Positions 1 through 64,000 of a stretch of DNA of 64,000 nt are shown here, one piece after another. The stretch is from contig NZ_CP053452.2 of the NCBI RefSeq assembly GCF_013128195.2, positions 3,348,001 through 3,412,000 of the forward strand. The letters are read 5' to 3'. Source of the DNA: Frigoriglobus tundricola. Its GTDB lineage: Bacteria; Planctomycetota; Planctomycetia; Gemmatales; Gemmataceae. The notes beneath the pieces are model-generated. The model was not told the origin of the DNA. It searched no databases and saw nothing but the letters and a program-made list of their open reading frames with translations. The position numbers were made by a program, and so were the translations under genes. Positions within the stretch are counted from its first letter, which is position 1. The number at the start of each line of letters is the position of its first letter.

Positions 1-561
1 CGGCTCTACGAACGCGCCGCCGACCGGCTCGGCATGACGCCGGGCCAGTACCAGAAGGGCGGGCCGGTGGCAATCCGGTTCGCGACCGCGGCGTGCCCGC
101 TCGGTCGCGTCATCCTCGCCGCGACCGGCAAGGGCGTGTGCTGGCTGAGCTTCGGCGACACCGACGCGGCGATGGAGGCCGCGCTGCGGGCCGAGTTCCC
201 GAAGGCGACCGTGACCCGCGGGGCCGGCGACCTCGCGCCGTGGGTCGCGGAACTCCAGCGCCACCTCGCGGGCGAGCAGCCGCACCTCGATCTGCCGCTC
301 GACGTGCGGGCCACCGCGTTCCAGCGCCGGGTGTGGGACGCGCTCCTGGCCATCCCCTACGGCGAGACGCGGAGCTACAAGCAGGTGGCCGAAGCGATCG
401 GCGCGCCGACCGCGGTGCGGGCCGTCGCCCGCGCGTGTGCCACGAACCCGGTGGCGGTCGTCGTGCCGTGCCACCGCGTCATCGGCACCGACGGCAAGCT
501 GCACGGCTACGCCGGCGGGCTGCACCGGAAGAAGAAGCTGCTCGAAACGGAGAAGAGATAA
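1..561 (+). CDS. ada: Ada-type O6-methylguanine-DNA methyltransferase, C-terminal part (cut by window start)
   Basis: Repairs O6-alkylguanine by irreversible transfer of the alkyl group to a cysteine. The acceptor motif PCHR is at residues 145-148 counted from the Met at 34, inside VVVPCHRVIG, and the family helix AFQRRVWDALLAIPYGETRSY precedes it in slightly longer form. The frame is open from base 1: the residues before Met34 read RLYERAADRLG, which matches the linker of Ada proteins where the AraC-type HTH ends and the methyltransferase begins. Met34 is therefore probably internal and the gene starts upstream of the window. A free-standing Ogt starting at 34 is less likely because no ribosome binding site precedes it. 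Confidence 0.9.
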   Translation, partial: RLYERAADRLGMTPGQYQKGGPVAIRFATAACPLGRVILAATGKGVCWLSFGDTDAAMEAALRAEFPKATVTRGAGDLAPWVAELQRHLAGEQPHLDLPLDVRATAFQRRVWDALLAIPYGETRSYKQVAEAIGAPTAVRAVARACATNPVAVVVPCHRVIGTDGKLHGYAGGLHRKKKLLETEKR

Positions 562-563
562 GA

Positions 564-710
564 TTTCACCGCAAAGACACAAAGCGAGCACAAAGGGCCA
601 CAAAGAAGACAACAAGCCGGAAGCCGGTGAGAGCAACCCTCTGAACTCGGTGCCTTGTCTGGTGTCTTCCTTGTGGCCCTGTGTGCTCGCTTTGTGTCTT
701 TGCGGTGAAA
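564..710. repeat. 47-bp inverted repeat of the TTTCACCGCAAAGACAC type
   Basis: The left arm (564-610) begins tttcaccgcaaagacacaaa. The right arm (664-710) is its reverse complement with only two mismatches in 47 positions. A 53-nt unrelated spacer separates them. The unit starts directly after the ada stop codon and ends seven bases before the next start codon. The arms are AC-rich on one strand, unlike the flanking genes, as expected of a dispersed mobile or structured element. It could fold into a very stable hairpin between the two genes and act as a terminator. The class of element is inferred from general familiarity with such intergenic repeats, not from a search. Confidence 0.8.
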
Positions 711-716
711 AATAAC

Positions 717-1652
717 ATGCAGCGCGACGACAACCTGCCGCCGAATTTCCTCATCCCGGTCGGGACGCAGGTGGTGCTGCGCTACGACCGCCGCGTGCCC
801 GGCACCGACACCCAGGTCCCGGCCGGGACGGTCGCGGAGGTGGCCGAGGCGCCCGCGACGAACGACCGCCCGTACCTCGTGCGGCTCCTGGACGGGGTCT
901 CGTTCCGCCTGAAGTTCGGCGAGCTGCTCGTGCGCCGCGGCGACCATTCCGTCGAGGCGACCGGGACGGCCGGACCGGACGTGTCGGCGTTCGTGGTGTA
1001 CCGGGTGATGGTCGGCTCGCGGGCGTTCGGGCTCGCCACCGAATCGTCGGACGAGGACCGCCGCGGCGTGTTTCTCCCGCCCGCCGACTGGCACTGGTCG
1101 CTCACCAAGCCGCCCGAACAGGTCGAGGTCTTCGGCGCGGGCGTGGAAGAGATCGATTGGGAGATCGAAAAGTTCGTGCGGCTCGCGCTCCAGGCGAACC
1201 CGAATATCCTCGAAACGCTCTGGTCTCCCGCGGTCCTGCACGCCGACGAGACCGGCACGGAGCTGCGCGCGATCCGCGGCGCGTTCCTGTCGCGGCACCT
1301 GTACCGCACTTACAGCGGGTACGTCTTGTCGCAGTTCCGGCTGATGAAGAGGGGCTTCGCGACGAACCGCCGGTACAAGCCGAAGCACGCGATGCACCTC
1401 GTTCGCCTGCTGCACAGCGGCATCCACGCGCTCCGCGAGGGCGACATCCGCGTGGACGTGGGCGAGCACCGGGACGAACTGCTTGCCATCCGCCGTGGGG
1501 AGGTCCCGTTCGAGGCGGTGGAGGCGCGGGCGCTGGAACTGGACCGCGTGTTCCGCGAAGCCTTCGCAACGACGAAGCTCCCGGAGAAGCCCGACACCGA
1601 GCGGGCGAACCGGTTCCTCATCGCGGCGCGAAGGCGGAGCGCCCGCGCGTGA
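717..1652 (+). CDS. RlaP-family nucleotidyltransferase with N-terminal beta domain
   Basis: A 311-residue protein. Residues 1-75 look like a small SH3-like or beta domain (LIPVGTQVVLRYDRR, YLVRLLDGVSFRLKFGELLVRR). From residue 92 it matches the DNA-polymerase-beta-fold family RlaP (RNA-ligase-associated polymerase, PF10127): GSRAFGL at 100-106 and the acidic pair D112/D114 in SSDEDRRG, followed by the helical region NILETLWSP, SGYVLSQF and KHAMHLVRLL. Members are thought to add nucleotides to RNA ends during repair; the substrate here is unknown. The start at 717 is chosen because the earlier in-frame ATG at 681 lies inside the inverted repeat. A second family member follows at 1808. Confidence 0.8.
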   Translation: MQRDDNLPPNFLIPVGTQVVLRYDRRVPGTDTQVPAGTVAEVAEAPATNDRPYLVRLLDGVSFRLKFGELLVRRGDHSVEATGTAGPDVSAFVVYRVMVGSRAFGLATESSDEDRRGVFLPPADWHWSLTKPPEQVEVFGAGVEEIDWEIEKFVRLALQANPNILETLWSPAVLHADETGTELRAIRGAFLSRHLYRTYSGYVLSQFRLMKRGFATNRRYKPKHAMHLVRLLHSGIHALREGDIRVDVGEHRDELLAIRRGEVPFEAVEARALELDRVFREAFATTKLPEKPDTERANRFLIAARRRSARA

Positions 1653-1728
1653 CACCAGCCGCTGACTCCAGAAAGTCGGTCACTCGCTCCGCCAGTGACG
1701 CCCTCGACCGTCTCCAAACGGCCGGGCG

Positions 1729-1757
1729 CGACTCGCGGAGCGAGTCGCCTACTTTCC
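1729..1757. repeat. Short palindromic repeat (ACTCGCGGAGCGAGT plus CCTACTTT)
   Basis: The perfect palindrome gactcgcggagcgagtc is followed by gcctactttcc. The same unit recurs twice, in opposite orientations, at 14388-14473. Here it sits in the 155-bp gap between the two nucleotidyltransferase genes. REP-like; no function is assigned. Confidence 0.55.
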
Positions 1758-1807
1758 TGACACGGCTCGCTCCGCGGGTCGCCCACCTTGAAGGCGCGTG
1801 TTCGACC

Positions 1808-2569
1808 ATGACCATCACCCACGACCTCGATCTGGCTGCACTTGCCGCGTGGGGCAACGCCCGCGTGCCGGACGCACTGTTCTGGACCGTCAGCGGGTCG
1901 CACGTGTACGGCTTCCCCTCGGCCGATAGCGACATCGACCTGCGCGGCTGCTTCCGCGCGCCGCTGCGCGCGCTCGTCGGGCTGCGACCGCCCGTAGAAA
2001 CCGTCGAACCGAAAGGCGAACTGGGCGGCGTCGAGGTCGAAGCCGTCAGCCACGAGATCGGGAAGTACCTGCGGTTGATGTGCAAACACAACGGCTACGT
2101 TCTCGAACAGGTGTTCTCGCCGCTCGTCGCCCACGGGGCGGAGTTCCTCACGCGTCTGCGGCCGCTGGCTCAGAGGTGCGTGACCCGGCACTGCTACAAC
2201 CACTACCGCGGGTTCCTTCACACGCAGCGGAAGCTCTTCGAGAAGGAAGACGCGAAGCGCGCAAAGACGCTGCTCTACGCGTACCGGGTGGCGCTGACCG
2301 GCGTCCACCTCCTCGAAACGGGCGAGGTGCAGACGCACCTACCGACGCTCAACGAGCGCTTCCGGCTGCCGTTTATCCCCGAGCTGATCGCCAGCAAAGC
2401 GAGTGCCGAGTTCGGTGCGCTCTCCGCAGTGGACGTCGCCTTTCACTTGGAACAACTCGACGCGTGGGAGGCACGCCTGAGCGCGGCGTACGAATCGAGT
2501 CCGTTGCCGACGGAGCCGCCGGCCGAAGAGCTGGGCCACTTTCTTCTCGCGGTCCGCGATTTGGATTAA
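1808..2569 (+). CDS. RlaP-family nucleotidyltransferase
   Basis: A 253-residue protein with the same polymerase-beta fold signature as its upstream neighbour: VSGSHVYGFPSADSDIDLRG at residues 28-47, giving the GS pair (30-31) and the metal-binding aspartates D42 and D44. KYLRLMCKHNGYVLEQVFSP and HCYNHYRGFLHTQRKLFEKE follow, as in RlaP proteins. It lacks the N-terminal beta domain of the neighbour, so this may be a diverged duplicate. The ATG at 1808 is preferred because it directly precedes the first family-like residues; the frame is open further upstream through repeat-like DNA. With the neighbour and the HD-kinase at 4937 it suggests an RNA end-processing role (inference). Confidence 0.8.
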   Translation: MTITHDLDLAALAAWGNARVPDALFWTVSGSHVYGFPSADSDIDLRGCFRAPLRALVGLRPPVETVEPKGELGGVEVEAVSHEIGKYLRLMCKHNGYVLEQVFSPLVAHGAEFLTRLRPLAQRCVTRHCYNHYRGFLHTQRKLFEKEDAKRAKTLLYAYRVALTGVHLLETGEVQTHLPTLNERFRLPFIPELIASKASAEFGALSAVDVAFHLEQLDAWEARLSAAYESSPLPTEPPAEELGHFLLAVRDLD

Positions 2570-2771
2570 CCTCACGAAATCGTCACGGAGCGGAACCGGA
2601 AAAGATCGCGAGTTGCGAATCCGGCTCGCGTCGGGGACCGAATGCAGTGCCGTCGGGCGGAAGCGGCAGCAAACGAGCTTCTGAAAGGGAGCCGTTCGTT
2701 GCCCTCTGGTGCCGTCCGGCGGCCGGCGCATCCCGTCGGCCCAATCCCGTCGTGCTTCTGGAGATCCCGTG

Positions 2772-3263
2772 ATGATGAGCAAGTTGATTGCCGCCGTGTC
2801 GTTCGCCGCCCTCGCGCTCGCGGTCACCTCCTCCGTCGCCCGTGCGGAAGAGGAGAAGACGATCGCCGGTATCGTCGCCGGCTCCAAGGACCACACCGTC
2901 CTGCTCGCGCTGGTGAAGGAAGCCGGTCTGGTGGACACGCTGAGTGGCAAGGGCGAGTGGACCGTGTTCGCCCCGACCGACGCCGCGTTCAAGAAGATCG
3001 ACGAGGAGACGCTGAAGAAAGTGAAAGGCGACAAGGAACTGCTCAAGAAGATCCTGCTGTCCCACGCGGTCAAGGGGACCGTCCTGGCGGCCGACGTGGT
3101 GAAGCTCGACGGCAAGGACGTGGAGACGCTGTCGGGTGCCAAGTTCACGGTTCACGTTGACGGCAAGACCGTGAAGATCGGCGACGCGAAGGTGACGGCC
3201 ACGGACCTCAAGGCCAGCAACGGCGTCGTTCACGTCATCGACACCGTCCTGCTGCCGAAGTAA
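2772..3263 (+). CDS. Secreted fasciclin (FAS1) domain protein
   Basis: A 163-residue protein with a signal peptide (MMSKLIAAVSFAALALAVTS, cleavage probably after VARA near residue 24). One FAS1 domain fills the rest: TVFAPTDAAFKKID matches the first conserved box, ILLSHAVKGTVLAADV the middle, and NGVVHVIDTVLLPK the terminal box. FAS1 domains mediate adhesion or extracellular protein contacts. Single-domain secreted forms are common in bacteria. ATGs at 2772 and 2775 are adjacent; either gives the same mature protein. Upstream in-frame residues are not signal-like. Confidence 0.9.
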   Translation: MMSKLIAAVSFAALALAVTSSVARAEEEKTIAGIVAGSKDHTVLLALVKEAGLVDTLSGKGEWTVFAPTDAAFKKIDEETLKKVKGDKELLKKILLSHAVKGTVLAADVVKLDGKDVETLSGAKFTVHVDGKTVKIGDAKVTATDLKASNGVVHVIDTVLLPK

Positions 3264-3287
3264 CGCGACGCCGCGATGGTTGAAGAA

Positions 3288-3323
3288 CGAACGGGTCACG
3301 CCCCCGGGGGCGTGACCCGTTCG
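3288..3323. terminator. Perfect 36-nt palindrome, likely terminator hairpin
   Basis: Two 18-nt arms (cgaacgggtcacgccccc and its exact reverse complement) meet with no spacer, 25 bases after the fasciclin stop codon. There is no long T-run, only gcgttta after the stem, so intrinsic termination is plausible but not typical. Confidence 0.6.
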
Positions 3324-3526
3324 GCGTTTATCCGCGCGGTTCCCGCCGGCCGAAAAGCGGCCACATACTAAACGAAGCACGCTGTTTGTGTAATTCGCGT
3401 GTGGTTTTTCGGCGCAGATCCATTTGCCACTTTGATCGCTCGGTCAAGCCGGTTTCGTGTCTGTTGCGGTGCGCGATTTGCACCTTTCAACCCGCTCCGC
3501 ACCTCGCCCTTATCACGGAACCCACC

Positions 3527-4567
3527 ATGCAACGCCGCGAATTCATTCACGCCGCCACCGCGGGCACGGTCCCTCTTCTGGGTACCGGACTCGCCCACAC
3601 CGCCGAACCGCCCGCAGCCCCGGCGCCGCTGCCGCGGTTCGACCCCGATCAGGAGACCGTCCGCGGCGACATGCGGTACCGAAAACTCGGGAAAACGGGC
3701 GTCGAGGTGTCGTGTGTCGGCCTGGGCGGGTTCCACATGGGCATCCCCGCCGACGAGGCCGACAGCATCAAGATCGTCCGCACCGCGATCGACGGCGGCA
3801 TCAACTTCATGGACAACTCCTGGGACTACCACGAGGGGATCAGCGAACTGCGCATGGGCAAGGCCCTGCAAGACGGGTACCGCAAAAAAGTGTTCCTGAT
3901 GACCAAGATCGACGGCCGCACGAAGGCCGCCGCCGCGAAGCAGATCGAGCAGAGCCTCTTGCGGCTCCGCACGGACGTGATCGACCTCGTCCAGCACCAC
4001 GAGATGCTGCGCATGGAGGACGCCGACCGCATTTTCGGCGAGCACGGCGCCCAGGAGGCGGTGGAAGAGGCGCGGAAGGCGGGCAAGATCCGGTTCGTCG
4101 GCTTCACCGGCCACAAGGACCCGCTCGTTCACCTGCGGACGCTCGAAGTGGCGAAGGAACACGGCTTCCGGTTCGACACGGTGCAGATGCCGCTCAACGT
4201 CTTCGACGCGCACTTCCGCAGCTTCGCCCGCACCGTGCTGCCGGTGCTGGTGAAGGAGCAGATCGGCGCGCTGGGCATGAAGCCGATGGCCAGCGGGGCG
4301 ATCCTCGAAACGAAGGTGGTGACGGCGGTCGAGTGCCTCCACTACGCTCTAACGCTGCCGACTTCGGTCGTCATCACCGGTTGCGAAACGGTGGACCGGG
4401 TGAAGCAGGCGCTGGAGGTCGCGAAGACCTTCAAGCCGCTGACCGAGGACCAGGTGGCCGCGATTCTGAAGCGGACGGAACAGGCCGCGGCGCGGGGCAA
4501 GCACGAGCGGTTCAAAACCGCCGTGGAGTTCGACACAACGGCCAAGCACCCGGAGTACCTGGGCTGA
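3527..4567 (+). CDS. Tat-exported aldo/keto reductase
   Basis: A 346-residue NAD(P)H-dependent oxidoreductase of the aldo/keto reductase superfamily. The N-terminus MQRREFIHAATAGTVPLLG is a twin-arginine signal. Next come RYRKLGKTGVEVSCVGLGG (first beta strand), FMDNSWDYHEGISE holding the catalytic Asp/Tyr pair, MTKIDGR with the active-site Lys, and DLVQHHEM with the His. LGMKPMASG and ITGCETVDRVKQAL are the cofactor-binding C-terminal blocks. The start at 3527 is chosen because the Tat motif follows immediately. Substrate unknown; Planctomycetes carry many paralogues of this exported type. Confidence 0.88.
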   Translation: MQRREFIHAATAGTVPLLGTGLAHTAEPPAAPAPLPRFDPDQETVRGDMRYRKLGKTGVEVSCVGLGGFHMGIPADEADSIKIVRTAIDGGINFMDNSWDYHEGISELRMGKALQDGYRKKVFLMTKIDGRTKAAAAKQIEQSLLRLRTDVIDLVQHHEMLRMEDADRIFGEHGAQEAVEEARKAGKIRFVGFTGHKDPLVHLRTLEVAKEHGFRFDTVQMPLNVFDAHFRSFARTVLPVLVKEQIGALGMKPMASGAILETKVVTAVECLHYALTLPTSVVITGCETVDRVKQALEVAKTFKPLTEDQVAAILKRTEQAAARGKHERFKTAVEFDTTAKHPEYLG

Positions 4568-4667
4568 TATTGCGCGATCGAGTGTGTGGTGTATCACGGG
4601 CCGCGGCCGGAACAAATCCGCCGCGGCCCTTGTTGTATGCGCCGTCACGTGCGCGGCTCGTCCCATC

Positions 4668-4865
4668 TGGGAGCACCCGAACGACGACGCGCCGCGGCTC
4701 GTGTACGCGGAGCGTTTGGGTACGGGCGCGACCGCACTCGGATGCTCCCCGAACCTCGAACACGTGACCGGTCTCTACCTACGAGAGAAGTCGATCCCGG
4801 GTGACGCGATCAAGGATACTGGGCATCGGTTCGGCCCGCGGCTCGATCTCGACGGGGGCGAGTGA
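4668..4865 (+). pseudogene. Relic of a TIGR02996/leucine-rich-repeat protein
   Basis: The frame reads WEHPNDDAPRLVYAERL, a close match to the TIGR02996 signature EHPDDDAPRLVYADWL, and about 25 residues later NLEHVTGLYLREKSI, which resembles one LRR unit. A complete member needs the region between these blocks and several LRRs, so this looks like the internally deleted remains of such a gene. The surrounding residues fit no family. An open frame exists from 4584 but its beginning is not TIGR02996-like. The 4568-4936 stretch holds nothing else that I recognise. Confidence 0.45.
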
Positions 4866-4936
4866 CAGCGGCCGGCGCCATCTGCATTCGCCTCGGCGGC
4901 CGTGCCGGCCACAGTGAACCCACGGGAGTTCCTACG

Positions 4937-6076
4937 GTGGAAATCTGGCGCATTCCCGGTTGCCCGGAAGCCCCCGATTGGCGTGTGGACATGGCCGCGC
5001 TCCGCGCCGCGTTTCCGTGGCTCGAACCGCTCGGCGAGTGCCCACAAGACCCGATCTTCCACGCGGAAGGCGACGTCCTGACGCACCTCGGCATGGTGCT
5101 GACCGAGCTCGCCGCGCTGCCCGCGTTCCGCGAACTCCCGGAACAGGACCGGCACGTCGTCTTCGCCGGCACGCTGCTGCACGACATCGCCAAGCCCGAG
5201 TGCACGCGCACGGAAGACGACGGGCGCGTGCGCTCGCCCGGCCACGCGGTAAAGGGCGTCTACAGAGCGCGGCGCATCCTGACCGATGAGTTTCCCGACA
5301 TGCTGTTCGCGACCCGCGAGCAGATCCTCGCGCTGGTGCGGTGGCACGGGCTGCCGGCGAACTATCTGGAGAAGCCGGACGCGCCGCGCGCGGTGATCCT
5401 CGCCAGCATGACCACGCGGATGGACCTGCTCACCGTTGTCGCCGAAGCGGACCACCGCGGCCGCATCGTGCGCGTGAGCGGCGACGACACGTTCACCCGA
5501 ATTTCCCTCTTCCGCGACTTCTGCGAAGAGTGCGAAGTGTGGACCGGGCCGCGCGCGTTCGCCAGCGACCACTCGCGGGTCCACTACTTCCGCACGCCGG
5601 GCGAGCACCCGACCCTGAGCCTGTACGACGACTCGAAGTGCGAAGTGGTCGTGATGAGCGGCCTGCCCGGGAGCGGAAAGGACACCTGGGTGCGGGCGAA
5701 TGCGAACGGCCGCGAGGTGATCTCGCTGGACGATTTACGTCGGGAACTCGACGTGGAGCCCGGAGAGGATCAGAGCGCAGTCGTCGCGGCGGCCTACGAC
5801 CGCGCGAAGGTGCTCTTGCGCCGCGGGGAGCCGTTCGTGTGGAACGCGACGAACGTGTCACGCGTCCTGCGCGGGAAGGTGACCGATCTGTGTGCCGCGT
5901 ACCGGGCGCGCCTACGAGTGGTGTACCTGGAACCGTCGATCGCACTCATCCGCGCGCGGAACACCGGTCGGGAGAAGCGCGTTCCGGAGCGCGTCTGGGA
6001 GCGGCTGTTCGACAAGCTCGACGTGCCGACGCTGGCGGAAGCGCACGCGGTGGAATATCGGGTGGGCGACGAGTGA
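4937..6076 (+). CDS. HD phosphohydrolase fused to polynucleotide-kinase-like P-loop domain
   Basis: A two-domain protein of 379 residues. The N-terminal half is an HD phosphohydrolase: H50, the HD pair at 82-83 (LLHDIAKPECT), H103 (SPGHAVKG) and a later D172-containing AEADHRGR. The C-terminal half is a kinase resembling phage T4 Pnkp: Walker A GLPGSGKDTW at 242-251, SLDDLRRELD, FVWNATNVSR, and the lid-like RARNTGREKRVP. HD plus Pnkp fusions act in RNA end repair (phosphate removal and 5'-phosphorylation); the specificity here is inferred. The GTG at 4937 gives MEIWRIPGCP and has ggga upstream; an ATG at 4862 would add 25 residues that look unlike the family. Works plausibly with the two RlaP proteins upstream. 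Confidence 0.78.
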   Translation: MEIWRIPGCPEAPDWRVDMAALRAAFPWLEPLGECPQDPIFHAEGDVLTHLGMVLTELAALPAFRELPEQDRHVVFAGTLLHDIAKPECTRTEDDGRVRSPGHAVKGVYRARRILTDEFPDMLFATREQILALVRWHGLPANYLEKPDAPRAVILASMTTRMDLLTVVAEADHRGRIVRVSGDDTFTRISLFRDFCEECEVWTGPRAFASDHSRVHYFRTPGEHPTLSLYDDSKCEVVVMSGLPGSGKDTWVRANANGREVISLDDLRRELDVEPGEDQSAVVAAAYDRAKVLLRRGEPFVWNATNVSRVLRGKVTDLCAAYRARLRVVYLEPSIALIRARNTGREKRVPERVWERLFDKLDVPTLAEAHAVEYRVGDE

Positions 6077-6125
6077 ATATCGCAGCCGTCCGGGAGCGAG
6101 CGGGCCGCGCACGCCGGGCGACACG

Positions 6126-6506
6126 TCACTCATCACCGGTCGGTACGATCCCCGCGCCTTCCACCATGAGAATCACCGTGCGCTCCGGCGCCCGCGTGCG
6201 GTGCGTGACGCCCTTCGGCACCACGAAGCCCCGGCCCGGTTTCAGCTCCACCGTGCGGCCTTCGAGATCGATGAGCAACAACCCGCTGACGGTGTAGAAG
6301 AACTCGTCTTCGGTGTCGTGCTTGTGCCAGTGGTACTCGCCCTTGATAACGCCGAGGCGCACCACCGAGTCGTTCACGCGGCTGAGCGTCTGGTTGTACC
6401 ACTCGTCGGTACACGCCGCGACCAGTGCCGGCACGTCCACCACTTCGAGCGGCGGGTAGAGGACGTTGAGGTGCGTCGCGTAGGGGTAGCTCGGGGTGTC
6501 GGACAT
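6126..6506 (-). CDS. Cupin-domain protein
   Basis: A 126-residue single-cupin protein. GEYHWHKHDTEDEFFYTVSG contains the first cupin box (metal ligands His/His/Glu), and KPGRGFVVPKGVTHRT the second, with its His. The fold is a small metal-binding beta barrel; such stand-alone proteins include isomerases, dioxygenases and sugar-binding proteins, and nothing here separates these. It is convergent with the HD-kinase gene, whose stop codon lies 49 bases away, and is followed on its own strand side by small hypothetical genes. Confidence 0.85.
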   Translation of the reverse strand: MSDTPSYPYATHLNVLYPPLEVVDVPALVAACTDEWYNQTLSRVNDSVVRLGVIKGEYHWHKHDTEDEFFYTVSGLLLIDLEGRTVELKPGRGFVVPKGVTHRTRAPERTVILMVEGAGIVPTGDE

Positions 6507-6521
6507 GGAGTTGCTCCCGTG

Positions 6522-6947
6522 TCATGCGCCGGTCGACGGAGCGGCATTGGGGGTCGGCGGATACAGTGTGATCCGCAACGATGTGCCCACTCGGGCCATG
6601 CGCAGCAAGGTGTGGTTCGTCAGCTCGTTGTTAAACGCCCACGGCTCGGTTCCGCATTCGTAGCCGATGTCGAATTCCCTCAGACTACACCCCAACCACA
6701 GTGATTGAATGCTCACGTCGAATGACTCGATCGCATCCAGGATCTTGGAAATCGTTTGCTCGAGGTTGTCGCCTGGGTCGTCCGCAAAAGTGTTCAGTTC
6801 AAACCTCGCAGAGCAAGAGCCGTCATCGCCCGAGGTGACGTGCAGCGCGAAGACGTCGCGTGCCTCCAGCGCACGAGCCAGCGCGCCCAGGTCGTACGAT
6901 GCCACGAGGTCGAGATCGGTGTTGATATAACGGATCGGGGTCGTCAT
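6522..6947 (-). CDS. Hypothetical protein
   Basis: A 141-residue soluble protein, MTTPIRYINTDLDLVASYDLGALARALEARD in its N-terminal part. It is rich in Asp/Glu and has a predicted mix of helix and strand (DNLEQTISKILDAIESFDVSI; TSLRITLYPP at the end). No signal peptide or membrane segment. I do not recognise the family; the overall style resembles immunity-type or SMI-like small proteins, but that is only an impression. The ATG at 6947 is preferred over 6974 because the nine extra residues are basic and lack a ribosome binding site. It overlaps the next gene upstream by 125 bases in another frame. Confidence 0.6.
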   Translation of the reverse strand: MTTPIRYINTDLDLVASYDLGALARALEARDVFALHVTSGDDGSCSARFELNTFADDPGDNLEQTISKILDAIESFDVSIQSLWLGCSLREFDIGYECGTEPWAFNNELTNHTLLRMARVGTSLRITLYPPTPNAAPSTGA

Positions 6948-7257
6948 CGCTTTTCCCCGTTTTACTCGAACCAAGCCTCCGATATCCGCGACTTCTCACC
7001 CGCACCCAACTATCGTCGTTGATTGCGAGCCAGTGGCACTCCCATCTGCCATTCTTTTGTCGAAATCGACAGTGAATCCACGGGAGCCCGTCTTTATCAA
7101 CCTCGTACACCCGCACCGCCCGGCGCCGGGCGATGAGCCGCTCATACAACCGGCGTGTTTCCGGGTCGAACGTATAACCGGGCGCGTCCACACCGCTCGG
7201 CAACCGCACGATCCGGACGCGGTCACCGGCCCTCAAATTCTCCCAGCCGTCTGACAT
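6823..7257 (-). CDS. Small conserved planctomycete-type hypothetical protein
   Basis: Residues 1-88 (MSDGWENLRAGDRVRIVRLP, then RLYERLIARRRAVRVYEVDK, GLPWIHCRFRQKNGRWECHW and NDDSWVRVR) look like a compact SH3-like protein type that I associate with Gemmata-like genomes, where it ends soon after WVRVRPR. Here the frame instead continues for about 55 arginine-rich residues antisense-like through the start of the next gene. The native stop has therefore probably been lost by a small indel near 6990, or the overlap is genuine. Function unknown. Confidence 0.55.
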   Translation of the reverse strand: MSDGWENLRAGDRVRIVRLPSGVDAPGYTFDPETRRLYERLIARRRAVRVYEVDKDGLPWIHCRFRQKNGRWECHWLAINDDSWVRVRSRGYRRLGSSKTGKSDDDPDPLYQHRSRPRGIVRPGRAGSCAGGTRRLRAARHLGR

Positions 7258-7270
7258 CGCACCACCTCCC

Positions 7271-7711
7271 CTAATTCTTGATCTCCTTGAACCGGATGGT
7301 GATCGTGCGCGGGTTGTTGTCGGTGATGACCGCGTTCAGCGGTTGCTTGACGTGGTCCGCCTGGCCCAGGTGCGTGCGCTCTTCGCCCTTCAGTATGAAC
7401 GCGGTCACGTAGTACTTCGTGTTTTCCTTCCGTTCGCCCTTCGCCCCGATCGTGAACTCTTTTTTCGTTTCCTTGCCGGTCACGTGCGTAAAATCCTTGA
7501 TCTCCACCTTCTCCACGAGGTCCGCGGCCCTACCGGCGACCCGCGCGTAGAGCCGCAATTCGACGACGCGGCCGTCGAACGAGGCGACCTCCTTCGGCAC
7601 GACGACCGTACCGGTCACCTTCGTCGAGGGGTCGGGCTTCGGGTCGTCCGCGGGTGCGGCCGCGGTTAGCATAAAAACCAGGGCGAGCGGGGCGGCGCGG
7701 CGCGGGAACAT
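7271..7711 (-). CDS. Secreted hypothetical protein
   Basis: A 146-residue protein with a signal peptide (MFPRRAAPLALVFMLTAAAP, cleavage likely after ADD or APA). The mature part is beta-rich and charged: TKVTGTVVVPKEVASFDGRVVELRLYARV, and it ends NPRTITIRFKEIKN. The pattern of a short beta-sandwich with the phrase DGRVVELRLYA resembles YbaY-like lipoprotein domains, which is a weak comparison. Transcribed on the minus strand, divergent from the sigma factor at 7911. Confidence 0.65.
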   Translation of the reverse strand: MFPRRAAPLALVFMLTAAAPADDPKPDPSTKVTGTVVVPKEVASFDGRVVELRLYARVAGRAADLVEKVEIKDFTHVTGKETKKEFTIGAKGERKENTKYYVTAFILKGEERTHLGQADHVKQPLNAVITDNNPRTITIRFKEIKN

Positions 7712-7910
7712 GCCGGGGCTCCGGGGCGTACAAGGTATTGATTAAAACGATACGTCCCAAAGGTAGGGCCGACGACCGCGGACGTCGCAAACGTTCCCGG
7801 CCCTCGTAAAATGATAACCGATCCAACTGCTACCCGTCTGCGCCCGCGCCAGGTCCCCGGCGCGTAAGTCGTCGCCCGCGCAACCGGTATCACCCGCTGG
7901 GAAGTCCCGA

Positions 7911-8519
7911 ATGGCCGAGCCCCCGCTCACTCGCGTCACGCTGCTCGCCCGCCTGAAGGACGGGCGCGACGTCGATGCGTGGCGCGAGTTCGTGCAACTG
8001 TACGGCCCGGTCGTGTACCGGTTCGCCCGCAACCGCGGCCTCCAGGACGCCGACGCCGCCGACCTCATGCAGGACGTCATGCGGAGCGTCGCCCGCAACG
8101 CGCACCGCATGGAGTACGACCCCAAGCGGGGCACCTTCCGCGGCTGGCTGTACACGGTCACCCGGAACAAGATTTACAACTTCCTCAGCAGCCAGCGGAA
8201 CCGCCCCCGCGGCACCGGCGACGCGGACGCCCAGGAGCGCCTGGACGCCACCCCCGCCCGCGAGGAGGACGGCCCGGACGCCGACTGGGAGAAGGAGTAC
8301 CAGCGGCGGCTCAGCGCCCGGGCGATGGAACTGGTCAAGGGCGAGTTCCAGCCGAACACCTGGGCCGCGTTCTGGCAGACGGCGGTGGACGGCCGGGCCG
8401 CCGCGGAGGTCGGCGTGGCGCTCAAGATGAGCGCGGGCGCGGTGTACGTGGCCAAGAGCCGCGTGCTGGCCCGGCTGCGCGACGAGGTGCAGAAGATGAT
8501 GGAAGAGGAAGACAACTGA
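7911..8519 (+). CDS. ECF-type RNA polymerase sigma factor
   Basis: A 202-residue sigma-70-family protein. Region 2 is visible as FVQLYGPVVYRFARNRGLQDADAADLMQDV followed by FRGWLYTVTRNKIYNFL; region 4 as EVGVALKMSAGAVYVAKSRVLARLRDEV. This is the planctomycete ECF type that sits directly upstream of a Ser/Thr kinase gene; the kinase starts 67 bases downstream on the same strand. The kinase or its zinc-finger-like N-terminus is a plausible regulator of this sigma factor (inference from context). Confidence 0.88.
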   Translation: MAEPPLTRVTLLARLKDGRDVDAWREFVQLYGPVVYRFARNRGLQDADAADLMQDVMRSVARNAHRMEYDPKRGTFRGWLYTVTRNKIYNFLSSQRNRPRGTGDADAQERLDATPAREEDGPDADWEKEYQRRLSARAMELVKGEFQPNTWAAFWQTAVDGRAAAEVGVALKMSAGAVYVAKSRVLARLRDEVQKMMEEEDN

Positions 8520-8586
8520 TCGGCGAACCCGGCCGGTGGGTCCGCTCCACAGGCCCCGCGGGCCGAGCCCGCTCGGAAGCACACCC

Positions 8587-11058
8587 ATGCCTGAAACGAC
8601 GACGACCGCGTGCCCGCCCCAGGCCGACCTCGAGCGGCTGCTCAACGGGCGCTGCACCGAGGCCCGCAACGCGGCCCTGTGCGAGCACGTCGGCGCGTGC
8701 CCGGCGTGCCAGCAGCGCCTGGACCGGCTCGCCGGCTCGGGGTCCGACCTCGCCGAGCACCTGCGCGACGCCGACGCCGCGCCGGCGCCCAAGGACTCCG
8801 CGTACTGGCGGGCGATCGCGGACGCCGAGGACGAGCTGCGCAAGACGATCCTGTTCCCGCCCGGCGGCGAGTCGGACACGCCGCACCCGGAGGGCGACCT
8901 GAAGCTCGACTTCCTCCAGCCCGCGGACAAGCCCAACCGGCTCGGCAAGCTCGGGCCGTTCGACATCATCCGCGTCGTCGGCCGCGGCGGGATGGGCGTC
9001 GTGCTGCACGGCTACGACCCGTCGCTCGACCGCGACATCGCGATCAAGGTGATCGACCCGCAGCTCGCGAACAACGAGGTCGCGCGCCAGCGGTTCTGCC
9101 GCGAGGCCCGCGCCGCCGCCGCGGTCACGCACGACAACCTGGTCGCCGTCCACCAGGTGAACGAGGACGAGCCGTCCGGGCTGCCGTACCTGGTCATGCA
9201 GCTCATCAACGGCGAGTCGCTGGAACAGCGCCTCAAGCGGATCAGCAAGCTGAGCGTGCCGGAGGTCGCCCGGCTGGGGATGCAGGCCGCCGCCGGGCTG
9301 GCCGCGGCGCACGCCGGCGGGCTCATCCACCGCGACATCAAGCCCGGCAACATCCTGCTGGAAGCGCCCGCGGACCGCGTGAAGCTCACCGACTTCGGGC
9401 TGGCGCGGGCCGCGGAGGACGTGAAGCTCACCCGCACCGGGTTCGTCGCCGGGTCGCCGCTCTACATGGCCCCGGAACAGGCCCGCGGCGACGAGATCGA
9501 CCCGCGGTCGGACCTGTTCAGCCTCGGCAGCGTCCTTTACGAGGCGTCCACCGGCGTGGCCCCGTTCGAGGCGAAGACCCCGCTGGCGGTGCTGCGGCGC
9601 GTCTCGGACGAGACGCAGATGCCGCTCAGCCGCATCAACCCCGACGTGCCGAAGTGGCTCTCGGAGGCCGTGGACAAGCTGCTGTCGAAGGAGCCGGCGG
9701 GCCGGTACCAGACGGCGACGGAGGTGGCGGAGGTGTTCGCCTCCGGGCTGGTCGAGATGCACCTGCTCTCGCCGCTGGACGTGCCGGCGGAAGTGTGTTC
9801 CGCGTCGCGCACGGGCGTCCCGCGCACCCCCATCTGCTGGAAGACGGTCGGCGGCCGCGTGAAGCCGTGGGTCGGCGGAGCGGTCTTCGGCGGCCTCGTC
9901 GTCGGGCTGCTCTGGGCGCTGTTGGGACCGGGCACCCCGCCGACGCCCGAAACCCGCCCCGAGCAAGAACAACCCGCGGGGGCCGTTACGACGGGCGAGG
10001 AGCTGGCCAAAAAGCTCGAAGATCAAAAAACGACGGAGGTCGCGCTCGCGCCGGGAACGTTCGACCTCACCGCGTTTGTCGGCAAGCGCCCGGACCTCGT
10101 CGTGTCCACGCACGGCCCGACCCGGTTGATCCTGTCCGCCACCGACCCCGGCCCGAAGCCCCGCCTCACGCTGCCCGGCGAGTCCGGAACCGTGTGGGCG
10201 GTGTCGTTCCTGTCGAACGACCGGTTGGTGATGGGGATGGAGGACGGGTCCATCAAGATTTGGGACCTGGAGCACGGCGAAGCGATCCGGACCCTCGACC
10301 GGCAGGACGGTAACATCTGGACCGCCGACGTCTCGGCCGACGGCCAGTACCTGGTGACCGCGTCCGACGAGTCGTCGGTGACCTTCTGGAGCCTGAAGAG
10401 CTTCAAGCCCGAGTTCACGTTCCCGGAATCGAACTCGACCAAGGTCGCCAAGTTCAGCCCCGACGGTAAGCACCTCGCCACGGGCAACCGGAGCGGGATC
10501 GTGAAGGTGTGGGACTGGGCGAATCAGATCCCCTACGCCCAACTGCGCGGCCACCGCGGAACGGTCCACAGTCTGGCTTACAGTCCGGACGGCACCCGCC
10601 TCGCCAGCGCCGGCTCCGACCGGACGGTCAAGGTGTGGGACCTGAAGAAGGGCGTAGGCGCGTGGGAACTCGGGGAGGGGCCGGCCCCGTCGCTCGACAT
10701 GTCCCTGCACCGCGGGGCCGTGTACGCGGTCGCGTTCAGTCCGGACGGCAAGCGCCTCGTGAGCGCCGGGTGGGACGGCACCGTTCGCATCTGGGACGCG
10801 ATTACCGGTACCCAGCTCCTCCGGATCGCGGCGCACGATCAGGACGTGTGGTCCATCGCCTTCGGAGCGGGCGGCAAGTGGGTCGCCAGCGGCAGCTCCG
10901 ACGGCTCCGTAAAGGTGTGGGAAGTGGACACGGGCAAGGAGCTGTTCGCGTACCGCGGCACGCGGGCGTTCCACGTCGTCCGGTTCGCGCCCAACGGCAC
11001 CACGCTCGCCGCCGGCGGGCGCGACGGCACCGTAAAGGTGTGGGACCTCAAGAAGTAA
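8587..11058 (+). CDS. Membrane Ser/Thr protein kinase with WD40 propeller
   Basis: An 823-residue protein. Residues 25-45 hold an anti-sigma-like cluster (CEHVGACPACQ). The kinase domain spans about 124-395: GRGGMG at 132-137, K154 in IAIK, HRD at 248-250, DFG at 269-271, APE near 295. One membrane helix follows around 430-450 (GGAVFGGLVVGLLWALLG). The C-terminal part, probably extracytoplasmic, has WD40 repeats such as HRGTVHSLAYSPDGTRLASA and DRTVKVWDLKK; six or seven blades are visible. The propeller could sense or scaffold a partner. It is paired with the sigma factor at 7911. Start chosen at 8587 because earlier in-frame residues are unlike the family. Confidence 0.9.
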   Translation: MPETTTTACPPQADLERLLNGRCTEARNAALCEHVGACPACQQRLDRLAGSGSDLAEHLRDADAAPAPKDSAYWRAIADAEDELRKTILFPPGGESDTPHPEGDLKLDFLQPADKPNRLGKLGPFDIIRVVGRGGMGVVLHGYDPSLDRDIAIKVIDPQLANNEVARQRFCREARAAAAVTHDNLVAVHQVNEDEPSGLPYLVMQLINGESLEQRLKRISKLSVPEVARLGMQAAAGLAAAHAGGLIHRDIKPGNILLEAPADRVKLTDFGLARAAEDVKLTRTGFVAGSPLYMAPEQARGDEIDPRSDLFSLGSVLYEASTGVAPFEAKTPLAVLRRVSDETQMPLSRINPDVPKWLSEAVDKLLSKEPAGRYQTATEVAEVFASGLVEMHLLSPLDVPAEVCSASRTGVPRTPICWKTVGGRVKPWVGGAVFGGLVVGLLWALLGPGTPPTPETRPEQEQPAGAVTTGEELAKKLEDQKTTEVALAPGTFDLTAFVGKRPDLVVSTHGPTRLILSATDPGPKPRLTLPGESGTVWAVSFLSNDRLVMGMEDGSIKIWDLEHGEAIRTLDRQDGNIWTADVSADGQYLVTASDESSVTFWSLKSFKPEFTFPESNSTKVAKFSPDGKHLATGNRSGIVKVWDWANQIPYAQLRGHRGTVHSLAYSPDGTRLASAGSDRTVKVWDLKKGVGAWELGEGPAPSLDMSLHRGAVYAVAFSPDGKRLVSAGWDGTVRIWDAITGTQLLRIAAHDQDVWSIAFGAGGKWVASGSSDGSVKVWEVDTGKELFAYRGTRAFHVVRFAPNGTTLAAGGRDGTVKVWDLKK

Positions 11059-11071
11059 CGCGGACCAAGAC

Positions 11072-11208
11072 AACCCACCCCCCAGCCCCCCATTTGCTCC
11101 CCGGCCTGTCAGCAGAGCTTCTCGCGGGCCGGGGGAAGGGAGGGGAGCAAGACCTCCAACATTCGAGGGCCTTGCTCCCCTCCCTTCAGGGAGGGCTGGG
11201 GGTGGGTT
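11072..11208. repeat. C-rich inverted repeat element (AACCCACCCCCCAGCCCCCC)
   Basis: The left arm is at 11072-11090 and its complement (ggctgggggtgggtt) lies at 11194-11208. Between them is the second inverted pair gctcccctcccttc / gaagggaggggagc. A relative of the element occurs at 11879-12060, on the far side of the next gene. Convergent gene ends flank this copy. Confidence 0.65.
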
Positions 11209-11230
11209 CTTGGCAGACCGCCTCTCCCGC

Positions 11231-11854
11231 TCAATCGTCGTCCCGCCTGTTGAACTTGATCTTGCAGCCCGCGGCGGCGCTCGTCTCGGCCGTGTCGGCG
11301 GTCTTGCCCGCGAGCGCGTTCTTGACGGCCAGTTCCACGTACTTCGTCTTCGGCTCGCCCTCCGCCTTGTCATCGAAGGCGCCCATGTAGACCACTTTTC
11401 GGTCCTTGTTCAGCACGAAGCACTCGGGGGTGAACATCGCGCCGTAGGCGAGCGCGGTCTTTTGTGACGGGTCGTACAGGTAGGTGAAACCGAACTTGCG
11501 GCTCGTCGCCCGGTCCTTCATCGCCGGTAGCGCGTCGGCCTTACCGGTGTTCACGTTGATCGCCACGAACCCGACCTTACTGTCGGCCTTGTTGCACCCG
11601 GCCGCGAACGCGACCAGGCGCTCCTCGTACCCCTCCGCCACGATGCAACTGTTGCAGGTGAACACCACGACGAGGACGTCCTTGTCCTTGAAGTCGGCGA
11701 AGGCGTACTTCTTGCCGTCGGTGGCGTCGAGCTTGTCCCACGTCGGGGCGGCGTCGCCGATGTTGAGCTTCTTGTTGTACTTCCCCGCGCCCGCGGGCGC
11801 GGCGGCGAGGGCGAGGAGCACGACAACGGCCGAAAAACGAGTGAGGAGGGTCAT
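11231..11854 (-). CDS. Exported redoxin / peroxiredoxin-like protein
   Basis: A 207-residue protein with a signal peptide (MTLLTRFSAVVVLLALAAAP, cleavage near AGA). The mature domain has the AhpC/TSA-redoxin layout: GDAAPTWDKLDATDGKKY, then VLVVVFTCNSCIVAEGYEERL with the CxxC pair, FVAINVNT, and TPECFVLNKDRKVVYMGAFDD. It probably acts as an extracytoplasmic thiol-disulfide or peroxide-related protein. CNSC replaces the usual TxxC of peroxiredoxins, so a thioredoxin-like role is equally possible. The gene is flanked on both sides by related C-rich repeats. Confidence 0.82.
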   Translation of the reverse strand: MTLLTRFSAVVVLLALAAAPAGAGKYNKKLNIGDAAPTWDKLDATDGKKYAFADFKDKDVLVVVFTCNSCIVAEGYEERLVAFAAGCNKADSKVGFVAINVNTGKADALPAMKDRATSRKFGFTYLYDPSQKTALAYGAMFTPECFVLNKDRKVVYMGAFDDKAEGEPKTKYVELAVKNALAGKTADTAETSAAAGCKIKFNRRDDD

Positions 11855-11878
11855 TGGGGAGCCTCGGGAAGGTTGCGA

Positions 11879-12060
11879 AGAACCTACCCCCCGGCCCCCC
11901 TGCCTGAAGGGAAGGGGGTGACGGCGCGTGCCGCTTCCTCCGACTCTCCGGATCTTGTGGCGATCCGAGAGTCTTTCTCCCCTCCCTTCAGGGAGGGGTC
12001 GGGGGTGGGTTCTTTCACTTCCTCCCCCTTCCCTTCAGGGAGGGGGGCCGGGGGTAGGGC
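11879..12060. repeat. Composite C-rich repeat element, two or three copies in tandem
   Basis: Starts agaacctaccccccggcccc and contains three CCCTTCAGGGAGGGG-type blocks before ending ggccgggggtaggg. The ends are inverted copies of each other, and an internal junction (ggggtcgggggtgggttctt) marks two adjoining copies. It is related to the element at 11072-11208 and fills the gap between the redoxin and GNAT genes. Confidence 0.6.
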
Positions 12061-12067
12061 TCTGCGG

Positions 12068-13033
12068 TCACACCTGCTTCACGTAGGTGGTGCCGGTGTC
12101 CACGTGTTCGAGGGTGGCGGCGCGGCACAGGCCCACGAGCGCCTCGTCGGTGGCCGGGGCGTGGACCTCGCAAATGCCGAAGAACTGGTCCTGGAGGAAC
12201 CGTAGGATCTGGGAGAGCAGGAGCTTCGCCAGCCCCTGTTTTCGCAAGTCCTGGCGCACCTGAATGTCCAGCACGCCGGCCGACGGGAAGCCCCAGCGCC
12301 AGCCGTAGCCCTCCAGTTCCCACACGATCGCGCGGGCGGCGATGAAGCTGTTCGCCAGTTTATCCACCACGCGGAACTCGACCGGGTCGAGCGTGCCCCA
12401 CACGCACTCGTGCCACCAGGTCGGCACGCTCGCGGCCCGCATCACCTGCGTCTCGTACCGCTTCCGCAACATGCTGAACCGCGGGTCCGGGATCGACAGC
12501 GGGGCGTCCAGCTTCTTCTGGAAGACGAGCGTGGTGCCGGCCGGCTGGTACCCGAGCGAGCGGAAGAACGGGTCGGCCGCCGGGTCGGACGCGAGGAACC
12601 CGGGACAGTTGGTGCCGCCGTACAGCCCGAACCCGAACGGGCAGTCCGGCCACACCGGGCCGGCCCGCAACTTCGTCGCCCCGCGCGCCGTCAGGTACTC
12701 CTCGCACCGCTTGACCAGGTCGGCGCCCAGGTGCTTCCGCCCCGCCCCCGGCCGCACCGCGACCGAACAAATGATCCCGTGCGTGTAATCGAGGGCCGTC
12801 AGCTCTGCGTTCGGACCGAACCCCGCGAGGGCGTACCCGACGACCCGGTTGTTGTCCTCGCTGTCCGTGGCGACGATCAGCCCGTCGGGGTCGAAGTACG
12901 GCTTGGACAGCACCCACCGTTCGAGCAGCGCGGGGGTGCGCAGCGGGAAACTGCCGCGGGCCGTGTGCGACTCGTTCCAGACGTCGGCCAGGGCCGGCGG
13001 ATCGGTGTTGAGGAAGCGGCGGAATGCGATCAC
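12068..13033 (-). CDS. GNAT-family acetyltransferase, two GNAT modules
   Basis: A 321-residue protein long enough for two acetyltransferase folds. The first module contains IICSVAVRPGAGRKHLGADLVKRCEEYL, matching the acetyl-CoA loop (R/Q-x-x-G-x-G/A), and the second contains VLDIQVRQDLRKQGLAKLLLSQILRFLQ with RKQGLA as the same loop. LGYQPAGTTLVFQKKL is the typical strand closing module one. Substrate unknown. The gene ends within a few bases of a repeat element. Divergent from the PQQ-propeller gene at 13136, leaving about 100 bases for two promoters. Confidence 0.82.
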   Translation of the reverse strand: MIAFRRFLNTDPPALADVWNESHTARGSFPLRTPALLERWVLSKPYFDPDGLIVATDSEDNNRVVGYALAGFGPNAELTALDYTHGIICSVAVRPGAGRKHLGADLVKRCEEYLTARGATKLRAGPVWPDCPFGFGLYGGTNCPGFLASDPAADPFFRSLGYQPAGTTLVFQKKLDAPLSIPDPRFSMLRKRYETQVMRAASVPTWWHECVWGTLDPVEFRVVDKLANSFIAARAIVWELEGYGWRWGFPSAGVLDIQVRQDLRKQGLAKLLLSQILRFLQDQFFGICEVHAPATDEALVGLCRAATLEHVDTGTTYVKQV

Positions 13034-13135
13034 GTGCCGGCTCTCGCAACCCGCCGGGGTGAGGATCGGCGGCGGTAAACAGATTACGGAATACTATATG
13101 CCGAACCGCACGACTGCAAGCTAACGGAGCCGCCG

Positions 13136-14362
13136 ATGCTGCGCCTCATGCTCCCCGCCGCACTCACGCTCTCATTTGTGCCCGCCGCCGCGGGCGGCGA
13201 TTGGCCCCAACTGCACGGCCCGGCGCGCGACGGGCACTCCGCCGAAACGAAACTCGACTGGGACTGGCCGAAGGGCGGGCCGAAAGCGGTGTGGACGATC
13301 GACATCGGCACCGGCTGGGCCGGGCCGGTCGTGAGCGGCGAACACCTGTTCCTGTTCCACCGCGTCGGCGACGACGAGATCGTTCAGTGCCTCAACCCCG
13401 CCACCGGCAAGGAGAAATGGAAACACTCCTGTCCCACGAAATATCGCGACGATTTCGGCTTTGACGACGGCCCGCGGGCCACGCCCACTGTTGCCGGCGG
13501 CACGGTGTTCACGCTCGGCCCGAACGGTGACCTCTCCGCGGTCGAACTCGCCACCGGCAAGAAGCTCTGGCACCGCAACCTGCTCACAGACTACCGAGCG
13601 GGCAAGGGCTTCTTCGGGGCCGCGTGCTCGCCGCTCGTGATGAAAGACACGGTGCTGGTGAACGTTGGCGGGAAGGGCGCGGGCGTGGTCGGCTTCGGTG
13701 TGGCCGACGGCAAGGAAGTGTGGAAGTCCACCGATGACGGCGCGAGCTACTCGTCGCCGGTCGCGGCGGAGATCGACGGCCGACCGGCCGCCGTGTTCCT
13801 CACCCGAACGGGTTTGCGCGTGCTCGACCCGGTCGGCGGCAAATCGTTGTACGACTTCCCGTTCCGCCCGCGCGACGCGAACAGCGTCCAGGCCGCGACC
13901 CCGCTCGTGTGGAAGGACGAGATCTTCCTCACCGCGTCTTATGCGACCGGCGGCGCGCTGCTGAGCGCGAAGAAGGGCGAGGTGGCGGAGGTGTGGGCGA
14001 ACGACAAATCGCTGTCGAGCCAGTACACGACGCCGGTCCGCGTGGGCGACTACCTGTACGGCACCCACGGCCGCTCGGACGTGGGCAACGCCCAGCTCCG
14101 GTGCGTGGAATGGAAGACCGGTGCGGTTAAGTGGAGCGAAGCGCGGTTCGGGGTGGCGTCGCTGATCGCGGTGGACGGCGGCCTGCTCGCGCTCACGGAG
14201 ACCGGCGACCTCGTGCGGTTCGACGCATCTCCCGACGGTTACAAGGAGCGCGCCCGCGCGGTGCTGCTCACGAAGCCGACCCGGGCCGCACCGGCGCTCG
14301 CCAACGGTCGGCTCTACGCCCGCGACGGGAAACAGTTGGTGTGCGTGAGTTTGAAGAAGTAG
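13136..14362 (+). CDS. Secreted PQQ-like beta-propeller protein
   Basis: A 408-residue protein with a signal peptide (MLRLMLPAALTLSFVPAAAG) followed by GDWPQLHGPARDG, the typical opening of planctomycete outer-space PQQ-propeller proteins. Repeat blades show the motif W-x-[T/S]-x-x-G and CLNPATGKEKWKHSC, VELATGKKLWHRNL, and ending DGKQLVCVSLKK. There is no PQQ dehydrogenase catalytic signature, so a non-enzymatic scaffold or sugar/polymer binding role is as likely. A paralogue lies at 38702. The ribosome binding site is aacggag, seven bases upstream. Confidence 0.88.
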   Translation: MLRLMLPAALTLSFVPAAAGGDWPQLHGPARDGHSAETKLDWDWPKGGPKAVWTIDIGTGWAGPVVSGEHLFLFHRVGDDEIVQCLNPATGKEKWKHSCPTKYRDDFGFDDGPRATPTVAGGTVFTLGPNGDLSAVELATGKKLWHRNLLTDYRAGKGFFGAACSPLVMKDTVLVNVGGKGAGVVGFGVADGKEVWKSTDDGASYSSPVAAEIDGRPAAVFLTRTGLRVLDPVGGKSLYDFPFRPRDANSVQAATPLVWKDEIFLTASYATGGALLSAKKGEVAEVWANDKSLSSQYTTPVRVGDYLYGTHGRSDVGNAQLRCVEWKTGAVKWSEARFGVASLIAVDGGLLALTETGDLVRFDASPDGYKERARAVLLTKPTRAAPALANGRLYARDGKQLVCVSLKK

Positions 14363-14387
14363 AACGCGACTCGCGCCTGAAAGTAGG

Positions 14388-14473
14388 CAACGCGCTCCGC
14401 GCGTTGCGCGCTGAGCGGGTCGTTACTTGGGGTCGGTGGCGGGTGTCACTCGCGGAGCGAGTGACCTACTTTT
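14388..14473. repeat. Two inverted copies of the short palindromic repeat
   Basis: The first copy is gaaagtaggcaacgcgctcc (14390 onwards) and the second, in the opposite orientation, is cactcgcggagcgagtgacc followed by tacttttcc. Both correspond to the unit at 1729-1757. The second copy supplies the stop codon and last residues of the rhodanese gene, so the element overlaps a coding end. Confidence 0.55.
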
Positions 14474-14840
14474 CCACCGGCAACCCCTGTTCGGTCCACG
14501 CGCGCCAGCCGCCGTCCATGCTGATGACGTTCGTGTAGCCCATTTTCTGAATCGCGTCGGCCGCCAGCGCGGACCGGAACCCGCCGCCGCAGTACAGCAC
14601 CAGCGGCGTCGCGGGGTCGGGGATCTTACCCTCGATGTCCCGCTCGATGACGCCTTTGCCCAGGTGCACCGCCTTGGGGATGTGACCGGCGGCGAACTCG
14701 CTCTCCTCGCGCACGTCCACGAGAACGAACGGCTCGCCCTTGGCGAGCCGTTCGCGCACGGCATCAACGGTGCACTCCGTCACCCGCGTCTTCGTGTCGG
14801 TGACGAGCTTCAGGAACCCCGGTGCGTGCTGCTTTGCCAT
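14466..14840 (-). CDS. Rhodanese-domain protein
   Basis: A 124-residue single rhodanese domain, a sulfurtransferase fold. FVLVDVREESEFAAGHIPKA is the first conserved block, and LVLYCGGGFRSALAA holds the active-site cysteine with a CGGGFRS loop. The end GGWRAWTEQGLPVEK is typical of PspE/GlpE-like small rhodaneses. The loop of six residues after Cys suggests a sulfurtransferase rather than a phosphatase-like Cdc25 relative. It lies 53 bases downstream of the xylose isomerase gene on the same strand and could be co-transcribed with it. Confidence 0.88.
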   Translation of the reverse strand: MAKQHAPGFLKLVTDTKTRVTECTVDAVRERLAKGEPFVLVDVREESEFAAGHIPKAVHLGKGVIERDIEGKIPDPATPLVLYCGGGFRSALAADAIQKMGYTNVISMDGGWRAWTEQGLPVEK

Positions 14841-14892
14841 CGCTGCGCCTCCTGATTGCGGCTCTCTGCGTCGTCTGCGGCTCGTTTTCTCG

Positions 14893-16206
14893 TTACCGCA
14901 GGTAGCGGTTCAGGACGTTCTCGATCAGTTCCTGCCGCCCGGACACGTTCTTGTCCGCCTCGCCCTTCTTGAGCATGTAGGCTTCGAGCGTCTCGAAGTT
15001 CGTCTCGCCGCGCTCGATCGCCGCGCCGATGCCGCTGTCCCAGCTCGCGTACCGCTGCTTTACGAAGTCGCGGAGCACGCCGTCCTTCCGGACCGCGGCG
15101 GCGATCTTCAGCCCGTGGGCGAACGCGTCCATCCCGCCGATGTGGGCGTGGAACAGGTCCACCGGCTCGAAGCTGTCGCGGCGCACCTTCGCGTCGAAGT
15201 TCATGCCGCCGGCGCCGATCCCGCCCTGTTCGAGCACGATCAGCATGACCTGCGCCGTCAGGTACAGGTCGGTCGGGAACTGGTCCGTGTCCCAGCCGAG
15301 CAAGAGGTCGCCGCGGTTGGCGTCGATCGAGCCGAGCATCCCGTTGGCGCTGGCGTAGGCCAGCTCGTGGCCCATCGTGTGCCGCGCGAGGGTCGCGTGG
15401 TTCGTCTCGACGTTGAACTTGAACTCCTTCTCCAGCCCGGCGCCCCGGAGGAAGGCGAGCGAGTTGGCGCAGTCGAAGTCGTACTGGTGGCTGGTCGGCT
15501 CGTGCGGCTTCGGCTCGATGAGGAACGGGCCGGTGAAGCCGATCTTCTTCTTGTAGTCCACCGCCATGTGGAAGAACTTGGCGAGGTGGTCGAGCTCGCG
15601 CTTGAGGTCCGTGTTCCAGAGGGTCATGTACCCCTCGCGCCCGCCCCAGAACACGTAGTTCTCGCCGCCGAGCTCCTTGGTGACCTCGAGCGCCTTCTTC
15701 ACCTGCGCCGCGGAGTACGCGAACACGTCGGCGTTGCAGCTCGTGCTGGCCCCGTGGACGAACCGCTTGTTGCTGAACAGGTTCGCGGTGCCCCACAGGA
15801 GCTTGATGCCGGTGCGGGCCTGCGCCTCCTTGAGCTTCGCCGCCACCGCGTCGAGGTTCTTGTTCGACTCGGCGAGGGTCGCGCCCTCGGGGGCCACGTC
15901 GCGGTCGTGGAAGCAGTAGTACGGGACGCCGAGCTTCTCCATGAACTCGAACGCCACGTCGACGCGCTTCAGCGCCATCTCGAGCGAGTCGGTGCCGTCC
16001 TCCCACGGGCGGATCGCGCAGCCGGGGCCGAACGGGTCGGAGCCGGTGCCGCGGAACGTGTGCCAGTAGCACACCGCGAACCGCAGGTGGTCGCGCATCG
16101 ACTTGCCTTCGACCATCTCGTCCGGGTTGTAGTGCCGGTACGCCAGCGGGTTCGTGCTCTCCGGGCCTTCGTATTTGATCTTCGGAACGTCGGGAAACGC
16201 GGCCAT
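14893..16206 (-). CDS. xylA: Xylose isomerase
   Basis: Interconverts D-xylose and D-xylulose using two divalent metal ions. The 437-residue length is that of the longer (class II) isomerases. Active-site blocks are present: [13 protein letters not shown] with the catalytic His and Asp, [32 protein letters not shown] with metal-binding Glu and His, and [19 protein letters not shown] at 16206 ([14 protein letters not shown]) is chosen over 16257 because the 17 extra residues are not conserved-looking. No xylulokinase or transporter gene is adjacent. Confidence 0.96.
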
Positions 16207-16537
16207 GATCGGTTCCGGTACGGGAGAATGGGTTGGAGAAAGGGTAGTGGATATCATGTGTGACGGATAGGACGACCGGGCGAAGTGCGGTCACACGTTG
16301 GGTCGATTTTCCCGCACAGCCCCACCAGGCCCTCCGGGATTCGGTGCATCACGCAAGAGACGCAGCCGAATTGGGTTCGTGAAAAATGCGTGGTCCTGAT
16401 CGCGTGGTTTTATCGTTTAGGGGGCTGGGGACTTCGTAGCCACGGCCGGTCGTTGGGTGCCCGCGGCCGACGCCTGTAGCCCCTTCCCAACGCCGGATCG
16501 TGCCCGAGGATCGGACGTTTCGCCCCAGGAGAAACCG
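16207..16537. other. Intergenic stretch without a recognised gene
   Basis: This 331-bp divergent gap must contain the promoters of xylA (minus) and the DUF3500 gene (plus). The plus-strand gene has a clear caggaga ribosome binding site at its end. No repeat, tRNA or conserved ORF was seen. Confidence 0.5.
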
Positions 16538-17656
16538 ATGAACGAGCGGAATCGGAACACGCCGTCGGTCCGTGGCGGCGGCCGAAAGGTTCTCGCCATG
16601 TTCGGGGCAATGGTGCTCATCGCCCTGACGCTTTACGCGTCGCGCGACACGCTCCCGCCGACCCCGGTCTCCGCCGCCGAAGACGCGAAGGACAAGAAGC
16701 CGCTGGCCCCCGCGCCCCGCGCGGTGGACGCCGCCAACGCGTTCCTCGATTCCCTGGACGACAAGCAGCGTAAACAGGCGACGTTGGATTACGGCAGCGA
16801 GAAGAAGCCCAACTGGTCCAACTTGCCGGTGACCTTCGTCCCGCGGAACGGCGTGAAGCTCGGCGACCTGACCAAAGAACAACGGGATAAGGCGATGGGC
16901 GTGATCGCCGCCGTGCTCAGCAAGGACGGCTACCAGAAGGTCATCGACATCATGGACGGCGACCAGAAACTGACCGAAGGCAAAGGCGGCAAGGGCGGAG
17001 GTAAGGGCGGCGACAAGGGGCCGATGTTCGGGAAGGACCTGTACTACCTGGCGATCTTCGGCACGCCGTCCGAGGCGAAGCCGTGGATGGTGCAGTTCGG
17101 CGGCCACCACCTCGGGGTGAACGTCACCGTGGTCGGCAAGACCTTCGTCCTCACCCCGACCCACACCGGCGCGCAGCCCGCGGCCTTCAAGCGCGGCGAA
17201 ATGGAGGTCCGTCCGCTCGGCCGGGAGAACGATACCGCGTTCAAGCTGATGGACGCCCTGGACGAGAAGCAGCGGAAGCAGGCGATCATCGGGGAGCGGC
17301 CGACGGGCGAGTTGCTGCTGGGGCCGGGACGCGACGGTAAGACGATCGAGCCGAAGGGGATCAAGGGCTCGGCCCTCACCGCGGACCAGCAGGCGCTGCT
17401 CCTGGACGTGATCGGCGCGTGGGTGAACATCGTGGAGTCCGACGCGGCCGCGGCGCGGCTGGCGGCGATCAAGGAGAAGATCGGCGAGACGTACTTCGCC
17501 TGGAGCGGGCCGACCGAAAAGGGCAAGGCGGCGTATTTCCGGGTGCAGGGGCCGGCCGTGGTGATCGAGTACGCGCCGCAGGGCGGGACCGACCACATTC
17601 ACACGGTGATCCGCAATCCCGAGGACGACTACGGGGTGGGGTCGTCGAAGAAGTGA
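16538..17656 (+). CDS. DUF3500 protein, membrane-anchored or secreted
   Basis: A 372-residue protein. An N-terminal hydrophobic stretch (VLAMFGAMVLIALTLYA, about residues 21-37) serves as signal or anchor. The rest matches DUF3500: AANAFLDSLDDKQRKQATLDY, W-S-N-LP, LYYLAIFGTPSEAKPWMVQFGGHHLGVN, and later DHIHTVIRNPEDDYG. The glycine/lysine-rich insert GKGGKGGGKGGDKG splits the domain near residue 150. The biochemical role of DUF3500 is not known. The start is supported by caggaga seven bases upstream. Confidence 0.85.
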   Translation: MNERNRNTPSVRGGGRKVLAMFGAMVLIALTLYASRDTLPPTPVSAAEDAKDKKPLAPAPRAVDAANAFLDSLDDKQRKQATLDYGSEKKPNWSNLPVTFVPRNGVKLGDLTKEQRDKAMGVIAAVLSKDGYQKVIDIMDGDQKLTEGKGGKGGGKGGDKGPMFGKDLYYLAIFGTPSEAKPWMVQFGGHHLGVNVTVVGKTFVLTPTHTGAQPAAFKRGEMEVRPLGRENDTAFKLMDALDEKQRKQAIIGERPTGELLLGPGRDGKTIEPKGIKGSALTADQQALLLDVIGAWVNIVESDAAAARLAAIKEKIGETYFAWSGPTEKGKAAYFRVQGPAVVIEYAPQGGTDHIHTVIRNPEDDYGVGSSKK

Positions 17657-17680
17657 TGCGCGGCGCGTGCTTCCAAACAC

Positions 17681-17773
17681 CTCGGCGAGCGGGGGGCGTG
17701 AGCCCCCCGAGTGAACGAATACCGTCCGCGCGTCGGCATTGACTTGGGAAGCTCGTGGCCCCCGCTCGCCGAG
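17681..17773. repeat. 17-bp inverted repeat with internal hairpin
   Basis: The arms ctcggcgagcggggggc (17681-17697) and ggcccccgctcgccgag (17757-17773) pair with one mismatch. An inner GGGGGGCGTGAGCCCCCC hairpin follows the left arm. It lies 24 bases after the DUF3500 stop and could terminate that transcript. The rest of 17657-17959 shows no gene. Confidence 0.65.
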
Positions 17774-17959
17774 CTTTGTTACACGTGATGAGCCGTTGTC
17801 CCGACGCATCGGCACCGTGCGCGCGACCTTATCCGGCTCGCCGCACCATTCCCTTCAACCCATTTATCCCGGCTCGCCGTGCCGACGGGGCTTGCCCGAC
17901 TTACAATACCCGATGTTCGCTCACTATATGATTGATACCCACAAGAAAGAGCGCTGCTG

Positions 17960-19096
17960 ATGAAGCCCCGGCTGTTCACGCCCGGCCCGACCACCGTACC
18001 GGAAGACACCCTTCTTGAACTCGCGAAGCCGGTGACGTACCACCGCGCGGCCGAGGCGAAAGCGATCCTCGCCGAGGTGAGCGAAGACCTGAAATACGTC
18101 TTCCAGACCGCCCAGCCGGTGTTCACGCTCACGTGTTCCGGCACCGGCGGCATGGAGGCGGCCGTCAGCAACTCGCTCGCCGCCGGCGAGAAGGCCGTCC
18201 TCTGCACCGCCGGCCGGTGGGGCGAGCGGTGGCGCGGAATTCTCAAGGCGTTCGGCGCGACCATCGTGCCGGTGGAAGTGCCCTACGGCAAAGCCGTGAC
18301 GCACGACATGCTCGCCAACGCCCTGACGGCCAACCCCGACACCAAGGTGGTCTTCACCACGCTCAGCGAGACGAGCACCGGCGTCGGGCACGACCTCCAG
18401 GCGTTCGGCCGGGTGGTCGCGAAGACCGACGCGCTGCTCGCCGTGGACGGCATCAGCGGCATCGGCGCGATGGAGTGCCGGATGGACGCGTGGGGCCTGG
18501 ACCTGGTCGTGACCGGGTCGCAAAAGGCGCTCATGATGCCGCCGGGCCTCGCCTTCATTTCCGCCAGCGAGAAGGCGTGGAAGAAGATCGACGCGACGCC
18601 GGTCCGCAGCTTCTACCTCGACATCCGCCGCTACAAGAAGTCGCTGGCGGAGAGCGACACGCCGTTCACGCCGGGCAACACGCTCATCAAGGCGCAGCGG
18701 GTGAGCCTGAAGCGCATCCGGGCGGAGGGCATCGAGAACCTGTGGGCGCGGCACACGCGGATCGCGACCGCGTGCCGGGCCGGGGTGGAGGCGATGGGCC
18801 TCAAGCTGTTCGCGGAGAAGCCGAACAGCGCGCTGACGGTGATCAAGGTGCCGGACGGCGTGGACGGCACCGCCACGCTGAAGGCGCTGGAGAAGAAGTA
18901 CGGCTACAAGTTCGCGGACGGCCAGGACGCGATGAAGGGTCAAATCTGGCGGCTGTCGCACATGGGCTACACCGACGCCTTCGACGTGCTCGGCGCGCTG
19001 AGCGCGCTGGAACTGACGCTGCTCGACAGCGGCTTCAAGCTCGAAGTGGGCGCCGGCGTGGCCGCGTTCCAGAAGGCGTATGCCGCCGGTAAGTGA
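17960..19096 (+). CDS. Class V aminotransferase (alanine-glyoxylate / serine-pyruvate type)
   Basis: A 378-residue PLP enzyme. FTPGPTTVPE at the N-terminus, SGTGGMEAA (phosphate-binding loop), TLSETSTGVGHDL, DGISGIGAMECRMDAWGLD and the PLP lysine K189 in TGSQKALMMPPG are all in order. RLSHMGYTDAFDVLGALSALE closes the domain. The family transfers amino groups between small amino acids (alanine, serine, aspartate) and 2-oxo acids such as glyoxylate; the exact pair cannot be fixed from sequence. Start supported by gctgctg-ATG context and perfect N-terminal match. Confidence 0.92.
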   Translation: MKPRLFTPGPTTVPEDTLLELAKPVTYHRAAEAKAILAEVSEDLKYVFQTAQPVFTLTCSGTGGMEAAVSNSLAAGEKAVLCTAGRWGERWRGILKAFGATIVPVEVPYGKAVTHDMLANALTANPDTKVVFTTLSETSTGVGHDLQAFGRVVAKTDALLAVDGISGIGAMECRMDAWGLDLVVTGSQKALMMPPGLAFISASEKAWKKIDATPVRSFYLDIRRYKKSLAESDTPFTPGNTLIKAQRVSLKRIRAEGIENLWARHTRIATACRAGVEAMGLKLFAEKPNSALTVIKVPDGVDGTATLKALEKKYGYKFADGQDAMKGQIWRLSHMGYTDAFDVLGALSALELTLLDSGFKLEVGAGVAAFQKAYAAGK

Positions 19097-19185
19097 AGCC
19101 GCGGGGCAGGTTGGGGTGCGGAAGTCTCTCGCTCGCTTGTGGAGTAGCAGAAGAGTGCTGCGTTGAAATGATCTATGTGGCTCGG

Positions 19186-19359
19186 TTTTCAGCCCGCAGG
19201 GCTGGGACAGCATAGCCCCGGGCATCGCCCGGGGTAGCGGACGTAAATGTTTTTCAGGCTAAAGGCCTGACACACGCGGGGCTGTCCCAGACTTTCAGCC
19301 TGGAAATAGTTCCCGGTCCTACCCCGGGGCTATGGTGTCCCAGCCCTGCGGGCTGAAAA
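19186..19359. repeat. Long-armed palindromic element, TTTTCAGCCCGCAGGGCTGG type
   Basis: A 37-nt left arm (19186-19222) and its reverse complement (19323-19359) match at 36 of 37 positions. Inside are further palindromes (cccgggcatcgcccgggg; caggctaaaggcctg). Related elements with the same TTTTCAGCC...GGCTGAAAA ends sit at 29757 and 31690. It lies between the aminotransferase gene and the interrupted LRR gene. No gene is seen elsewhere in 19097-19495. Confidence 0.8.
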
Positions 19360-19495
19360 CACACGAACCTTTTCAGCAAAGCAATGGAAGAGCAAAGGCG
19401 TCACCGACAGAACAGATGACACATATCAGAATAAAAACCGTCCTATTCTGCGCCGTCTGTGCTATTTGTGACTTCTTCTGTTTTGGCAGCGGCAA

Positions 19496-20464
19496 TTAAC
19501 GCATTTTCCAGCGAATTTCATCTTCAACGCAAATTGCAATCCATGTGAGACCGCTTTCGCCAATCACTTCAGGCCCAAACCGCGAGCATAACGCAGCCTG
19601 CGTTGCCTCCGTGAGCGGTTCCTCCAGTTCGTGGTGGCTAATGAGATGCAAGTGGGTTAGGTTCGGGAATGACTCCGGCTGAAGAAACGTCCGAGCCACC
19701 GCTTCGGTCATTCCATTCGCGGACACGTCCAATCGCCGCAGATTGGTCAGCCGGCCCGAACGAGCAAGTGCCATCAAACCAGATTCACCGATCCAGGTAT
19801 CTTCGAGATTGAACTCGGTCAAGTTACTGATCCACTCCGCTCTCAGCAGGTGCTCAATTCCGCCATTTCCAACCTCATTGCCGTCTAAGGCGAGTTGCGT
19901 AAGCGAAGAAAAGCATTGCGAGCGAGCCAGAGCCGCAATTCCTTCTTCTGTGATGCCGTTCGCGCCGCCACTGGAATCTTTACCCAGGCGGAGCGCGCGA
20001 AGTGAAGACAAGTGCTTTGCACCGGCCAACGCCTCAATCCCTTCGTCCAAAATTCTGTTCCCAGCCAATTCGAGGACCAAGAGGTTGGTCAGATGTGTCG
20101 CCGCGGCAACACCCGCGACCCCTTCTGAAAAATTATAATCGCCGTTAAACAAATCGAGCATTCGCAGGTTCGTGAGGTGCGGGTTCGTCAGCACTTTGGC
20201 GACGCGGTCGCCGTCCCAACCTCGCGAGGTGCTTCCCAGACACGTAAATCGTGCGAAATGGTGCGATGAGACGACTGCCGCCTCATCCTCCGTATCTCTG
20301 GAAAAGGCTTCATTCGCATAAATGACACGGATCGGGTAGCGAAACAACAGATGCTCGGCCTTACCACAGATCTCGCTGAGTTCATGGAGCCACACGCCGA
20401 TCGGGAACCCGCGAACGAACACCGGCATGGCACCCTCGTGCCATTGAACCGGTGAAAACATCAC
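19496..20464 (-). pseudogene. TIGR02996/LRR protein, 3' part cut off by the IS element
   Basis: 323 codons beginning immediately at the IS boundary (MFSPVQWHEGAMPVFVRGFP). At least six leucine-rich repeats follow, for example LTNLRMLDLFNGDY, LTNLLVLELAGNRI, LSSLRALRLG, FSSLTQLALDGNEV and LTNLRRLDVSANGM. Joined through one copy of the 8-bp target sequence to the fragment at 21517-21779 it restores a single frame reading RIAELEMFSPVQWHEG, a 408-codon gene. Such proteins are a large paralogous family in Gemmata-like genomes; their function is not known to me. Confidence 0.85.
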
Positions 20465-21516
20465 GGCTCATGAGGCCGTCGGGGTGGACAGGGGCAGGCC
20501 CAGTAGTGTGCGGACCATGCCCGCAACGCCGACCTTGTTGTATGCCCATTGGAAGACGGCAACGTACTGGTGGAGGTAGTGCTTGCTGATCCCGCGGAAC
20601 GGTCGCAGGAACGTGCGGAGGGCCGCCCACAGGCCCTCGAGCGTGTTATCGTGGACCTCGCGGATCCCGTCCCCGTCGTCATCCCGAGCCCACTCCCGTT
20701 GGCCCGGGGTGTGGTTCACCGTGGCATGCCCGCGGCCCTCCGCGGACAGCCGCGCGTACCCCGACCACTCATCCGTGTATACGGTCGCGCCATCATCGGT
20801 ATGTTCGGTCACGAACGCGATCAGGGTCTCCTGGTCCGTTCGTTCGACGACCTCCAGGACGATGGCCCCGGTGTCCCGGCTCACCACCCCGACCACCGGC
20901 GGGCGGTCGTTGGCGAAGTTCCCGTGCCCGCGCCGCTTGTTGGCCCGGCGTCGGGGCGGGTCGTCCGGGTTCGGGTGCCGGACCCCTTTTTTCCCCCGCA
21001 TTCTGGAACATCTCGTCCGCTTCGGTCTCCGAGCCGGGGATCGCGCCGACCTGCGTGGCGGCTCCCGCGGCGCGTTCCTGGAACCGGTGCCGCAGATCCA
21101 GCAGGTGCATCCGATCGCACCCCAGTTCTCGCGCCAGTTGAGCGGTCGGGGTTCCTTGCGCGAACCCGCGGAAGATCAGAACCCACTGGGCCGGGGGCCG
21201 ACGGGTGCCGTGGAGCGGGGTTCCGGTGTACGCATTGAACACCCGACCGCAATGGGTGCATCGGTAGTCCAGGACCGGTGCCCGATGCCGGGCCTGAACC
21301 CCCATCCCATCGGACCGGTGGCACCGCGGGCACGACAGACCGTCGGGGTGCAGCAAATCGACCAGATACCGGTAGCACGCGCCTGGGTCCATCAGGTCCA
21401 CGATCGGGAAGTCCATCTCCCGGCCTCCAAAACCACGGCTACCCAACACCGGCGTACTCTAACGCTCGACCGGGGAATGGGAAAAGACCAGTTCCACCCC
21501 GACGGCCTCATGAGCC
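20465..21516. mobile_element. IS1595-family (ISXO2-like) insertion sequence
   Basis: A 1052-bp element bounded by perfect 24-bp inverted repeats: the left end (20465-20488) begins ggctcatgaggccgtcgggg and the right end (21493-21516) is its exact reverse complement. Flanks AACATCAC (20457-20464) and AACATCTC (21517-21524) are an 8-bp target duplication with one mismatch, the size expected for IS1595. The single transposase reading runs on the minus strand and its stop codon lies inside the left repeat. The element interrupts a TIGR02996/LRR gene. Confidence 0.92.
20468..21416 (-). CDS. IS1595-type transposase in two frames
   Basis: The N-terminal frame (start 21416, MDFPIVDLMDPGACYRYL) has the zinc ribbon CPRC...CTHCG, the LIFRGFAQGTPTAQLARELG helix and SETEADEMFQNAG, which includes the first catalytic Asp. 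The C-terminal frame (down to 20468) resumes with KKGVRHPNPDDPPRRRANKRRGHG, YTDEWSGYARL and the terminal WAALRTFLRPFRGISKHYL. The switch is at the run GGGGGAAAAAAGGGG near 20991-21005 and needs a +1 step (or loss of one A). The element is either frameshift-inactivated or expressed by slippage. Confidence 0.85.
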
Positions 21517-21779
21517 AACATCTCAAGTTCGGCGATGCGATCGCGGAGTGCCTTTGCACCTGGATCGTTGGGCGGAAGTCGTGCGGCTTCGATTTGCGCC
21601 CGGATGAACTCGGCGCGGAGGCGCATTTCTTTCGGGTCGCGGGTGGGAAGGGCATCCGCGTTCTCGTCGAGCCAGTCCGCGTACATGAGCCGCGGCGTGT
21701 CTTCGTCGGGGTGCGCGATCACCGCCGCGAGCAACGCCTGCTCGTCTCCGCTCGGCTCAAGGCTTGGGGGCTTCGCCAC
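21517..21779 (-). pseudogene. TIGR02996/LRR protein, 5' part upstream of the IS element
   Basis: Starts MAKPPSLEPSGDEQALLAAV and has the TIGR02996 core AHPDEDTPRLMYADWLDENA, then MRLRAEFIRAQIEAARLPP and RIAELEM, where the target site begins. The frame runs 20 residues into the IS before a stop at 21459. Its missing 3' part is at 19496-20464. The start codon region overlaps the 3' end of the upstream gene by 23 bases, suggesting that the two were co-transcribed. Confidence 0.88.
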
Positions 21780-22194
21780 CGGCGTTCCCCTTCGGCGCGA
21801 CCACCTCCCAGAACAGTTCGCGACCGGCGGCGAAGACCTCGCTCGCGCGGAAGTCGAACACCTGGGCCACCTCGTTCGGCTCCAGCCCGACCGAATCGAA
21901 GGTGACGTAGAACAGGCCGTTGAGGTAACCGATGCGGGCGTCGGTGATCTTCACTTTCGGCTGCTGCGGGCGCATCTGGAAGCGGAACTCGTCCACGCCG
22001 TTCAGCACGAGCTTCAGATTCACCTGTCGCGGTTCCTTACCGAGATCGGTGATCGCTTCGCGCGCCCGCACCCGGAACTCGACCGACACCTGGCGTGCGC
22101 CCGTGTGGTGCACCTTCACCGCGCGGAGCACGCCGCCGATGAACCGGTACGACCGGAGGAACTTCGCGAACTCGTGGGGCTGGAGTCGGTTCAT
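21757..22194 (-). CDS. Hypothetical protein
   Basis: A 145-residue soluble protein beginning MNRLQPHEFAKFLRSYRFIGG. It reads as alternating amphipathic strands (RAVKVHHTGARQVSVEFRVRA; QVNLKLVLNGVDEFRFQMRP; LNGLFYVTFDSVGLEPNE), consistent with a beta-sandwich or bi-lobed beta fold. No signal peptide. I do not recognise the family. The ATG at 22194 is used because the upstream residues MRASPPASH are unlike a protein start. The 3' end overlaps the LRR gene start on the same strand. Confidence 0.65.
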   Translation of the reverse strand: MNRLQPHEFAKFLRSYRFIGGVLRAVKVHHTGARQVSVEFRVRAREAITDLGKEPRQVNLKLVLNGVDEFRFQMRPQQPKVKITDARIGYLNGLFYVTFDSVGLEPNEVAQVFDFRASEVFAAGRELFWEVVAPKGNAGGEAPKP

Positions 22195-22252
22195 ATGGGA
22201 AGCAGGCGGCGAAGCCCGCACCGCAAATTAAGAGTAGGCGCTCGCGTCTTCA

Positions 22253-22309
22253 TTGTGGTGCGGGCGTCCCGCCTGCACAAGTGATGTCGGCGTCCCGCCC
22301 GCACCACAA
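22253..22309. repeat. Inverted repeat of the GCGGGCGTCCCGCCYGCAC type
   Basis: Arms ttgtggtgcgggcg (22253-22266) and cgcccgcaccacaa (22296-22309) are exact complements, and ggcgtcccgcc is repeated directly inside. A related repeat lies at 28815-28927. Confidence 0.6.
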
Positions 22310-22320
22310 GAAAAGGCGCA

Positions 22321-22635
22321 TCACACGAGCGAATCGAACACGCGGACGCCGGCCCAGTTGCCCTTCATCTCGTCGATGAACCGCACGTGCGTCGGGTCGT
22401 CCTGGTAGGCGTCGTGGGCGGCCTTGTCCACGAACACCAGGTGCAGGCCGACGTGCCAGTCCCGGTCGTTCACCTCGCGGTCGAGTTCCGCGCACAGGAC
22501 GCCGGCCGAGAAGAACACGATGCCCGGTTGCACGTTCAGGTACGTGTGGCACGCGGCCACGAGTTCCTGAACCCTCTCGGGCGAAGCGTCCTTGAGCTTG
22601 AAGAACACGTTGTGGGCCAGGCGCGGAGAGGACAT
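22321..22635 (-). CDS. Dabb-family (stress-responsive alpha/beta barrel) protein
   Basis: A 104-residue single Dabb domain. RLAHNVFFKLKDASPERVQELVAACHTYL is the opening strand and helix with the usual HxVxFK-like start, then GIVFFSAGVLCAELDREVNDRDWHVGLHLVFVDKAAHDAYQDDPTHVRFIDE. Such small proteins dimerise as ferredoxin-like barrels; roles range from polyketide cyclases to stress proteins and cannot be narrowed here. The start at 22635 fits the family length; the frame remains open upstream without a family-like sequence. Confidence 0.88.
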   Translation of the reverse strand: MSSPRLAHNVFFKLKDASPERVQELVAACHTYLNVQPGIVFFSAGVLCAELDREVNDRDWHVGLHLVFVDKAAHDAYQDDPTHVRFIDEMKGNWAGVRVFDSLV

Positions 22636-22713
22636 CGGGGGGCACCTCGCGGTTCGGGGGCGCGTACAACAGTCCTGTTGGAATACGCTGCCGCAAACCC
22701 GCGTCAACACCCG

Positions 22714-23427
22714 ATGAAGCTGCTCGATTATACACTGCCCGCGCCCGCCGAGAACCTCGCACTCGACGAAGCCCTGCTCCTCGCCGCGGAGGGCGGGACC
22801 GGCGGCGCGGTGCTGCGGCTCTGGGAACTGCCCGCGTACGCGGCCGTTGTCGGGTCCGGCGGCTCGGTCGGTATTGATGTGAACGCGTCCGCGTGCACGG
22901 CCGACGGGGTGCCGGTGCTGCGCCGCGCGAGCGGCGGCGGAACCGTGCTGCTCGGCCCCGGGTGCCTGTGCTTCAGTCTCGTCCTCGGTTACGACCACGC
23001 GCCGGGGCTCACCGAGATCCCCGCGTCGAACCGGTACATCCTCGCCCGCGTCCTCCGCGCGCTCGCCCCGGCCGTTCCCGCGAACGTGGAGGGGACGAGT
23101 GACCTCGCGGTGAGCGGCGTGAAGTTTTCCGGGAACGCGCAGCAGCGGAAGCGGCGGTTCTTCCTCCACCACGGCACGCTCCTGTGCGGCTTCGACCTCG
23201 CACTCGTCGCGAAGTACCTGAACCCGCCGGAACGGCAGCCCGAGTACCGGCGCGACCGCCCGCACGCGGAGTTCGTCGCGAATCTTCCGATCACCGTTGA
23301 GCACGCGAAACGGCTCCTCATCGCGGAGTGGCGGCCCGAAGCCGAGTACGGGCCGGTTCCGATCGAGAAGGTCCACGAACTCGTCGCCGAGAAGTACGCT
23401 CGCGACGAATGGACGCACCGCCGGTAG
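22714..23427 (+). CDS. Lipoate-protein ligase family (LplA/LipB-fold) protein
   Basis: A 237-residue biotin/lipoate ligase-fold protein. NLALDEALL is the N-terminal motif, VPVLRRASGGGTVLLGPGCL contains the RRxSGGG substrate loop, and SDLAVSGVKFSGNAQQRKRRFFLHHGTLL has the conserved lysine in VSGVKFSGNAQ. It may attach lipoate or octanoate to lipoyl-domain proteins, or a related cofactor; which one is not clear. The ATG at 22714 starts MKLLDYTLPAPAENLALDEA, a typical family opening. It is divergent from the Dabb gene with 78 bases between the starts. Confidence 0.87.
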   Translation: MKLLDYTLPAPAENLALDEALLLAAEGGTGGAVLRLWELPAYAAVVGSGGSVGIDVNASACTADGVPVLRRASGGGTVLLGPGCLCFSLVLGYDHAPGLTEIPASNRYILARVLRALAPAVPANVEGTSDLAVSGVKFSGNAQQRKRRFFLHHGTLLCGFDLALVAKYLNPPERQPEYRRDRPHAEFVANLPITVEHAKRLLIAEWRPEAEYGPVPIEKVHELVAEKYARDEWTHRR

Positions 23428-23562
23428 TGTTCGGACCCGTTCCACCGCGAAACGGACCGGTGATGGGAAAATGATCTGGGTCGCGTTCCTGGAGTGCCCG
23501 TCGTTCGTGTTCGTCCCGGGGCGGAGTCCGCGGTAGGTTTTGACAATCACGAAGGGGAGCAC

Positions 23563-23715
23563 ATGGTCGGCTTACTCGCGGACATTGCGGTGACCGGACC
23601 GTTGGGTACTTCCCGCGCGGCCGACGAGGCGATCGCCTCCGTGCTTCTGCTGGCCGGTGCGGTCCTGCTGGGCCTTTTCGGCTCTCGGCTCGCGCACGAT
23701 CGTTCGGAAGAGTGA
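23563..23715 (+). CDS. Small membrane protein
   Basis: A 50-residue ORF with a good ribosome binding site (gaagggga seven bases upstream). MVGLLADIAVTGPLGTSRAA is followed by the helix AIASVLLLAGAVLLGLFG and a charged tail AHDRSEE. One transmembrane segment is likely. No family is recognised. Coding is supported only by the ribosome binding site, the hydrophobic helix and the absence of an overlapping alternative. Confidence 0.45.
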   Translation: MVGLLADIAVTGPLGTSRAADEAIASVLLLAGAVLLGLFGSRLAHDRSEE

Positions 23716-23867
23716 CGGGGGGTGTTGTTTTTGGCCCTCTCCCGGAAGGGAGGGGTGCGGGGAACCCGCGAGGGTTCCCTGATTCCGATGCGGAGAGGGC
23801 AATACCCGACCACCGGTACCCTTCAACCCGATCGCGCGTGAGAGGACGAGCGAGCGGCCGAGCGCCC

Positions 23868-26800
23868 TCACGTCACTGGGAGCTGCCAGGGGACATCGAC
23901 GCGGGCGTGGGCCGGGTGGTCGTTGCCCATCTGCGCGTAGGCCTCACGCGCGGACGCGCCCAGTTGCGGCAGGTCGCCCAGCGGCACCTGCGGGTACTCG
24001 CGGTAGAAACAGATGTCGTCCGGCAGCGGCGCGGCGGTCATTTCCAGATCGGGCAGGGCGGTGCGGACCAGGCCCACGAGCCGCTCCCCGTCGGGACCGG
24101 GGGGGACGCCCATAACGACCATCTCGTACGGCCGCGCGCCCGCCGGCTTCAGGTCCGGCATCGCCTCGTCGAGCGCCTCGGCGAGCAGCGCCTCGGCGGT
24201 CCCGGTCTGGGTGCGGGAGCGGAAGAACACCGCGGCCGGGTCGGAGTGGTCGAGCTTCGTGTCCAGAAAGGCGCGGGCCTTCGTCAGCAGCAGCTCGCGG
24301 AACGCCGCGCCCTTCTCCGCCGGCTTCAGGCACACGTTGCCCAGGCCGCGGAACTTGCGGGTGATGTCCTTCTGGAGCGTCTGGTCGAAGGCGAGCAGGT
24401 CTTCGGGGGCCAGCCCGGCGAGGAACTGGTCGGCGGCGGCGTCCAGGTCCTTGCACCCGTCCGGCAGGATCATCTTGCCCGGCCCGGTGCGGGCGGCGGC
24501 GGCCTCGCCGGCCCTGCCCAGGACCGCGTGCATGTCGGCCAGGGCGGCCCGACAGCAGTTGATCTCCCGCAGGTACTCGGGCGAGTTGCCGAGGAGCCGG
24601 CGGTACACGGACAGGCACATCTCGAGCACGTGCAACTGGAGCCGCTTGCGCGGGTAGGACCGGAGCAGATCGACCACCTCGGCCGCGTTCGCCTTGCGGG
24701 CGACGGTCGCGCTGATGCCCGAGGCGCCCAGCGCGCCGATCGCCTGGATCAGCCGCCCGTAGCTGGTCCGCACCTCCTTGTCGAGGTCGGTGTGGACCGG
24801 CTCGAGCGATTCGATCTGGTGCTTCAGCTTCTCGCCGATCTGCCGCACCGCCTCCTCGGCGCCGGGGAGCCGGTACTGGGGCACTTCCAGGAAGGTCGCG
24901 GCCATCATCGCCGCGTGCCCCTCGACCTCTTTCACCAGCTCGTCGAACCGGGTGCTCAGGGTGACGGCCAGCGAGCTGGGGAGGACGTCGTTCTCGCACG
25001 GCGGCTTGCCGACGAGTTTGAGCAGCTGTTCGAGGACGGCCACGGACCCGTTGGCGTCCATGCGGCCGCCGGACGGGGTGCGGGTGCGGAGCGGGTCCAC
25101 GAGCGCGTCGAACACCCGCTCCGGCTCCTCCCGGAGCGCGCCGCGGACGGCCGCGGTGAACACCTCGAGGACCGACTCGAACGCCAGCTTCCGCTCCGCC
25201 CACTGCTGGGTGAGCCACTCGGCGATGGGCTCCCGCAGGTGGGCCGCTTCCTTCCCGGTCCACCGCTGGAGCTGGCGCTGGGCGAACCGCCGGGTGGCGG
25301 CGGCGAGCACCTCCGGGCGCGGCCAGCTCAGCCGGAACAGGCCGAACGTCTGGCACGCGGGGCCGGTCGCGGGGTACGCGTTGCGGTACACGTCCCGCCC
25401 CTCGTCGACCACGCGCCCGGTCGGCGTGAGCATCTCGTGGAACAGCGCGCGGGCGGCGGTCGCCACGACGGGCAGCGATTTGGCCGGGTCGGTGCCGCGG
25501 GGGAGCTCGAGGACCGCGACCCGGGCGAACGGGGCGTCCCCGTCGGTGATCGGCGCCTCGGCCTTGTCGAACGCCGTCTGGTACCGGGACCGCCGCGCCT
25601 GGAAGTGGTTCAGCTCGGCCAGGGCCGCGTACGCGTTGCCCAGCGCCGCCGAGCGCGGGGCGGCGGGGTCGGCCGGCGGGACGAAGAACACCCCGGCCAC
25701 CTCCGGCCGGAGGTAGCCGACCTGGCGCAGCTCGTGGCGGAGCAGGTAGGCGACGTCGAGGAACATGCCGCCGCCGGTGCCGCCGGCGAGGCCGGCGACG
25801 ACGTACGCGCGGGGGCGGTTGCTCCGGAGCCCGAGGCCGGTCGCCTTGTCCGCCTGCATCAGCGGGTCGTCGGTCAGGAACGTCTCGATCTCCTGCCGGA
25901 CCCGCTGGGCGATGGTGCGGTAGTGGTCGAACAGGGCGAGCCGGCCGAACGCCCGCACGCCGTTGGCCGGGCCGGGGTTGCGCGGCAGCTTGTACAGCGC
26001 GCCCGGCGGGAGCCACAGTTCCACCGGGGGCAGAGAGTCCCGCTGCATGTAGTGCGTGGAGCGGTTCAGCCGCGCGGACACCAGCTCCCGGGGCGTGAAC
26101 GCGACCGGGTTGTTGGGGGCCGACTCGACCGTCACGTCCGGGTCCGTGTCCACGCACAGGATGCGCACGTTCGGCACGCGGTCGGTGGCCCCGTACCGGT
26201 CCACGATCGACCGCTTGAGCTCTTCGGCCACCCGCCGGCCGGTCTCGCCCAGCGCGACGACGAGGGCCGGGAACAGGTCGCCGTCGCCGGTCTTCTCCGG
26301 CGGGGCGATGCCGAGGCTCCCCATGCGGCCGGTCTGGAAGACCACCGGGCGGTTGAGCGTCTGGGTGGGGTTGTGCCCGGTCGCCGGCCCCGGGGTCACC
26401 AGCCGCCCGCCGGACCCGCCGGGAACCAAGAGCGCCGGTGTCGAGCCGGGCCCGCCCTGGCCGGGCTTGATGAGCGGCGGCAGCGCCGCCGGGGGCGGGG
26501 TCCGGTTGTTGAGCGGCCCGGTCGGGCCGTTGGGATCGGCCCCGAGGCGGCCGGACCCGCCCGACCCGGTCCCGGCCATCCGCGTCGCCTGGACCGAGTC
26601 GGCCAGCGCGTGCCCCGGCGGCCCGAGCATGGTCGCGGTGCCCGAACCGGGCACGTTCCGGGGCGTCGATTGCGTCGGCGTCACCGCCGGCGGCAGCCCG
26701 GACATTTTGAGGGCCCGGACCAGCTCGGTGCAGCTCGGCCACCGGTCGTCCGGCTTCTTGGCCAGCCCCCGGCCGATGACCGCCCGGTCGTTGATCGGCA

Positions 26801-27524
26801 GCGCGGACATGTCCGGCGTGCCGTTGATGTGCTGCATCAACAACTGGCGCGTGTTCGCGCCGTTGAACGGCCGGAACCCGGTGAGCAGCTCCTGGAAGAC
26901 GATGGCGAGGCTGTACTGGTCCGAGAAGCGCGACACCCAGCCCTCGAACGTCTCCGGGGCGGCGTACACGGGGGTGACGCCGCCGGTCACGGTCGCGCGC
27001 ACGCCCTCCAGCACCTTCGCCAGCCCGAAGTCGGCCACCTTGATGTGGTTGAACACCAGGAACAGGTTCTGCGGCTTCACGTCGAGGTGCTGGATCTGAT
27101 AGTGGTTGTTCATCAGATCGAGCCCCTCCGCGGCCTCCTCCATGTACCGCAAGAGCTCGTCGCGCGGGATGCCCTGGAGCCCCTGGCCGCGGCACTCGCG
27201 GAACCGGTCCCACAGGTTGCGATCGGCCAATTCCATCACGATGATGAGCTGGCCGTCGATGACGCGAAACTGTTCGAGCGAGAGGATGTACGGGTGGCGG
27301 ATGTTCTTGACCCGCTCCAGCGCCTTCGCCTCCTGCTCGGCCGGGCGGCTGTCCTCGTCCATCGCGTCGAGGTCGCCGAAGACGAACTTCACGGCCTTGA
27401 GCAGGCCGCCGGGCGCCTCGACCTTCCACACCTCGCCGAACCCGCCCCGACCGAGGCGCTCGATCAGCCGATAGCCCTTCAGAGGGCCGGGCAGTTCTTC
27501 CTGGCTGACCAAGCGAACCGGCAT
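23868..27524 (-). CDS. Ser/Thr protein kinase fused to a tubulin/FtsZ-like GTPase domain
   Basis: A 1218-residue cytosolic-looking protein. Kinase, residues 18-275: GRGGFG at 25-30, K46, HLD at 146-148 in the catalytic loop (HLDVKPQN, no Arg before the Asp), DFG at 165-167, APE at 189-191. A Pro/Gly-rich linker covers about 280-410. From about 418 a Rossmann-like GTPase begins: LVVALGETGRRVAEELKRS, then VAGLAGGTGGGMFLDVAYLL at 576-595, which has the tubulin signature loop GGTGGG, as in the tubulin-like family PF13809. The remainder (600-1218) is helical and unfamiliar. No membrane segment. Suggests a kinase controlling or reading a tubulin-like assembly. Confidence 0.88.
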   Translation of the reverse strand: MPVRLVSQEELPGPLKGYRLIERLGRGGFGEVWKVEAPGGLLKAVKFVFGDLDAMDEDSRPAEQEAKALERVKNIRHPYILSLEQFRVIDGQLIIVMELADRNLWDRFRECRGQGLQGIPRDELLRYMEEAAEGLDLMNNHYQIQHLDVKPQNLFLVFNHIKVADFGLAKVLEGVRATVTGGVTPVYAAPETFEGWVSRFSDQYSLAIVFQELLTGFRPFNGANTRQLLMQHINGTPDMSALPINDRAVIGRGLAKKPDDRWPSCTELVRALKMSGLPPAVTPTQSTPRNVPGSGTATMLGPPGHALADSVQATRMAGTGSGGSGRLGADPNGPTGPLNNRTPPPAALPPLIKPGQGGPGSTPALLVPGGSGGRLVTPGPATGHNPTQTLNRPVVFQTGRMGSLGIAPPEKTGDGDLFPALVVALGETGRRVAEELKRSIVDRYGATDRVPNVRILCVDTDPDVTVESAPNNPVAFTPRELVSARLNRSTHYMQRDSLPPVELWLPPGALYKLPRNPGPANGVRAFGRLALFDHYRTIAQRVRQEIETFLTDDPLMQADKATGLGLRSNRPRAYVVAGLAGGTGGGMFLDVAYLLRHELRQVGYLRPEVAGVFFVPPADPAAPRSAALGNAYAALAELNHFQARRSRYQTAFDKAEAPITDGDAPFARVAVLELPRGTDPAKSLPVVATAARALFHEMLTPTGRVVDEGRDVYRNAYPATGPACQTFGLFRLSWPRPEVLAAATRRFAQRQLQRWTGKEAAHLREPIAEWLTQQWAERKLAFESVLEVFTAAVRGALREEPERVFDALVDPLRTRTPSGGRMDANGSVAVLEQLLKLVGKPPCENDVLPSSLAVTLSTRFDELVKEVEGHAAMMAATFLEVPQYRLPGAEEAVRQIGEKLKHQIESLEPVHTDLDKEVRTSYGRLIQAIGALGASGISATVARKANAAEVVDLLRSYPRKRLQLHVLEMCLSVYRRLLGNSPEYLREINCCRAALADMHAVLGRAGEAAAARTGPGKMILPDGCKDLDAAADQFLAGLAPEDLLAFDQTLQKDITRKFRGLGNVCLKPAEKGAAFRELLLTKARAFLDTKLDHSDPAAVFFRSRTQTGTAEALLAEALDEAMPDLKPAGARPYEMVVMGVPPGPDGERLVGLVRTALPDLEMTAAPLPDDICFYREYPQVPLGDLPQLGASAREAYAQMGNDHPAHARVDVPWQLPVT

Positions 27525-28093
27525 GACTGGGAGCCGCCTGTGGGGCGAAGCTTCCCCGCCCCTCTGCGGGGGCAGGGAGAGTTCGGGCTACTAGTCTCTA
27601 GCTCAGGCGCCCCACTTTGGCAAAAATGTGTGACGCGAACGGTCCGCCGTTCGCGCCACGCCTGAACCCGCCATTTGTGGCTGCAAAATTCTGCGCCGTT
27701 TTTCTGAACGCCGATGCGGTCCACACGACTTCCGACGATCTCGCGCCCGCTCCGAGTGCGCCACCGAACGGGACACACGAACGCTTCAACGGACACACTT
27801 TCGCGCCGACAACAACCGGCGGCCGATGGAGCGATCCGCGCGCCAACGTCCGGGAATTTCAGGCGTTTGCGCCGAGTGAGTTCGTACGCGTCGGGCGCAC
27901 GGATCGACGGCGCGTGGGTCCCGTCCGGGACCGTCCCGGATCGGTGCGGGTGGCGGACGGCGCTCGTGTCAGGGTGCCGAATGGCTCCAAACTGCCCCTC
28001 TTACGGGTTCGTGTTCCCGAACCCCCACCCGATCGCGTATCATGCCCGCCCTGGTCGGACGGACATCGTCACGGTGGAAGGAATCACCCTCTT
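27525..28093. other. 569-bp divergent intergenic stretch
   Basis: Open frames run through it on both strands, but none has a family-like sequence or ribosome binding site. It separates the kinase-tubulin gene (minus) from the MfnB-like gene (plus) and must hold both promoters. No repeat or RNA is recognised. Confidence 0.5.
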
Positions 28094-28807
28094 ATGAGCA
28101 CCACGCCCGGACTATTGGTCAGCGTGCGGTCGGCGGACGAAGTGGCAGCGGCCCTCGAAGGCGGGGCCGACTTGATCGACGTGAAGGAGCCGGCCAAGGG
28201 TCCGCTCGCGCCGGCCGAGGCCGAGGTGGTCGCGGCCGTCATCGACGCGGTGGACGGGCAGGTGCCCGTGAGCGCCGCGCTCGGCGAGTGGTCGCCGAAC
28301 GCGATCACCGAAGCGCACTGGCACCTCGAGCTGCCGCTCCAGTACGTCAAGTGGGGGCTCGCGGGGTACGCGGCCACGCCCGGTTGGGGGGAAGACCTGC
28401 TCGACACCCGCCGCGAGCTGCCGATCGCGACCGAGATGGTCGCGGTCGCCTACGCGGACTGGGAGCGCGCCAAGTCGGTGCCGCCGACGGAGGTGGCGAA
28501 GTTCGCCAAGCGGTTCCGGTTCAAGGCGTTCCTGCTCGACACCTGGGGCAAGGACGGCAAGACGCTGCTCGATTTCATGTCCGCGAAGGAGGTCGCGGCC
28601 CTCGTTGACGGCCTGAGACGCGTGTACACGACCGTTTGTGTCGGCGGCTCGCTCCGGCCGGAGCAGATGAAGCAGCTCAAGGGCGTCGTGCCCGACTACT
28701 TCGCCGTGCGGACCTCCGTGTGCGCCGCCGGGAAGCGCGACGGGGTGATCGACGCGACCCGCGTGAAGAAGTGGAAGGAGCTGCTCGCGGGGGTGAAGGT
28801 GTCGTAG
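28094..28807 (+). CDS. mfnB: (5-formylfuran-3-yl)methyl phosphate synthase-like protein (MfnB family)
   Basis: A 237-residue TIM-barrel protein. GLLVSVRSADEVAAALEGGADLIDVKEPAKGPL is the family opening; the lysine K31 in IDVKEP corresponds, as far as I recall, to the Schiff-base lysine of archaeal MfnB. AFLLDTWGKDGKTLLDFM is the second signature block and VCVGGSLRPEQM the phosphate-binding end. In methanogens the enzyme makes a furan precursor of methanofuran from glyceraldehyde 3-phosphate. Planctomycetes have archaeal-type C1-transfer cofactor genes, so a role there is plausible. ATG at 28094 is the first family-like residue. Confidence 0.85.
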   Translation: MSTTPGLLVSVRSADEVAAALEGGADLIDVKEPAKGPLAPAEAEVVAAVIDAVDGQVPVSAALGEWSPNAITEAHWHLELPLQYVKWGLAGYAATPGWGEDLLDTRRELPIATEMVAVAYADWERAKSVPPTEVAKFAKRFRFKAFLLDTWGKDGKTLLDFMSAKEVAALVDGLRRVYTTVCVGGSLRPEQMKQLKGVVPDYFAVRTSVCAAGKRDGVIDATRVKKWKELLAGVKVS

Positions 28808-28814
28808 TGGCGTT

Positions 28815-28927
28815 CCTGGGACCGCGGGCGTCCCGCCCGCCGGTTGCTCCGCTCCTGTTGCTCGGAGAGGAGCCTATAACCAACCGAGCCGTGTCGCTTT
28901 TGCGGCCGAGACGCCCGCGGTCCCAGG
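28815..28927. repeat. Inverted repeat with 18-bp perfect arms
   Basis: cctgggaccgcgggcgtc (28815-28832) and its exact reverse complement gacgcccgcggtcccagg (28910-28927) frame a 77-nt spacer. The repeat lies between mfnB and the next gene and could fold over the whole gap. The core GCGGGCGTCCCGCCCGC is shared with 22253-22309. Confidence 0.7.
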
Positions 28928-28937
28928 AAAGAGTATC

Positions 28938-29465
28938 GTGGCCGACCCGTTCTTTTCACTTCTCGCCGACGCGCTCAACCTGACGCACCCGCGGTTCGCG
29001 GCGGCGCACGGCCTCGTGTACACGCCGGAAGAGGCGGAAGAACCGGCCGCGGCCCGCAAGGTCCGGGAGCGGCCGTTCGTGATGGAGTTCTACCACGAGT
29101 TCCGCCGCTTGTGGGACCAGGCGGCGCCGGTGCAGCGCGGGCTGGGTCACATCATGCTCCAGGCCGACCCGGACCTCGGGGCGCGCGTGCCGGATCTGCT
29201 CTTCTGGACGCTCGGCGAGCGCGGCGCGGCGGACACGCGCCTCGCGGCGGTATCCTTTGCGTTCCTGACGAACCCCGGTGCCATCGCGGCGGACCAATCG
29301 CTCCTGGTCCGCGTTCGCGACAAGCCGGGTTACCCGCGTGCGGTGAGCGTGGTCATCGGCCGCCACTCGGACGTGCCCGGGGACGGGTTGCCGCGGGTCG
29401 ATGGTGTGGCGACGGTCTTCTTCGACACGGAGAAGTGGCAGGTCGTTACGGGAGGCGGATCGTGA
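28938..29465 (+). CDS. Hypothetical protein
   Basis: A 175-residue soluble protein. The N-terminal part is helical (FFSLLADALNLTHPRFAAAHGL; FVMEFYHEFRRLWDQAAPVQRGLGHIMLQ); the C-terminal part has strands such as LAAVSFAFLTNP and ATVFFDTEKWQVVTGGG. No motif or family recognised. Its stop codon overlaps the GTG start of the next small gene (GTGA), so the two were probably translated together before the second was broken. Confidence 0.65.
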   Translation: MADPFFSLLADALNLTHPRFAAAHGLVYTPEEAEEPAAARKVRERPFVMEFYHEFRRLWDQAAPVQRGLGHIMLQADPDLGARVPDLLFWTLGERGAADTRLAAVSFAFLTNPGAIAADQSLLVRVRDKPGYPRAVSVVIGRHSDVPGDGLPRVDGVATVFFDTEKWQVVTGGGS

Positions 29466-29754
29466 GCGAACGAAAACCGTCGATTCACTGGACGGAACTG
29501 CCCGAAGACACCTCCGGTAGCCCGAATGCCGCTGACAGCAACTTCTACTGCAGCGTGGTCGGCCGACTGTTGGCCGAGAGAACGAGGGCCGCTGGGTACT
29601 GATCAAGGGCGAAGAAATCATCGGCATCTGGGACACCCGCGAGGAGGCATTCGCCGCGGCCGACGCGCGATTCCTGCTTCAGCCGGTGCTTGTACATCAG
29701 ATTCGCGAATGGGAACCTCTGATCCGCGTTTCTCTGCGCTGGTATATAGACTCG
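29462..29754 (+). pseudogene. Frameshifted small conserved protein
   Basis: The first frame reads SERKPSIHWTELPEDTSGSP and ends NFYCSVVGRLLAE; the family-like continuation NEGRWVLIKGEEIIGIWDTREEAFAAADARFLLQPVLVHQI lies in another frame from 29576. An extra AG (GAGAGAAC instead of GAGAAC) at 29573-29580 accounts for the shift. Together they resemble a small protein family common in Gemmata-like genomes. Its second frame is the same as that of the DUF885 gene, which inflates a naive ORF call. The 3' end runs into the palindromic element. Confidence 0.7.
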
Positions 29755-29756
29755 CT

Positions 29757-29862
29757 TTCAGCCCGAAGGGCTGGGATAGTCGTCCTTTTCGGCAACTTGA
29801 CACCCGCATACCTCCCCGGGGCGTTGCCCTGGACTATGCTGTCCCAGCCCTTCGGGCTGAAA
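29757..29862. repeat. Long-armed palindromic element, TTTCAGCCCGAAGGGCTGGG type
   Basis: Arms tttcagcccgaagggctggg (29757 onwards) and the reverse complement ending at 29862 pair over 23 nt with one mismatch. The interior holds cccggggcgttgccctgg. A member of the family at 19186 and 31690. It lies 21 bases upstream of the DUF885 start codon, so it could shape the leader of that transcript. Confidence 0.75.
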
Positions 29863-29883
29863 ACACAGCACATCGGAGCCGCC

Positions 29884-31647
29884 ATGCCCCGCTTCTTCGT
29901 CGTTCTCGCTCTGCTCCTGGGAGCCACCCTCATGACAGCCCCAGCCCCTTCACCCGCGGCCCCGCCCGAGAAGAGCGCGGAGGACGCGCGGCTCGCGAAG
30001 CTGTTCCAGACCTATCTTGACGAAGAGTTCCGCCTGCACCCGCTGTTCGCGACGCAGCAGGGCAACCACGAGTACGACGACCGGCTCGACGACCTCGCGC
30101 CGGCCGCCCGCGAGAAGGACGTGGACCGCGCGAAGAGCTGGCTCGCGCGCCTGGCGAAAGAGATCGACGTCCCGAAGCTCTCCCGCGACGGGCAGATCGA
30201 TTACGAGATCTGGACGCACAGCCTGAAGTACGGGCTGTGGTCCGTGGTGAACGACAACCGGTTCGAGTTCGACCCGCGCGCGTACGGCGAGTACATCTCC
30301 GACAGCGTGTTCGTTCTGCTCACGCAGTCCACCCTGCCGCGCGAGCGGAACGTCGAGAACGCGGCCAAGCGCATCACGCACATCCCCCAGGTCGTGGCCG
30401 CCGCGAAAGCGAGCCTCAAGAGCCCGCCGAAGATCCTGACCGAAATCACCATCAAGCGGAACCTCGGCGCGATCTCCTTCTACGAGAAGGAAATTTACGC
30501 CCTCGCCGGCGAGACGGTCGGCACCGAACCGCTCGCGACCCCGTGCAAGGCCGCGGTGACGGCGCTCAAGGACTTCCAGACGTGGCTCGAAAAGGAGCTG
30601 CTGCCCCGGTCGGCCGGCGAGTGGCGCCTCGGCAAGGAGCGGTTCGCGAAGAAGCTGGAGCTGGAACTCGACGCGGGCCTGACCGCCGACGAAGTGGTCC
30701 GGATCGCGGAGGCCGAAGCCGCCCGCGTGGAACTGGAGATGTACTACGTCGCGAAGCAGCTCTGGAGCAAGCTGTTCCCCGGCACGCCGCTCCCGCCGGA
30801 CGACGCGGCCGGGCGCCGCGCGACCATCAAGAGCGTGCTGGACGAGCTGGGGAAGGACCACGGGAAGCCGGAAACGCTCGTGGCCGACGCCAAAAAGACC
30901 GTGGACACGATCAAGACGTTCATCCGCGACAAGAAGATCCTCACGCTCCCCGACCCGGACCAGTGCAAGATCATCGAGATGCCGGAGTTCCAGCGCGGGT
31001 TCTCGGCCGCGTACCTGAACCCGGCGCCGCCGCTCGACCCGAAGGCCGACAGCCTCTACGCCGTCGCCCCGCCGCCGAAGGACTGGACGCCGGCCCGGCA
31101 GGAGACGTTCTTCCGCGAGTACAACTCCGCGATGCTGCAAATCCTCACGATCCACGAGGCGTACCCGGGGCACTACGTGCAGCTCGCGTACTCGAACCGG
31201 TGCCCCTCGCTCGTGCGGAAGGTCCTGTGGTCCGGAACGTTCGCGGAGGGCTGGGCGGTGTACACGGAGCAGATGATGCTCGACCAGGGGTACGGCGCCG
31301 GCGACCTGTCGCTGCGGCTGCACCAACTGAAGTTCTACATTCGCGCGGTGCTGAACGCGCTGCTCGACAACAAGATGCACACCACCGACATCACCGACGA
31401 GGAGGCGCTCAAGTTGCTCATCGACCGCGGGTTCCAGACGGAAGCGGAAGCGGTGGGCAAGGTCGCGCGGGCGAAGCAGAGCAGCACGCAACTTTCGACG
31501 TACTTCGTCGGCCGCACCGCGTTCTACCGGCTGCGGCAGTCCGTGCAGCGGAAGCGGGGCGCGGCGTTCGATCTGGGGGCGTTCCACGAGGCGGTACTGA
31601 GCCACGGCACGCTGCCGGTGAAGTACCTGCCGGAACTGGTGAAGTGA
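29884..31647 (+). CDS. Exported DUF885 metallopeptidase-like protein
   Basis: A 587-residue protein with a signal peptide (MPRFFVVLALLLGATLMTAP). The DUF885 signature ILTIHEAYPGHYVQLAYSNRC lies around residue 420 and supplies the HExxxGH zinc-site pattern; FAEGWAVYTEQMMLDQGYG follows and contains the third ligand region. The N-terminal half is helical (FQTYLDEEFRLHPLFATQQG). The family is thought to comprise zinc carboxypeptidase/oligopeptidase-like enzymes. ATG at 29884 starts the signal peptide; the frame is open further upstream only because a broken neighbour shares it. Palindromic elements lie on both sides. Confidence 0.88.
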   Translation: MPRFFVVLALLLGATLMTAPAPSPAAPPEKSAEDARLAKLFQTYLDEEFRLHPLFATQQGNHEYDDRLDDLAPAAREKDVDRAKSWLARLAKEIDVPKLSRDGQIDYEIWTHSLKYGLWSVVNDNRFEFDPRAYGEYISDSVFVLLTQSTLPRERNVENAAKRITHIPQVVAAAKASLKSPPKILTEITIKRNLGAISFYEKEIYALAGETVGTEPLATPCKAAVTALKDFQTWLEKELLPRSAGEWRLGKERFAKKLELELDAGLTADEVVRIAEAEAARVELEMYYVAKQLWSKLFPGTPLPPDDAAGRRATIKSVLDELGKDHGKPETLVADAKKTVDTIKTFIRDKKILTLPDPDQCKIIEMPEFQRGFSAAYLNPAPPLDPKADSLYAVAPPPKDWTPARQETFFREYNSAMLQILTIHEAYPGHYVQLAYSNRCPSLVRKVLWSGTFAEGWAVYTEQMMLDQGYGAGDLSLRLHQLKFYIRAVLNALLDNKMHTTDITDEEALKLLIDRGFQTEAEAVGKVARAKQSSTQLSTYFVGRTAFYRLRQSVQRKRGAAFDLGAFHEAVLSHGTLPVKYLPELVK

Positions 31648-31689
31648 AGGGGCACCGAGCGGGCGCGGCTTCCGGGCGAACCGAATTGG

Positions 31690-31826
31690 TTTTCAGCCTG
31701 AAGCTGAGCTTCCATCGCGTGCCCAGGGCGTTGCCCTGGGCACGCGATGGAAGCCGGACGCCACGCGAACGTGGTCACCCAGGGCGTTGCCCTGGGCTCA
31801 GGAAGCTCAGCCCTTCAGGCTGAAAA
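31690..31826. repeat. Palindromic element with inner 43-nt palindrome
   Basis: Outer arms ttttcagcctgaagctgagc (31690) and its complement ending ggctgaaaa at 31826 differ by a 2-nt gap. Inside, ttccatcgcgtgcccagggc to 31752 forms a near-perfect palindrome, followed by a second cccagggcgttgccctggg copy. Related to 19186 and 29757. Located downstream of the DUF885 gene and next to the convergent kinase gene end. Confidence 0.75.
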
Positions 31827-31894
31827 CCAGTTCAGAAACTCAAAACGAATTGACTCTTTCCGGACCAAACGGGCAAAAACGCGAAATTGCTCGC

Positions 31895-34036
31895 TCACTT
31901 CGCCTTGATCGCTGCGAAAATCGCGTCGGCGAATTCGAGCGCTTCGCGCCCGCCGGACGCGGTGACCACCAGCTTGGTACTCTCGGTCCGGTCGGTAACC
32001 ACCCCCGGCGGCTGCCATTTGATCCCGGACCTCTCACCGACGAGGTCCGGGAACCCCCGCTTCAGTGGATCACAATCGGCCGCCCGCTTCCCCTTCAGCA
32101 CGCCCTGCCCGACGAGCACGCCCTGGCCCAGGCCGATTGCGGCCACCGGGCGACCCGCCTTCTGCATCCGGGAGATCAGCGCTTTCGCCGCCCGCGCGCC
32201 GCGGCCGGTGGTGTACTCCTCGAACCGGTTGCCGGCGAACACCACCGCGGCGCACTCGGACACGTCGGTAGTCTCGGTCAACTTGATGTCGATCGGCACC
32301 GGGTCGGCGCCCTTGGCCCCCCCTTTGTGGTCCGGCGCGTTGAGGTCCGGCACAGACCGGTCGCCATCGGTGGACGTTGTGACGACGGTCAGCCCCTTCG
32401 CCTCGAGCCGCTCGCGGACCGGAACGTAGTCGTGCAGCCAGACGCCTTTGCTCGGCAGGACGTACAGCACCTTCGCGCGCGCCTTCGGGGGCGGCGTGAT
32501 CTCGGTCGGCGGCACCCGCGGGTTCGGCTTTTCGTCCTTCGCGCCCTTGTCGTCCGTTCCGCCGTTCGGTGGGGCCGCCGGCCCCGTCTTTGCGGTCGCG
32601 GCCGGATCGGCCGGGGCGTCGTTCGAGGTGGTGCGCGCCCTCTTCCCGCTCAGCGCGATGATGGCGCCGACGAACACCAGCGCGGCGACGGCGCCGCCGA
32701 GGACGGGCCACCGGAGGCGCCGCCACGGCGACGCGCGTTTCTTCCCCCGCTTCGCCCGCTTCAGCCGCGGGGTCTCGGCCAGCGTCGCCGCGCCGGGCAC
32801 GGGCGCCGTGTCGGACGACGCCCCGCTCGCGACGGGCGGCGGCGTGACGACGGACGCGTCCACGATCTCGAAATTCGGCTCCTTCGGCGAGTCGGAGCGG
32901 GTGTACGGCAGGAGCGCGGCGGCGACCTCGGCGGCCGTCTGGTAGCGGTCCGCCGGCTTCTTCGCCATCATCTTCGCGAGCACGGCCGCCAGCCCCTCGG
33001 GCACGTCCTTGCGGGCGCCGTGGACCGACGGCGGTTCGGCGTGGGTGTGGGCGATCAGCTTGTCGAGGTGCGTGGACGCGCTCTGGAAGGGCGGGCGGCC
33101 GGTGAGCAGGAAGTACAGCGTGCAGCCGAGCGAGTAGATGTCGCTCCGCGGGTCCACGTCGTGCGAGTTCTTCGCCTGTTCCGGGGAGAGGTAGTCCGGG
33201 GTGCCCATGACCAGGTTCGGGTTGGTCACGCCGGCGTTCGCGAGTTCCTTCGCGGCGCCGAACGGCACCCGCCCGCTCTGGGGGGCGGGCGGCTCCTCGT
33301 CGTCCGCGTGCCCGAAGCGGGCGAGCCCGAAGTCGAGGATCTTGACCTGCCCCTTCCGGGTGACCATCAGGTTCTGCGGCTTGATGTCGCGGTGAACCAT
33401 CCCCTTATCGGCCGCGTGCTGGAGCCCGAGGGCGGCCTGTCGGGTGAAGTTACTGGCCATCGGCGCCGGCAGCGGCCCCTTCTTCGCGATCAGCCGGTCG
33501 AGGCTGACGCCCTCCACGAACTCCATGACCAGGAAGTGCGCGCCGCCGGCCTCCCCGGTGTCGTGGGCGAGGATGACGCTGGGGTGGTTGAGCTGGGCGG
33601 CGGCGCGGATCTCCTTGCGGAACCGCTCGACGGCGCTGGCCCGCGCGGTCAGGTGCAAGGACACCACCTTGATCGCGATGACCCGGCCCATGAGCCGGTC
33701 TTCGGCCTTGTAAACGGTGCCCATCCCGCCGGCGCCGAGTTCACTGATGATGCGGTACCGCGGGTGGTCGGCGAACCCGGCCGGGAGCCGGGGCGGGGGG
33801 GAGCCGATGGTCCCCGGGGTGAGCGACCGGGGCGGGCCGCCGGAATGAACCGTGGCCGGTGCGACGGCCGCATCGCGGGCCAGTCCGGCGAGCGAGTCGT
33901 TCGGCACCAGTTGCAGCACGCGACAGCACTCTTCACACGCGCCGACGTGACCCGCGACGGTGGCCGATTCCTGCTCCGCCAGCTCCCCGCGGACGAACGC
34001 GGCCAGAGTTTCCGGTTTCGGGCACGCAACAGACAT
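31895..34036 (-). CDS. Membrane Ser/Thr kinase with degenerate DJ-1/PfpI-like C-terminal domain
   Basis: A 713-residue protein. An anti-sigma-like H30/C34/C37 cluster (GHVGACEEC) opens it. Kinase about 93-370: GAGGMG at 101-106, K123, HRD 215-217, DFG 235-237, then SPEQ. A basic stretch and a membrane helix (VLGGAVAALVFVGAIIAL, about 455-475) follow. The last 170 residues (KVLYVLPSKGVWLHDYVPVRERLEAKGL... CAAVVFAGNRFEEY ... VAAIGLGQGVLV) match the DJ-1/PfpI amidotransferase fold, but the nucleophile-elbow Cys-His is Gly635-Leu636, so the domain is probably a binding module. The gene follows the sigma factor at 34217 and is likely co-transcribed with it. Confidence 0.88.
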   Translation of the reverse strand: MSVACPKPETLAAFVRGELAEQESATVAGHVGACEECCRVLQLVPNDSLAGLARDAAVAPATVHSGGPPRSLTPGTIGSPPPRLPAGFADHPRYRIISELGAGGMGTVYKAEDRLMGRVIAIKVVSLHLTARASAVERFRKEIRAAAQLNHPSVILAHDTGEAGGAHFLVMEFVEGVSLDRLIAKKGPLPAPMASNFTRQAALGLQHAADKGMVHRDIKPQNLMVTRKGQVKILDFGLARFGHADDEEPPAPQSGRVPFGAAKELANAGVTNPNLVMGTPDYLSPEQAKNSHDVDPRSDIYSLGCTLYFLLTGRPPFQSASTHLDKLIAHTHAEPPSVHGARKDVPEGLAAVLAKMMAKKPADRYQTAAEVAAALLPYTRSDSPKEPNFEIVDASVVTPPPVASGASSDTAPVPGAATLAETPRLKRAKRGKKRASPWRRLRWPVLGGAVAALVFVGAIIALSGKRARTTSNDAPADPAATAKTGPAAPPNGGTDDKGAKDEKPNPRVPPTEITPPPKARAKVLYVLPSKGVWLHDYVPVRERLEAKGLTVVTTSTDGDRSVPDLNAPDHKGGAKGADPVPIDIKLTETTDVSECAAVVFAGNRFEEYTTGRGARAAKALISRMQKAGRPVAAIGLGQGVLVGQGVLKGKRAADCDPLKRGFPDLVGERSGIKWQPPGVVTDRTESTKLVVTASGGREALEFADAIFAAIKAK

Positions 34037-34216
34037 CGGGTCCGGCCTCCGTGGGTCGATTCGTGGTTCGCACCAAGAATGGCACGAAAAAGGTCCGAGC
34101 TTTCGTGTTTTGGATTTCTCTTCGTTCCCTTCACACCCGGCGCCGGATTTTTTCAGGCGGAACGAGAAAAATGATCGCAGTGTACCCGATTGCGACCTGA
34201 GATTCGATCCGTTGCC

Positions 34217-34801
34217 TCACCCGAGTAGCCCGCCGGCCTCTTTGCGCAGCCGGGAGAGTACCCGGGATTTGGCGATGTACACGGCGTTGGGCGTGGTGCC
34301 GTATTCGGCCGCCACCTCTTCCGCGGACAGGCCGTCCAGCACGAACCGGCCGAACAGGTCCCAGGTGCCGGTCTCGAAGTCGGCCCGGATACGGTCGAGC
34401 AGCTTGCGGGTGACGTGCAGGTCGTGTTCGCGCTCCCAGGCGCGGGCGAAGTCGTCGGTGGGGTCTTCGAGGCGGGCGAGGTAACTGCCGAAGTCGGACC
34501 CGCCGGGGGCGGTCGGGGTCCACTTGCGGCTCTTCCACACGGTCCGCGCGCAGTTGGCGGCGATGGCCCGGAGCCAGCCGCGGAACGCCCCGGGCCTGTG
34601 GGGGTGAACGAACTCGGGGAACCGGCGGATCACCACCGCCATCACGTCCTGAACCAGGTCGTCGGCGTCGGCACCGCGCACGTTCAGCCGCTCCGCCCAC
34701 CCGCGGATGAGCGGGGTGTACAGTTCGACGAGCCGGTTCCAGGCGTCCGCGTCGCGCGCGTCGCGGAGCCGTTCCAAGAGTGTCGCCGACGTGACCGACA
34801 T
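34217..34801 (-). CDS. ECF-type RNA polymerase sigma factor
   Basis: A 194-residue sigma-70-family protein. Region 2: LVELYTPLIRGWAERLNVRGADADDLVQDVM and FRGWLRAIAANCARTVW. Region 4: LDGLSAEEVAAEYGTTPNAVYIAKSRVLSRLRKEAGG. The same architecture and order (sigma then kinase, 180 bases apart) is seen at 7911/8587 and 55956/55327. The kinase downstream has a zinc-finger-like N-terminus which could bind this sigma factor (inference). No anti-sigma gene is otherwise present. Confidence 0.88.
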   Translation of the reverse strand: MSVTSATLLERLRDARDADAWNRLVELYTPLIRGWAERLNVRGADADDLVQDVMAVVIRRFPEFVHPHRPGAFRGWLRAIAANCARTVWKSRKWTPTAPGGSDFGSYLARLEDPTDDFARAWEREHDLHVTRKLLDRIRADFETGTWDLFGRFVLDGLSAEEVAAEYGTTPNAVYIAKSRVLSRLRKEAGGLLG

Positions 34802-35040
34802 GACTCACCCCCGTACCAGTTTACCCCATCCGCTACCGCGAAGGGAGCCCGGTGTCGGCTGGCCCCCGCCGTGCGTTCGCGTTTCGGTCGCGTTCGCCCG
34901 TCCCAGCCGGGGCGCGCGAATTAACCCGCAACGGGCGAACGGGCCGTTCGTGCGAACCCCCGGCAAGTGCCGGCCGGCGCTTGTGGGTGCGGACGGCCGC
35001 GGTCTATAATTTGACATCGACCGGTGCGCCTGGAGGTGTC

Positions 35041-36732
35041 GTGCCCGACCGCCCCCGCCTGCTACTCATCGGCCCGTCCGTCGGGCCTCTGGACGGCGCC
35101 CTCGCCGCCGCGGCGGACGTGGAACCGGTGTCCAACGACCCGGCGGAGGTCGCCCGGCGGCTGCACGGCGGCGAGTTCGCCGCCGTGGTCGCGGCGCCGG
35201 ACGTCGTGGTCGGCCTGCTCGACCGGTTCCGCCGCGACGAACTCATCATCGGCCACATCGAGAAGGGACTCGCCGTTCTGGACGCGGCCGGCGTGGTGCA
35301 GTGGGCCAACCCGGTGTTCCGCGCCTCCGCCCTCGACGATCCGGTCGGGAGGCCGCTGCTCGAAGCACTGGGTAGCGATCGCGTGTCCGTGGAATCCGCC
35401 GCGGGCCTGTCGAACGTCCTCGACCCGGCCGACCCGCTCGCCCTCGCGCGGGCCGGGGTCCCTATGGTGCTCCGCGTACACTGCGGCGGCGGACAGAGCC
35501 GGCCGTTCTTGGAGGCCGATGTCCGCCCGGTCACCGACCCCAACGGGATCGTCACCGGGCTGATCGTCATCGTCCGCAACGTCACCCCGCAGGTGATCCA
35601 GCAGCAGAAGCTCGACGCGCTCCACGCCGCCGGCCGCGAACTCGCCGGCCTCGAAGCGGACCAGCTCACCGAGATGGACGTCGCGTCCCGCGTGGAGCTG
35701 CTCAAGGCCAACCTGCGCCGCACCATCCGCGACCTGCTGAAGTACGACACGATCGAGGTGCGGCTGCTCGACCGCAAGACGGGCGAGCTGCGGCCGCTCC
35801 TCGAGGACGGCATGCTGCCCGAGGCCGCGGGCCGCGTGCTGTACGCCCGGCCGACGGGGAACGGCGTGACCGGGTTCGTCGCCTCGACGGGCGAGAGCTA
35901 CCTGTGCGCCGACACCGCCAACGACCCGCACTACCTGGCCGGGGCCGCGGGCGCCCGCAGCTCGATGACGGTGCCGCTCAAGTTCCAGGACGAAGTCATC
36001 GGCACCCTGAACGTGGAGAGCCCGCGGGTCAACGGGTTCGGCCCGGACGACCTCCAGTTCACGGAACTGTTCAGCAAGGAGGTCGCCGCCGCGCTGCACA
36101 CGCTCGACCTGCTGAGCGCGCAACAGGTGTGTACCGCCGGGCAGTCGATCGAGGCGGTGAACAAGGAGGTGGCGCTCCCCCTAGACGAGGTGCTGACCGG
36201 CGCGACGGTGCTGCTCGAGCGGGCGCTGACGCACGACCCGGAGGCGGCCGACCGGCTGCGCCGCATCCTGAACGCCGCCCGGCAGGTGAAGGACAGCATC
36301 GCGCAGGTGGGCCGCGACCTGACCGCCGCACCGAAGTCGGCGGCGCCGCTCCTGGGCAAGCGGGTTCTGGTGGTGGAGTCCGACGAGCGGCTGCGCCGCC
36401 AGGCGCACCTGCTGCTGGGCCGGCTGGGCGCGACGGTCGAAACGGCCGGCACCGGCGCGGACGGGCTGGCGATGGCGACCGACGCCCTGTACGACGCGAT
36501 CTTCCAGGAGGTGAAGCCGCCGGACATGGGCGGGTACGAGTGCTACCGCCGCCTGCGGGCGGTGTGCCCGCGCGCGGTCGTGGCGCTGACGACCGGGTTC
36601 GGGTACGACGTGGCCCATTCGATCGTGAAGGCCCGCGCCGAGGGGATGCGGCACGTCCTGTTCAAGCCGCTCCGCCAGGATCAGGTCGTGAAAGCCGTTC
36701 TCGAAGGCGACCGGCCGTCCGTGCCGGGATAG
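35041..36732 (+). CDS. PAS-GAF sensor with C-terminal receiver lacking the acceptor aspartate
   Basis: A 563-residue cytosolic signalling protein. Residues 1-60 resemble a vestigial receiver (RPRLLLIGPS, VEPVSNDPAEVARRLHGGEF). PAS about 68-185 (EKGLAVLDAAGVVQWANPVF), GAF about 218-358, a helical dimerisation-like segment about 365-425 without a kinase ATPase domain, and a receiver at 439-555. The receiver keeps the acidic pocket (E446/D448), T517 and K542, but the phosphoacceptor position in IFQEV is Glu490 instead of Asp. It may be locked in an active-like state. GTG at 35041 is chosen for the ggaggtgtc ribosome binding site. Confidence 0.78.
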   Translation: MPDRPRLLLIGPSVGPLDGALAAAADVEPVSNDPAEVARRLHGGEFAAVVAAPDVVVGLLDRFRRDELIIGHIEKGLAVLDAAGVVQWANPVFRASALDDPVGRPLLEALGSDRVSVESAAGLSNVLDPADPLALARAGVPMVLRVHCGGGQSRPFLEADVRPVTDPNGIVTGLIVIVRNVTPQVIQQQKLDALHAAGRELAGLEADQLTEMDVASRVELLKANLRRTIRDLLKYDTIEVRLLDRKTGELRPLLEDGMLPEAAGRVLYARPTGNGVTGFVASTGESYLCADTANDPHYLAGAAGARSSMTVPLKFQDEVIGTLNVESPRVNGFGPDDLQFTELFSKEVAAALHTLDLLSAQQVCTAGQSIEAVNKEVALPLDEVLTGATVLLERALTHDPEAADRLRRILNAARQVKDSIAQVGRDLTAAPKSAAPLLGKRVLVVESDERLRRQAHLLLGRLGATVETAGTGADGLAMATDALYDAIFQEVKPPDMGGYECYRRLRAVCPRAVVALTTGFGYDVAHSIVKARAEGMRHVLFKPLRQDQVVKAVLEGDRPSVPG

Positions 36733-36753
36733 CCAAGCTCTTCTTACACCGCG

Positions 36754-37830
36754 TCAGGCGCCGACAACTTCCAATTGCTGCCGGATCGACGGCTCGGGCG
36801 TGAACCGTGTGAAGAAATGGGTTTCTCGCTCGGACAGGTTCCACGCTTCAACCGCCTGGCTCACTTCCTCGCTCGGATCGGCTACAGACGCGCGCTGTTT
36901 CCAGGGATGTGATGCGTTCGCTCCCAACTTGACGGCTTGCTCCCAGACCTCTTTGCCCCGCTGTTTGTTTCCCTGTCGTAGTCCCATTGTCCCAGCCAGT
37001 TCAAGACCGAACGCCACGTAGGCGCGCATGTCCGGGTGGTTCTGTTGCATGAGGTCGAGTTTCTGGTAGACATCCCACGCCTTCTCGACGAACGCAAGTT
37101 GCTCCGCAAAATGCGTTTTGCGGTCCTCAGCGTGGGCGGTGCAAGCCCGGTGGTAACAGATAATCGACGCCGTGACGAATGTGACGGGGTGCGGCACCAG
37201 CTCGACTTGACATTGCGCGTACTCCCACGCCTCAGCAAGTCGATCCTGACTTCGCAACAACAGCGGTTGTGCAGCGGTGGTCAGCACCAGCCCCACGTCA
37301 TCCGGGGCTTGGCGAATCGCATTCGCAAAAAAGAGCGCCGCCGCACGGAAGTTTGCCAGTTCACCACACAGGGCCGCTCGCACGAATGCCAAGCTAACCG
37401 GGGGTAAGACGTAAGGATGTTCCTGCAACACCGCTAACGATTCCGCGGGCTGCTTCTGTTGCCACAATTTCAGTAGCGTTTGGCGTATCCCCGCCACGTA
37501 TCCCGGCGATGTGCGCAGCTTCACGTCCTTCAGAAACTGAGGCAGCAGTCCGCGCACGTTCTTCGGCAGCACGCGGGCGTCGATCTTGTGTGCGAGATCC
37601 TGCGCCTTCTGGTAGTCCCCGCCCTTGTAATACTGCGTTGCGGCGAGGAACCGGAGAAGTTGCTTCTCGCCGCCCCCGTGCCGGACCTTCATCTCGGCTT
37701 CGAGAATGGCGCCGGCTTCGGCGTACTTCTGCCGCGCGCGCACGGTGTCGCCGACGCCCAGCGCGGCGAGACCTTCCGCAGCAGCGAGTGTTGCCGCCCC
37801 GCTCATGTTGACCAGAGGCATTTTTATCAC
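36754..37830 (-). CDS. TPR-like hypothetical protein
   Basis: A 358-residue helical protein with tetratricopeptide-like repeats: AAAEGLAALGVGDTVRARQKYAEAGAI, LLRFLAATQYYKGGDYQKAQDLA and FRAAALFFANAIRQAPDDVG. No signal peptide. Probably a protein-binding scaffold. The GTG at 37830 overlaps the upstream stop codon (GTGA) and has gaggaagg before it, suggesting translational coupling to the upstream gene; an ATG at 37821 is the alternative. Confidence 0.72.
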   Translation of the reverse strand: MIKMPLVNMSGAATLAAAEGLAALGVGDTVRARQKYAEAGAILEAEMKVRHGGGEKQLLRFLAATQYYKGGDYQKAQDLAHKIDARVLPKNVRGLLPQFLKDVKLRTSPGYVAGIRQTLLKLWQQKQPAESLAVLQEHPYVLPPVSLAFVRAALCGELANFRAAALFFANAIRQAPDDVGLVLTTAAQPLLLRSQDRLAEAWEYAQCQVELVPHPVTFVTASIICYHRACTAHAEDRKTHFAEQLAFVEKAWDVYQKLDLMQQNHPDMRAYVAFGLELAGTMGLRQGNKQRGKEVWEQAVKLGANASHPWKQRASVADPSEEVSQAVEAWNLSERETHFFTRFTPEPSIRQQLEVVGA

Positions 37831-38468
37831 GGCTTCGCCTTCCTCTTTCTCTTCCCTTTCCTCTTGCGCGGCTTCTTGCACACGTAATGCAGGTAACTCT
37901 GGACGATGTCTCCCTGCGGGTGGGAGAAGGTCGTTACCGCAGCGAATCCCGCTCGGCTGTGCATCAGCACCTGAGTCTTCTTTTGGCTCAGGCGCGCTCG
38001 CGACTGCGAACCGTTTGAATCGGTTCGGATGCCGCTACTCTCCGCCTGGATCGGCCGTTTCAACCCGCCGACCTGAACCAGGTAGTCCCCGCCGCTCCCG
38101 ATCGAGAGAACCTGAAGGATTTCTCCTTGTGCCAGATCGTGAATCAACAGCCCCATCACCGCGATGGCCGCCTGCTCAGTAATATCTTGCGGCGCGACGG
38201 TGACGTTCCACTGGACGGCCAAATCACCCGCGTAGTTCGCCAGACCGTTCCAGCCGATCTGTCGATTCTCCTGTGTCGCCACCCCAGCGCCGGGGCGCGC
38301 CAGCCAGTCGATCGCGACGGCCCTACTCATCGTACCCGCCGGGAGCGTCGTCGGGTCAATACTCAACCGGATGATTGTCGATGCCGCGCACTGAGTGAGC
38401 AAGGCCGCCCCGCACCGCGGGTGTGCCATCGGCAGAGTGGCAAGTTCGAGAATGGGCCCGTGCAACAT
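37827..38468 (-). CDS. Hypothetical protein with basic C-terminal tail
   Basis: A 213-residue protein. The first two thirds look like strands and helices (SRAVAIDWLARPGAGVATQE; WNVTVAPQDITEQAAIAVMGLLIHDLA; VLSIGSGGDYLVQVGGL). The tail CKKPRKRKGKRKRKAKP is highly basic, so nucleic-acid or membrane-surface contact is possible. No family is recognised. It is translated upstream of and coupled to the TPR gene. Confidence 0.65.
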   Translation of the reverse strand: MLHGPILELATLPMAHPRCGAALLTQCAASTIIRLSIDPTTLPAGTMSRAVAIDWLARPGAGVATQENRQIGWNGLANYAGDLAVQWNVTVAPQDITEQAAIAVMGLLIHDLAQGEILQVLSIGSGGDYLVQVGGLKRPIQAESSGIRTDSNGSQSRARLSQKKTQVLMHSRAGFAAVTTFSHPQGDIVQSYLHYVCKKPRKRKGKRKRKAKP

Positions 38469-38701
38469 GGGGCGACCAGAGCGGAAGTGGGCGGCAAAGT
38501 TTCGAGATTGTATTTGCTCCGTGAACGTGCGGGAACATCTGTGCCCGCAGGTAGCTCCAGCAGATAGCGTTTCGCCTCGCCCGACCGGTACTCACCGCGT
38601 TCTCAGAACTCTTCGCCACCACTTGCGGTTAGGATGCGCCGGTGAGGCCCGCCGCCGGCGCCCGCGGTGGCACGTTCCGCTTCACTCTCCGGAGCCCGAT
38701 C

Positions 38702-39964
38702 ATGACCCCGCATTTCGGACAGCACGTCCGTCGGTTCGCCCCCGTCGTCGCGCTCGCGGCCGGCATCGCACTCGTCGCGTGCGCCGCGCCGCGCACCCGC
38801 GCCGGCGACTGGCCCCAGTGGCGCGGCGCGAACCGCGATGCGAAGGCCGCCGACTTCAAGGCGCCCAAGACGTGGCCCAAGGAACTCACGCAGAAGTGGA
38901 AGGTCACCGTGGGCGACGGTGTCGCCACGCCCGCGCTCGTCGGCGATAAGCTCTTCGTGTTCACCCGCGACGGCGACGCCAAGACCGGAACCGAGGTGCT
39001 CCGCTGTCTCGACGCCGGGACCGGTAAGGAAGAGTGGGCCGACAAGTACGACGCGTCGTTCAAGGCCAGCGCGGACGCCGGCTTCCCCGGCCCGCGCTGT
39101 TCCCCGGCCGTGGCCGAGGGCAAAGTCGTGACGCTCGGCGTGAACGGTACGCTGTCCTGCCTCGAAGCCGACACGGGCAAGAAGCTGTGGCGGGTCGAAA
39201 CGAAGGGGATGCCCCGGTTCCACACGTCCAGTTCGCCGATCATCGTGGACAAACTCGTGGTGGCACAGTTCGGCGGCGAGAGCAAGGGCGGGATCGCCGC
39301 CTACGACCTCGGCACCGGCGACGAGAAGTGGAAGTGGGCCGACGAGGGCACCGCCTACGCCTCGCCCGTGGTGATGACCGTGGGCGACACGAAAATGCTC
39401 GTCGCGGAAACGTCCGCGAGCGTGATCGGGCTCGACCTCAAGACCGGCAAGCTGCTGTGGAAGACGGGGTTCGCCGTCACCGGCCGCGGCTACAACTCGT
39501 CCACTCCGATGGTGGACGGTCAGACCGTGATCTTCTCCGGCACGGCGCGCGGAACCCGCGCCCTGAAGATCGAAAAGAACGGCGACGAGTTCACGCCGAA
39601 AGAGGTGTGGAACAACAAGGACACCTCGGTGATTTACAACACGCCCGTGCTGACGGACGGTCACGTGTTCGGGCTGACCTCCACCGACACCCTGTTCTGC
39701 GTGAGTGCCGAGACCGGCAAGACCGACTGGACGGAACCGCTGGCGGGCGGCCGGGGCTACGGCAACATCGTCGCGGCCGGCGACGTGCTACTCGCGCTCC
39801 CGCCGACCGGTCAACTCACCGTGTTCGAGCCGAGCGCGAAGGAGTTCAAGAAGCTCGCGAGCTACAAGGTGGGGGAGGGCGCGACCTACGCCTACCCGAT
39901 CGCGACCGGGAACCGCATCTACGTGAAGGACAAGACCGCGGTCATCCTGTGGACGGTCGAGTGA
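38702..39964 (+). CDS. Secreted PQQ-like beta-propeller protein
   Basis: A 420-residue protein. The N-terminus (FAPVVALAAGIALVACAAP) is a signal peptide, possibly with a lipobox Cys in LVAC. The mature part starts GDWPQWRGANRD and has the blades CLDAGTGKEEWADKY, CLEADTGKKLWRVETKG, GLDLKTGKLLWKTG and CVSAETGKTDWTE. Same type as the protein at 13136. Function likely extracytoplasmic, possibly polymer binding; no dehydrogenase signature. ATG at 38702 precedes the signal peptide directly; in-frame upstream residues are arginine-rich. Confidence 0.85.
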   Translation: MTPHFGQHVRRFAPVVALAAGIALVACAAPRTRAGDWPQWRGANRDAKAADFKAPKTWPKELTQKWKVTVGDGVATPALVGDKLFVFTRDGDAKTGTEVLRCLDAGTGKEEWADKYDASFKASADAGFPGPRCSPAVAEGKVVTLGVNGTLSCLEADTGKKLWRVETKGMPRFHTSSSPIIVDKLVVAQFGGESKGGIAAYDLGTGDEKWKWADEGTAYASPVVMTVGDTKMLVAETSASVIGLDLKTGKLLWKTGFAVTGRGYNSSTPMVDGQTVIFSGTARGTRALKIEKNGDEFTPKEVWNNKDTSVIYNTPVLTDGHVFGLTSTDTLFCVSAETGKTDWTEPLAGGRGYGNIVAAGDVLLALPPTGQLTVFEPSAKEFKKLASYKVGEGATYAYPIATGNRIYVKDKTAVILWTVE

Positions 39965-40144
39965 CGGCGGCGACAGGCGCCGCGCGCGGAAGCCGTCCCG
40001 AACCGTACGGTTCGCGGTCCCTGCCATTTGCCGATAGGGAAAGCGGCCGGATGAAAGCCCGTTGTGTTCCGCGAATCGGACGGCTTGGCTTCACGGGCTC
40101 CGAGCGGAGCGACACGGCTCGGCCGTTGCCCCCAGGAGGGCGAA

Positions 40145-40227
40145 GGTGTTACCCCCGTAACACCGCCGATGGGATCTTGCTCGCCACGGACGGATCCATG
40201 GCGCGAAGGTGTTACCCTCGTAACACC
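40145..40227. promoter_or_regulatory. Two identical 20-bp palindromes 63 bp apart
   Basis: ggtgttacccccgtaacacc (40145-40164) and ggtgttaccctcgtaacacc (40208-40227) are the same inverted repeat, GGTGTTAC-N4-GTAACACC, each preceded by cgaa. The centre-to-centre distance is 63 bp, close to six helical turns. They look like operator sites for a dimeric regulator or paired mobile-repeat ends. The 39965-40380 gap contains no gene; both neighbours end here, which argues against a simple promoter. Confidence 0.5.
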
Positions 40228-40380
40228 GGGCTCGCCGGACCGACGCGGTAGGGCCGGAGCATCGTCCTCCCGGAAAGAAAGAGGGGACCGCCGACGGGTG
40301 TGCGTACGAGACAAGTGCCAATGAGAACGGGGCATCTCTGGCCGCAGTGCGACGCACGCGCACCCCGACCAATCGCTACC

Positions 40381-41162
40381 TCAAATCACCAGCCCGTCGC
40401 CGAAGCGGTCGAACAGCGCGGCGGCGCCGGGGCCTTCGATCCGGTTGTCGGTCACGTCCAATTGCCTCACGTTCCGCAAACGCGCGGAACGGGCCAGAAC
40501 GTGCGCCTCCAGGCAGGTGAAGGCGTTTTGCCGAAGACTCAGGCTCCGCACGTTCGGCAGGAACGGCGAACGGGTCAACCACGCCACCAGTGCCGATCGG
40601 TGATACGTGTGGTTCAGTGCATCGAGAGCGAGAGCCGACGCGGACGCCATGAGCGGCGACGAGAGCAACGCCGCGACGAACGCGTCCTGCTGGCCGACGG
40701 TTCCCTGTTGCCGCACGAGTTTCACGGACACCGGGTGCGGGAAGGGTAAGAGCCTTCGGGCTTCGGCGGCGCGTGCCGGCGACGTTTCACCGATTTCGAA
40801 CAGCACGTCCGATACGGGTTCGCCGGCGATCAACCGCCGGACCGGAACCATATTCCCGAGCGCACCCGCAATGATGCGGAGCCGCGTGACGAACCCGCGC
40901 TCGAAGTTCGGGAGTACGAGCGCCGCGCTCCAGGGCCATTCGGAGGGCGGGTCCGGCAACCCGGCCCAGCGCCACGAGTGCGCCAGAAACAGCCCCTTGG
41001 CCTCTTCCGGCGCGCCGGCACACTGCGCACGGATAAAGTCGGCGCGGGTCGCATCGGCCAGGGCGCCGGATTCGCTAAAGCCAGTCGGCGAACATGAGCC
41101 GTGGGACGTCGTCCGCCGGGTGCGCCATCACCGCGCGAAGCAAAAGGTCACGATCGGTCATC
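40381..41162 (-). pseudogene. Frameshifted TIGR02996/LRR protein
   Basis: The start MTDRDLLLRAVMAHPADDVPRLMFADWL (41162) is the canonical TIGR02996 opening, then a stop appears. In the next frame SGALADATRADFIRAQ continues exactly as family members do, followed by degenerate LRR-like blocks (LPNVRSLSLRQNAF, LRNVRQLDVTDNRI) ending at 40381. One extra T at 41078-41082 (CTTTAGC for CTTAGC) explains the shift. The protein is broken in its first 30 residues. Confidence 0.8.
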
Positions 41163-41390
41163 GGCGGCCCCCGGTCGGATGCGTTGGGGGTAAGGAGGCG
41201 ACGTCCGGGACCGAGGTTCACAGCGCCCCAAACGACACACGAGGGTACCCGGCCCGCACGGAAGTTGATCCCGAGGCACGAGTCAAGCCGTCACTCGGGT
41301 CACGGGCAGCCGGCAACGGCCCACGTTCTCTCTGGTCCCGGCGGGGGCGGTTCCGCAGTTTACCAGCATCACAAGACCACGGGAGAGAGC

Positions 41391-41798
41391 ATGGCCGAAC
41401 CGTACATCGCCGTTCAGGTTCCGATGATGCCCCGCGACACGAACCGGCACGGCACCATCTTCGGCGGCGTGCTGCTGTCGTACATCGACCTCGCGGGCGC
41501 CATCACCGCCCAGCGCGAGTTGCAGCTCCGCGGCGGGAACCCGAAGGCCGCGTTCGTCACCGTGGCCATCAACCGCGTCGAGTTCAAGAAACCGGTCCTC
41601 GTCGGCGACGTGGTCCGGTTCGAGACCACAATCGTCCGCATCGGCCGCACGTCGATAACGGTTCATATCGATGTTCACGCCGAGCGCGGTGCGGAGACGA
41701 TCCACGTCACCGAGGCCGAGGCCGTGTTCGTCGGCGTGGACCTCTCCACGCCCGACCGCAAGCCGGTTGCGCTGTTTCCGGAGGGCGGGACGTCCTGA
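41391..41798 (+). CDS. Acyl-CoA thioesterase, hotdog fold
   Basis: A 135-residue YciA/BFIT-type thioesterase. DTNRHGTIFGGVLLSYIDLAGAITA is the signature, with the catalytic Asp/Asn region in NRHGTIFGG and a following helix carrying Asp. FVTVAINRVEFKKPVLVGDVVRFETTIVRIGRTSITV is the second half of the hotdog. It hydrolyses acyl-CoA thioesters; the chain length is unknown. ATG at 41391 has gggagag upstream. Convergent with the M24 peptidase gene. Confidence 0.9.
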   Translation: MAEPYIAVQVPMMPRDTNRHGTIFGGVLLSYIDLAGAITAQRELQLRGGNPKAAFVTVAINRVEFKKPVLVGDVVRFETTIVRIGRTSITVHIDVHAERGAETIHVTEAEAVFVGVDLSTPDRKPVALFPEGGTS

Positions 41799-41836
41799 GC
41801 CCGTGCGGCTCGTTCTCCCACGGCCTCAACCAGCCG

Positions 41837-43015
41837 TCAGACGAGTACGAGGGCGCGCTGCCGGTCCGAGAGGAACTCGCACCCCGCGGGCGTGACCCGT
41901 ACGTCCTCCTCCAGCCCGACCAGCCCCGAGTCGGTCAGGATGCCCAGCTCCAGGGTGAACACGTTGCCCGCTTCGATCACGGTGTCCACGTTGCGGCCGT
42001 AGCACGCCCAGCGCGGCCCCAGCATGGCGCCGCCGTCGTGAACCGCCCGGCCCAAACCGTGCCCGAGTCCGTGCTTGAACTCGGGGTACCCGGCCTCCAC
42101 GACGACCGTCCGGGCCGCGGCGTCCACCTCGAACCCGCGCACGCCGGGCCGCAGGAGCGCGGCCGCCGCGTCGATGGCCCGCACCACCGTATCGAAGGCC
42201 CGTTGCACGTCGGCGGGGGGGGCCGATTCGCCCGGTCGCCGCACGTACCACATCCGCTGGAGGTCCGAGCAGTAGCCCTCGAGGCGCACGCCGAGATCGA
42301 TGTGAACCAGGTGCCCCGGCTCGACCCGAATCGTCGGCGACGGGTAGGTGTGCCCCACGTCGGACGACGGGCCGCAGTTGACAATCGGGCACCCCTCGGC
42401 GGCCCAGGCCGGCGGCACGTTGCGTTCGGCGAAACGCGCGTGAACGAACACCGCCAGGTCCCGCTCGCTCACCCCCGGTCGGATCTGGGCCGTAATCTGG
42501 CCGACGATCTGCTCGGTCACGGCCACGGCCCGGCGAATCCGATCGACCTCGGTCGGCGTCTTGCGGCCCCGGAGCCGGGCCAGGAGCGGCGCGGCGCTCG
42601 TCAACCGGTCCAGGTACGGCGTGCCGCTCAGGAGCTGCTGGAGGAGCTGCCATTGGCCGTGAGTCAGACCGTCGGCCGTCACGTCGTCGGAACTGTAATT
42701 CAGCCCGATCGTCCGCGGGTCGAGGCGCCGCAGGGCATCCAGTAGCGGACCGCGAACGTCCTCGTCGTAGCCAATGACTTCGCGGAAGACGCCTTTGGCG
42801 CGAATGGCGGACGTGTCGAAGTTGGCGACAATCGCGACGCGCTCGCCGCCCGAACCGAAGAGAAAGGCGGAGTTCCGCACCACGTTGGCACCGACGACCT
42901 GCTCGATGCCCGGATCGGGGTGCAGCTCGGTCTCGCGAGCAAAGGTCAGCCAGCAGTCGAGCCCGGTCTCGGTCAGCAGGGCCTGGGCCTGGTCGGCTTT
43001 CTCGTGCAGGATCAC
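41837..43015 (-). CDS. M24-family metallopeptidase (Xaa-Pro peptidase-like)
   Basis: A 392-residue protein with a creatinase-type N-terminal domain (about 1-150) and a pita-bread catalytic domain. Metal ligands are visible in HIDLGVRLEGYCSDLQRMW (two Asp), GLGHGLGRAVHDGG (His) and NVFTLELGI (Glu), with a further acidic residue near the end. It likely cleaves Xaa-Pro bonds or a related substrate; no signal peptide. GTG at 43015 with ggaggag upstream is preferred; the residues upstream in frame are unlike family starts. Confidence 0.86.
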   Translation of the reverse strand: MILHEKADQAQALLTETGLDCWLTFARETELHPDPGIEQVVGANVVRNSAFLFGSGGERVAIVANFDTSAIRAKGVFREVIGYDEDVRGPLLDALRRLDPRTIGLNYSSDDVTADGLTHGQWQLLQQLLSGTPYLDRLTSAAPLLARLRGRKTPTEVDRIRRAVAVTEQIVGQITAQIRPGVSERDLAVFVHARFAERNVPPAWAAEGCPIVNCGPSSDVGHTYPSPTIRVEPGHLVHIDLGVRLEGYCSDLQRMWYVRRPGESAPPADVQRAFDTVVRAIDAAAALLRPGVRGFEVDAAARTVVVEAGYPEFKHGLGHGLGRAVHDGGAMLGPRWACYGRNVDTVIEAGNVFTLELGILTDSGLVGLEEDVRVTPAGCEFLSDRQRALVLV

Positions 43016-43289
43016 GGTACTCCTCCGGTTCGATCGGGACGAAGGCGTCCCGGGCTGATGATTGAGCAATAATTTATCCGCCAAATGGCCGGACGCCCGA
43101 GCAAATGGCCACGCGGGTACTCGTCCGCTTCGGCCGCGCATAACGAGATTGAGCAATCGGTTGCGCTCACCGCACCGTCCCCCCAACCGCACCTCGTGAC
43201 GCCGGCCGGCACGGAACCGCGCCTTGTTTCAATTCGCCGGGTCATCTATACCAACTGCTGATCGCGACCCGCCGTATTCCGAGGCCGCC

Positions 43290-43814
43290 ATGAGCTTCTC
43301 CTCCTCGCACCTGTACTTCGACGATCTGGAAGTCGGCAACGAATGGACTTCCGGCGGGCGCACGGTCACCGAGGCGGACATCGTCAACTTTGCCGGCTTT
43401 AGCGGCGATTTCAACCCGATCCACATCGACCACGAGTTCGCCAAGACGACCCCGTTCCGGCGCCCCATCGCCCACGGGTTCGCGGTGTTCTGCATGGCCA
43501 GCGGCCTGGGCATCTTCGCGCCGCCCGTCCGCACGATGGCGATGCTCCGCGTGAACCAGTGGAACTTCCAGCAGGCGGTGTTCGCCGGGGACACCATCCG
43601 CAGCCTGACCCGCGTGAAGGAGAAGACCGTCCGCGGGCGCGGGCGCCGCGGCGAGATCGTCTGGTACCGGGCGGTCGTGAACCAGGACGGCAAGGTGGTT
43701 CAGGACGGCGAAGTCGTCACGCTGGTCGAGTGCCGCCCGCCGGTGCGCGAAGCGGCTCTCACGGCGCCGGACGCCGCCGCCGCCGCGCCGCCGAGCAGCA
43801 ACGGGAGCGCCTGA
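43290..43814 (+). CDS. MaoC-family dehydratase
   Basis: A 174-residue hotdog-fold hydratase domain. DIVNFAGFSGDFNPIHIDHEFAKTTPFRRPIAHGF contains the Asp-x-x-x-x-His catalytic pair (DFNPIHID) and the following PIAHG turn. FAGDTIRSLTRVKEKTVRG and RGEIVWYRAVVNQDG continue the fold. Such enzymes hydrate 2-enoyl-CoA thioesters. The C-terminal 25 residues are alanine/proline rich and likely disordered. It is close to gltX on the same strand (119 bases). Confidence 0.88.
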   Translation: MSFSSSHLYFDDLEVGNEWTSGGRTVTEADIVNFAGFSGDFNPIHIDHEFAKTTPFRRPIAHGFAVFCMASGLGIFAPPVRTMAMLRVNQWNFQQAVFAGDTIRSLTRVKEKTVRGRGRRGEIVWYRAVVNQDGKVVQDGEVVTLVECRPPVREAALTAPDAAAAAPPSSNGSA

Positions 43815-43933
43815 CCAAGCGCGGAACGTGGAGTGAAGGCCGGGAAGCCCGGAGCCAACTCGAACCTCCGGCCCCCTTCCCGTATCCTGTCTGTGGTTTC
43901 CTTCCGAACTCCGCGCTCCGCGCTCCAATTGCC

Positions 43934-45499
43934 ATGACCGTTCGCACCCGCTTCGCCCCCAGCCCGACGGGCTATCTCCACATTGGGGGCGTCCGCACCG
44001 CGCTCTTCAACTGGCTCTACGCCCGCCGGCACGGCGGCCAGTTCGTCCTCCGCATCGACGACACCGACGCCGCCCGCAACCGGGCCGAGGCCGTGAAGCC
44101 GATTCTCGACGGCTTCTCGTGGCTCGGCCTCGACTGGGACGAGGGGCCGACGAGGGACGCCAGCGGCGACAGCTTCGGCCCCCACAAGCCGTACTTCCAG
44201 GGCCAGCGGAATGACAAGTATGTCGCCGCGGCGATGAAGCTCGTGGCCGAGGGCAAGGCGTACCCGGACTACACTCCGCCCGAGGAGCAGGACAGCCGCC
44301 GCGACCTCGCGAAGCGGCTGAAGAAGGCCTACGTTCACCGCGGCAGCAACCGCGACGTGGCGCCCGAGGAGAACCTGCGCCAGTACCAGGCGAAGCCGGC
44401 GCCGATCCTGCTGCGCGTGCCCGAGGGCGAGAAGGTCGTCTTCGAGGACCACGTGCGCGGGCGCGTCGAGGTGGACACGGACACGATCCGCGACCCGGCC
44501 CTCCTCCGCGCCCCGAACGACGCGGGCGTGTGCGGTGCGCTGTACAGTTTCGCGACCGTGGTGGACGAAATCGACTTCGGCATCACGCACGTGATCCGCG
44601 CCGAGGAGCACCTCGCCAACACGCCGGTCCAGATCCTCATCTACAACGCGCTCGGCGGCGCGACCCCGGAGTTCGCGCACATCCCGCTCGTTTATTACAA
44701 GAGCGAGAAGATGAGTAAGCGGAAACTACCGGCGCTCGGGGCCGACGAGATCGCCAAGCTGAAAGCGTGCGGGTGGACCGAGGAGGAGATTCAGTGCCGC
44801 GACGACCTGAACATCGCGACGGTCGCGTACTACCGCGAACTGGGCTACCTCCCGGCGGCGCTGGTGAACTACCTCGTGCGGCTCGGCTGGGCGCTGAACG
44901 AGACCGACGAGATCTTCTCGCTCGAAACGGCGATCGCCAACTTCGACACGCGGGACGCGACCAAGGCGCCGGGCAACTTCGATGAGAAGAAGCTGTTCTG
45001 GGTGCAGACCGAGTACATGCGGAAGCTGTCCGCGGAGGAGAAGCTCGCCGGCTCGCTCCCGTACCTGCTGCGGGCGAAGCTCGTGAGCGATCCCGTTCCG
45101 GTCGCGACCCGCGCGCTCTTACTGAAGATCGCCGAGTTCGCCGCGGACCGGATCAAGCTGTTCTCCGACTTCGTGTTCTACGCGGCGCCGCTCTTGAAAG
45201 AGGCGCCGGCCTACAACCCGAAGGCGGTGGCCGACAAGCTCGCGAAACCGGGCGTCGGCGACCGGCTCCGCGGGTTCGCGGACGAGTTGCGCGCGCTGGA
45301 GCCGTTCGAGCCGGCGGCGATCCTGGCGGCGTTCACCGCCTACGCCACGAAGATCGCCGTGAAACCGCGCGACCTCGACGGCGCGGTGCGGGTCGCGCTC
45401 ACCGGGGAGACCGTCGGCTTCGGCCTGCCGGAAACGATGGTCCTCCTCGGCCGCGACGCGGTGCTGAAGCGGATTGAGTCGGCGCTGAAGTTGACGTAA
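43934..45499 (+). CDS. gltX: Glutamyl-tRNA synthetase
   Basis: Charges tRNA-Glu (class Ia synthetase). The 521-residue protein has the HIGH-like motif PSPTGYLHIGGVRTALFNWL at 10-29 and the KMSKS-like motif SEKMSKRKLPALG. The catalytic insertion and the C-terminal helical anticodon-binding domain (YAAPLLKEAPAYNP, IAVKPRDLDGAVRVALTGETVGFGLPETMVLLG) are present. The block EGPTRDASGDSFGPHKPYFQ is normal for the family. Essential gene, so this segment is core chromosome. Confidence 0.96.
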   Translation: MTVRTRFAPSPTGYLHIGGVRTALFNWLYARRHGGQFVLRIDDTDAARNRAEAVKPILDGFSWLGLDWDEGPTRDASGDSFGPHKPYFQGQRNDKYVAAAMKLVAEGKAYPDYTPPEEQDSRRDLAKRLKKAYVHRGSNRDVAPEENLRQYQAKPAPILLRVPEGEKVVFEDHVRGRVEVDTDTIRDPALLRAPNDAGVCGALYSFATVVDEIDFGITHVIRAEEHLANTPVQILIYNALGGATPEFAHIPLVYYKSEKMSKRKLPALGADEIAKLKACGWTEEEIQCRDDLNIATVAYYRELGYLPAALVNYLVRLGWALNETDEIFSLETAIANFDTRDATKAPGNFDEKKLFWVQTEYMRKLSAEEKLAGSLPYLLRAKLVSDPVPVATRALLLKIAEFAADRIKLFSDFVFYAAPLLKEAPAYNPKAVADKLAKPGVGDRLRGFADELRALEPFEPAAILAAFTAYATKIAVKPRDLDGAVRVALTGETVGFGLPETMVLLGRDAVLKRIESALKLT

Positions 45500-45520
45500 A
45501 GTGAAACGGGAGGGCGAGAA

Positions 45521-45994
45521 ATGGTCACACCGATGTTGCGTGAGCTGACGGGACCGTTTCCGCCCTTCTTTCATTTCGAGGGGCCGTGGTTCCTCCACGA
45601 ACGCAGCGCCCGGCACCTGATCGACGCCTGGGATCACGTTTGCCAACGGGCGATTCAAGAGGGCAACGCCGAGGACCTCCACGCCGCTCGCGACGACTAC
45701 CAAGCGGTCCTCTTGGCGCACCTCAAGATTTTGGATGGGTATCTGCTCCTGCTGGATCGTTTCGCGGGCGAGTACCCGACGGAGTTTGTAGACCGTCTCA
45801 TTCCGGGTCGGGACCGACTCCAGAAGCACTACGACGCGCTCTTCCCACGGTGGCAGACGATCGACGACCTCGAAGCGATGCTGCTCGAACGTATTTCACT
45901 TCCGAACGACCGGCTCAAGGCGCTCGCGGAGAAATATCCGCCACCGCAAGCGTGGTACGACGAGGCCCACGGCACCTCTGCGGCCCAGGAGTGA
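45521..45994 (+). CDS. Hypothetical partner of the PemK/MazF-like gene
   Basis: A 157-residue soluble helical protein (FLHERSARHLIDAWDHVCQRAIQEGNAEDL; LLAHLKILDGYLLLLDRFAGEYP; WQTIDDLEAMLLERISLPNDRLKALAEKYPP). Acidic/aromatic composition, no signal. It precedes a PemK/MazF-type toxin gene by six bases on the same strand, the position of an antitoxin, but it lacks a recognisable AbrB- or MazE-like DNA-binding domain. It is unknown to me; an antitoxin or chaperone role is an inference from position only. Confidence 0.6.
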   Translation: MVTPMLRELTGPFPPFFHFEGPWFLHERSARHLIDAWDHVCQRAIQEGNAEDLHAARDDYQAVLLAHLKILDGYLLLLDRFAGEYPTEFVDRLIPGRDRLQKHYDALFPRWQTIDDLEAMLLERISLPNDRLKALAEKYPPPQAWYDEAHGTSAAQE

Positions 45995-46000
45995 GCGGTC

Positions 46001-46402
46001 GTGAGTGCCCCGTTCCAACAAGGCCGGATCGTTTGGGTGGAACTGCTCGACCCGCAGGGGCGGAACCCAAAGCGGCGACCCGCGGTCGTCCTCACGACCA
46101 GCGCCGAAATCCGTTCCGACGGAGAGGTGGTCGTCGCGGCGCTGAGTTCTCAAATAGATCAGTCACCGCCAGAGGTGTCGGTCGAAGTGCCGTGGCATCG
46201 GAACGGGCACCCGCGAACGAAGCTGAACCGGCGGAACGTGGTCGTGTGTACGTGGCTGGTCACCGTGACGGTCCGTTCGATCCGGCCCGATGACCTCGGC
46301 GGCGTTGTACCGTTAGCCGAACTTGTCCGTGTGCTGGAAATCGTTCGTTCATTGCAAAATGGTGCGAACCAACCGCCACCCGAAACTGAAGCCAATTCAT
46401 GA
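46001..46402 (+). CDS. PemK/MazF-family toxin-like protein
   Basis: A 133-residue protein with the MazF-type beta barrel signature GRIVWVELLDPQGRNPKRRPAVVLTTS, VVVAALSSQ and LNRRNVVVCTWLVTVTVRSI. The family are mRNA interferases; several members also serve other nucleic-acid or binding roles. The start is a GTG at 46001. It overlaps the following kinase gene by four bases (ATGA), so three genes are likely co-translated. Toxicity not demonstrable from sequence. Confidence 0.82.
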   Translation: MSAPFQQGRIVWVELLDPQGRNPKRRPAVVLTTSAEIRSDGEVVVAALSSQIDQSPPEVSVEVPWHRNGHPRTKLNRRNVVVCTWLVTVTVRSIRPDDLGGVVPLAELVRVLEIVRSLQNGANQPPPETEANS

Positions 46403-47388
46403 AAGAGTTCAACCTCATCGGTCTCGGCAACTCGCTGGTCGATATCCTCCTGGAACTGACCGAGGGGGAGTTCGGCCCGCTCGCGTTCGAGAAGGGGACG
46501 ATGCGGCTCACCGAACACGACGAGCAGCAGCAGTTGCTCAAGGCGTTCGGGGACCACGAACCGCGGCTCGTCAGCGGCGGGAGCGTGGCGAACTCCGTCA
46601 TCGCCTGTTCGCAGCTCGGCGGCACGGGCGCGTTCATCGGGTGCGTCGGCGACGACCGCTACGGGCTGCACTACAGCGAAGAGTTCGCCGAACTGAACAT
46701 CGACTTCGCCAACCCGCCCCTCGTCGGGCAGACCACCGGCACGTGTGTGAGCATCATCACGCCGGACGCCGAGCGCACCATGCGCACCTGCCTCGCGGTG
46801 TCGAGCCACCTCGCGGCCCGGCACGTCCCGGCCGACAAGATCGCGGCGGCCGAGTGGCTGTTCGTCGAGGGCTATCTGTTCGCCAACCCGAGTACCGGTC
46901 AGCACGCGATCCGCGAGGCCCTTCGGGCGGCCAAGGCCGGCGGCACGAAGGTCGCGCTCACCTGCTCCGACGCGTTCATCCCGCAGGTGTTCGGCGACGC
47001 GTTCCGCGAAGCCCTTGCGCAAAGCGATTTGCTGTTCTGCAACGCGACGGAAGCGATGGCCCTGGCCGGCGGGGCGAGCGCGCAAGAGGCGTTCGCGAAT
47101 CTGAAGGCCGTGGTCCCGAACGCGGCGGTGACCGACGGCCCCAACGGCGCGTTCGTCCGGTATCATGAAGCGGAGTGCCACGTCCCGGCGTTCCCCTGCA
47201 AGCCGGTGGACGTGACCGGCGCCGGCGACATGTTCGCCGGAGCGTTTTTGTACGGCGTCACGCAGGGGCTCCCGGTCGAACGGGTGGCCCGTGCGGCGAA
47301 CTTCCTGGCGATGAAGGTCATCACCCAGATCGGCGCCCGCCTGCACCACGGCGCGAAGCCGTTCTGGGCCGAGGCGCTCGCGTCCTGA
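46399..47388 (+). CDS. PfkB-family (adenosine/ribokinase-like) sugar kinase
   Basis: A 329-residue ribokinase-fold kinase. LIGLGNSLVDILLEL, GGSVANSVIACSQLGG (sugar-binding GG), GCVGDDRYGLHY and the terminal signature VDVTGAGDMFAGAFLYG with the catalytic Asp in GAGD. The form with FNLIGLGNSLVD and VTDGPNGAFV is typical of adenosine-kinase-like PfkB proteins, but the substrate is not fixed. It shares ATGA with the toxin-like gene upstream. Confidence 0.9.
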   Translation: MKEFNLIGLGNSLVDILLELTEGEFGPLAFEKGTMRLTEHDEQQQLLKAFGDHEPRLVSGGSVANSVIACSQLGGTGAFIGCVGDDRYGLHYSEEFAELNIDFANPPLVGQTTGTCVSIITPDAERTMRTCLAVSSHLAARHVPADKIAAAEWLFVEGYLFANPSTGQHAIREALRAAKAGGTKVALTCSDAFIPQVFGDAFREALAQSDLLFCNATEAMALAGGASAQEAFANLKAVVPNAAVTDGPNGAFVRYHEAECHVPAFPCKPVDVTGAGDMFAGAFLYGVTQGLPVERVARAANFLAMKVITQIGARLHHGAKPFWAEALAS

Positions 47389-47413
47389 CTGTCACCATCG
47401 AGTTCAATTCCAC

Positions 47414-47995
47414 ATGTCCCGCACGCGCACGTTTATCGGCATCGACATTGGCGACGGCGTTCGTGGGAACGCGGTGTCGCTCCAGGAGGCGCTCGCGAAG
47501 ACGGGCGCGGATGTGAAGTGGGTGACGCCGGAGAGCATGCACCTCACGCTGCTGTTTCTCGGCGAGGTGGACGACCGCGAGCTGCACCCGGTGTGCAAGG
47601 CGGTGCAAGCGGTGGCGGCGGGCGAACCTCCCTTCACCCTGCACGTGTCGGGTGTGGGGGCGTTCCCGACGCCGCGGCGTCCGAAGGTGCTGTGGGCCGG
47701 TGTGACGACGGGCGCGGACGCGCTCCAGCGTTTGAACGCCGCGCTCGAAGAGAAGATGCTGGACCTGGGTTGTTACCGGACGGAGGAGCGCGGGTACACG
47801 CCCCACCTGACGCTCGGCCGGGTGAAGGGCGAGGCGGACGGCCTGACGGTGGCGCCCGAATTGCAAAAGCGGCTGACGTGGAACGGGGGCCGCGTTCCGG
47901 TCGGCGAGATACTGGTATACAGTAGCAGTATGGAACGTGACGGACCGGTGTACACGGTCATCGGTCGCGCGCCGCTGACCGGTTCGCCGACCTGA
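47414..47995 (+). CDS. thpR: RNA 2',3'-cyclic phosphodiesterase (2H family)
   Basis: Opens 2',3'-cyclic phosphates on RNA ends. A 193-residue protein with two HxTx motifs: H43-L-T45 in SMHLTLLFLG and H131-L-T133 in PHLTLGRVKG. IGIDIGDGVRGNAVSLQEAL and VGEILVYSSSMERDGPVYTVIG are the family ends. ATG at 47414 gives the standard opening TFIGIDI. It lies 39 bases upstream of a broken tRNA-Arg gene, which marks the left edge of the inserted region. Confidence 0.92.
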   Translation: MSRTRTFIGIDIGDGVRGNAVSLQEALAKTGADVKWVTPESMHLTLLFLGEVDDRELHPVCKAVQAVAAGEPPFTLHVSGVGAFPTPRRPKVLWAGVTTGADALQRLNAALEEKMLDLGCYRTEERGYTPHLTLGRVKGEADGLTVAPELQKRLTWNGGRVPVGEILVYSSSMERDGPVYTVIGRAPLTGSPT

Positions 47996-48033
47996 CTTGC
48001 CGGTTCGCGCTCTGTGGGGGAAAATGCCCGCAC

Positions 48034-48073
48034 GCGCCCGTAGCTCAACTGGATAGAGTACCCGTCTTCTAAG
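48034..48073 (+). pseudogene. 5' half of a tRNA-Arg(UCU) gene
   Basis: gcgcccgtagctcaactgga gives the acceptor strand (GCGCCCG, 48034-48040), D-stem GCTC/GAGT, A60, the anticodon-stem strand CCCGT and loop CTTCTAA with anticodon TCT, then G73. The expected complementary anticodon stem does not follow; the next bases (atgcaatacg) are unrelated. The missing 3' half is at 57311-57357 and pairs with it. The cut is exactly at the anticodon loop. Confidence 0.88.
48061..48073. other. Left attachment-site core
   Basis: CCCGTCTTCTAAG matches CCCGCCTTCTAAG at 57311-57323 at 12 of 13 positions, in direct orientation 9250 bp apart, inside the tRNA anticodon arm. This is the typical crossover position of tyrosine integrases using tRNA genes. 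Confidence 0.7.
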
Positions 48074-48367
48074 ATGCAATACGCTACTGCTCTCTTGCCA
48101 TTAAGCTTTTCCCTCGTCACGCTTTGCGGATACGAGCCGAGTCGCACTCAACTCTGACACGTCAGAATTCGGAGAGATCAACCCGCCGGCGTGAGTCTAG
48201 CGAAATCTGCTGAATTGCGGGCTCACAAATTACGGCAATTGAGCGATCTGCAGCGCACACGCCCGGCGGCTCACGTGATTGACGGTGTGATTTATCTTGG
48301 GTGGTATCCGTCCCTTTTCTCGGCGGAGGCCATGTGCCGCGTCGGGGGACGGTCACCCCGCCTCATG

Positions 48368-48441
48368 TCACGTTATCAAAAAGATGCCGAACACGTCGTC
48401 AGCGGCGGTGCCGGCGAGGTTCCCGACGATCCGGGTGTGGG
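48368..48441 (-). pseudogene. Severed 3' end of the beta-helix gene
   Basis: Read from the target site onwards it continues the frame of the gene at 50779-53013: THTRIVGNLAGTAADDVF followed by GIFLIT and a stop at 48368. The DDVFGIF ending is typical for these planctomycete surface proteins. It was separated by insertion of the IS66 element. The 294 bases to the left (48074-48367) show no gene. Confidence 0.85.
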
Positions 48442-48517
48442 GTACACGACCGGCGAACGGCGTCATTGACAGGTAAGGTAAGTTCGATGGCATCCGTTTT
48501 CCCTGGAGGATGCCGCT

Positions 48518-48865
48518 GTGCCTGCTGTCCCTGCTGCCTCTCGCCGTGACCCGGCCGCCACCCGTCGCCGGTGGGCCGAACGACTCGAACGGTTCCGCCG
48601 GTCGGGGCAGACGATCGCTCAGTTCTGTGCCGCCGAGGGCGTCTCACCGCCGTCCTTTTATGTGTGGCGGCGAACCCTCGCGGACCACGCCCCATCACCC
48701 GTACCGGTCACTCCGACGCTCGTCCCCATCCGCCTGACCCCGTCGCCCGCCGGACCGCCGATCGAGGTGGTGTTCCCGTCGGGAACCGTCCTGCGGTTCC
48801 CGGTCGATGCCCGACCGGAGGTCATCGCCGCCCTCGTGCATGCGGTGGAGGGGCGCCCGTGCTGA
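48518..48865 (+). CDS. tnpA: IS66 TnpA
   Basis: A 115-residue accessory transposition protein. RRWAERLERFRRSGQTIAQFCAAEGVSPPSFYVWRRTL is the helix-turn-helix part (ERFRRSGQTIAQFCAAEGVS), the IS66 TnpA hallmark. GTG start at 48518 with ctggagg upstream. Its stop codon overlaps the start of tnpB (GTGCTGA), indicating coupled translation. Confidence 0.88.
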   Translation: MPAVPAASRRDPAATRRRWAERLERFRRSGQTIAQFCAAEGVSPPSFYVWRRTLADHAPSPVPVTPTLVPIRLTPSPAGPPIEVVFPSGTVLRFPVDARPEVIAALVHAVEGRPC

Positions 48866-49236
48866 GCATTCCACCCACCACCCAGCTCTGGTACGGCGGG
48901 GCCGTCGATCTGCGCCTCGGGTTCGACGGCCTGTACCGCCACGTCCAATCCACGCTTCAGGCCGATCCCTTGAGCGGGCATCTGTTCATTTTCACCAATC
49001 GCTCGGCCAACCGGCTCAAGGCCCTGTACTGGACCCGCCACGGGCTCTGCTTGTGGTGCCAGCGACTCGAGCGCGGGCGGTACCACTTCCCCACCCCGAC
49101 CGACCGCAAACTCGAACTCACCGCCACCGAGTTCGCCATGATCCTCGACGGCATCGACTACTCGTCGGCCAAACGTTTCACCCGTTATTGTCGCCCGAAA
49201 GCGTCCGAATCCGACTTGCGCACCCGCACGTCCTGA
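48859..49236 (+). CDS. tnpB: IS66 TnpB
   Basis: A 125-residue protein of the IS66 Orf2 family: TQLWYGGAVDLRLGFDGLYRHVQ, FIFTNRSANRLKALYWTRHGLCLWCQRLERG and FPTPTDRKLELTATEF are the conserved blocks. It is required for IS66 transposition by an unclear mechanism. GTG at 48859 overlaps the tnpA stop by seven bases. The frame continues upstream in tnpA DNA without family-like sequence. Confidence 0.92.
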   Translation: MLSIPPTTQLWYGGAVDLRLGFDGLYRHVQSTLQADPLSGHLFIFTNRSANRLKALYWTRHGLCLWCQRLERGRYHFPTPTDRKLELTATEFAMILDGIDYSSAKRFTRYCRPKASESDLRTRTS

Positions 49237-49249
49237 CCCATCTTTCGGC

Positions 49250-50806
49250 ATGGACTCCGACGCCCCGCTGCCGACCGACGTGCTGACCCTCCAAGGGATG
49301 GTGCGTGCCCTCCAGGCCGAAAACGCCGACCTCCGCACGCAGCTCCAACGCCAGGCCGAGCAGTTCCAACGGACCATCGACGACCTGCGTGCCGAGGTCG
49401 CGGCCTTGAAGGCGAAGTTGGACCGGGCCACGACGCACCGGTTCGGCCGGCGGTCCGAACGCACACCGAAGCCACCGAAGGTCCCCGGCGACGGACCCGC
49501 GAAGCGGCGCCACGACCACGGCCGTTCGCCACTCCCGGCGCACCTCGAACGCCGCGACACGGTCCTCGATCTGACCCCCGACGAGCGCCGCTGCTCGGGC
49601 TGTGGTGGCGACCGCGTGTGCATCGGCCAGACCCAGACCGAGCAACTCGATTGCGACCCGACCCCGTACTTCGTGCGGCGCACGATCCGCAAGACGTACG
49701 CGTGCCAACAGTGCCCCCCGACGGTCCGGGCCGAGGACCGGATCCGGACCGCCACGCCGAGTACCGTCGGACCGATCGACAAGGGACTGTGTGGTCCGGG
49801 CTTGTTGGCCGAGGTTCTCGTCGGGAAGTTCCTCGACCACCTGCCGCTGCACCGCCAAGTCGCCCGGATCGGGCGCGCGGGGGTGACGGTGTCCGAGAGT
49901 ACCTTGGGCGATTGGGTGAAACAGTCCGCGGTGTTACTGACGTCGCTGTACCAGTTGATGCTCGAGCGGGTGCGCACGTGTCCGGTCCTCTGGTCCGATG
50001 ACACCCGCTCGCGGTTCGCCCAGCCCGGTGAGCGAACGATGCCGCACGGCCACTTCTGGGTGGGGATCGGAGATCCGACGGCCCCGTACACGGCGTTCCA
50101 CTTCACGACCGGTTACGACGCCGCGAGCGGACCGGACCAGTTCTTAGGCGGCTTCCGGGGCCACGTGCATGCCGATTGCCTCGCACAGTACAACGGCCTG
50201 TTCGCCGCCGGAGCCAAGCACGTCGCCTGTTGGTCCCACGCGCGCCGCAAGTTCCTCGGCGCCGGGGACCCCGGGGCCAAGGCGGTCGAACGCATCAACC
50301 GGTTGTACCACATCGAGCACACGCTTCCGGCGCCGGACTCACCGGAGCACATCGTCGCCCGTCGCGCGACGCGGCAAGCAAGGGCGCTCCCGATCCTGAA
50401 CGACCTGAAGGCGTGGCTCGACGCGGCACTCGGGACGGCGTTGCCCAAGTCGGCCCTGGGGGCCGCGATCCGGTACGTGGCGAATCACTGGGCCGCGTTC
50501 GTCCGGTACACCGAGGACGGGCGACTCTCGATCGATAATAACCTGAGCGAGCGAACGCTCCGGCTGATCGCCGTGGGTCGGAGCAATTGGAAGTTCGTGG
50601 GCAGTGCGAAGGCCGGTGCGCACGCCGCGGTTCACTTCTCGGTGGTGGGCACGTGTCGGCACTTGGGTCTCGATGCGACGGCATACCTGCGTGAGGTTCT
50701 TCCGGCCCTTCATGCGTTGGGCGAGAAGCCGACGGCGGACCAACTCGCACCTCTTCTGCCCGACGTGTGGGCGAAGCGTCAACAATCCCGACTCCTCGTC
50801 GCGTAA
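49250..50806 (+). CDS. tnpC: IS66 transposase TnpC
   Basis: A 518-residue DDE transposase. N-terminal coiled coil (LQGMVRALQAENADLRTQLQ), a zinc finger (CSGCGGDRVC; CQQC), then the catalytic core: LWSDDTRSRF (first Asp), FRGHVHADCLAQYNGLF (second Asp) and LSIDNNLSERTLRLIAVGRSNW with the Glu. CWSHARRKF is the IS66-specific insertion. It looks complete and without frameshift, so the element may be active. Confidence 0.93.
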   Translation: MDSDAPLPTDVLTLQGMVRALQAENADLRTQLQRQAEQFQRTIDDLRAEVAALKAKLDRATTHRFGRRSERTPKPPKVPGDGPAKRRHDHGRSPLPAHLERRDTVLDLTPDERRCSGCGGDRVCIGQTQTEQLDCDPTPYFVRRTIRKTYACQQCPPTVRAEDRIRTATPSTVGPIDKGLCGPGLLAEVLVGKFLDHLPLHRQVARIGRAGVTVSESTLGDWVKQSAVLLTSLYQLMLERVRTCPVLWSDDTRSRFAQPGERTMPHGHFWVGIGDPTAPYTAFHFTTGYDAASGPDQFLGGFRGHVHADCLAQYNGLFAAGAKHVACWSHARRKFLGAGDPGAKAVERINRLYHIEHTLPAPDSPEHIVARRATRQARALPILNDLKAWLDAALGTALPKSALGAAIRYVANHWAAFVRYTEDGRLSIDNNLSERTLRLIAVGRSNWKFVGSAKAGAHAAVHFSVVGTCRHLGLDATAYLREVLPALHALGEKPTADQLAPLLPDVWAKRQQSRLLVA

Positions 50807-53013
50807 GCCCATCCCACACCGAACCCCGCCGATCCCGGCTGTCGCTCACCGACCGTCTTTGGCCGGGTGTGTACGGTGTGGGTGCCCTTGGCCGTGGCGG
50901 CGGGATCGACGTAAATCCCCCCGCCGAAGCCCGGGCCGTTGGTCGCTCCGAACCCGCCCTCGGCGATGTTACCCGAAATCAGCGAGCGATTGACGGTCGC
51001 GGTCGCGCCGCCCGCGAGGTAAACTCCGCCGCCTTCCCCGGCGCCGCCGTTGCCCCCCGCGCCCCCTGCACCGCCGATAGCGAGGTTGCCGAGGATCGTA
51101 CTTCCGTTGATTATCAGCGTCGGCGCGCTCAGCGCATCGATGTTGCCGACCAGAACGCCACCGCCGTACCCGGTTCCGCCGTTTCCCCCGGCCCCGCCGG
51201 GACCCCCGATCGAGCCGTTACCCAGGATCGAGCAGTCGGTCAGCGTCAGGGAGGTGGCGTCCGACCCGAACGGCGGTCCGAACGGCTGGCCGACGGCCAC
51301 GGCACCGCCCGCGCCGCTCCCGCCCGCCGCTCCCGATCCGCCGGCGCCGCCGATGGCGGCGTTCGCGATGAGCGTGCAGTCGCTCAGTGTGCCGACGGAG
51401 TTGTTCTGGATCAGGACCGCGCCCCCGATGCCGGGGCCGCCGGCCGCACCGGGCGCGCCGGCCCCGCCGACAGATTGATTGCCGACGAACCCGCTGCCTG
51501 TGACGGCCATCGTCGATCCGGCGTCGCAATCGATCGCGCCGCCGTAGGCCGTCGCCCCGGGGCCGGCGGCGCTGGCCCCGCCGACTGCCTGGTTCCCTGT
51601 GAACTGGCTGCCGGTCACGGTCAGTGTCGAATTGGGGTAGTTGAAGATCGCGCCGCCGAACGCCGCCCCGATGAACGCGCTGTCGGCCGTCGGGGCGCCA
51701 CTGTTGTCGGCCGCGCTTCCGCCCCGGGCCACGTTGTCGGTGAGCGAGCAGTTGGTGAGCGCGAGTGACGAATTGTAGTTGTAGAGTGCCCCGCCGTTGG
51801 CCTCGCCGGAGGTGGTCACACCGTTCGCCCCGTTCCCGCCGATCGACTGGTTGTTGGTCAGGGAACAATGGGTCATTGTCGAGGTGGAGAACACGTAGGT
51901 GATCGCCCCGCCGCCGCTCGCCCCGCCCTGACCGGTTCCGATTGCGAGATTGGCGTCGAAACCGGTTTTCGTGACCGTGGCCGGGCCGAACTCGACGTCG
52001 ATTGCGCCGCTCTCCGCGAAGCCGGTACTGCCGACCTGATTGCCGCGGAACTGGGAGCCGGTCACACTCAGGGTCGCCTGGGAGGATTCGATCGCCCCGC
52101 CGGCCGCGAAGGCGTTCACGTCGGTCGGGTTGTCGGACGCGGCGGCCGAGTTGCCGACGAACGTCGAACCGGTCACGGTGAGCGCGCTTCCGACTTCGTT
52201 ATCGATCGCGCCACCCGCTGCGATGTCGTGGGCGCCCTGGTGTGCGGCGTTCCCGGTGAACGTGCTGGCGGAGACGGTGAGCGTGGCGTTGTTCTGGCTG
52301 GAGATCGCGCCGCCCAACCCCTGACCGGCCCCGGGGGCGCCGCCCCCGGTCGCGGTGTTGCCGACGAACGTGCATCGGGCGACGACGGCCGTCCCCTCGT
52401 TCATCAGGCCGCCGCCGTAACCCAACCCTGCACCGCCGATGACGGTATTGTTCGCGAACGTCGATTTCTCCGCGGTCAGCGACGCACCGGCCACGTTGAA
52501 GACCCCGCCGCCCAGGCCGGTGGTGGTCGAATCGCCGACCGCGACGTTTCCGGCGATCGTGACCGAGGCCAGCGACAGCGAGCCGGCGTTCCGAATGCCA
52601 CCCCCGGTGTCGGCCGCGCCGCCGGTCACGGTGAGTTCGGAGAGGGTGAGTGTGACGCCGCTCGCCACGTCGAAGACGCGACCCGTTCCGCCACCACTGA
52701 CCGCGAGTCGTTCCGCCCCGAGGCCGGTGATGGTCAGGCTCTTGGTGACCGCCAGTTCGCCCCCGGTCAGTACGATCGTGTCGCCGCCGAGGTGTGCGTC
52801 GAAGACGATCGTGTCGCCGCTGTTCGCGGAGGTGAGCGCGTCCCGGAGCGATCCCGGCCCGCTATCGGCGGCCGAACGGACCGTGACGACGCTCGGCACG
52901 GTCCGGCCGTCCAGCCGTTCGAGCCGGGGCGAAAAGCACTTTGGGCGCACGGCCCGAGGACGGGGCGAACCGATCCGGCCTCGTAGCGAGTTCAGCAGAT
53001 GAGTCAGTCGCAT
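50779..53013 (-). CDS. Secreted right-handed beta-helix (Pmp-like) protein with IS66-altered C-terminus
   Basis: A 744-residue protein as it stands. The N-terminus has the planctomycete surface-protein motif RPKCFSPRLERLDGRTVPS, then VTVRSAADSGPGSLRDALTSAN, the typical start of such beta-helix proteins. About twenty repeats of the type GGAIDNEVGSALTVTGSTFVGN follow (GG[A/G]I, N/S, F-x-G-N), giving a parallel beta helix. The native frame ends at 50883; the last 34 residues derive from IS66. The native C-terminal 21 residues are at 48368-48441. Probably exported and cell-surface located; adhesion is a guess. Confidence 0.87.
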   Translation of the reverse strand: MRLTHLLNSLRGRIGSPRPRAVRPKCFSPRLERLDGRTVPSVVTVRSAADSGPGSLRDALTSANSGDTIVFDAHLGGDTIVLTGGELAVTKSLTITGLGAERLAVSGGGTGRVFDVASGVTLTLSELTVTGGAADTGGGIRNAGSLSLASVTIAGNVAVGDSTTTGLGGGVFNVAGASLTAEKSTFANNTVIGGAGLGYGGGLMNEGTAVVARCTFVGNTATGGGAPGAGQGLGGAISSQNNATLTVSASTFTGNAAHQGAHDIAAGGAIDNEVGSALTVTGSTFVGNSAAASDNPTDVNAFAAGGAIESSQATLSVTGSQFRGNQVGSTGFAESGAIDVEFGPATVTKTGFDANLAIGTGQGGASGGGAITYVFSTSTMTHCSLTNNQSIGGNGANGVTTSGEANGGALYNYNSSLALTNCSLTDNVARGGSAADNSGAPTADSAFIGAAFGGAIFNYPNSTLTVTGSQFTGNQAVGGASAAGPGATAYGGAIDCDAGSTMAVTGSGFVGNQSVGGAGAPGAAGGPGIGGAVLIQNNSVGTLSDCTLIANAAIGGAGGSGAAGGSGAGGAVAVGQPFGPPFGSDATSLTLTDCSILGNGSIGGPGGAGGNGGTGYGGGVLVGNIDALSAPTLIINGSTILGNLAIGGAGGAGGNGGAGEGGGVYLAGGATATVNRSLISGNIAEGGFGATNGPGFGGGIYVDPAATAKGTHTVHTRPKTVGERQPGSAGFGVGWAYATRSRDC

Positions 53014-53191
53014 GACGGAACCTCGAATGGGTCAGGGGAACGAGAGTCACAATCCCACGTCGAACAGAGAACGGGGCGGTGCGCGGACCTTCGGCGGGCC
53101 GGTGACGAAAGTCGCCCCGGCACGGTCGTGACGCGTTCGGTTGTTGCGGGTGGTCGCCTGTTCGCAGAAAGGAACGAAGCCCGTCAGGGCT

Positions 53192-55327
53192 TCACCGGCC
53201 CGGAGGCTTGTGGTCCGCGGGTCGGCCGAGAAGCGATTCGGCCTCGGATCGGTACCGCGACAAATCAGCCGGTGGCGGCCCGTTCGCGTCCATCGCGCGA
53301 ACCGCTTTCTCGCACCACGCGGTGGCAGCGGCTCGATCCCCGAGCCGCCAGGAGGCCATCGCCAGGAAGAACCAGTCCCAGGCGGTTCCACCGGACCGGA
53401 GTTCCGCCGAACGCTCCAGTGCGGTGATGGCTTTCTGCCACTCGCCGGCCCGGTAGCGTGCCACGCCGAGTGTGTTCCAGATCCGCCCCTCCAGCGGCGC
53501 ACGATCGACCGCCCGCTGGGCGAGTTCGGCCGACTGCTCGGGGTTCCGGAGATCGGCGACGGGGCAATCCGCGAGGAGCCAGGCGTAAGCGTTTAGCGTT
53601 TCGGCTCCCGCGTCGAGAGGTAGCGCGAGGCGATACTGCTCGGCCGCGCGGGTGAAGGCGTCTCGCGCCTCTGCCGGGCGTTTCGTCGAAACGTGCATGG
53701 CGGCTTCCAGGGCATACGCGCCGGCCAGTCGCTTCCGGTACGCCGACTCCAAGGGGTGTTCTCCGGCAAGGCGGTCGAGGATCGCGGCTTCGTCGCGCAG
53801 GGCCGCCAGCGCCGGAGCCACCTGCTGATGGGCGCAGTACATCTCGGCGAGGTGGTGACACGCCCGTGCCGACTCGGACCGCACCACCGGGTCGGGGTCG
53901 TCCGGGTGGATGAACCGCACGAAGAATGAGGCGCCGCGGTCGATGAGTGCCTGTCGCAATTCGGCACCGGCGGCCGCGCCGGTCAGGCGCTCGTCTTCGA
54001 GCGGCATCAGGAGTTGCGTCGCCCCGCCGAGGGCCGCCTCCACGCTGGCTTCCGCCCGCCGGCGGTGCGTTTCGGACGTCTCGAGAGCCCGGTTTTTTTG
54101 CTCTTTCTCCTGCCAAACGAGGACCGTACTGGTGCCCAGCCCCACGACCGCGAAGATCAGGACGACGGCGGCGGCGATGGCCGCCGCCCGGTGCCGCCGG
54201 GTGAATTTCGACGCGCGCGTGACCAGTGACGGCCGTCGGGCCTTGACCGGCCGGTGTTCGAGGAAGCAGCGGAGGTCGTCCGCCAGATCTTCGGCCGAAG
54301 CGTACCGGTGGTGGGGCTCGCGCGCCAGCGCCTTGAGCACGATCGTCTCCAGGTCGCCGGGAACGGCCGGGTTGAGCCTTCGCGGCGGCCTCGGGTCCGT
54401 AGAGAGAATTTGGCGCAACAGTTCCGCCCGGTCCCGGCGGGAGTAGCACGGTTCGAGTGTGAGGAGTTCGTAGAGAGTCGCGCCGAGCGAATAGATGTCG
54501 CCGCGGGCGTCGGCCGGCGCGCCGCCCGAAACGTGTTCCGGGCTCATGTACCGCAACGTGCCTACTACGTCCCCGGTCCGGGTGATGCCGGGATCGCTGC
54601 CGCACCGTGCGAGGCCGAAGTCGGTCAGCCAGAGGTGACCGGTCGCGTCGAGCAGCAGGTTCCCCGGTTTCACGTCGCGGTGCACGACTCCGAGTCGGTG
54701 GGCGTAGGCGAGCGCCTCGGCCGCCTGGACGCCGAGCCGGGCCACCGACCGGGCGCGGTCCGGTTCGCTCGGCGCGAGCGCCGTGCGGTCGCCGGCACGT
54801 AGGCGGGTGATGACCGCGGAGAGCGGTTGGCCGTCGATGAACTGCATGGCGAAGTAGTGGACGCCCCGGTCGTTCCCCATCGCGTACACCGGGACGATGT
54901 GCGTGTGGTGGAGGCGGGCGGCGGTCTGGGCCTCGCTCTCGAACCGCTGCTGTTGGTAGGCGTCGAGGGTCGCGGCGAACGGCAGCACCTTCACCGCGAC
55001 GCGGCGGCCCAGGGGCCGCTGTTCCGCCTCGTACACGACGCCCATCCCGCCCCGGCCGACGACCCGCAACAACCGGTAATCGCCGAGCGTGCCCACCGCA
55101 TCCGGCAGGCCTTCGGTCGACTCCGCGCGTATCGGTCCGCGCAGGAGTTGCAGGGCCGGCAGCACTTCGCGGAGCAGGGCGGCGAGTTCCGGGTGCCGGC
55201 GGGCGTACTCTTCGACGTCCGGCCGGTCGCCGCGGTTGAGCCGTTCGGTGAACTCGTCGGCGACCCGCCCGACCACCGCTTCGGCCTCCGCGTCTCCGGA
55301 CGTTACCGGCGCATTCGTGTGGATCAC
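53192..55327 (-). CDS. Membrane Ser/Thr kinase with C-terminal TPRs
   Basis: A 711-residue protein. The N-terminal 75 residues (VADEFTERLNRGDRPDVEEYARRHPELAALL) are the usual planctomycete kinase leader. Kinase about 84-365: GRGGMG 91-96, K113, HRD 216-218, DFG 236-238, SPE near 262. A basic stretch and one membrane helix (AIAAAVVLIFAVVGLGTSTVLV, about 387-408) precede TPR-like repeats (AYALEAAMHVSTKRPAEARDAFTRAAEQY; NTLGVARYRAGEWQKAITALERSAEL). Unlike the kinases at 8587 and 31895 it has no zinc cluster. Start codon overlaps the sigma gene stop (ATGA). Confidence 0.9.
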   Translation of the reverse strand: MIHTNAPVTSGDAEAEAVVGRVADEFTERLNRGDRPDVEEYARRHPELAALLREVLPALQLLRGPIRAESTEGLPDAVGTLGDYRLLRVVGRGGMGVVYEAEQRPLGRRVAVKVLPFAATLDAYQQQRFESEAQTAARLHHTHIVPVYAMGNDRGVHYFAMQFIDGQPLSAVITRLRAGDRTALAPSEPDRARSVARLGVQAAEALAYAHRLGVVHRDVKPGNLLLDATGHLWLTDFGLARCGSDPGITRTGDVVGTLRYMSPEHVSGGAPADARGDIYSLGATLYELLTLEPCYSRRDRAELLRQILSTDPRPPRRLNPAVPGDLETIVLKALAREPHHRYASAEDLADDLRCFLEHRPVKARRPSLVTRASKFTRRHRAAAIAAAVVLIFAVVGLGTSTVLVWQEKEQKNRALETSETHRRRAEASVEAALGGATQLLMPLEDERLTGAAAGAELRQALIDRGASFFVRFIHPDDPDPVVRSESARACHHLAEMYCAHQQVAPALAALRDEAAILDRLAGEHPLESAYRKRLAGAYALEAAMHVSTKRPAEARDAFTRAAEQYRLALPLDAGAETLNAYAWLLADCPVADLRNPEQSAELAQRAVDRAPLEGRIWNTLGVARYRAGEWQKAITALERSAELRSGGTAWDWFFLAMASWRLGDRAAATAWCEKAVRAMDANGPPPADLSRYRSEAESLLGRPADHKPPGR

Positions 55328-55956
55328 GATCGGTCCTCCGGGCGGCCGGCACGGGTCAACTCTTCGCGGAGGCGGAGCAGGGCACGCCCGTACCGCCGAC
55401 TGGCGGTCGCCGGCTCGATCCCGAGCACGACCGCCACTTCCTGGTTCGACAGCTCTTCGAGGTTCCGCAGCGCAAGTATTTCGCGGTCCGCCGACGATAA
55501 TCGCGCGACGGCGTCGTGAACCTGCCGTGTCCGTTCCATGCTGTCGAGGCGATGTTCCGGGCTGTGGTCGCCGGCCAAGAGGTGTCGGACGAGGCAGCCG
55601 GACGAGCCGTCAAGCAGGGGAACTTCGCGGCGGACGGACCGGCGGGCGGCCCCGAGGTGGAAGCGCTCGGCCATGAGGAGGCGCTGGTGTGCCGTCTCCC
55701 GCAGCCACAGGCGGAACGCCATCGGCCGGCGGAGCAAATAGTCCGGAAGCCGGCGAACCGCTTCCAGCATCGACTCCTGCACGATGTCCGACGGATCGAC
55801 GCGAGACCGGAGCCGGCCGTCGATCCGGAGCGCGACGACCTGCCGGAGATAGGCGCGGTGCCGGTCGAACAGTTGGTCGAACGCCTCCGGTTCGCCCCGG
55901 CCGGCGCGGTTCAGGAGGCATTCGGTGTCTGCGGTGTTGGGGTCGACCTCGTCCAT
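55324..55956 (-). CDS. ECF-type RNA polymerase sigma factor
   Basis: A 210-residue sigma-70-family protein. Region 2: FDQLFDRHRAYLRQVVALRID then VDPSDIVQESMLEAVRRLPDYL; region 4: AVARLSSADREILALRNLEELSNQEVAVVLGIEPATASRRYGRALLRLREEL. ATG at 55956 has an excellent ribosome binding site (gaaggaggga). An open frame from 56223 would add 89 non-conserved residues. It is translationally coupled to the kinase through ATGA. Third sigma/kinase pair in the window. Confidence 0.9.
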   Translation of the reverse strand: MDEVDPNTADTECLLNRAGRGEPEAFDQLFDRHRAYLRQVVALRIDGRLRSRVDPSDIVQESMLEAVRRLPDYLLRRPMAFRLWLRETAHQRLLMAERFHLGAARRSVRREVPLLDGSSGCLVRHLLAGDHSPEHRLDSMERTRQVHDAVARLSSADREILALRNLEELSNQEVAVVLGIEPATASRRYGRALLRLREELTRAGRPEDRS

Positions 55957-56463
55957 TTCCACCCTCCCTCCTTCACTTACCTGCGAGAACGTCTCCTCGT
56001 GGACAGGTGCCAGGGGCGATTTTTCGGGGGCTCGGTCGCGAATGAACGGAATGCGGACAGCGAGCCCGCAGTGTGGGCTCAGTGGCGGCGTCGGATGTGT
56101 TTCGGATCGGGGCTCGCCTCGAGGCAGAGTTCGTGTGAGCGATGAGGCAGTCCACATGCACCACGGGTAGGGAACGGATTTCCGGGCGGCCCGTGCGAGC
56201 GGGGATAGTGTAGGCGGCGGCACCGGGGCGGCCGGGTCGCGCCGGGGCCGCCGCTCAGAGCGGTTCGCGGATTATGGTCCTCGACGACGCGGAGATGGTG
56301 CTCGCCGGGCGAACCGAACCCGATCATGCGGCACCTCTGCAACAGACGCGAAACTGTTTGGGCCGCGCTCAGAACCGCTACCGTCGTCCGCTCAGTAAGG
56401 TCCTGAAACAGCAACCGAACCCCGTGGAACGCTCCCGTGTCTTTCTGTAAGATCAAGAAATCG
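55957..56463. other. Gap between the sigma factor and tRNA-Arg
   Basis: A 507-bp stretch that must hold the promoter of the sigma/kinase pair. Frames on both strands read no recognisable protein. No repeats or RNA genes were seen apart from the tRNA at its right edge. Confidence 0.5.
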
Positions 56464-57120
56464 GCCCCCGTAGCTCAACTGGATAGAGCAACGCCCTTCT
56501 AAGGCGTAGGTTGTGCGTTCAAGTCGCACCGGGGGTACTCTGACAGGCTGGAACACCCGCCTCGCGAACTCTGACCCGTCAGTGAACGCTCCACCGCCTG
56601 GAGGCGGTGGCTTCGAGTAACGGACTGGAAGTCCTGTTCCGACCGGAGGTCGGCTGAAGACCTTCGGCCCGATGGCCGGCTGAAGCGACTCGGCGCCTTC
56701 CACGCCGAACTCCGTGTCGCCCCCACGGCCTTGATTCTCGATGTGCTCCTTCACCACCTCATCGGTCACCTGGCCGCTGCTCCGACAGAAGTACCCCCGG
56801 GCCCACAGGTGCCGGCCCCACAACGGCTTGCGCAGGTGGGCGAACTCGCCCAACAACTTGTACGCCGTCCTCCCCTTGGGGCGCGGCACCCACCGGCTGA
56901 CGGCGAGTTGCGGTGGTATCGACACGAGCAGATGTACATGGTCCGCAGCTACGTGCCCACGGATGATCAGTACGTCGTGTGTCCCGCAGATCTCCCGGAT
57001 CAGATCACGGACACGGCCCCCCACCGCCCCGGCCAGCGCCGACTTTCCATACTTCGTTATCCACACCCGGTGCAGGTGGATGAAGAAGACCGAATGCGGG
57101 CCGTGGCGGTGGGAGTCCAT
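56392..57120 (-). CDS. tnpA: IS200/IS605-type HUH transposase TnpA, probably inactive
   Basis: The first 135 residues match Y1-type transposases: HRHGPHSVFFIHLHRVWITKYGK, HDVLIIRGHVAADHVHLLVSIPP with the HUH motif (HVH), and LWARGYFCRSSGQVTDEVVKEHIENQ. The last block should read EYIENQ, where Tyr is the nucleophile; here the codon is CAC (His) instead of TAC. The frame then runs on for over 100 arginine- and proline-rich residues, antisense to the tRNA, showing that the native stop is lost too. The 3' boundary is therefore artificial. Confidence 0.75.
   Translation of the reverse strand: MDSHRHGPHSVFFIHLHRVWITKYGKSALAGAVGGRVRDLIREICGTHDVLIIRGHVAADHVHLLVSIPPQLAVSRWVPRPKGRTAYKLLGEFAHLRKPLWGRHLWARGYFCRSSGQVTDEVVKEHIENQGRGGDTEFGVEGAESLQPAIGPKVFSRPPVGTGLPVRYSKPPPPGGGAFTDGSEFARRVFQPVRVPPVRLERTTYALEGRCSIQLSYGGRFLDLTERHGSVPRGSVAVSGPY
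56464..56537 (+). tRNA. tRNA-Arg (anticodon TCT)
   Basis: A complete 74-nt cloverleaf: acceptor GCCCCCG / CGGGGGT (one G-U), D-stem GCTC/GAGC, anticodon stem ACGCC/GGCGT with loop CTTCTAA (anticodon TCT), T-arm GTGCG/CGCAC with TTCAAGT. CCA is not encoded. It has the same specificity as the split tRNA at 48034/57311 and may compensate for its loss. Sequence differs in acceptor and stems, so it is not a simple copy. Confidence 0.95.
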
Positions 57121-57180
57121 GACCACGGCTTAGACCTGCGAAAGCCGTCGCCTGGAAGGCGAGGGTTTCAACCCTCCCAG
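56584..57180. mobile_element. IS200/IS605-like element
   Basis: Around the tnpA are end hairpins as expected for this class: ccaccgcctggaggcggtgg (56591-56610) at one end and tcgcctggaaggcga plus gagggtttcaaccctc (57148-57176) at the other. No inverted terminal repeats or target duplication are expected for the class. Exact borders are not determined. No tnpB gene. Confidence 0.6.
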
Positions 57181-57310
57181 CAGAGGACAGTGAATCGGCA
57201 AGTGTCCATACAGAAACAGGGCAATTCGCACCAAACTGTGATAGCCAGCCCCAAACCACAATTTTGATACAAATCATTGGCGGAAAATGAATTTAAGATG
57301 TTCTCATTTG

Positions 57311-57357
57311 CCCGCCTTCTAAGCGGGTGGTTTCGGGTTCGAGTCCCGACGGGCGTA
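57311..57357 (+). pseudogene. 3' half of a tRNA-Arg(UCU) gene
   Basis: Anticodon stem CCCGC/GCGGG around loop CTTCTAA (TCT), T-arm TCGGG-TTCGAGT-CCCGA and acceptor strand CGGGCGT with A57357. There is no D-arm upstream; the preceding bases are ttctcatttg. CGGGCGT pairs with GCGCCCG at 48034-48040 in all seven positions (one G-U). With that half it rebuilds a 74-nt tRNA. The core 57311-57323 is the right att site. Confidence 0.88.
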
Positions 57358-57476
57358 CTGAACACAAACCCTTTCTGCCGAAGCGTTTCACGCTATCCCC
57401 GGACGGTTCCGGGTGCGGCTTCCGAACGGTGCCATCTGTGGAATGATTCCACAGTTGGTGGCGAGGAACCCGCAAC

Positions 57477-58841
57477 GTGAGCAATCCGCGCAGAGTCACT
57501 CCGTCTTACCTGATCCACAAGCAATCCGGCCGTGCCCGTGCCGTCTGGACCGACCAGACCGGTACCCGACACCAACAGCTCCTCCCCGGCGCGTTCGAGA
57601 GCCCGGAGTCCCGCACCGCGTTCGCACGCCTCCAGCTCGAACTCGTCTCCGCGTCGCACCCGATCACCCAAGCCGCCCGGCGCGACGGTCTTACCGTGAA
57701 TGAAGTGCTGCTCGCGTTCATGAACTGGGCCGACACTCATTACCGCACCGCCGACGGCCATCCCACCACCGAGATCGGCGAACTCCAATGGTCGATCCGC
57801 GCCGTTCGCGAACTGTACGGCGACACACCCGCCGCCGAGTTCGGGCCGCGGGCACTCGCCGCCGTCCGCCAACACATGATCGGACGAAACTGGGCGCGGT
57901 CGCTCATCAACCACCGCATCGATCGCGTCAAGCGCGTCTTCAAATGGGCCACGTCCGAAGAACTGGTTCCGGTCACCGTATACCAAGCCCTCCGCACCCT
58001 GGCCGGGCTGCGGCGCGGTCGCACCGAGGCCCGCGAAGCGGAACCGGTGGGGCCGGTCGATCCCGCACACGTTGCCGCCACGCTGCCGCGCCTCACCGCG
58101 CACTTGCGGTGCATGGTCGAACTGCAACGGCTGACCGGGATGCGGCCCGGCGAAACGTGCAAGCTCCGGCTGTGCGAAATGGACCGCTCCGGCGAGGGAT
58201 GGGTGTACCGGCCGGCACAACACAAGACCGCCCACCACGGCAAGACACGAGCGATCCACTTCGGCCCGCGGGCACAGTCACTTGTTGTCGCGTTCCTGCG
58301 CGGGGAGAACCCGCCGCCCGAAGGGTTCGCCCACATCGATCCGAACTACCCCGACCAGAGCGCCGCGCGCCGTGTCATGGCCGACGCCTATGAGGAAGCC
58401 GGCCGCACGCGGGACGCCGAGTTGCTCCGCGACACGGCCCGTGTAGTCGCTCTGGTGGGCGGTTGCGTGGTCGATCCGGCCGCCACACTGTTCAGCCCGG
58501 CCCGCGCTCGTGAGGACCGGTTTCGCGCCGCCCGGCAGAAGCGCAAGAGCAAGGTGCAGCCCTCGCAGCTCAACCGCCAGAAGGCCCAGCCGAAGCGCCG
58601 GCCCGCGGCCTCGTACACGCCCCGCACCTACGCCCATGCTGTCCGGTTGGCAGCGAAGAAGGCACAGGTTCCACACTGGCACCCCAACCAGCTCCGGCAC
58701 CTGTTCGCGACCGAGGTGCGGAAGCAACACGGCCTGGAAGCCGCCCAGGTGCTTCTCGGCCACTCCCGCGCCGACGTGACCCAGGTCTACGCCGAACGCA
58801 ACGAGCAACTCGCCGCAACGGTCGCCGCCGAGATCGGCTAA
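57477..58841 (+). CDS. int: Tyrosine-type site-specific integrase
   Basis: A 454-residue phage-integrase-family recombinase. The SAM-like arm/core-binding region (VNEVLLAFMNWADTHY, DRVKRVFKWATSEELV) precedes the catalytic domain: R223 in LTGMRPGE, a Lys in HKTAHHGKTR, R407 in HWHPNQLRHLFATEVR, H429 in LLGHSRADVTQVY and Tyr438. The residue three before R407 is Asn404, where the family usually has His. It lies 119 bases after the tRNA 3' half, a classic position of an element integrating at that tRNA. Confidence 0.9.
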   Translation: MSNPRRVTPSYLIHKQSGRARAVWTDQTGTRHQQLLPGAFESPESRTAFARLQLELVSASHPITQAARRDGLTVNEVLLAFMNWADTHYRTADGHPTTEIGELQWSIRAVRELYGDTPAAEFGPRALAAVRQHMIGRNWARSLINHRIDRVKRVFKWATSEELVPVTVYQALRTLAGLRRGRTEAREAEPVGPVDPAHVAATLPRLTAHLRCMVELQRLTGMRPGETCKLRLCEMDRSGEGWVYRPAQHKTAHHGKTRAIHFGPRAQSLVVAFLRGENPPPEGFAHIDPNYPDQSAARRVMADAYEEAGRTRDAELLRDTARVVALVGGCVVDPAATLFSPARAREDRFRAARQKRKSKVQPSQLNRQKAQPKRRPAASYTPRTYAHAVRLAAKKAQVPHWHPNQLRHLFATEVRKQHGLEAAQVLLGHSRADVTQVYAERNEQLAATVAAEIG

Positions 58842-58965
58842 GCCTCCACTCCCGCGCGGGCCGATCTGGCCCGCGCGGGTCAAGACGTCCATTCTGTGCG
58901 GCGCGCACCTCTGCCTGCCATTAGCCGGGTGTCCCGAGTTCGCAATCTGTGCGAGGCACCCCAAG

Positions 58966-59343
58966 ATGGCCGAATCCGTTTCCGAAACCGTCACCGAACC
59001 CGGCGCGCGTGTCCTGTCCGAGATCCAAGCCGGTGACGGGCTGGCGCTGTCCGCGGCCGGACGCCTGTTCCCCGCCCACCGCGGCGAGGGCACCGTCGGA
59101 CCGTCCACCGTCTTCCGGTGGGTCACCAAGGGCGCCCGGTCCAACAGCGGACAACCGGTGAAGCTCGAAGCGGTCCGCGTGGGCGGGCGCTGGCTCACGT
59201 CCCGCGCCGCTGTCGCCCGGTTCGTCCACGCGCTCACCGATGCGGCCGCACCCGCTCCGGCCGCGCCGGCGCCCAGGACCCCGACCGCACGCCAGAAGGC
59301 CAGCGAGCGCGCCGGCCGAGAACTGGCCAAACGCGGCGCCTAA
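58966..59343 (+). CDS. DUF1580 protein (excisionase-like position)
   Basis: A 125-residue protein. LSEIQAGDGLALSAAGRLFPAHRGEGTVGPSTVFRWVTKGARSNSGQ is the DUF1580 core: a helix-turn-helix/MerR-like fold with the phrase STVFRWVTKG, then VKLEAVRVGGRWLTSRAAVARFV. The tail is Ala/Pro rich then basic. Common next to integrases in planctomycete elements; an excisionase or regulatory role is inferred from position and fold. Confidence 0.82.
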   Translation: MAESVSETVTEPGARVLSEIQAGDGLALSAAGRLFPAHRGEGTVGPSTVFRWVTKGARSNSGQPVKLEAVRVGGRWLTSRAAVARFVHALTDAAAPAPAAPAPRTPTARQKASERAGRELAKRGA

Positions 59344-59452
59344 CGGCCGTGAAGAGTGGGCCGTGAAATACAGACGGCTTTCTGCTTTCGGCCCACTCTT
59401 CACAGCCCACAACTCACCGCTCACAAGCTCCTACCACTCCACGGAGAACTTC

Positions 59453-61015
59453 ATGAATGTGCCCGCTCGTGCCGGACTGCCTGCGAACAGCCCCGCCGCC
59501 GATTCCGATGCGATCACCCTCGACCCGCCCCGGCCGGTGCCGGGAAAACCTGGCGTGTTCACGTTCGTGAGCCGCACCGACGAACCGCTGCACACCGACG
59601 AGTTCCGCCCGTCCGTCGCTTCGCGGGTCACCAAGTTCGTCCACGAAACCCTGCGGAAAGCGTATCCGGCGCTCAAGGAAGGTGAGTGGCCCGTGGGCGT
59701 GGCCGCGCGCCTGGAGAAGCAGTTCATTGCGTGGGCGATCTCACCGCCGGAGTCCCCGAAACAACCGTCCGGGTCATCCCCCGACGCCGCAGACCCCCGC
59801 GACGCGGCGCTCGACCGGATGCCCAAGGACATTTGCATCCTGGCCGAAGGGTATCTCGAAAACCCGATGATGATTGAGCGCATCAGCGCCGACATCCAAG
59901 ACGCGGGCGTGGTCGGCGAGAGGGAACTGGCGCTCGCCCTGTACCTCGTCGGCAGCAGCGCCCAACTGCCCGAACCGCTCGCCGCCGTCGTGCGCGGGCC
60001 GAGTTCCTCGGGCAAGTCGTTCCTCGTGGAAACGGTGGCGTCGTTCTTCCCGCCGGAGGTGACGCTGAAGGCCACCGACCTGAGCCCCAACGCGCTGTAC
60101 TACTTCCCGCCCGGCGAACTGCGGCACCGGTGGGTGGTCGCCGGCGAGCGCTCGCGGATGGAGAACGACGAGCGCGCCGAGGCCACTCGCGCGCTCCGGG
60201 AGATGATCTCGGCCGGGCGGCTGTCGAAGGCGGTCGCCGTCAAGGAGGCCGACACCATCGTCTCACGGCTGATCGTGCAGGAGGGGCCGATCGCGTTCGT
60301 GGAAACGACAACCCTTGAAGACATCTTCGCCGAGGATGCGAACCGGTGCCTGATCTTCAACACCGATGAGCGTGACGAGCAGACCCGCCGCATCCTGAGC
60401 GCCACCGCGAGTCGCGCCGCCGGTAAGGTCCAGAACCAGCCGGCACGCTGCCGCGCCATCCATTACGCGATTCAGCGCATGCTCCCGCGAACCAACGTGG
60501 TGATCCCGTTCGCCCCCGACCTGGCCGCGCTGCTGCCGGCCAGCCGTGTGGAGGAGCGGCGCGACTTGTCGAAGGTGCTGCGGTTCATCCGCGCCTCCGC
60601 GCTTCTCCATCACCGCCGCCGAGAAGAGGACATCGACGGGCACGTTGTCGCCACGCTGGCCGATTATCAGCTCGCGCTGCGGTTGGCGGCGTGCGGTCTG
60701 GACGCGGCCCGGAGCGGGCTGAGCGATCCGGCGCGGCGCTGCTTCGAGGTGCTGTGCGACCGGTTCGGCCGGAACGAGTTCGATTCCATCGCGGCCGAGA
60801 CCGCTGCGGCGAAGTCGCGCTCGTCGGTGCGGGCGTGGCTCTCGGCGCTGGCTCAGCGTGGGTTCGTGGAACAGACCGAGCTGAACAAGGGGCCGAACCC
60901 GGCCCGGTGGCGGCTCACCGGCCAGGAGCCGGAATCGGCAGCGAGCTACCTTCCGCCGGTGGAAAAAGTGAAGGACAAGTACCTCTCCCGGAAAGGCTCG
61001 GACACAAAGAGCTAA
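59453..61015 (+). CDS. P-loop ATPase, primase/helicase-like, of the integrative element
   Basis: A 520-residue protein. Walker A is at 182-190 (RGPSSSGKSFLVETV), followed by LSPNALYYFPPGELRHRWVVAGERSRMENDE and ETTTLEDIFAEDANRCLIFNTDERDEQTRRIL with an arginine-finger-like segment. The C-terminus is helical and ends in a winged-helix-like part (RSSVRAWLSALAQRGFVEQTEL). The layout resembles replication initiation ATPases of mobile elements; no primase domain is visible. ATG at 59453. Confidence 0.72.
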   Translation: MNVPARAGLPANSPAADSDAITLDPPRPVPGKPGVFTFVSRTDEPLHTDEFRPSVASRVTKFVHETLRKAYPALKEGEWPVGVAARLEKQFIAWAISPPESPKQPSGSSPDAADPRDAALDRMPKDICILAEGYLENPMMIERISADIQDAGVVGERELALALYLVGSSAQLPEPLAAVVRGPSSSGKSFLVETVASFFPPEVTLKATDLSPNALYYFPPGELRHRWVVAGERSRMENDERAEATRALREMISAGRLSKAVAVKEADTIVSRLIVQEGPIAFVETTTLEDIFAEDANRCLIFNTDERDEQTRRILSATASRAAGKVQNQPARCRAIHYAIQRMLPRTNVVIPFAPDLAALLPASRVEERRDLSKVLRFIRASALLHHRRREEDIDGHVVATLADYQLALRLAACGLDAARSGLSDPARRCFEVLCDRFGRNEFDSIAAETAAAKSRSSVRAWLSALAQRGFVEQTELNKGPNPARWRLTGQEPESAASYLPPVEKVKDKYLSRKGSDTKS

Positions 61016-61041
61016 CACGTTGACCTGATTCGATTTGAAGT

Positions 61042-61092
61042 GTCCAACACCCGTTTTGGACGCTTTATCTGCAATGGAGCTAACGAGTTAGC
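61042..61092. promoter_or_regulatory. Two palindromes upstream of the zinc-ribbon gene
   Basis: gtccaacacccgttttggac (61042-61061; six-base arms) and gctaacgagttagc (61079-61092; six-base arms). The second lies 31 bases before the next start codon, an operator-like position. Both are the only dyads in the gap between the ATPase and zinc-ribbon genes. Confidence 0.4.
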
Positions 61093-61122
61093 ACCTTGTG
61101 TCCAAGCAATTCCGGGGAGAGC

Positions 61123-61392
61123 ATGTCCACACACTCCGCTGCCATTCTGGCTCTCATGGACCTCTCGTTCCTTGACGACCCGGACGACGATCCGACCCCC
61201 GCTCCTGCCCCGCCCGTCTCGGCCGTGAAGGAGCGAAAGACTGGTGCCGAGTGCCCAGAGTGTGCGTGGCCACTGGATCGGGGGCGTTGCTGGTCGTGTC
61301 ACTGGCGGCTGTGCGCGGTGTGCCGGACGCAGAAGACCGGCTCGGCGTTCATGGCGGTCTGCTTGTGCTGTGGCCTGGTCGAGTGCGAATAA
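61123..61392 (+). CDS. Small zinc-ribbon protein
   Basis: An 89-residue protein. The N-terminal third is acidic and proline rich (LDDPDDDPTPAPAPP). Two CxxC pairs (CPEC, CWSC) and then CAVC and CLCC near the end form two zinc ribbons or one treble-clef site. The start codon has ggggaga six bases upstream. No family recognised. Likely DNA- or protein-binding accessory protein of the element. Confidence 0.72.
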   Translation: MSTHSAAILALMDLSFLDDPDDDPTPAPAPPVSAVKERKTGAECPECAWPLDRGRCWSCHWRLCAVCRTQKTGSAFMAVCLCCGLVECE

Positions 61393-61474
61393 CGCGGGTC
61401 GAGTGCCATCGGTCGGGTAGCCTTCGTCCTGGTCGGCCCGCAGGGACCAAGACGGCCAAGGGGAGTGACAGGTT

Positions 61475-61870
61475 ATGGCAGAAAATGAGAGGATCGGGCG
61501 CGGTCAGGGCAGCGAGGTTCTCGCGGCCGAACTCGCGAGCGGTGCGACGGTTGCTCAGGCTGCATCCAAGGCGGGGGTGAGCGAGGCGACTGCGTACAGG
61601 CGGCTCCGAGACCCGGAGTTCGTGGCCCAAGTGCGTGAACTCCGAAGCCTTGCAGTGCGATCCGCAGCGGGCCGGCTGGCCGTCGCGATGTCGAAGGCGG
61701 CTGGTGTACTGGAAGCGCTCCTCACCAGTGAGACCGAGACGACCCGCCTGCGCGCGGCTGACCGGTTGCTCGACCACGCGGTGAAGACGGCCGAGGTTCT
61801 GGAACTGGAGCAGCGCGTCGAGGAGTTGGAGCGCATGGCCGCCATTCAACGCGACGAAAAGAGGCGATGA
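61475..61870 (+). CDS. Helix-turn-helix protein with coiled-coil C-terminus
   Basis: A 131-residue protein. LAAELASGATVAQAASKAGVSEATAYRRLRDPEFVAQV is a clear helix-turn-helix (terminase-small-subunit or resolvase-like), followed by a long helix ending ELEQRVEELERMAAIQRDEKRR. It may regulate the element or act as a small terminase-like protein; no partner large subunit is visible. The next gene starts two bases after its stop codon. Confidence 0.72.
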   Translation: MAENERIGRGQGSEVLAAELASGATVAQAASKAGVSEATAYRRLRDPEFVAQVRELRSLAVRSAAGRLAVAMSKAAGVLEALLTSETETTRLRAADRLLDHAVKTAEVLELEQRVEELERMAAIQRDEKRR

Positions 61871-61871
61871 C

Positions 61872-62201
61872 GTGAACCGGAACCGGTTGGCGAAACTGAA
61901 ACAGACGCTCGCAGCCGCACCGTGTCCGCGCTGCCAACAATGGGCCGCACCCGCTCGGCCCTGGATGCCCGCTGAGCGCGCTGCGTGGGACGCCCTCACC
62001 GACACCGAGCGGGCCGAAATCTGCGCGCTGATGGCACAGATGTCGGACCGGTGCGCCGCGTGCGAGCGGGTGAGCTTCGATCTGAGCAAGAGCAGCGATG
62101 AGGAGAAACGCCGGGCGCTCGTGCTGCTCCGACGCGTGTTCGTGACGCACTTCGGTGGTCCCGCCTCTCTACCACACCCATCCGTCGAAGACACCTTCTA
62201 G
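61872..62201 (+). CDS. Hypothetical protein with CxxC pairs
   Basis: A 109-residue protein, GTG start directly after the upstream stop. CPRCQQWA near residue 18 and DRCAACERV near residue 60 supply two CxxC pairs that could bind one zinc. The centre is helical (ERAAWDALTDTERAEICALMAQMS). No family recognised. Appears to be in one operon with the helix-turn-helix gene. Confidence 0.68.
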   Translation: MNRNRLAKLKQTLAAAPCPRCQQWAAPARPWMPAERAAWDALTDTERAEICALMAQMSDRCAACERVSFDLSKSSDEEKRRALVLLRRVFVTHFGGPASLPHPSVEDTF

Positions 62202-62777
62202 CGCAAGTTCTCCACTTTGCAGGGGGCTCCGCCCCCCGCACCCCCCGAAGACAAAAGCACTCCGTTGCATCGGCCTGACGAAGTGGCGTCTCAAAAGCGA
62301 GCCGGTGATCAGAGCGGAAAGTGCGGGGCGCCGGCAGTGATGGCCGGTGCCGAAAGGCACGGTGCGGCCGTTCGCTCCGCTTCGGCCCCAAAGTTCATTA
62401 TAGCTCGCATTCGCTCGCTGACATGAACTTTGGGGGCCTCCGCTGCGCTCACCACGTGGGGCCAAAACTCGACGCATCGCACGGCCTTGCGGCCGGCTCT
62501 TGGACGGGGTGGGGTTCGGGGTTGGCGAGAAGGGTGGTGTGGAGTTCTTCGCCGGCAGGAGGCCGGCGCGTGTTCGCGGCCGGATGCCGCGCCAGTCGCT
62601 AGGGAGACTGAGCTTTGTCTTGCAAAGCAAGCGGCACGAAAACGCTGGAAAAACAAGCATTTTCCGCTTGCGCGAGGCACCAAACCTGGTAAAATGTACA
62701 CCGGTGATGAAACGATGCCGCCGCAGTGCGCCAACACTGCGGCGGCGGCCAAACCCCTGATTGACGCAGGAGCAGGC

Positions 62778-63035
62778 ATGAACACTTTAACAGCAGGCGC
62801 CGCACGCGCCAAGACAGGCCGCGCACCGGGCCAAGCCCGGACCATTCAGCGGACCTACGAACAGCTCATTCGCGGAGCCCGGCCGCGCCGGGTGTTCTTC
62901 TTCAGCACGGAACTGAGCCGCTGCCTGCCGCTGCCGAAGAGGATGGCCCTTCGGCTGGTGCGGCAAGGACATCAGGGGCTGACGGTGCGGGCGGCCGAAC
63001 ACGGCTGCGTGTTCCTTTCCTTCCTGCCCGAGTAA
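62778..63035 (+). CDS. Small basic hypothetical protein
   Basis: An 85-residue ORF with a ribosome binding site (aggagc eight bases upstream). MNTLTAGAARAKTGRAPGQA is basic; RVFFFSTELSRCLPLPKRMALRLVRQGHQGLTVRAAEHGCVFLSFLPE follows and looks like a small folded unit. No family is recognised. It is framed by inverted repeats, so it may be a passenger or part of the repeat element. Confidence 0.55.
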   Translation: MNTLTAGAARAKTGRAPGQARTIQRTYEQLIRGARPRRVFFFSTELSRCLPLPKRMALRLVRQGHQGLTVRAAEHGCVFLSFLPE

Positions 63036-63340
63036 CCACACCAGAACCAGCACAGCGGCTCGGCCGGCAGGACGCCGGCCCTGCTGCCGGCACGACGACA
63101 GCCCGGAGCGAGGGGACACGGCTTGCCGGACCCCCGCAGCGGCCTGGGACGCCAAGGCCGCGGCATCCGGCCGCGAAGACACGCCGGCCTCCTGCCGGCG
63201 GACCCGCAACCGGTACCGCGCCAGAGCCCACAGCACCCCCACCGCCTTTCTCTTCTCTTCCCACACCCCTCTCAACACTGAGCGAGCGCAGCGCAGGCCC
63301 CCCGAAGGCGAACAAACCGGCTGTCAAGGGCCGGGCCGGC

Positions 63341-63380
63341 TTTGCGGCCCGGAGCGAGGCTTTGCGGCCCGGAGCGAGGC
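63341..63380. repeat. Tandem duplication of a 20-bp unit within a hairpin
   Basis: tttgcggcccggagcgaggc occurs twice in succession, with a third partial copy (tttgcgagcgg) after it. The flanking ggctgtcaaggg (about 63319-63330) and cccttgacagcc (63392-63403) are complementary, so the tandem units lie in a hairpin loop. Confidence 0.6.
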
Positions 63381-63666
63381 TTTGCGAGCGGTCCCTTGAC
63401 AGCCGAGTTAGTTTGGAGCCGAGGGGGCCGAAGCGGAGCGAGCCACCGCAACGTGACCGGAGAGCGTATGCGCCCGGATCAGCGACGGAGACGGCACTTC
63501 GTCAGGCCGATGCAAGTGAAATGCCTTCTGTCTTCGGGGGTGCGGGGGGCGGAGCCCCATGCAGAGCGAATGCAACACTGCGAGCCTTGCCGCGACGAAA
63601 CGACCACTGTAGAAGTGGGACGATAGTGACGACTCAGGGCGTAAGATTCCTTACTGGGAGGCACCG

Positions 63667-64000
63667 ATGAAACAGTATCTTGATCTACTACGCGCCATCC
63701 GCATCAATGGCGTTTGGAAAGAGCAGCGAGCCGTCCGGGCAGACGGAAGCCGCCTCAAATGCCAGAGCCTTTTCGGCGCACAGTGTCGGTACGACCTGAA
63801 AGATGGTTTCCCGCTCGTCACGACAAAGCGGATGCCGTTCCGCGCCGTCGCGGTCGAACTGCTCTGGTTTCTGACTGGTTCAACTAACAACAATGCCCTT
63901 AAAGCTCAAGGCGTCTCGATCTGGGACGAATGGGCCGATCCCGAAACGGGTGACCTCGGACCGATCTACGGAAAGCAGTGGCGTCGGTGGGAAGGCCCGA
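63667..64000 (+). CDS. thyA: Thymidylate synthase ThyA (cut by window end)
   Basis: Converts dUMP to dTMP using methylene-tetrahydrofolate. The visible 111 codons read [66 protein letters not shown] approximately, [24 protein letters not shown]: the canonical N-terminal blocks of ThyA, including the dUMP-phosphate arginine region. Cysteine nucleophile lies beyond the window. Ribosome binding site gggagg before the ATG. Its AT-richer codon use differs from the surrounding genes. Confidence 0.93.

What the first reader, a model, noticed from the sequence alone, without database searches (positions are those of the whole stretch)
23868..27524. Protein kinase fused to a tubulin/FtsZ-like GTPase
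One 1218-residue frame joins a complete Ser/Thr kinase (Lys46, HLD at 146-148, DFG at 165-167) through a Pro/Gly-rich linker to a domain with GETGRR at 426 and the tubulin-like loop AGLAGGTGGGMFLD at 577-590. The kinase is a non-RD type. The C-terminal 600 residues have no familiar repeats. Such a fusion suggests direct phosphorylation of, or response to, a cytoskeletal-like polymer in an organism group whose canonical division machinery is unusual. This is the strongest candidate for an undescribed system in the window.
Basis: partly seen in the sequence, partly recalled or inferred. Interest (0 to 1): 0.85.

Follow-up and report, generated by a model that had tools for sequence, protein, structure and literature searches.

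The report
Planctomycete protein kinase–tubulin fusion protein
The gene is real and encodes a Ser/Thr protein kinase joined to a tubulin-like domain, but this fusion has been reported in planctomycete bacteria since 2010; what this work adds is that the whole tubulin fold appears to be present, split by a long helical arm, and that this kinase type keeps turning up beside c-di-GMP signalling parts.

Summary
One 1218-residue minus-strand gene (23868-27524) joins an intact non-RD Ser/Thr kinase to a Tubulin_2/FtsZl1 domain (PF13809, E 3e-41). It is not an undescribed system: planctomycete kinase-FtsZl1 fusions were reported in 2010, 2023 and 2024.

Tubulin_2 genes are near-universal in Gemmatales (42 of 43 relatives), usually two to three per genome, and patchy elsewhere in the class (5 of 15). 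This genome has no FtsZ.

New here:
(i) AlphaFold (pLDDT 90) gives a complete two-domain tubulin fold (CetZ, Z 25.8). Its last strands come from the final ~90 residues, behind a ~365-residue coiled-coil insert; the 2010 analysis saw no related C-terminal domain.
(ii) One ancient paralogue clade (24 sequences) lost a residue of the GTP T4 loop but keeps an intact kinase.
(iii) In a sister clade an FHA-EAL gene lies nearby in all 15 loci (12 directly adjacent), and this genome's three closest other kinases end in a PilZ-like tail.

Most likely role: a cytosolic, assembly-gated kinase scaffold. Sequence, predicted fold and gene context are shown; GTP binding, assembly and kinase regulation are inferred. 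A general role as FtsZ substitute is unlikely.

The parts
23868..27524 (-). Complete gene for the kinase-tubulin fusion, 1218 aa, cytosolic (no hydrophobic segment that could span a membrane)
26706..27473 (-). Ser/Thr protein kinase domain, residues 18-273: G-loop GRGGFG, Lys46, Glu65, HLD146-148 (non-RD), DFG165-167, APE189-191
   Evidence: Pfam Pkinase E 3.2e-30; motifs; catalytic residues kept in nearly all homologues
26295..26669 (-). Pro/Gly-rich linker, residues 286-410 (38% P+G), the least conserved segment across the family
   Evidence: conservation and dN/dS
25260..26294 (-). Tubulin fold, first part, residues 411-755: nucleotide-binding domain, core helix, then predicted H8-S7-H9
   Evidence: PF13809 E 3.1e-41; AF2 model pLDDT 89.9; CetZ match Z 25.8
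26229..26261 (-). T1-like loop, VVALGETGRRV (residues 422-432)
   Evidence: aligned by hhalign to the T1 loop of E. coli FtsZ, P 0.0014
25755..25796 (-). T4 loop, AGLAGGTGGGMFLD (residues 577-590), the tubulin/FtsZ signature loop
24150..25247 (-). Helical/coiled-coil insert, residues about 760-1125, with two long helices (about 49 and 73 residues)
   Evidence: AF2 model of this part alone, pLDDT 90.1; no convincing PDB match
23916..24131 (-). Tubulin fold, last part, residues 1132-1203: predicted S8-H10-S9-S10 and a final helix, completing the second domain of the fold
   Evidence: secondary structure order in the model; CetZ/tubulin alignments run from model residue 7-8 to 791-808
28094..28807 (+). 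Divergent neighbour, 4-HFC-P synthase (MfnB, methanofuran biosynthesis); conserved synteny, no clear functional link
   Evidence: PF04476 E 3.2e-54; homologue upstream and divergent in 25 loci

Best explanation
A member of the known planctomycete kinase-FtsZl1 (Tubulin_2) family. It most likely works as a cytosolic signalling scaffold: the tubulin-fold domain binds a nucleotide (probably GTP) and associates with itself or its paralogues, the helical arm spaces subunits or presents partners, and this assembly brings kinase domains, tethered by the flexible linker, together so that they activate one another and phosphorylate partners. In at least one sister clade the likely reader is an FHA protein carrying an EAL (c-di-GMP phosphodiesterase-like) domain. 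Shown: domain content, predicted fold, conservation, paralogue pattern, gene neighbourhood. Inferred: GTP binding, assembly, kinase regulation by assembly, any c-di-GMP link.
For: Both domains pass curated cut-offs. The kinase keeps its catalytic residues in nearly all of 100 homologues (exceptions L050, L054; L087 is cut short) and is the most constrained segment (dN/dS 0.12-0.29; GTPase part 0.26-0.47), so kinase output is a conserved function. The tubulin part models as a complete two-domain tubulin fold; T1 glycines, DTD and T4 are conserved in most members. The P/G-rich linker suits a tethered kinase. A clade of 24 sequences, including this genome's paralogue C, has a one-residue T4 deletion but an intact kinase, as expected of a mixed assembly of nucleotide-binding and non-binding partners or of a scaffold. 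An FHA-EAL gene lies nearby in all 15 loci of one 100%-supported clade, in 12 on the same strand within 200 bases, in both orders. This genome's three next-closest kinases (53-59% identity) have a PilZ-like tail.
Against: No biochemical data. The FtsZ/tubulin T7 catalytic motif (NxDxxD/E) is not recognisable; the equivalent loop reads TPxGxxxDxxR, with no conserved Asn/Asp in the predicted core helix, so GTP hydrolysis and even guanine specificity are uncertain. The ~365-residue arm might block protofilament contacts. An FHA-EAL fusion is absent from this genome, and in 9 of 15 cases the EAL domain is degenerate, so a c-di-GMP link is indirect for the window gene. PilZ matches are just below Pfam's cut-off.
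Confidence: 0.5

Rival explanations
1. A cytoskeletal polymer for membrane remodelling (as proposed for FtsZl1 in 2010), whose own kinase phosphorylates the filament to control assembly or disassembly. In Gemmata this would serve the extensive internal membranes.
For: Complete tubulin fold; FtsZl1 was proposed for membrane remodelling (PMC2875224); Tubulin_2 near-universal in Gemmatales, 42 of 43 relatives.
Against: T7 catalytic motif not recognisable and a T4-deleted paralogue clade; no hydrophobic segment in the window protein; none of the vWA, GTPase or OmpA partners reported for FtsZl1 operons appeared among the window neighbours or conserved neighbour clusters examined; the kinase is more constrained than the tubulin part.
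Confidence: 0.27
2. A non-polymerising nucleotide switch: the tubulin fold is a monomeric or dimeric GTP/GDP sensor that turns the kinase on or off, without a filament.
For: No recognisable T7 motif and, in one clade, a shortened T4 loop; large insert between predicted H9 and S8.
Against: The complete second domain of the fold is retained; characterised superfamily members form filaments, as the 2010 authors also noted.
Confidence: 0.18
3. Part of an anti-phage or conflict system, as in GTPase/tubulin conflict systems or kinase-based defence systems (MADS6, PD-T4-6).
For: Kinase domain resembles MADS6 and PD-T4-6 models; tubulin domains occur in predicted conflict systems (PMC7159879).
Against: Only the kinase domain matches; the MADS6 score is 83.5 bits against a cut-off of 460; gene order, copy number and inheritance look vertical across the order; no defence partner recognised among the neighbours examined.
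Confidence: 0.04

Closest known systems
FtsZ-like 1 (FtsZl1) family, Pfam Tubulin_2 PF13809, specifically the planctomycete kinase-FtsZl1 fusions (Makarova & Koonin 2010, PMC2875224)
   Same: Same tubulin-like domain, coiled-coil region, helical C-terminal region, and N-terminal kinase fusion in planctomycetes
   Different: No vWA/GTPase/OmpA operon seen here; modelling indicates that the C-terminal end completes the tubulin fold, which the 2010 analysis did not recognise
CetZ / FtsZ / tubulin (PF00091)
   Same: Predicted two-domain fold (CetZ 3zid_B Z 25.8, rmsd 3.5, 299 residues aligned) and T4-type GTP loop
   Different: No PF00091 match, T7 catalytic motif not recognisable, ~365-residue helical insert between predicted H9 and S8, N-terminal kinase
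Hanks-type bacterial Ser/Thr kinases (PknB-like)
   Same: All catalytic motifs
   Different: Non-RD (HLD); belongs to a planctomycete kinase subfamily with six members in this genome, three fused to tubulin and three with a PilZ-like tail
Tubulin-containing GTPase-centred conflict systems (PMC7159879)
   Same: Tubulin-family domain with a C-terminal coiled-coil or helical region
   Different: Here fused to a kinase; no conflict-system partner genes seen next to it

Membership tests
FtsZl1 / Tubulin_2 (PF13809) | Match to PF13809 above the curated cut-off | tested here: met
   142.3 bits against 27, residues 421-750
FtsZl1 / Tubulin_2 (PF13809) | Tubulin-type T1 and T4 loops | tested here: met
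   LGETGRR and AGGTGGGM; glycines conserved across 44-60 homologues; T1 aligned to FtsZ
FtsZl1 / Tubulin_2 (PF13809) | Extended coiled-coil and helical region after the GTPase domain | tested here: met
   AF2 models, helices of about 49 and 73 residues
Planctomycete kinase-FtsZl1 fusion subgroup | N-terminal protein kinase on the FtsZl1 protein | tested here: met
   Pkinase E 3.2e-30 at 18-236; the same architecture in many planctomycete loci
vWA/FtsZl1 membrane-remodelling operon | Neighbouring vWA and P-loop GTPase genes | tested here: not met
   None among the ten window neighbours scanned, nor among the conserved neighbour clusters annotated; not every neighbour was scanned
Canonical FtsZ/tubulin/CetZ family | PF00091 domain | tested here: not met
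   No PF00091 match in the protein or in the genome
Canonical FtsZ/tubulin/CetZ family | Two-domain tubulin fold | tested here: met
   VIA-align Z 25.8 to CetZ, 21-22 to tubulins and FtsZ; predicted model only
Canonical FtsZ/tubulin/CetZ family | T7 catalytic loop NxDxxD/E | tested here: inconclusive
   Equivalent loop reads TPxGxxxDxxR, no canonical motif; the equivalence rests on the model
Canonical FtsZ/tubulin/CetZ family | GTP-dependent protofilament formation | not testable with these tools
   Needs purified protein
Hanks-type Ser/Thr kinase | Lys (VAIK), Glu (helix C), HxD, DFG, APE | tested here: met
   K46, E65, HLD, DFG, APE all present
MADS6 / PD-T4-6 defence kinases | Full-length model match | tested here: not met
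   NCBIfam MADS6 83.5 bits against a cut-off of 460; PADLOC matches are to the kinase part, none to the tubulin part

The most novel reading that the evidence does not exclude
A signalling class not yet recognised as such, in which a tubulin-fold assembly, built from up to three paralogues of which one has a degenerate nucleotide site, gates a tethered Ser/Thr kinase, and the kinase's phosphothreonine output is read by FHA proteins that set c-di-GMP: a cytoskeleton-like assembly acting as a second-messenger control device in bacteria without FtsZ.
Probability: 0.2. Interest if true: 0.8.

Novelty: new member of a known kind. Interest (0 to 1): 0.42.

Why it matters
The architecture is not new, but the papers found here report no tested function for it after fifteen years. 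Three facts make it testable: the tubulin fold appears complete, the family splits into T4-intact and T4-shortened paralogues that coexist in one genome, and one clade sits beside an FHA-EAL gene. If the tubulin part controls the kinase, it would be a tubulin relative used as a switch for signalling rather than as a cytoskeleton, in bacteria that have lost FtsZ.

Tried and rejected
Undescribed system: rejected, literature from 2010, 2023 and 2024. Chance open frame or antisense artefact: rejected. General replacement for FtsZ in division: rejected as a general role, Tubulin_2 absent from 10 of 15 other genomes of the class. Defence system: only the kinase matches. Helical insert alone against PDB: Foldseek best E 0.12, VIA best Z 7.5, typical of any long coiled coil; hits to pore-forming proteins and chemoreceptors are read as generic helix matches. 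Sequence-only search of the PDB with the tubulin part found nothing (best E 1.4). Plasmid records: kinase-type matches, no record covering 80% of the query. FHA-EAL in the own genome: separate FHA and EAL matches, no fusion. Viral structure library: phage tubulin/FtsZ homologues only, best E 5e-5. hhalign with E. coli FtsZ aligned only T1 to S2, so the T7 and C-terminal assignments rest on the model alone. The MfnB neighbour was considered as a functional partner, but conserved synteny explains it more simply.

Full report
Observation. The minus-strand frame 27524-23868 encodes 1218 residues. Pfam gives Pkinase at 18-236 (E 3.2e-30) and Tubulin_2 PF13809 at 421-750 (E 3.1e-41). NCBIfam and PADLOC match only the kinase part, far below full-model scores for NCBIfam. 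The protein has no hydrophobic segment long enough to span a membrane.

Already described. Makarova & Koonin 2010 (PMC2875224) defined FtsZl1 and state that four planctomycete members have an additional N-terminal protein kinase domain. PMC9871819 says the same of Tubulin_2 proteins in Planctomycetes. [quoted passage not shown] A Gemmata massiliana genome paper lists FtsZl1 among division- and cytoskeleton-related proteins (PMC4672568).

Distribution. This genome has three Tubulin_2 genes. All 18 same-genus relatives, 17 of 18 others in the family and all 7 others in the order have at least one, most often two or three; only 5 of 15 other genomes of the class do. A genome-collection scan found 449 relatives; in the 79 loci listed, every record that names a lineage is planctomycete. 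No PF00091 protein exists in this genome, whereas 13 of 14 controls have one.

Conservation and paralogues. The kinase keeps its catalytic residues in nearly all of 100 homologues; L050 is a pseudokinase, L054 lacks the kinase and L087 is cut short. Kinase identity to the window protein is mostly 52-91%, against 22-75% for the tubulin part. dN/dS is 0.12-0.29 for the kinase and 0.26-0.47 for the GTPase part (L088 and L030 give the same values and count once; dS at this GC content is rough). The tree (FastTree, 98 rows) separates the window clade, a second clade with L039, L062 and L065, to which this genome's copy B belongs by similarity, and a clade of 24 (100% support) in which the T4 loop has lost one residue (for example GGSGGM for GGTGSGM); this genome's copy C is in it.

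Structure. AlphaFold2 of residues 411-1218 with 44 homologues gives pLDDT 89.9. Foldseek finds tubulins and FtsZ (best E 1.9e-5); VIA-align gives CetZ 3zid_B Z 25.8, 299 of 342 residues at 3.5 A, and tubulins and FtsZ at 21-22, with aligned model ranges from residue 7 or so to 791-808. From the order of secondary structure I infer: nucleotide domain, core helix, H8, S7, H9 in residues 411-755; helical insert about 760-1125; S8, H10, S9, S10 and a final helix in 1132-1203. The 2010 paper could not identify T6-H7 or a related C-terminal domain; the model suggests both are there. The insert folded alone (pLDDT 90.1) has no convincing relative in the PDB. The T7 equivalent reads LTPTGRVVDEGRDV here and TPxGxxxDxxR in consensus, with no NxDxxD/E motif; GTP hydrolysis is therefore uncertain. 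Profile comparison with E. coli FtsZ aligns T1 and the S2 'DTD' segment only.

Neighbourhood. The window gene is divergent from a 4-HFC-P synthase (MfnB) gene whose homologue keeps that place in 25 loci; amino-acid-kinase-like and hydantoinase-like genes follow in some. In one 15-member, 100%-supported clade (Pirellulales and relatives) every fetched locus has an FHA-EAL gene, 14 within 2.6 kb of the fusion gene and 12 on the same strand within 200 bases, before or after it; no locus of the other clades has it. A response-regulator-GGDEF-CBS gene lies divergently beyond it in several. EAL motifs are intact in six of the fifteen FHA-EAL proteins and degenerate in nine; most GGDEF copies of this clade are degenerate. 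A reviewer of the 2010 paper had noted one such EAL neighbour in Pirellula staleyi. In this genome the three kinases closest to the fusion kinases (53-59%) are not tubulin fusions; one reads through to a region with RxxxR...DxSxxG and a PilZ match just under the cut-off, and the other two show similar sequence in another frame.

Interpretation. The most constrained part is the kinase; the tubulin fold, linker and helical arm look like the regulatory and scaffolding part. I favour an assembly-gated kinase scaffold (0.5) over a membrane-remodelling filament (0.27) and a monomeric nucleotide switch (0.18). Shown: sequence, predicted fold, conservation, context. Inferred: nucleotide binding, assembly, regulation of the kinase by assembly, the c-di-GMP link.

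Verdict. A real and well-conserved protein, a new member of a family described in 2010, with some new structural and contextual detail that makes its function testable.

Noticed in passing
L005 (G000:C1 about 3528000), paralogue B: The second kinase-tubulin copy of this genome is split by a frameshift in a GC-rich stretch; orthologues in other genomes are intact. Sequencing error or recent decay.
   Followed up: partly
L168 and L169 (G000:C1 about 5748000 and 4239000): Two kinases with a PilZ-like tail appear to have the tail in a different frame from the kinase; with paralogue B that makes three of six members of this kinase subfamily, which suggests indel errors in the assembly.
   Followed up: partly
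L050 (G039:C59) 7896-11336 +: Homologue with a pseudokinase (HGRLK, DWG) and a ruined T4 loop, yet kept as one long open frame.
   Followed up: no
L054 (G005:C120) 6755-10402 -: A Tubulin_2 protein of 1216 codons without a kinase in a same-genus genome.
   Followed up: no
window 31895-34036 -: Ser/Thr kinase fused to a DJ-1/PfpI domain.
   Followed up: no
window 28094-28807 +: MfnB (4-HFC-P synthase), conserved divergent neighbour of the fusion gene in 25 loci.
   Followed up: partly
L121 1180-3099 + and L133 7686-9512 +: Kinases of the same subfamily without tubulin or a detected PilZ domain, with apparently hydrophobic, membrane-like C-terminal ends.
   Followed up: no
L153 1753-4413 +: Two kinase domains in tandem followed by a PilZ-like domain in one planctomycete protein.
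   Followed up: no
window 20468-21001 -: ISXO2-like (IS1595) transposase domain.
   Followed up: no

What the first reader, a model, noticed from the sequence alone, without database searches (positions are those of the whole stretch)
48034..57357. tRNA-Arg(UCU) split at its anticodon loop by a 9.2-kb insertion that carries a replacement tRNA
5' and 3' halves lie 9250 bp apart with a common 13-nt core. Their acceptor strands pair at all seven positions and the combined length is 74 nt, the same as the intact tRNA-Arg(UCU) within the insert (56464-56537). The insert thus appears to have destroyed the resident gene and may supply the only decoder of AGA/AGG via UCU. That would make the element hard to lose. 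Normally tRNA-targeting elements restore the tRNA; this one did not.
Basis: partly seen in the sequence, partly recalled or inferred. Interest (0 to 1): 0.75.

Follow-up and report, generated by a model that had tools for sequence, protein, structure and literature searches.

The report
Island broke, then replaced, a tRNA
A piece of mobile DNA inserted itself into the middle of a bacterium's tRNA gene for the codon AGA and carries its own working-looking copy of that tRNA, so the host now appears to depend on the invader for this step of protein synthesis; a second genus shows the same arrangement.

Summary
In this Gemmataceae-type genome the tRNA-Arg(UCU) gene downstream of a LigT-like gene is cut in its anticodon loop. 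Its halves (48034-48073 and 57316-57357) are 9.25 kb apart and rejoin in silico into a tRNA that matches two relatives at 70 of 74 positions. The only other UCU tRNA that my searches found in the genome lies inside the insert (56464-56537) and is of a different lineage.

The insert is the relic of an integrative island. A 13-bp palindrome marks both its ends, with 2 copies in the window against 0.005 expected. Limnoglobus roseus, from another genus, has the same architecture: a 5' half next to a tyrosine recombinase truncated by a repeat, and a 68/74-identical replacement tRNA about 0.2 kb from the 3' half. Most relatives of that recombinase sit beside an intact tRNA, as canonical islands do. 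These two islands lack the tRNA-restoring sequence and carry a whole tRNA instead.

This matches "tRNA-dependent lysogeny", described in 2024 for actinobacteriophages. New are the host phylum, the lack of recognised phage structural genes, and immobilised copies that leave a foreign sole AGA-decoding tRNA. The integrase at 57477 belongs to a second, canonical island. Nothing was tested experimentally.

The parts
47414..47995 (+). LigT-like 2'-5' RNA ligase/phosphoesterase gene, ancestral left neighbour of tRNA-Arg(UCU)
   Evidence: Pfam LigT_PEase; tRNA-Arg(UCU) lies beside it in 9 of 29 fetched relative loci
48034..48073 (+). 5' half of the resident tRNA-Arg(UCU), ending in the anticodon loop (CTTCTAAG)
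48061..48073 (+). left copy of the attachment core, CCCGTCTTCTAAG
   Evidence: 12 of 13 identical to the right copy
48153..48165 (.). palindrome TCTGACACGTCAG near the left end of island 1 (putative recombinase arm site)
   Evidence: one of 2 in the window, 0.005 expected; counterpart at the same end in G081
48518..50806 (+). IS66-type insertion sequence genes, lying where the integrase gene lies in the Limnoglobus copy
   Evidence: Pfam TnpB_IS66 and DDE_Tnp_IS66; no integrase remnant found in the insert
50779..53013 (-). cargo: right-handed beta-helix protein, its 3' end apparently replaced by IS66 sequence
   Evidence: Pfam Beta_helix; overlap with the IS66 ORF
53192..55327 (-). cargo: Ser/Thr protein kinase with TPR repeats
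55324..56223 (-). cargo: ECF-type sigma factor
56464..56537 (+). replacement tRNA-Arg(UCU) carried by island 1; the only UCU tRNA found in the genome
   Evidence: 68/74 identical to the Limnoglobus replacement tRNA, 56/74 to the resident
56570..56582 (.). palindrome TCTGACCCGTCAG near the right end of island 1
56392..57126 (-). ORF with an IS200-type Y1 transposase domain (its first ~130 codons) between the replacement tRNA and the right junction
   Evidence: Pfam Y1_Tnp, residues 13-132
57311..57323 (+). right copy of the attachment core, CCCGCCTTCTAAG
57316..57357 (+). 3' half of the resident tRNA-Arg(UCU) with the core; also the left repeat of island 2
57477..58841 (+). tyrosine recombinase of island 2, a separate canonical island (57316 to about 69756, right repeat outside the window)
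   Evidence: Pfam Phage_integrase; homologues follow intact tRNA-Arg(UCU) in relatives; second 3' half

Best explanation
Island 1 (48074-57323) is the remnant of an integrative element whose tyrosine recombinase crossed over in the anticodon loop of the single tRNA-Arg(UCU) gene. Its attachment site shares only about 13 bp (5' anticodon stem plus loop) with the tRNA gene, so neither junction rebuilds a tRNA. The element carries a complete tRNA-Arg(UCU) of another lineage near its right end, which replaces the lost one. Its recombinase was later lost, so the host is left with the element's tRNA as its only AGA decoder. Shown by sequence: the split, the ancestral intact state, the uniqueness of the replacement within my searches, and the shared architecture in a second genus. 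Inferred: that the lost recombinase was of the Limnoglobus type, that the replacement tRNA is expressed and functional, and that loss of the island would be lethal.
For: Joined halves give a tRNA in G000 and in Limnoglobus (G081), 70/74 identical to a relative's intact gene. Ancestral synteny of LigT and tRNA-Arg(UCU) in 9 of 29 fetched relative loci. No other UCU tRNA found. Palindrome TCTGACNNGTCAG only at the two ends of island 1, 2 seen against 0.005 expected, with counterparts at both ends in G081. G081: 5' half followed about 100 nt on by a tyrosine recombinase gene, replacement tRNA about 0.2 kb before the 3' half. Replacements 68/74 alike while each differs from its own resident (56/74, 58/74). 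Relatives of the G081 recombinase have an intact tRNA directly upstream in 22 of 30 loci, so the family normally restores the tRNA. Published precedent: PMC10865867.
Against: No recombinase is left in island 1, so its assignment to the Limnoglobus-type family rests on end motifs and architecture. The cargo (kinase, sigma factor, beta-helix) is not diagnostic of a mobile element. In G081 the two halves are about 305 kb apart and in opposite orientation, which needs an inversion (inferred from repeat copies at both sites). 23 of 173 tRNA candidates were not scored. No expression or essentiality data.
Confidence: 0.85

Rival explanations
1. Island 1 originally restored the tRNA in the usual way (its attachment site held a 3' half), and the restored 3' half at the left junction was deleted later because a spare tRNA on the island made it dispensable.
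For: The recombinase relatives are mostly of the restoring type; the core is followed by unrelated sequence in both genomes.
Against: The same lack of a 3' half occurs at the same nucleotide in two genera, with the left-end palindrome about 70-80 nt from the core in both; two identical secondary deletions are less likely.
Confidence: 0.1
2. Islands 1 and 2 are one composite element of about 21.7 kb (48074-69756) mobilised by the 57477 recombinase; the inner 3' half is a leftover.
For: The 3' half occurs twice, at 57316 and at window-coordinate 69756.
Against: Homologues of the 57477 recombinase stand alone behind intact tRNA-Arg(UCU) in several relatives. In G081 the island to the right of the 3' half has a recombinase not matched by the 57477 protein, while the left island keeps its ends and tRNA.
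Confidence: 0.07
3. The split is an assembly error or a non-site-specific rearrangement (for example IS-driven).
For: IS66 and IS200 genes lie inside the insert.
Against: The breakpoint is exactly at the anticodon loop with a shared core, and an independent complete genome shows the same arrangement.
Confidence: 0.02

Closest known systems
tRNA-dependent lysogeny of actinobacteriophages (Fionnbharth, LeBron, Gaia and others; PMC10865867, abstract and passages read)
   Same: Tyrosine recombinase, attB in a tRNA gene, short common core (about 8-17 bp there, 13 bp with one mismatch here), tRNA not rebuilt, element carries a complete tRNA of the same anticodon.
   Different: There: active temperate phages, tRNA-Lys, Ile2 or Leu, experimentally tested. 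Here: a planctomycete island with no recognised phage structural gene, tRNA-Arg(UCU), recombinase lost, no experiment.
Rhizobium vTRX32-1-like phages (PMC8631192, passages read)
   Same: 12-bp motif in tRNA-Leu, a complete phage tRNA-Leu that lacks the motif; here too the replacement tRNA differs from the core in the anticodon stem.
   Different: Phages of Alphaproteobacteria; the integration was described from genome comparison of phages and prophages.
Canonical tRNA-targeting genomic islands (Islander, PMC4383910, abstract and passages read)
   Same: Site, recombinase class, crossover in the anticodon loop; island 2 in this window is of this kind.
   Different: Canonical islands restore the tRNA from an att fragment; island 1 does not.
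5'-restoring islands in relatives (G013, G021, G075, G089)
   Same: Also leave a 5' half cut at TTCTAA.
   Different: They duplicate the 5' half, so an intact gene with the same 5' half exists; no foreign tRNA.

Membership tests
tRNA-dependent lysogeny / integration | attB overlaps a host tRNA gene and only a short core is shared | tested here: met
   Core CCCG[T/C]CTTCTAAG, 12 of 13 identical
tRNA-dependent lysogeny / integration | No functional tRNA is rebuilt at either junction | tested here: met
   ARAGORN finds none at either junction
[quoted passage not shown]
   tRNA-Arg(tct) at 56464 inside the insert; no other found in the genome
tRNA-dependent lysogeny / integration | Element-encoded tyrosine integrase mediates the reaction | tested here: inconclusive
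   No integrase left in island 1; a truncated one in the G081 counterpart
tRNA-dependent lysogeny / integration | Element is a temperate phage | tested here: inconclusive
   No structural phage family matched by the proteins of island 1 that were scanned (3 against PHROGs; Pfam); the relic may have lost them
tRNA-dependent lysogeny / integration | Element tRNA is required for survival of the lysogen | not testable with these tools
   Needs a deletion experiment
Canonical tRNA genomic island | Target tRNA restored, displaced fragment at the far end | tested here: not met
   Island 1: not restored. Island 2 does show the displaced 3' fragment

The most novel reading that the evidence does not exclude
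Gemmataceae harbour a lineage of non-phage islands that persist by taking over an essential single-copy tRNA: they break tRNA-Arg(UCU), supply a version whose anticodon stem no longer matches their own target core (10 of 13), and once the recombinase decays they become permanent, so the host's AGA decoder is swapped for a foreign one.
Probability: 0.35. Interest if true: 0.65.

Novelty: new variant of a known kind. Interest (0 to 1): 0.5.

Why it matters
It extends tRNA-dependent integration from phages of Actinobacteria and a few other groups to islands of Planctomycetota, and shows its long-term outcome: the mobile element decays but the host keeps the foreign tRNA as its only decoder of AGA. 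It gives a route by which essential tRNA genes are replaced horizontally, and a search rule (split tRNA plus an unlike tRNA of the same anticodon on the insert) for cases that island finders built on a restored tRNA would miss.

Tried and rejected
Integrase 57477 as the recombinase of the 9.2-kb insert: rejected, it belongs to island 2. Integrase remnant inside the insert: none; a first tblastn without composition correction gave spurious hits, the corrected run only matches with E 0.14 or worse. All split cases in the family being replacements: rejected. Of 7 genomes with a 5' half cut at TTCTAA (58 of 95 genomes matched), 4 (G013, G021, G075, G089) have an intact gene with the same 5' half, G091 is unresolved (contig end), and only G000 and G081 are replacements. 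Trans-spliced split tRNA as in archaea: considered, not tested, unlikely in bacteria (recalled). Among planctomycetes 20 of 392 genomes matched a 22-nt arm with up to one mismatch; the exact arm was in 2 of the 392 (G000 and G594) and the others read TTTTAA. A genome-contig scan with the Limnoglobus recombinase found only that genome itself; a viral scan found 5 loci, 2 with a tRNA-Phe, none with tRNA-Arg. Literature on planctomycete islands: nothing relevant among 10 listed papers; the tycheposon search was not useful.

Full report
WHAT IS THERE. The window lies in a 9.86-Mb genome in 2 contigs; the relatives used below include Limnoglobus roseus, a Gemmataceae member (family recalled). At 48034-48073, 38 nt behind a LigT-like gene (47414-47995), stands a 40-nt 5' half of a tRNA ending in CTTCTAAG. 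At 57316-57357 stands the matching 3' half. ARAGORN calls neither, but calls tRNA-Arg(tct) when they are joined. The joined gene matches relative G005 at 70 of 74 positions, and G009 carries the same sequence as G005. The shared core is CCCG[T/C]CTTCTAAG, 12 of 13, with an uninterrupted identity of 8.

ANCESTRAL STATE. Among 59 genomes searched (own included), 51 have a LigT match. Of the 30 loci fetched, 29 from relatives, 9 have an intact tRNA-Arg(UCU) in the fetched stretch beside the LigT-like gene. Elsewhere the two are further apart or separated. In Limnoglobus (G081) the same neighbours (glutamyl-tRNA synthetase-like, kinase-like, LigT-like ORFs, named by resemblance of their translations to the window's) precede the 5' half.

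UNIQUENESS. The Rfam tRNA model gives 85 matches in the genome; 150 of 173 candidates were scored. ARAGORN on the fetched stretches finds one UCU gene, the one at 56464. Two patterns, on the 5' side and the 3' side, find only this gene and the fragments. A CCU tRNA exists and should read AGG but not AGA (decoding rule recalled). AGA makes up 31 of 14,999 codons in the 27 ORFs of 300 aa or more in the window, and 14 of the 27 use it.

TWO ISLANDS. The 3' half recurs at window-coordinate 69756, and the repeats share about 47 bp. The tyrosine recombinase at 57477 follows the first copy. Its homologues follow tRNA-Arg(UCU) in several relatives (G001, G003, G004, G009, G010, G011, G031 by tblastn). 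So 57316-69756 is a canonical island (island 2), and island 1 (48074-57323) is separate. Which came first cannot be told.

ISLAND 1. It holds an IS66-type element, a beta-helix gene cut by it, a Ser/Thr kinase, an ECF sigma factor, the tRNA-Arg(UCU) and an IS200-type transposase. No recombinase remnant was found. The palindrome TCTGACNNGTCAG occurs at 48153 and 56570 only; 0.005 are expected per 64 kb from 200 first-order Markov simulations.

THE SECOND CASE. A family search (95 genomes, 58 with a match) shows 7 genomes with a 5' half cut at TTCTAA. In G081 the 5' half is followed by a tyrosine recombinase ORF (Pfam Phage_integrase). The ORF runs into a 0.9-kb repeat and lacks the C-terminal part that its relatives have; the repeat is 99.6% identical to a copy at the other site. 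About 305 kb away on the other strand a complete tRNA-Arg(UCU) is followed about 0.2 kb on by the 3' half of the resident. The two joined halves again give a tRNA. The repeat copies at both sites suggest an inversion by recombination. Palindromes of the same type lie at both ends. The replacement tRNAs of G000 and G081 agree at 68 of 74 positions, but each agrees with its own resident at only 56 and 58. Other members of both genera have intact residents, so two insertions are more likely than one old one. Here too a second 3' half lies 27 kb on; the recombinase beside the first one is not matched by the 57477 protein.

THE RECOMBINASE FAMILY. A search of 397 genomes of the class found relatives in 122 (E 1e-25). 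Of 30 loci fetched, 22 have an intact tRNA within 450 nt upstream on the same strand. One more has an intact tRNA overlapping the predicted start by 9 nt. One is G081 itself; the other 6 have 3' fragments, an opposite-strand tRNA or nothing recognised (one search printed the upstream sequence of 24 of the 30). The tRNAs are Phe, Arg, Lys, Asp, Met and Ile. The family thus normally restores the tRNA, and G081 and, by inference, G000 depart from it.

MECHANISM. Shown: split, ancestry, foreign replacement, recurrence. Inferred: crossover in the anticodon loop by a recombinase of the G081 type; survival of the host through the carried tRNA; later decay of the recombinase, which fixed the swap. The replacement tRNA matches the target core at only 10 of 13 positions (counted by eye from the sequences), which would keep it from serving as a target; this is not tested.

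KNOWN KIND. Guerrero-Bustamante and Hatfull (PMC10865867; abstract and passages read) describe tRNA-dependent lysogeny with the same logic and tested it. Similar arrangements are reported for Rhizobium phages (PMC8631192, passages read) and discussed for Sinorhizobium prophages (PMC11476347, PMC12429752, passages read). A search for the phrase listed 15 of 18 papers; none of the listed titles concerns Planctomycetota, and a search on planctomycete islands listed nothing relevant. I therefore class it as a new variant of a known kind.

Noticed in passing
62215-63566: Four nested inverted-repeat pairs (28-42 nt, 88-96% complementary) form a 1.35-kb imperfect palindrome inside island 2. Purpose unknown.
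   Followed up: no
G000:C1:2860000-2863300 (L038) and 3075500-3079500 (L057): Two dense tRNA clusters, 20 and 12 genes by ARAGORN, many with weak model scores, resembling tRNA arrays of mobile elements (resemblance recalled).
   Followed up: no
G000:C1:3142599 (L001) and 3188531 (L056): Intact tRNA-Arg(CCG) with a 3' fragment of the same gene 46 kb away: the signature of a canonical island in the same genome.
   Followed up: partly
L123, G013:C1:6237581 and 6253083: 5'-restoring island: 5' half and upstream region of tRNA-Arg(UCU) duplicated 15.5 kb apart, with a tyrosine recombinase next to the intact copy.
   Followed up: partly
L159, G091:C12:74372: A further tRNA-Arg(UCU) 5' half cut at TTCTAA with no intact copy found in that genome; near a contig end, unresolved.
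   Followed up: no

Follow-up and report, generated by a model that had tools for sequence, protein, structure and literature searches.

The structure at positions 62206-63570 of the window (the whole stretch of 64,000 nucleotides analysed here, which lies in the 9.86-Mb genome of Frigoriglobus tundricola) has, in our judgement, about an even chance of being an accessory module of tRNA-targeting integrative elements, in which a leader-controlled small gene is set in a long inverted duplication and forms an exchangeable payload. The payload gene would encode a fast-changing protein of 79-89 amino acids (aa) in the loop of the duplication. The module would be spread by its host elements and also by homologous recombination in its arms, which would swap the payload. 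The arms would stay complementary at the DNA level, partly by one arm being copied from the other, and would not serve as a switch. As the leader is common to other mobile-element genes, the payload gene probably acts early in the element or in its establishment, which is the weakest step of the proposal. Among the points against this explanation are that the genes linked to the leader are of mixed function and that the full copies number three and have differing outer ends.

Architecture of the fold-back and its gene

An earlier note on this DNA had described nested inverted repeats around a small open reading frame (ORF), and both are real and lie where it placed them. The whole structure is a single long imperfect inverted duplication of about 1.35 kb (window features are on the plus strand unless stated otherwise). 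Its outer arms, delimited by inverted-repeat search and gapped alignment, span 62215-62292 on the left and 63488-63566 on the right and contain two paired blocks, 62215-62245/63536-63566 (31 nt, 94%) and 62265-62292/63488-63515 (28 nt, 96%), which joined with gaps give 80 columns at 87.5%. The inner repeat pair (left arm 62550-62591, right arm 63159-63200) is 42 nt long and 95% complementary. Between outer and inner arms fall two further nested pairs, namely 62358-62389/63424-63455 (32 nt, 88%), which forms the left and right arms of the basal stem (helix 2 of the consensus fold), and 62432-62450/63284-63302 (19 nt, 95%). The right outer arm is close to the start of thyA, as had been noticed before; since the ATG of thyA is at 63667, the arm ends about 100 nt upstream of it.

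Three full copies, counted from basal stem to basal stem, are available, i.e., those of the window, of locus L022 in the same genome and of locus L023 in genome G013 of the same genus. Their consensus fold is a single rod with one side hairpin per arm, a predicted shape that is read as a four-way junction. The left side hairpin (62386-62435; repeat search and consensus fold) carries on its minus strand, at 62397-62424, a sigma-70-like match ATGTCA-16-TATAAT, for which a consensus scan reported no equivalent in the G013 copy. The right side hairpin, GAAGGCGAACAAAC...GTTAGTTTGGAGCC (63303-63423; copy alignment and consensus fold), is among the best-conserved parts of the module, and a 20-bp exact tandem duplication within it (63338-63377) is absent from the three other aligned copies. 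A C/T-rich, G-poor tract of the right arm (63234-63276) is near-invariant in three copies and recognisable in a fourth; such a C-rich and G-poor tract would presumably suit Rho-dependent termination.

The payload ORF (62778-63035, 85 aa; 79 aa in L022 and 89 aa in L023), characterised by alignment, profile and codon composition, looks like a real gene at the level of sequence because its leader hairpin covaries, a ribosome-binding site precedes it, its codons are gene-like and distant relatives lie near integrases. GC by codon position is 0.67/0.55/0.77 in the window and alike in the other two copies, and identity is highest at codon position 2 in all three pairs of ORFs. Promoter-like boxes TTGCGC-16-TAAAAT were read from the sequence at 62668-62695, and their counterpart in G013 is TTGATT-18-TATAAT; a promoter consensus scan reported the G013 boxes and not those of the window. 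Then follow leader hairpin 1 (62717-62746), recognised as a repeat pair and by covariation in 16 sequences, and a mini-hairpin CCTG/CAGG over the ribosome-binding site AGGAG (62756-62772; leader alignment and folds).

The payload proteins of L022 and L023 are 41% identical, those of the window and L022 29%, and those of the window and L023 20%. With the window protein alone as query, the sole match in 59 genomes was the protein itself. The earlier note had proposed a search for homologues, and a profile of the three ORFs did find relatives in one more genome, the Gemmataceae MAG palsa_1347, with 5 and 7 matches in two profile searches, fragments and one weak match included. Three of these are full length, each divergent from a small ORF that we take to encode a ribbon-helix-helix protein (the one tested had no Pfam match), and a complete integrase-like gene follows at two of the three (one tested, 6e-15). 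No long-range inverted repeats were found around these three. At L069, L084, L086 and L097 of this MAG, whole or 3' parts of a payload relative lie tail to tail with neighbour genes, which presumably encode FGE-sulfatase proteins with diversity-generating-retroelement-like ends. Among the profile matches at E 1e-4 to 0.1, L068, L083 and L088 were taken as chance. The payload protein gave no meaningful match in Pfam, NCBIfam, PHROGs or PADLOC, and viral contigs held no relative of it. An AlphaFold model of the L022 protein (pLDDT 77.5, pTM 0.62) predicts two helices followed by strands-helix-strands. A fold search with this model gave no PDB match at E <= 0.001, where absence from the match list proves nothing; the best VIA-align match had a Z of 5.2 (63 residues, rmsd 2.9), with the following ones at Z <=4.2, and the best E against viral models was 0.011. 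A PDB sequence search with the payload protein gave four matches up to E 1, the best at 0.091.

Host elements, other copies and mobility

The structure lies within an integrative element, as the earlier note had it, which is bounded by a 48-bp exact att repeat and carries a tyrosine integrase. In window numbering the element covers 12.5 kb (57313-69799), with attL at 57313-57360 and the identical attR beyond the window at 69752-69799. The repeat corresponds to the 3' part of a tRNA, with TCT at the anticodon place by reading. An intact tRNA-Arg(TCT) (56464-56538) sits 0.8 kb before this att copy; the matching part is only 73% alike, and the att copy therefore seems to have its source in a different tRNA gene. 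Upstream, at 48034-48073, there is a further, partial tRNA. The backbone starts with the integrase gene (57477-58841; Pfam Phage_integrase 1.9e-16), followed by genes for a DUF1580 protein (58966-59343; Pfam 2.7e-8), an AAA-type ATPase (59417-61015; AAA_16 at 7e-4, which is below the cut-off, and a 73% homologue in G013), a helix-turn-helix (HTH) protein with a weak resemblance to the small terminase subunits of phages (61475-61870; phrog_2538 3.9e-7) and, directly upstream of the module, a 109-aa protein (61872-62201) with a positional counterpart in G013. For the G013 homologue of the HTH protein, a sigma-factor family matches slightly better. Phage satellites have integrase, replication and packaging genes and depend on a helper; in the window element an integrase and an AAA protein are present, together with an HTH protein weakly resembling small terminases, and the element may or may not be such a satellite. 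The cargo starts after the module with an ORF at 63667-64000 that runs past the window end and is putatively thyA, as the earlier note named it; further on come DHFR (1.9e-46), a SIR2 protein that PADLOC places near Thoeris ThsA (1e-65) and a ThiC-like protein.

All three full copies sit in tRNA-targeted integrative elements, which are of two backbone types. The L022 copy (6227174-6228396) lies in an element bounded on one side by an intact tRNA-SeC (6239723-6239817) and on the other by 42 bp that repeat the 5' half of this tRNA (6226993-6227034); the half-tRNA also matches the tRNA-SeC of relatives. This element encodes an integrase, Prim-Pol and PolA, and its module is 140 nt from one att end, so that both backbone and module position differ from those of the window element. 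The element that holds the L023 copy sits at tRNA-His; its att repeat measures 46 nt, and its cargo is a patatin gene. Its integrase was assigned by homology to the window element, and its backbone is 71-77% identical to that of the window at the nucleotide level in three main matches, with a fourth (177 nt) at 68%. A further locus in the window genome, L024, holds the right end of the module only; a tRNA-SeC called there by ARAGORN was rejected, as a long open frame covers it and its alignment with the half-tRNA of L022 is poor.

Beyond these loci the module is rare. The earlier note had considered that the arms might occur alone throughout the genome as ordinary intergenic repeats, and this is not the case, as the outer-arm core (23 nt, <=3 mismatches) occurs three times in the 9.86-Mb genome, always within two module copies. 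Among 95 genomes of the family a DNA search gave matches in five, with real copies in two (the own genome and G013); the short matches in the other three (24-37 nt) were judged by context to be chance, as were the weak matches L014, L015, L016, L028 and L029. A right-arm model searched against 392 genomes of the phylum matched in the own genome only, and its fourth match is the left arm read backwards. An exact pattern scan of genome contigs returned no further shell copies, a scan that may miss real ones because the G013 copy itself was not returned. Exact pattern scans of viral contigs returned neither a shell copy nor a leader, and the plasmids and phages searched held no copy. At the level of titles, a literature search found no account of such a module.

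That one genome carries the module in two elements of different build would also be expected if it were a non-autonomous transposon whose long terminal inverted repeats are nested and which, served by a transposase in trans, jumped between integrative elements. Reading of the ends gave a motif, GAAAGNCACGGTGCGG, that flanks L022 left and right and recurs in part at the other copies, which fits such an element. MITEs and fold-back elements likewise consist of a short sequence between long terminal repeats in inverted orientation. However, no target-site duplication was obvious by reading at the module ends, which differ among copies (a facing pair of outer arms is seen in the window copy only, L022 having the left one and L023 neither in recognisable form), and the genome holds two full copies and one fragment rather than many dispersed ones. 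Unlike a MITE, the module also carries a gene with a structured leader. In addition, the module occupies the same backbone place in G013 and the window, and its matches between the two (75-82%) are about as diverged as the backbone. We therefore regard transposition of this kind as unlikely. A search for an empty site returned none.

The earlier note had suggested a small mobile or invertible cassette. The description as a gene module within an integrative element is supported, and the module recurs in other elements, though it may move only along with them; inversion found no support, and a phase-variable cassette is in our view extremely improbable. Inverted repeats do flank the ORF, as in Hin/Gin invertible segments and phase-variable promoters, and in the tRNA-SeC element, which has a different backbone, the ORF points towards int and opposite to it in direction, unlike in the window and G013, where ORF and int read the same way. 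In contrast to Hin/Gin segments, however, the arms are long and imperfect and no recombinase was recognised in the module, whose ORF gave no match; the sole recombinase found is the element's own integrase, about 4 kb upstream. Moreover, in all three full copies the ORF starts on the side of the left side hairpin and ends on that of the right one, so that its direction relative to the arms is fixed among them.

Probable payload exchange and the nature of the arms

In the preferred reading of an accessory module with an exchangeable payload, the arms and the gene may have had separate histories, and their degrees of relatedness do conflict. Between the window and L022, with gaps counted, the left arm with the leader is 88% identical (446 columns), the right arm 80% (422) and the ORF only 46% (263). 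By arms the window and L022 are the closer pair, by proteins L022 and L023. In arms and leader, 128 columns are shared by the window and L022 only and 21 by L022 and L023 only, whereas for the ORF these counts are 41 and 55 (Fisher p 2e-12, with columns treated as independent); for protein columns the ratio is 8 to 17 (p 7e-8 against the arms), and the preference within the protein columns alone is not significant (binomial p 0.11). Because arms and ORFs disagree on relatedness, the payload has, on this comparison of sequences, probably been exchanged between elements. The conflict would be explained most simply by a trade of the payload, or of the arms, between elements; alternatively, the window ORF could have evolved very fast, and its poor alignment alone reduces the number of window-L022 matches.

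The divergence between species also bears on whether the structure is an inert relic, i.e., an old inverted duplication beside a gene that was kept by chance. This would agree with the left arm of L023 having parted from the other left arms, with the lack of a right outer arm in L022, and with a right arm that over its whole length, gaps counted, is only 64-65% identical between species. Against it, stretches of the right arm including the side hairpin are 80-93% identical between species, compared with 33-48% for the ORF, and we consider a relic improbable.

The folding potential of the module is high. The window fold-back has an MFE of -808.1 kcal/mol (1366 nt), against a mean of -628.8 (sd 16.1) for 15 dinucleotide shuffles. 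With RNA parameters and 15 shuffles each, z is -11.1 for the window, -9.1 for L022 and -13.1 for L023, compared with -0.6 and +1.2 for two control stretches of the same element. Pairing is kept in 93.6% of 674 cells in the three full copies, and two-sided changes in the arms number 22, against 10.3 in shuffled and 1-6 in slid alignments, in a self-favouring test (three sequences and a fold made from them). Such values could point to a large structured RNA with an embedded ORF, a reading to which we give little credence. Neither strand folds much better than the other. Mismatches of the G-U and A-C kinds number 16/15, 17/14 and 17/18 in the union of the pairs predicted for both strands, and 2/1, 2/2 and 4/8 in pairs common to both folds; since the two kinds are about equally frequent, no strand shows RNA-type selection. 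Two-sided changes may also arise by other means. In the arm block compared, right arms are 81% identical between species and left arms 55-56%; over the whole arms, gaps counted and with the leader included on the left, the contrast shrinks to 64-65% against 57-58%. The left block of L023, set against its own right block in reverse complement, has an identity of 0.74, compared with 0.55-0.56 to the other left blocks. The left arm of L023 thus looks like a copy of its right arm, not of other left arms, going by these identities, and arm-to-arm copying could therefore create paired changes without selection. Rfam gave no match up to E 1 within 61000-64000, and a group II intron and known RNA families were dropped on this result.

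The conserved fold-back, read as a four-way junction, and the absence of strand bias in the mismatches would also suit a DNA site (replication origin, transfer or packaging) that acts as a cruciform or single-stranded fold with a gene lodged in its loop, and in the window and G013 the module does follow the AAA gene and the gene weakly like small terminases. Nevertheless, the module is missing from all seven AAA-type loci of other elements that were scanned, with a scan that detected the module-bearing loci (an eighth locus, L054, was outside it as its sequence ends shortly after the AAA gene). No relaxase was found among the proteins tested, by a search that is not relaxase-specific, and none of four proteins of the tRNA-SeC element gave a terminase-like match. 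To our knowledge, origin, transfer and packaging sites are all far smaller than the module. A role as such a site appears distinctly unlikely.

Long palindromes (97-180 nt, 71-93%) were seen at or shortly after the AAA gene in the window (60983-61121) and at five of the seven other AAA-type loci (on the strand of the AAA gene L055 4923-5019, L056 2235-2413, L058 5160-5260, L059 5368-5545 and L061 5068-5180); none was reported for G013. These palindromes could be strong terminators or replication sites.

The leader-hairpin family and related systems

The leader is a lead of its own. Just before the start codon, the payload genes of Gemmata and the MAG have in common a hairpin and another small helix, which covers the ribosome-binding site. 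Of 95 family genomes, 20 contained matches to a model of this leader at E <= 0.05; 18 matches in eight genomes were below 1e-5, six of these matches being the sequences used to build the model. Ten of the 12 new leaders were read, and eight precede a gene for a 113-169-aa protein with a CxC...CxH end, presumably SWIM-like; Pfam SWIM gave no match for three of these eight, and 0.011 (below the cut-off) for L113, a weaker relative. As for the other two, one starts alike and then departs and one has a different frame of 364 aa. An eleventh new leader, L155, precedes the same kind of protein (115 aa, no Pfam match). All ten pairs of the leader stem have two-sided changes in 16 sequences (the six model builders, nine of the ten read and L113; L128, identical to L109, was left out, as were other weak matches and two without a locus), and such changes were counted in 35 cells, compared with 10.1 in shuffled and 6-16 in slid alignments. 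Members of the family are found at L107, L108, L109, L110, L127, L132, L133, L175 and L166 and in the window at 62717-62772, where Rfam gave no leader match. Some leader loci neighbour a serine recombinase (Pfam), and some, by reading only, integrase-like or phage-like genes. A third leader in the own genome precedes the gene of a GP88 protein (5e-40). A wider search matched eight other genomes, and one of four loci read was convincing, in a genome of another family, where the leader precedes an ArdcN protein (9e-5, just above the cut-off); the other three look like chance hairpins.

As to known systems, moron-like cargo modules of tRNA-targeting elements and phage satellites resemble the present module in having their own promoter-like boxes and a small gene, in adjoining cargo and in varying between otherwise related elements. 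Unlike them, this module is surrounded by an inverted duplication of 1.35 kb, a shell whose conservation exceeds that of the gene. Frpo/ssi sequences are described (PMC11541004; PMC9849209) as single-stranded DNA promoters of plasmid leading regions, and on that description they resemble the module in that a fold-back formed at the DNA level lies in a mobile element, close to small genes of the establishment type, with one leader relative here preceding an ArdC-like gene. In promoters of the Frpo type a hairpin stem rebuilds the -35 and -10 boxes, whereas the -10 box of the module is not in a stem of the predicted DNA folds (it is looped or unpaired in all three, except for its first base in the window), and no transfer origin or relaxase was recognised here by a search that is not specific for them. 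It is tempting to speculate that the arms snap together on single-stranded DNA as the element enters a cell or replicates, that the resulting duplex patch allows immediate expression of the payload as an establishment or anti-defence factor, and that the arms also let elements trade such factors; this we hold to be very improbable.

If the accessory-module reading is true, integrative elements of Planctomycetes have a common exchangeable gene slot in which the non-coding shell outlasts the gene, the leader-hairpin family marks mobile-element genes, and the leader offers a handle on fast-changing small proteins missed by protein searches. As regards the cargo, a ThsA-like SIR2 gene at L025 (8503-9894) adjoins a ThiC-family gene (9891-11009), in the cargo of the window element.
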